10,670 nt of DNA from contig QZKU01000100.1 of NCBI GenBank assembly GCA_003598085.1, forward strand, positions 1-10,670, given 5' to 3'. This document shows, piece after piece, positions 1 through 10,670 of this stretch; positions within the stretch are counted from its first letter, which is position 1, and each line of letters begins with the position of its first letter. The translations under genes and the position numbers were made by a program. The notes under the pieces are model-generated. The model made no database searches, was not told the DNA's origin, and saw only the letters and a program-made list of their open reading frames with translations. Source of the stretch: Candidatus Abyssobacteria bacterium SURF_5. Lineage in GTDB: Bacteria; Abyssobacteria; SURF-5.

Positions 1-1
1 G

Positions 2-220
2 TTTTTCACGGGCTATCGGCCGCAGTTTTACTTCCGCACCACGGACGTGACGGGGAACCTGGCGCTTCCGGAGGGAGTGGAGATGGTGATGCCGGGCGAC
101 AACATCCGGATAGAAGTGGAACTGATCACGCCGATCGCGATGGAAAAAGAGCTTCGTTTCGCTATCCGCGAAGGCGGGCGCACCGTCGGAGCCGGCGTCG
201 TCTCTGAGATTGTCGAATAA
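2..220 (+). CDS. tuf: Elongation factor Tu, C-terminal fragment
   Basis: This is the last 72 residues of EF-Tu, the GTPase that delivers aminoacyl-tRNA to the ribosomal A site; the start lies left of the window. The reading frame begins at base 2 with [18 protein letters not shown] and contains [18 protein letters not shown] and the terminal [19 protein letters not shown]. These are the hallmark beta-barrel strands of domain III, which contacts tRNA and EF-Ts. The C-terminus is intact and ends with TAA. The GTPase domain is not visible, so only the tail can be judged. rpmG follows 36 bases downstream, in the order usual for bacterial tuf-rpmG-trpT-secE-nusG clusters. Confidence 0.97.
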
Positions 221-256
221 AATTACGAAATGGATCGCGAGTGAGGAGGATAAAGG

Positions 257-406
257 GTGAGAGAAATAGTCACGATTGCCTGCAGCGAATGCAAGCAGCG
301 AAATTATACGACGACCAAGGACAAAAAGAAACACCCGGAAAAACTCGAACTGCGGAAATACTGCAAGTTCTGCCAGACGCATACTTCCCATCGAGAAACT
401 AAATGA
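257..406 (+). CDS. rpmG: 50S ribosomal protein L33
   Basis: This 49-residue protein, [17 protein letters not shown] to SHRETK, is a small component of the large ribosomal subunit near the E site. Two CxxC pairs, Cys9/Cys12 and Cys36/Cys39, make it the zinc-binding (C+) form of L33. The start is GTG, chosen because AGGAGG at 244-249 lies 7 bases upstream and because the protein then has the family's usual length. It is too short and has too unusual a start for many automatic callers. It lies between tuf and tRNA-Trp, its common position in bacteria. I see no separate promoter between tuf and this gene, so co-transcription with tuf is likely. Confidence 0.95.
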
Positions 407-447
407 GACATAGCGGGGCGACAATCGCCTCTGAACGTTTAGCGTGC

Positions 448-525
448 AGGCCTGTAGCTCTAATTGGTCAGAGCGCCGGTCTCCAAAACCGGATGTTGGG
501 GGTTCGAGTCCCTCCAGGCCTGCCA
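448..525 (+). tRNA. trpT: tRNA-Trp (anticodon CCA)
   Basis: A full cloverleaf can be folded. Acceptor AGGCCTG (448-454) pairs with CAGGCCT (515-521). The D arm is GCTC/GAGC (457-460 with 471-474). The anticodon stem CCGGT (476-480) pairs with ACCGG (488-492) around the loop CTCCAAA, with anticodon CCA at 483-485. The T stem GGGGG (498-502) pairs with 510-514 around TTCGAGT. The discriminator is G522, as in bacterial tRNA-Trp, and the 3' CCA (523-525) is encoded in the DNA. Position between rpmG and secE is the classic one for this tRNA. Confidence 0.96.
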
Positions 526-560
526 AATTTTGATCCGTTACCGGATTTTCCGGAGTACTA

Positions 561-749
561 ATGATCCAGAAATTTGTTGATTATGTGAAAAAGGTCAAGG
601 CCGAGATGGAAAAGGTAGCATGGCCGACCAGGAAGGAATTAACCAGCTCCACCGGGGTGGTGCTGGTTCTGGTAGCGATCGTAACCGTCTTTCTTGCGAT
701 CGTGGATTTCTTCCTTTATACCATTGTTACCCGGATACTCGGCCTGTAA
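561..749 (+). CDS. secE: Preprotein translocase subunit SecE
   Basis: This 62-residue protein is the short, single-span form of SecE, which clamps the SecY channel in the inner membrane. An amphipathic N-terminal helix (residues 1-25) ends in the family signature KVAWPTRKEL. One transmembrane segment follows, from about residue 32 to 58 (VVLVLVAIVTVFLAIVDFFL). A modest GGAG at 552-555 precedes the ATG. The gene lies between tRNA-Trp and nusG, where secE is found in most bacteria, and its stop is 18 bases before the nusG start, so the two are probably co-transcribed. Length and motif leave little doubt about identity. Confidence 0.97.
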   Translation: MIQKFVDYVKKVKAEMEKVAWPTRKELTSSTGVVLVLVAIVTVFLAIVDFFLYTIVTRILGL

Positions 750-767
750 ACCACGAGAACCTGATTG

Positions 768-1847
768 ATGGCTGAAGAGAAAGAAAAAAAAGCAGGGGAT
801 AAAATCCCAGAACAACAGGACCAACAAGTAAGCACCTCACCGGAAGACGAAGCCGGAGAACCGGCTGAAGAGTCCTTTCCGCCGGAGGCTGCTCAGGAAA
901 CCGCAGAAGGTGAAGAGGCTCCCCAGCCGCCTCCTGATCTGGCCGGCCCGAAGGGACCGCCGGATCGTTCCGGCGATGAATCTTCTTCCGCTGAAATAGC
1001 AAGAGAGGCCGCAGAGGAGGTACCGGCAGACAAACCGTTGCCGGAGACGGAAGACGAAATGGCTGAGCTGCTGCCTTCCGGTCAACGCCCTCCAAAAGAG
1101 CAGGGCGAACAGGAGCCCGTGGCGAAGCCGGATCTTTCACTTCCCGAATCGGATGCGCTCATCGAGGAGATGCCCGAGGGCGTCGAGACGGAACGGGAGT
1201 CGACCGAGGAGGGAGAACAAGCGACCCTTCCTGAGGGAGAAGTCGCCGAAAAAAAACCCAGAACGGCCGCGCGGCCTGCTGTCAAAAAGACAGCCGGCCT
1301 TCCGAGCGAGGAAGAGGCGGAGAAGCGGTGGTACGTCATCCATGCGCATTCCGGCCACGAAAACAAGGTGAAGCAGACCCTCGAAAGCAAAGTGAAGCAG
1401 GAGCGGTTGGAGCATCTGGTTACGCAGATAATTGTACCCACTGAAGAGGTAGCCGAAGTAAAAGGCGGCAAGAAACGCGTTACCAGCCGCAAGATTTTCC
1501 CCGGTTATGTACTGGTGGAAATGAAGCTTACTCACAAGACCTGGTACATGATTCGCAATACCGCCGGCGTCACGGGATTCATCGGATCCGGCAAAATGCC
1601 GACGTCTCTGGAGCCGGAGGAGGTTGAGGCCATATTCCAGCAAATGCGCGGCGAGCAGAAAAAGCCGAAGCCAAAGGTCAGTTTTGAAAAAGAGGACAAG
1701 GTAAAAATCATCGAGGGCCCGTTCACCAACTTCATGGGATACGTCGACGAAGTCAATCCGGAACGCGGCAAGCTCAAAGTAATGGTGGAGATATTCGAGA
1801 GACTGACACCTGTCGAACTTGAGTTCTGGCAGGTCGAGAAAGTATGA
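768..1847 (+). CDS. nusG: Transcription termination/antitermination factor NusG with a long acidic N-terminal extension
   Basis: NusG binds the RNA polymerase clamp through its NGN domain, and Rho or ribosomal protein S10 through its KOW domain. The conserved part is residues 186-359: [16 protein letters not shown] starts the NGN domain, [12 protein letters not shown] and [10 protein letters not shown] are its core strands, and the KOW domain runs from about 305 ([18 protein letters not shown]) to the C-terminus. The first 185 residues are extra: rich in Glu, Pro and Ala, almost without aromatic residues, presumably disordered, with a basic patch ([13 protein letters not shown]) just before the NGN domain. 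Comparable acidic extensions are known in actinobacterial NusG. In the KOW loop the usual IFGR reads IFER (Glu344). ATG 768 is preferred to the adjacent in-frame TTG 765; the ribosome-binding site (GAGAA, 755-759) is weak. Confidence 0.95.
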
Positions 1848-1869
1848 TTCCTGAAGGAGCTTCCCAACA

Positions 1870-2295
1870 ATGGCAAAGAAAGTAAAAGCGGTGATCAAAC
1901 TTCATGTTCCCGGAGCCCAGGCAAATCCTGCTCCGCCGGTCGGCCCTGCTCTCGGACAGCACGGCGTCAACATCATGGAGTTCTGCAAATCCTTCAACGA
2001 GAGGACAAAGGACAAACAGGGCCTCATTATTCCCGTAGTGATAACGGTTTTCGAAGACAGGTCGTTTACCTACATAACGAAAACCCCGCCCGCCTCGGTT
2101 CTTCTCAAGAAGGCGGCGAAAATAGCGAAAGCTTCCGGCGAGCCGAACCGGGAGAAAGCAGGCTCGATTACGCGCGAGCAGGTTCGTGAAATCGCTCAGA
2201 TGAAGATGCCTGACCTCAACGCGGCCGACGTCGAGGCGGCTATCCGAATGGTTGAAGGAACGGCCCGCAGCATGGGTATTGAAATCACGGGGTAA
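1870..2295 (+). CDS. rplK: 50S ribosomal protein L11
   Basis: L11 (141 residues, the usual length) forms the GTPase-associated centre with 23S rRNA and L10/L12. The N-terminal domain shows [20 protein letters not shown], including the flexible proline-rich segment that thiostrepton-type antibiotics exploit, then [12 protein letters not shown]. The C-terminal rRNA-binding domain includes [20 protein letters not shown] and [16 protein letters not shown] at 1854-1859, ten bases before ATG, supports the start. It lies 22 bases after nusG and 27 before rplA, so the three probably form one transcript. Nothing is unusual in the sequence. Confidence 0.98.
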
Positions 2296-2322
2296 ATCCC
2301 CTGTCCAGGAGAAAGCACGACA

Positions 2323-3033
2323 ATGGCTAATACAACAAGTAAACGAATGACGGCGGCGCGAACAGCGGTCGAATCGACCAAACAATATGATTTGCGAGAG
2401 GCGGTCACCTTGGTGAAGAAAACCGCCACCGCTAAATTCGATGAGACAGTCGAACTTGCTCTCAAGCTCGGCGTCGATCCAAGAAACGCCGATCAAATGG
2501 TGCGTGGGACAGTCTCGCTGCCGCACGGAACCGGCAAGAAAATTCGGGTCCTCGTCTTCGCAAAAGGCGAAAAAGAAGGCGAGGCCAGGAATGCCGGCGC
2601 CGATTTTGTGGGCGCCGAGGACATGGTGGAAAAAGTCCGCGGCGGATTCCTCGATTTTGATGCAGCAGTGGCGACGCCGGATATGATGAGCAACGTGGGA
2701 AAACTCGGGAAAATCCTGGGCCCGCGCGGGCTGATGCCGTCTCCCAAATCCGGTACGGTGACCTTTGACGTCGGCAAGGCGGTCAAAGAGATCAAGGCCG
2801 GTAAAATCGAGTTCAAAGTCGATAAGAACGCCAATATCCATGTGCCGGTGGCGAAAGCTTCCTTCACGGAAGATCAGATCTATGAAAATGCCGTTGCAGT
2901 CTTCGAGGGAATAACCCGGGCGAAGCCATCCGCGGCAAAGGGGCAGTACCTGCGCTCGGCCACGCTCTCCTCGACGATGGGGCCGGGAGTGCGGCTTGAC
3001 TGCAACCTTCTCGCCACGCAGTTCAAACGGTAA
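2323..3033 (+). CDS. rplA: 50S ribosomal protein L1
   Basis: L1 (236 residues) forms the mobile L1 stalk at the E site and in many bacteria represses its own operon by binding the mRNA. Family motifs seen are [35 protein letters not shown], the domain II region with VATPDMM and [21 protein letters not shown], and the C-terminal [16 protein letters not shown] at 2307-2312 precedes ATG by 10 bases. In most bacteria rplJ follows directly; here a strong terminator and then metK follow, so this is the last gene of the block. The protein itself appears complete and normal. Confidence 0.98.
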
Positions 3034-3055
3034 GAAATATCTTCCAATGATTTTG

Positions 3056-3105
3056 AAGCTCCCGCTCCTTCCGCACAGACGCGTGGAAACGGGAGCTTGT
3101 TTTTC
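3056..3105 (+). terminator. Rho-independent terminator after rplA
   Basis: AAGCTCCCG (3056-3064) and CGGGAGCTT (3090-3098) form a perfect 9-bp stem. The 25-base loop can fold further (TTCC 3069-3072 with GGAA 3085-3088). The stem is followed by GTTTTTC. This is a textbook intrinsic terminator, 22 bases past the rplA stop. It ends the ribosomal transcript where rplJL would normally continue. A regulated attenuator for metK is possible, but I see no SAM-sensing aptamer motif around it. Confidence 0.88.
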
Positions 3106-3150
3106 AATGGGCTGGGACGCGTAAGCTGCAACTACTTAAGGAGAAGGGCT

Positions 3151-5606
<2,456 letters not shown>

Positions 5607-5625
5607 TTATCCTCCGATTTTAACC

Positions 5626-5670
5626 GGCTCCGGGGACAACGAATTTTCTTTGTCCCCGGTAGCCGCCTTT
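5626..5670 (+). terminator. Probable terminator hairpin after ahcY
   Basis: CCGGGGACAA (5630-5639) pairs perfectly with TTGTCCCCGG (5650-5659) around a 10-base AT-rich loop. GGCT (5626-5629) with AGCC (5661-5664) extends the stem past a one-base bulge. Only a short TTT (5668-5670) follows, so termination by this hairpin alone is less certain than at 3056. It lies 19 bases after the ahcY stop and before the next promoter, where a terminator is expected. Confidence 0.7.
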
Positions 5671-5722
5671 GGAAAATCCCACCGTAACCAATTTGACGTG
5701 CTGCTCTTAGGCCGAGCGTCGT

Positions 5723-5751
5723 TTGACAGCATATTTCAGGAGATGTATAAT
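5723..5751 (+). promoter_or_regulatory. Sigma70-type promoter for the 5799-6503 gene
   Basis: TTGACA (5723-5728) and TATAAT (5746-5751) are both exact consensus hexamers with the ideal 17-base spacer. Transcription would start near 5758, leaving a leader of about 40 bases before the ATG at 5799. This implies strong housekeeping expression, separate from metK-ahcY. Confidence 0.88.
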
Positions 5752-5798
5752 ATTTTCTACGGGAGATTGGACAGCTTCGGGAAACGGAAATATCCTCA

Positions 5799-6503
5799 AT
5801 GACGCTGCGCGACGGAGACGCCCTCAGAATCAGCTCAAACGGAATCCTCCTCTTTTTCCTTTTTCCACCCGATGCGTTTGCACAGGTGGACGGCGCTCAG
5901 AACGTTTCCATATCACTCCTGGTAATCGCATTCCTTTTCAGTGTGTGTATCCTGGTGATCTCGGGCTTCACTCTCTGGCAGTCGCATCGCTATTATCTGG
6001 ATACTGTGCGCCTGAGCCGTGAGATAACCAATACGACCACCGAGCTCCATCATAAGGTGGTCGAGCTTATCTACAGCTTGAAGGAATACTTTTCTCAAGA
6101 TGTCGACATGGGCGCCCAACGGGAGCGGCGCCAGCAGAAATCCCGCCGTACCCCCTCCCGGCAGGTGGACAAGATCGTCGAGGATATTGCGGACACCGAG
6201 AACAAGATTCGCGCGCTGGAGAAGACCCTCGGCAAGCTGAACGAACAGCTCTCCTTCAATTTCTCTTCCGGCAGCATCTCGCGCACATTGTCCGGCCTCA
6301 GCGATATTGAATATGCCGTCCTGCTCAAGCTCTCGCAGGATCCGAAGTTTTTCGAAAAGAACTCTTTTACCAGTTTCGGCGCTACTCCCAAAGTTCTCGA
6401 CTCCCTGCTCAGCCGTCAGTTAATCGTTTTTAATTCCGAGGGAAAAGCGGAGGTGCCGAGAGAGGTTGTATTGGCCCTCAAGTACTCCCTCCCGGGAAAT
6501 TAA
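5799..6503 (+). CDS. Membrane-anchored coiled-coil protein of unknown function
   Basis: I do not recognise this 234-residue protein. A hydrophobic stretch at 15-28 (GILLFFLFPPDAFA) ending in a signal-peptidase-like Ala-x-Ala-type site is followed by a clear transmembrane helix at about 38-60. After that come a polar helical region (72-100), a basic low-complexity linker (106-122, rich in Arg, Gln and Lys) and a heptad-patterned helix (123-152, VDKIVEDIADTENKIRALEKTLGKL). The last 70 residues (LSDIEYAVLLKLSQDPKFFEK..., LDSLLSRQLIVFN) look like a compact helical domain with a beta-wing, reminiscent of winged-helix folds; that is inference. A near-perfect promoter drives it, but the ribosome-binding site is poor (GGAAACGGA, 5780-5788), so the start is less certain than the frame. 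It appears to be a single-gene unit between the methyl-cycle genes and the ECF operon. Confidence 0.8.
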   Translation: MTLRDGDALRISSNGILLFFLFPPDAFAQVDGAQNVSISLLVIAFLFSVCILVISGFTLWQSHRYYLDTVRLSREITNTTTELHHKVVELIYSLKEYFSQDVDMGAQRERRQQKSRRTPSRQVDKIVEDIADTENKIRALEKTLGKLNEQLSFNFSSGSISRTLSGLSDIEYAVLLKLSQDPKFFEKNSFTSFGATPKVLDSLLSRQLIVFNSEGKAEVPREVVLALKYSLPGN

Positions 6504-6522
6504 CCGGCCACTACATCCTCAC

Positions 6523-6597
6523 GCCCTGAAGATGTGCCTGCCTTTCAGTCGACAGCGTCTTAAGTTGCTGATATTGATATACATATGTTTTCAGGGC
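6523..6597. repeat. Long-range inverted repeat in the gap before the ECF sigma gene
   Basis: GCCCTGAA (6523-6530) is the exact reverse complement of TTCAGGGC (6590-6597), with 59 bases between them. Weaker inner pairs such as ACATC (6513-6517) with GATGT (6531-6535) compete with it. The whole gap 6504-6769 holds no recognisable gene. The pairing could be a loose terminator for the upstream gene or leader structure for the sigma operon. Eight base pairs over this distance could arise by chance. Confidence 0.3.
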
Positions 6598-6769
6598 CTT
6601 GCGCTTGCACGCAAATGTTGAAACAATGGCTGAAACAGTGGGTGAGTTGGCTGACACTGCCGCTCCTTTGCTTGCGATGGCCGGCTTGAACAGTTCTGTC
6701 TTGAAACAAGCCTTGGGATTGAATAACGGTTCTTTCAAACCGTCTAATGAACAGGAGTTAAAGAACTTC

Positions 6770-7342
6770 ATGTCCTCCGATGAGGAACTGATCGCCGAAA
6801 CTCGCGGTGGAAACCGGGCGTCATTCCAGGAGTTGGTTGAGAAATATCAGCGGCGGATGTATTCGGTTGCTTACGGAATTCTGGGAAACAGGGAAGATGC
6901 CCTTGATGCGGTACAGGAGGCTTTCATCAAGGCGTATCGCTCGCTGCCGGAATTCAAGGGGCAATCAACCTTCTATACGTGGCTGTACCGGATCACAGTA
7001 AATGCTGCTATTGATCTGGCAAGGAAGGCGCAACGACATGAGGAAGTCGAGTTCCGTGAAGAGATCGAGGTGGTCGAGGAGAAAGGCGACTATCCTGTGG
7101 CGGCGCAGTCCGAGAACCCTTCCGAGCGCCTGATGCGGAAGGAACTCGGGGAATTGATCGAAAAAGCGATTGCATTATTGCCGGTCGAGCAGCGGACGGC
7201 TGTTGTGCTCAGGGAAATCGAGGGGTTGTCCTACAGGGAGATCGCCGGGATCATGAAATGTTCGGAAGGGACCGTGATGTCAAGACTGCACTACGGTCGA
7301 AAAAAGTTGCAGGAGTTGCTTGAACCTCACCTGGAGCGGTGA
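6770..7342 (+). CDS. ECF-family RNA polymerase sigma factor (RpoE-like)
   Basis: This 190-residue protein is a two-domain group 4 (ECF) sigma factor that redirects RNA polymerase to stress or envelope promoters. Region 2 spans about residues 10-95: SFQELVEKYQRRMYSVAYGILGN, DALDAVQEAFIKAYRSL and GQSTFYTWLYRITVNAAIDLARK. An acidic linker (EEIEVVEEKGDY) follows, then region 4 with LPVEQRTAVVLREIEGLSYREIAGIM, whose helix-turn-helix ends in CSEGTVMSRLHYGRKKLQ. Met 6770 is chosen because MSSDEELIAETRGGN is the normal beginning of this family and AGGAG (6753-6757) lies 12 bases upstream. The frame stays open another 57 codons upstream but that part has no family match or ribosome-binding site. The next gene is its zinc-finger anti-sigma factor, so release from that protein is the likely control. 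Confidence 0.93.
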   Translation: MSSDEELIAETRGGNRASFQELVEKYQRRMYSVAYGILGNREDALDAVQEAFIKAYRSLPEFKGQSTFYTWLYRITVNAAIDLARKAQRHEEVEFREEIEVVEEKGDYPVAAQSENPSERLMRKELGELIEKAIALLPVEQRTAVVLREIEGLSYREIAGIMKCSEGTVMSRLHYGRKKLQELLEPHLER

Positions 7343-7365
7343 TATCTTACTTATGGAGTTGTACA

Positions 7366-7875
7366 ATGAAAATGGCATGTGAAAAGGTCCGAGGATTGCT
7401 CGAAAGATTTCATGATAAGGAACTGGACGAGCGAGACTCCAAGAGTGTGGCGGAGCACCTGGAGGGCTGCGCCCTCTGTTCCAGGGACCTGGCAAAACTT
7501 GAACATGTCAGTGGAATCGTCAAGACCCATTATGATATGATTTCGGCGTCGCAAAATTTCACCGGCATGTGGGCGCGCATCAATTCAAGCCTGGACGCAG
7601 CGGCGCCCGCGCCGGCGCACCGGCGCGTACTCACTGAACTGTTGAGATTCCCCAAGCCCGTATGGGCGACGATTGGAGCGGTCGCGGCCGCCGTGTTGCT
7701 TCTGTTCGTCTATTTGCCGGGTACGCAGGAACCCGCAATTGCGGCAAACGATTGCATTATAGATACAGTCGAAGCCGAAGATAGCTCGGTCATGGTATTC
7801 GAGACGGATGACACCAAAATGAAGATCATCTGGGTGATGAACCAGGATGATCAAGAACAAGGAGTGACTTCATGA
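7366..7875 (+). CDS. Membrane-spanning anti-sigma factor with zinc-finger (HxxxCxxC) domain
   Basis: This 169-residue protein probably holds the upstream ECF sigma factor inactive at the inner membrane. The N-terminal cytoplasmic domain shows the zf-HC2/ZAS pattern: Cys5, then His31-x3-Cys35-x2-Cys38 in AEHLEGCALCSRDLAKL. A linker with AP repeats leads to one transmembrane helix at about 99-117 (VWATIGAVAAAVLLLFVYL). A short extracytoplasmic tail (AANDCIIDTVEAEDSSVMVF to the end) would be the sensing part. ATG 7366 is preferred because GGAG (7355-7358) lies 7 bases upstream; an in-frame GTG at 7339 overlapping the sigma stop is the alternative. The stop overlaps the next gene's start (ATGA), indicating translational coupling. 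Confidence 0.9.
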   Translation: MKMACEKVRGLLERFHDKELDERDSKSVAEHLEGCALCSRDLAKLEHVSGIVKTHYDMISASQNFTGMWARINSSLDAAAPAPAHRRVLTELLRFPKPVWATIGAVAAAVLLLFVYLPGTQEPAIAANDCIIDTVEAEDSSVMVFETDDTKMKIIWVMNQDDQEQGVTS

Positions 7876-8348
7876 ATAGAGTCCCCGCTCGACAAGTCAC
7901 CGTTTTCCTGCTGGTCTCGCTCCTCTTGTCCTTTTCTGCGGTTTCAGCTCCGGCTCAACAAGCCGGGCCAAAGGCCGATATCATCATATACGTGATCGAA
8001 GCTTCCAACGGGGGTGGAGGAGTCGATCCTCAGATTCAGCACCTGGTGAAGGAATTCAAGGGCGCTTTCCGTTATTCGAGCTATCAGCTTGTCAAGAGAA
8101 TCCCGAGACGACTCGAGGCCGGCGAAAAAGAGATAGTCCCTCTTCCGGGCGGGCGGCAGATGCAATTGCAGATGCAGGGTTATGAAGAGAACCGCATCAA
8201 ACTGAGGGTCAAGATTCTCGAGAAGAAGGAAAAAGGCTCGCGCGATATATTGAACACCGAGTTCAGGATCATCAAGGGCGGCACCATCATGATTGGCGGA
8301 TACGACTATCGGGACGGCAAGCTCGTCATGGCCATCTCGGCGAAATGA
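7872..8348 (+). CDS. Small exported protein of unknown function in the ECF sigma operon
   Basis: This 158-residue protein has a clean Sec signal peptide: basic MNRVPARQ, a hydrophobic core VTVFLLVSLLLSFSAV, and a likely cleavage after APA (residue 28). There is no lipobox cysteine and no second membrane segment. The mature part is predicted by eye to be beta-rich with alternating hydrophobic strands (ADIIIYVIEAS, RIKLRVKILEK, TIMIGGYDYRDGKLVMAIS), plus a Gly-rich turn and a basic mid-region. I do not recognise a named family. It overlaps the anti-sigma gene by four bases (ATGA), with GGAG (7861-7864) 7 bases upstream, so it is part of the same operon. A role as periplasmic partner of the anti-sigma factor, or as an effector made under the same control, is inference. 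Its stop is followed by no clear terminator. Confidence 0.87.
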   Translation: MNRVPARQVTVFLLVSLLLSFSAVSAPAQQAGPKADIIIYVIEASNGGGGVDPQIQHLVKEFKGAFRYSSYQLVKRIPRRLEAGEKEIVPLPGGRQMQLQMQGYEENRIKLRVKILEKKEKGSRDILNTEFRIIKGGTIMIGGYDYRDGKLVMAISAK

Positions 8349-8418
8349 GATATCCCGCCATAACGCAATCCCTATCTTAAATTCTTCAATATCCTGCTGG
8401 GTCTCCCGAGCGCCAACC

Positions 8419-8455
8419 ACGCGTCTCGCGTCGGAAGTCACGCGCTTCGCGTGAC
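8419..8455. repeat. Two tandem short hairpins (REP-like)
   Basis: ACGCG-TCT-CGCGT (8419-8431) and GTCACGCG-CTT-CGCGTGAC (8437-8455) are perfect stem-loops of 5 and 8 bp, each with a 3-base loop, five bases apart and sharing the CACGCG/CGCGTG core. No T-tract follows, so they are not a standard terminator. The layout resembles bacterial repetitive extragenic palindromes, but only one copy is in the window, so repetition in the genome is not shown. They sit 71 bases after the exported-protein gene. Confidence 0.55.
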
Positions 8456-8469
8456 CATTCCCGCGGAAA

Positions 8470-8515
8470 CTTGTTCTGAGCTGCTCGAAGGAGGGGGAAT
8501 CCATCTTATTCCCCC
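8470..8515. repeat. Degenerate CTGAGC...TCGAAGG dispersed repeat followed by an 8-bp hairpin
   Basis: CTGAGCTGCTCGAAGGA (8476-8492), preceded by CTTGTT, closely resembles the CTGAGCTTGTCGAAGGA element scattered between genes in many unrelated bacteria. Immediately after it, GGGGGAAT (8493-8500) pairs perfectly with ATTCCCCC (8508-8515) around a 7-base loop. No T-run follows, but a stem of this strength could slow transcription leaving the ECF operon. The assignment to the dispersed-repeat type is from memory of its consensus. Confidence 0.45.
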
Positions 8516-8529
8516 GTTGGCAATCTGGT

Positions 8530-8558
8530 TAGACATACTCGTCCCGCAATGCTATAAT
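8530..8558 (+). promoter_or_regulatory. Sigma70-type promoter for the acyl-CoA mutase gene
   Basis: TAGACA (8530-8535, five of six consensus bases) is followed after exactly 17 bases by a perfect TATAAT (8553-8558). The start of transcription would be near 8565, giving a leader of about 140 bases before ATG 8705. It shows that the mutase gene is transcribed independently of the ECF operon. Confidence 0.8.
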
Positions 8559-8704
8559 GTGGTTCGATAGAGCTGTCTCCGACCCCGCGCATCCTAAGGA
8601 TGGAAAACAATTTCTTTGCGAAAAACAAGGGCTTCTCTTGTTCAATCCGCGTGGTCGGTTGATCCGGTTTGACGAGAAGCGGCTTATCATGAGGAACAAT
8701 TGAA
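8559..8704 (+). other. Untranslated leader of the acyl-CoA mutase gene
   Basis: This completes the 356-base gap between the ECF operon and the mutase. It holds a small hairpin, AACAAG (8624-8629) with CTTGTT (8637-8642). It also holds a 20-codon open frame at 8600-8662 with no properly spaced ribosome-binding site. The mutase's own ribosome-binding site, GAGGA (8691-8695), is nine bases before ATG. I looked for a cobalamin riboswitch because the product is B12-dependent and did not see its conserved B12-box. Confidence 0.5.
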
Positions 8705-10354
8705 ATGGCGCAAGGAGAAAACGGATACAAAAAGTGGCGGGCGGACTACGAGCGCTCGAAGAAGCGGAATTACATTTTCATGACCACCTCCAGCAGAGAA
8801 GTAAACCCGCTGTATACCCCGGCCGATCTTCCGGATTTCGAATATGAGCGGGACCTCGGATATCCCGGTGAATTCCCGTTCACGCGCGGGGTGCACCCGA
8901 CGATGTACCGCGGGCGGCTCTGGACCATGCGTCAGTTCGCGGGAATGGGGAGCGCACGCGACACCAACAAGCGCTATCACTTCCTGCTCGACCACGGCCA
9001 GATGGGGCTGTCGGTTGCATTCGATATGCCGACGCTTATGGGGTATGATTCCGATCACACCTTCTCGGAAGGCGAGGTCGGACGCTGCGGCGTCGCCATC
9101 GATTCGGTCGAGGACATGAGCGTGCTGTTCGACCGGATTCCGCTCGACCAGATTTCCACTTCGATGACGATCAACGGACCGGCCTCAGTGTTGTTCGCCT
9201 TCTATATCGTGGTGGGCGAGCGGCAAGGGGTAACATCCGAAAAACTGAGGGGAACCATCCAGAACGATATCCTGAAAGAGTACATCGCTCAGAAATCCTG
9301 GCTTGTGCCACCCCAGCCGTCGATGCGCATCATCACTGATATCATGTCGTTCGCTGCCGAGCATGTGCCGCAGTGGAATACCATCAGCATCAGCGGATAC
9401 CACATCCGCGAAGCGGGTTCCACAGCCCTGCAGGAACTGGCGTTCACGCTTGCTGACGGGTTCGCCTACGTCGAGGCCGGCATCGAAGTCGGACTTGACG
9501 TCGACAGCTTTGCGCCGCGGCTCTCGTTCTTTTTCAACGCGCACAACGACTTCTTCGAAGAGGTCGCGAAATATCGGGCGGCGCGGCGCATCTGGGCGCG
9601 CGAGATGAAGGAGAAATACAAGGCGAAAGACCCGCGCTCGTGGCTTCTGCGGTTCCATACCCAGACCGCAGGCTGCAGCCTGACGGCCCAGCAGCCGGAA
9701 AACAACATCGTGAGGACCGCATACCAGGCGCTTTCGGCCGTGATGGGCGGAACGCAGTCGCTGCACACGAACTCGATGGACGAAACGTATGCGCTTCCGA
9801 CTGAAAAAGCGGTCCGGATCGCGATGCGGACGCAACAGCTTATCGCGCATGAATCGGGCGCGGCCAATGTGATCGACCCGCTTGCAGGCTCATACTTCGT
9901 CGAGGCGCTGACAAATGAGATGGAACGCGGCGCCTACGAGTATTTCGAGAAAATCGAGAAATTCGGCGGAGTAGTCAAGGCGATCGAAGCCGGCTTTTTC
10001 CAGCAGGAAATCGCCGACGCCGCCAAGTGCTACCAGCGTGAGATCGAAGCGAAGGAGCGTATTATCGTTGGCGTGAATGACTACATACTCGAGAACGAGC
10101 AGACCGAAATCCCGCTCCTGAAAATCGACCCTGCTGTCGAACAGGAGCAACGCGAACGCGTGCGCGCTCTGCGCGAAAAACGAGATAACGACAAGGTCAG
10201 ACGCAGCCTCGAGGCGCTCGCCGAGGCCGCCCGCAGCACCGATAACGTGATGCCACGGATAATCGAATGCGCCCGCTCGCTCGCGACCAAAGGAGAAATC
10301 TGCGACGTTCTTCGCGACGTCTACGGCAGATGGGAAGAGCCGAAAATCTTCTGA
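8705..10354 (+). CDS. Acyl-CoA mutase large subunit, methylmalonyl-CoA mutase family with isobutyryl-CoA mutase-type active site
   Basis: This 549-residue protein is the substrate-binding barrel of a coenzyme-B12-dependent acyl-CoA mutase. Family signatures are [77 protein letters not shown] and [18 protein letters not shown]. Numbering is offset by exactly 11 from Propionibacterium MutB: Gln197 and His244 are conserved as Gln186 and His233. Tyr89 is Phe78 and Arg207 is Gln196, the pair that distinguishes isobutyryl-CoA mutase (IcmA) from methylmalonyl-CoA mutase, whose Arg binds the substrate carboxylate. The predicted reaction is therefore isobutyryl-CoA/butyryl-CoA interconversion or that of a similar uncharged acyl-CoA. 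The C-terminal cobalamin-binding domain (DxHxxG) is absent, as in split enzymes of about 550 residues, so a separate small subunit is needed and is not in the window. Automatic tools will probably label it methylmalonyl-CoA mutase. Confidence 0.93.
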
Positions 10355-10585
10355 AAAACAGGAGTCTACGAAACAGGTTTTCACAGATTGCAGAACTGAA
10401 GAAGAATTTCGAACAGGAGATAACGGAGGTGACAGAGAATGAGCGCAATCAATATCTCCGCCTCCGTGTATTGCAATTGCTAAATGTAGAAACCTTGAAT
10501 TTCTGTCACTTTTGTCCAGGACGGTTTTTGCATTTCAAAGAAAACTGTCGGCGGATACGGGAAAATTTGTTGAACCGCAAAGGCG
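10355..10585. other. Non-coding gap with competing inverted repeats
   Basis: I see no gene in these 231 bases. ACGGAGG (10423-10429) can pair with CCTCCGT (10461-10467), while GGAGAT (10416-10421) can pair with ATCTCC (10454-10459); the two pairings exclude each other. The phrase ATAACGGAGGTGACAGAGA (10420-10438) resembles short GA-rich intergenic repeats common in some environmental genomes. CCGC (10575-10578) with GCGG (10583-10586) makes a small palindrome at the intron junction. No convincing terminator for the mutase gene is present. Confidence 0.4.
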
Positions 10586-10670
10586 GTAGAGTAGGGAGGG
10601 CATTACCCCTCCCCCTCGTCAAACCGGACGTGCAGATTTCCCGCATCCGGCTTTCCTGAAGGCTTTGCCT
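10586..10670 (-). mobile_element. Group II intron, 3' end (domains V and VI), truncated by the window edge
   Basis: Read on the - strand, 10653 to 10621 gives a 33-base domain V. AAGCCGGA pairs with TCCGGTTT (including the G-T of the catalytic AGC triad), then come the ACG bulge side and a GAAA-containing tip. It matches the usual GAGCCGGATGCGG...ACGTCCGGTTC pattern with a compensated G-C to A-T closing pair. It is followed by a domain VI-like stem, GGGAGGG/CCCTCCC (10607-10613 with 10594-10600), and a CTCTAC 3' end typical of bacterial introns, which puts the boundary near 10586. A reverse transcriptase/maturase, if present, would be encoded on the - strand beyond 10670. The exact 3' splice boundary is approximate. 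Confidence 0.8.

Follow-up and report, generated by a model that had tools for sequence, protein, structure and literature searches.

At the end of the window, the whole 10,670-nucleotide stretch of DNA analysed here, lies a gene that standard annotation would place in propionate and methylmalonyl-CoA metabolism, and its residues raise the question of which acyl-CoA the encoded mutase rearranges. An original prediction, made from the sequence, had read it as an isobutyryl-CoA mutase of the IcmA type and not as a methylmalonyl-CoA mutase (MCM). This reading is favoured over MCM by the alignment register, the residue pair, the tree and the gene neighbourhoods alike. We therefore consider it likely that the gene product belongs to a two-subunit isobutyryl-CoA mutase that depends on adenosylcobalamin, and is its large, substrate-binding subunit, with the substrate assigned by comparison.

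The mutase gene and its annotation

The mutase open reading frame is exact and intact, starts with ATG and encodes 549 amino acids; its features are collected in Table 1. The Pfam search detected PF01642 only, without a C-terminal B12 domain. The sole NCBIfam match above cut-off was TIGR00641, which reads 'methylmalonyl-CoA mutase N-terminal domain', and PF01642 likewise labels the protein as MCM. It is thus mislabelled by both standard models, as had been expected of its annotation; for IcmF, too, a mislabelling of this sort is on record (PMC7764203). The fused IcmF architecture is absent, since the protein has 549 residues and scores 358 bits with NF045497 against a cut-off of 1500. Orthologues in two genomes of the same family (G001 and G002) are 84% identical.

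Table 1. Coordinates of the mutase gene and of the codons discussed in the text.
Feature	Position	Strand	Basis
Shine-Dalgarno-like GAGGAA	8691..8696	+	8 nt upstream of the mutase ATG, read from the sequence
Acyl-CoA mutase large subunit, catalytic part, F/Q class, probably IcmA-type	8705..10354	+	PF01642 765 bits, TIGR00641 780 bits, nearest solved structure HcmA 4r3u, F/Q clade
Codon of Phe78 (MutB Tyr89)	8936..8938	+	alignment to 1req_A and 5req_A, MAFFT
Codon of Ala105 (MutB-116 site; Asp in HcmA)	9017..9019	+	alignments
Codon of Leu111 (MutB His122), third class-separating position	9035..9037	+	homologue counts
Codon of conserved Gln186 (MutB Gln197)	9260..9262	+	alignments
Codon of Gln196 (MutB Arg207, carboxylate-binding in MCM)	9290..9292	+	phmmer alignment, MAFFT
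Codon of conserved His233 (MutB His244)	9401..9403	+	alignments

The window is the entire contig C100 of a 5.1 Mb draft genome (98% complete). Its genes are, in order, nusG, rplK, rplA, metK, ahcY, a gene for a 234-aa protein, an ECF sigma factor, a zf-HC2 anti-sigma factor, a 158-aa protein and, last, the mutase. The identified neighbours, from nusG to the anti-sigma factor, are uninformative on the mutase substrate, and a Pfam search found neither an epimerase nor propionyl/methylmalonyl-CoA carboxylase genes in the window. The sigma factor, the anti-sigma factor and the small protein, which has no Pfam match, lie directly upstream of the mutase (6773-8348), and the order of these four genes is kept in G001 and G002. 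As a separate observation, the NusG encoded at 765-1847 carries an unusual acidic, Pro/Glu-rich N-terminal extension of about 185 aa, with the Pfam match at 187-290 and an uncertain start codon.

Specificity residues

Mutases were classed by the residue pair at the sites of Tyr89 and Arg207 of MutB, the P. shermanii enzyme (PDB 1req_A), which correspond to positions 78 and 196 of the window mutase; the classes are referred to as Y/R and F/Q. A phmmer search against PDB aligned the window mutase with 1req_A without gaps through both sites. The offset is 10 in the deposited chain; provided that one N-terminal residue is missing from that chain, this equals the predicted constant offset of 11 in the numbering used in publications. 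In this register the catalytic Gln197 and His244 are kept as Gln186 and His233, and the Tyr and Arg found at the carboxylate-contact sites of MCM are not present in the window mutase, which has Phe78 and Gln196 instead. These four correspondences, all put forward in the original prediction, were recovered in the alignments, those of the specificity pair by phmmer and MAFFT, and that of Phe78 also with a second PDB chain, 5req_A. This chain differs from 1req_A in having Phe and not Tyr in the column of position 78, which confirms the register independently.

The comparison with solved enzymes included IcmF (4xc6), HcmA (4r3u), MutB (1req) and human MUT (2xij). The pair is Tyr/Arg in human MUT, Ile/Gln in HcmA and Phe/Gln in IcmF. 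Position 105 is Ala in the window mutase, in IcmF and in MCM, and Asp in HcmA; Leu111 is found in both IcmF and HcmA. With the Arg replaced, the partner of the carboxylate is lost, and the Phe/Gln combination is that of IcmF, an enzyme of known activity.

The two sites change together. In the initial homologue set (n = 137) 100 proteins were F/Q and 37 Y/R, and among all 155 homologues with either pair the numbers were 104 and 51; mixed pairs (F/R or Y/Q) did not occur in either set. The third position behaves in the same way: the site of Leu111 is Leu or Ile in each of the 100 single-domain F/Q proteins, and Gln or His in 50 of the 51 Y/R proteins. All 80 named genome matches are F/Q, although this set was fetched with the query and is therefore biased to its class; they come from Nitrospirota, Actinomycetota, Bacillota, Chloroflexota, Neomarinimicrobia, Armatimonadota, Thermodesulfobacteriota and other phyla. 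Since the pair is also present in both same-family genomes, its occurrence in the window mutase is not due to chance. Two Streptomyces plasmid homologues that were read are both Y/R.

The two-site rule is already published: a passage of PMC7238569, citing Jost et al. 2015, identifies a Rhodospirillum protein as MCM by its Tyr-92 and Arg-210. The assignment made here is an application of this known test, and the window mutase is very probably a further example of the known isobutyryl-CoA mutase family.

Phylogeny and gene neighbourhoods of the relatives

A tree of the mutases was built by a quick search without the specificity columns 78 and 196. The single-domain F/Q proteins formed one clade (33 rows, SH-aLRT 97) which includes the window mutase, while all Y/R mutases, among them MutB and human MUT, fell outside. 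IcmF was found on a separate long branch, and HcmA lay outside the F/Q clade with its placement unresolved. Within the clade, the window mutase groups with L096, L102, L095 and L051.

Two of these relatives have an informative context. In L096 (Clostridiales PH28_bin88, 68% identity) the mutase is clustered with a crotonase, two acyl-CoA dehydrogenases, the adenosyltransferase CobA, a small subunit and a thiolase (acetyl-CoA acetyltransferase); in L102 (Syntrophomonadaceae, 65% identity) it lies with acyl-CoA dehydrogenases, CobA, MeaB and a small subunit. These neighbourhoods match the isobutyryl-CoA mutase cluster Slip_0757-0760 of the isobutyrate degrader Syntrophothermus lipocalidus, which comprises mutase N- and C-terminal domain proteins, an adenosyltransferase and a MeaB-like protein (PMC5017805).

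Candidate partner subunit and other mutases of the genome

Neither a small subunit nor MeaB was found in the window, and both were located elsewhere in the genome. MeaB is present in a single clear copy on contig C13. Three stand-alone mutase-type small subunits are encoded, on contigs C53, C41 and C47. The orphan on C53 (136 aa, TIGR00640, L069:9783-10193) has orthologues in both same-family genomes (G001:C258 and G002:C7:35553), and in five other genomes its best match is encoded next to an F/Q mutase or a few kb away. In a small-subunit tree that has few columns and mixed F/Q and Y/R labels, it falls together with those of L096 and L102 and so mirrors the large-subunit tree. The C41 orphan groups with the small subunit adjoining another Y/R mutase (L190) and was for this reason set aside. 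The C53 protein is thus the best candidate and most likely the partner of the window mutase.

The genome contains three mutases: the F/Q protein of the window, a Y/R protein on C139, adjoining a carboxyltransferase and a biotin carrier protein, and a divergent Y/R protein on C47, near which a small subunit is encoded. The C139 gene is probably the genome's MCM. A Y/R mutase also accompanies the single-domain F/Q mutase in all 19 genomes sampled, as expected if both do different jobs. The genome has 24 matches to acyl-CoA dehydrogenase, three strong matches to 3-hydroxyacyl-CoA dehydrogenase and 12 to thiolase; it thus holds the enzyme families for butyryl-CoA oxidation, which are common and say little alone.

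In the stretches examined in three genomes of the window's family, no small subunit lies beside the F/Q mutase or the C139-type Y/R mutase. A C53-type small subunit may, on this ground, serve both large subunits in this family.

Divergent mutases in other genomes

The comparison also brought up mutases of neither class. In G033 (2.5 Mb draft, 89% complete) 19 acyl-CoA mutase matches were found in loci L216-L230, for example L220:807-2468 and 5178-6848, L216:1806-3458, L218:740-2413, L224:1686-3341, L225 and L226. About a dozen of them are neither Y/R nor F/Q and have pairs such as V/F, V/Y, I/F, I/G, L/N, L/L, L/C, L/Y and Q/P; many lack His244 (N, D, A or S at this site) and some lack Gln197. 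Identities among them are mostly 35-60%, and in at least two cases a dedicated small subunit is adjacent. B12 mutases seem to have radiated here onto unknown substrates. In one genome of the window's own family, a mutase (L189:3476-5311, minus strand; G002:C7:71496-73073) combines a Val/Cys pair with Asn in place of His244; its own small subunit lies nearby, and its nearest relatives are the G033 paralogues.

Proposed function and alternative readings

The radical mechanism is established for this enzyme family. The large subunit would have a B12-binding small subunit as its partner in trans, for which the C53 orphan is the most likely candidate, and would probably use the MeaB chaperone encoded on C13. 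The 5'-deoxyadenosyl radical would take a hydrogen from the acyl group and the thioester-CoA group would undergo a 1,2-shift, interconverting isobutyryl-CoA and n-butyryl-CoA. Phe78 and Gln196, standing in place of the Tyr/Arg pair that grips the free carboxylate of methylmalonyl-CoA, would allow an uncharged C4 acyl group to be bound. We infer that the enzyme likely feeds isobutyrate or valine-derived isobutyryl-CoA into the beta-oxidation of butyryl-CoA, or works in the reverse direction.

The residue pair had been taken as a signature of isobutyryl-CoA mutase. This claim is supported, with one qualification: F/Q rules out a carboxylate-binding Arg, but alone it does not prove isobutyryl-CoA over isovaleryl- or pivalyl-CoA, as IcmF is reported to act on both of these (PMC10481361). 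In L098 (1-11688), L099 (9929-20144) and L101 an F/Q mutase is clustered with a small subunit, MeaB, an acyl-CoA carboxylase beta subunit, a 412-aa protein, a second carboxyltransferase and an HMGL-like lyase; in the L099 cluster an acyl-CoA dehydrogenase was also identified. Such clusters are a possible setting for a leucine-linked isovaleryl/pivalyl-CoA mutase. With carboxyltransferases and an HMG-CoA-lyase-like gene next to these F/Q mutases, several substrates may be represented in the F/Q clade. We give a small chance, well short of an expectation, to a broader version in which several specificities (isobutyryl, isovaleryl/pivalyl and other branched acyl-CoAs) lie behind one pocket signature and the C53-type small subunit is shared by F/Q and Y/R large subunits.

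For the window mutase itself, a role as isovaleryl-CoA/pivalyl-CoA mutase, or as a mutase of another branched, non-carboxylated acyl-CoA with an F/Q pocket, is unlikely. The substrate range of IcmF and the clusters reminiscent of leucine breakdown speak for it; however, those loci belong to a different F/Q branch (L099 in the tree), and L096 and L102, the nearest relatives with informative context, carry a butyrate beta-oxidation set.

That the protein is an MCM which functions with a substituted carboxylate site is very improbable, despite the model names and an identity of about 49% to MutB: the equivalent of Arg207 is Gln in all F/Q relatives, these form a clade of their own, and the same genome has a genuine Y/R mutase by carboxylase genes. 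In addition, only 1 of 94 F/Q loci has a methylmalonyl-CoA epimerase gene within 5 kb, compared with 5 of 10 loci in the small Y/R sample. MCM identity was thus rejected on residues, tree and neighbourhoods. Least probable of all is a 2-hydroxyisobutyryl-CoA mutase of the HcmA type. It was considered since HcmA is the nearest PDB protein (50% identity, IcmF 37%) and, like the window mutase, has Gln where MutB has Arg207 and Leu at position 111. It was rejected on Phe78 and Ala105, where HcmA has Ile and Asp; HcmA also lies outside the F/Q clade.

For the isobutyryl-CoA mutase reading, the practical consequence is that the two-residue check, together with Leu/Ile versus Gln/His at MutB-122, splits 100 single-domain F/Q from 51 Y/R proteins cleanly. 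It can be applied mechanically, and could set right an annotation error that is common among uncultivated bacteria with a possible role in degrading or making isobutyrate.

Comparison with known enzymes

The window gene resembles the two-subunit isobutyryl-CoA mutases (IcmA/IcmB of Streptomyces cinnamonensis; Slip_0757-0760 of S. lipocalidus), which also have a large subunit of about 550 aa without a B12 domain; Streptomyces IcmA presumably carries the F/Q pair as well. Relatives of the window gene likewise cluster with a small subunit, MeaB and an adenosyltransferase, whereas its own small subunit candidate and MeaB are on other contigs. IcmF of Cupriavidus metallidurans has the same specificity pair, Ala105, Leu111 and catalytic Gln and His, but is a single fused chain made up of B12 domain, GTPase and mutase. 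HcmA is, like the window mutase, a large subunit only and shares a segment of 12 residues with it, but has Ile and Asp at the sites of Phe78 and Ala105. MutB and human MUT belong to the same family and have the same CoA-binding and catalytic residues (the equivalents of Gln197, His244, Arg87, Ser114, Thr195 and others); they differ from the window mutase in Tyr89 and Arg207, in His122 where the window mutase has Leu111, and in the C-terminal B12 domain.
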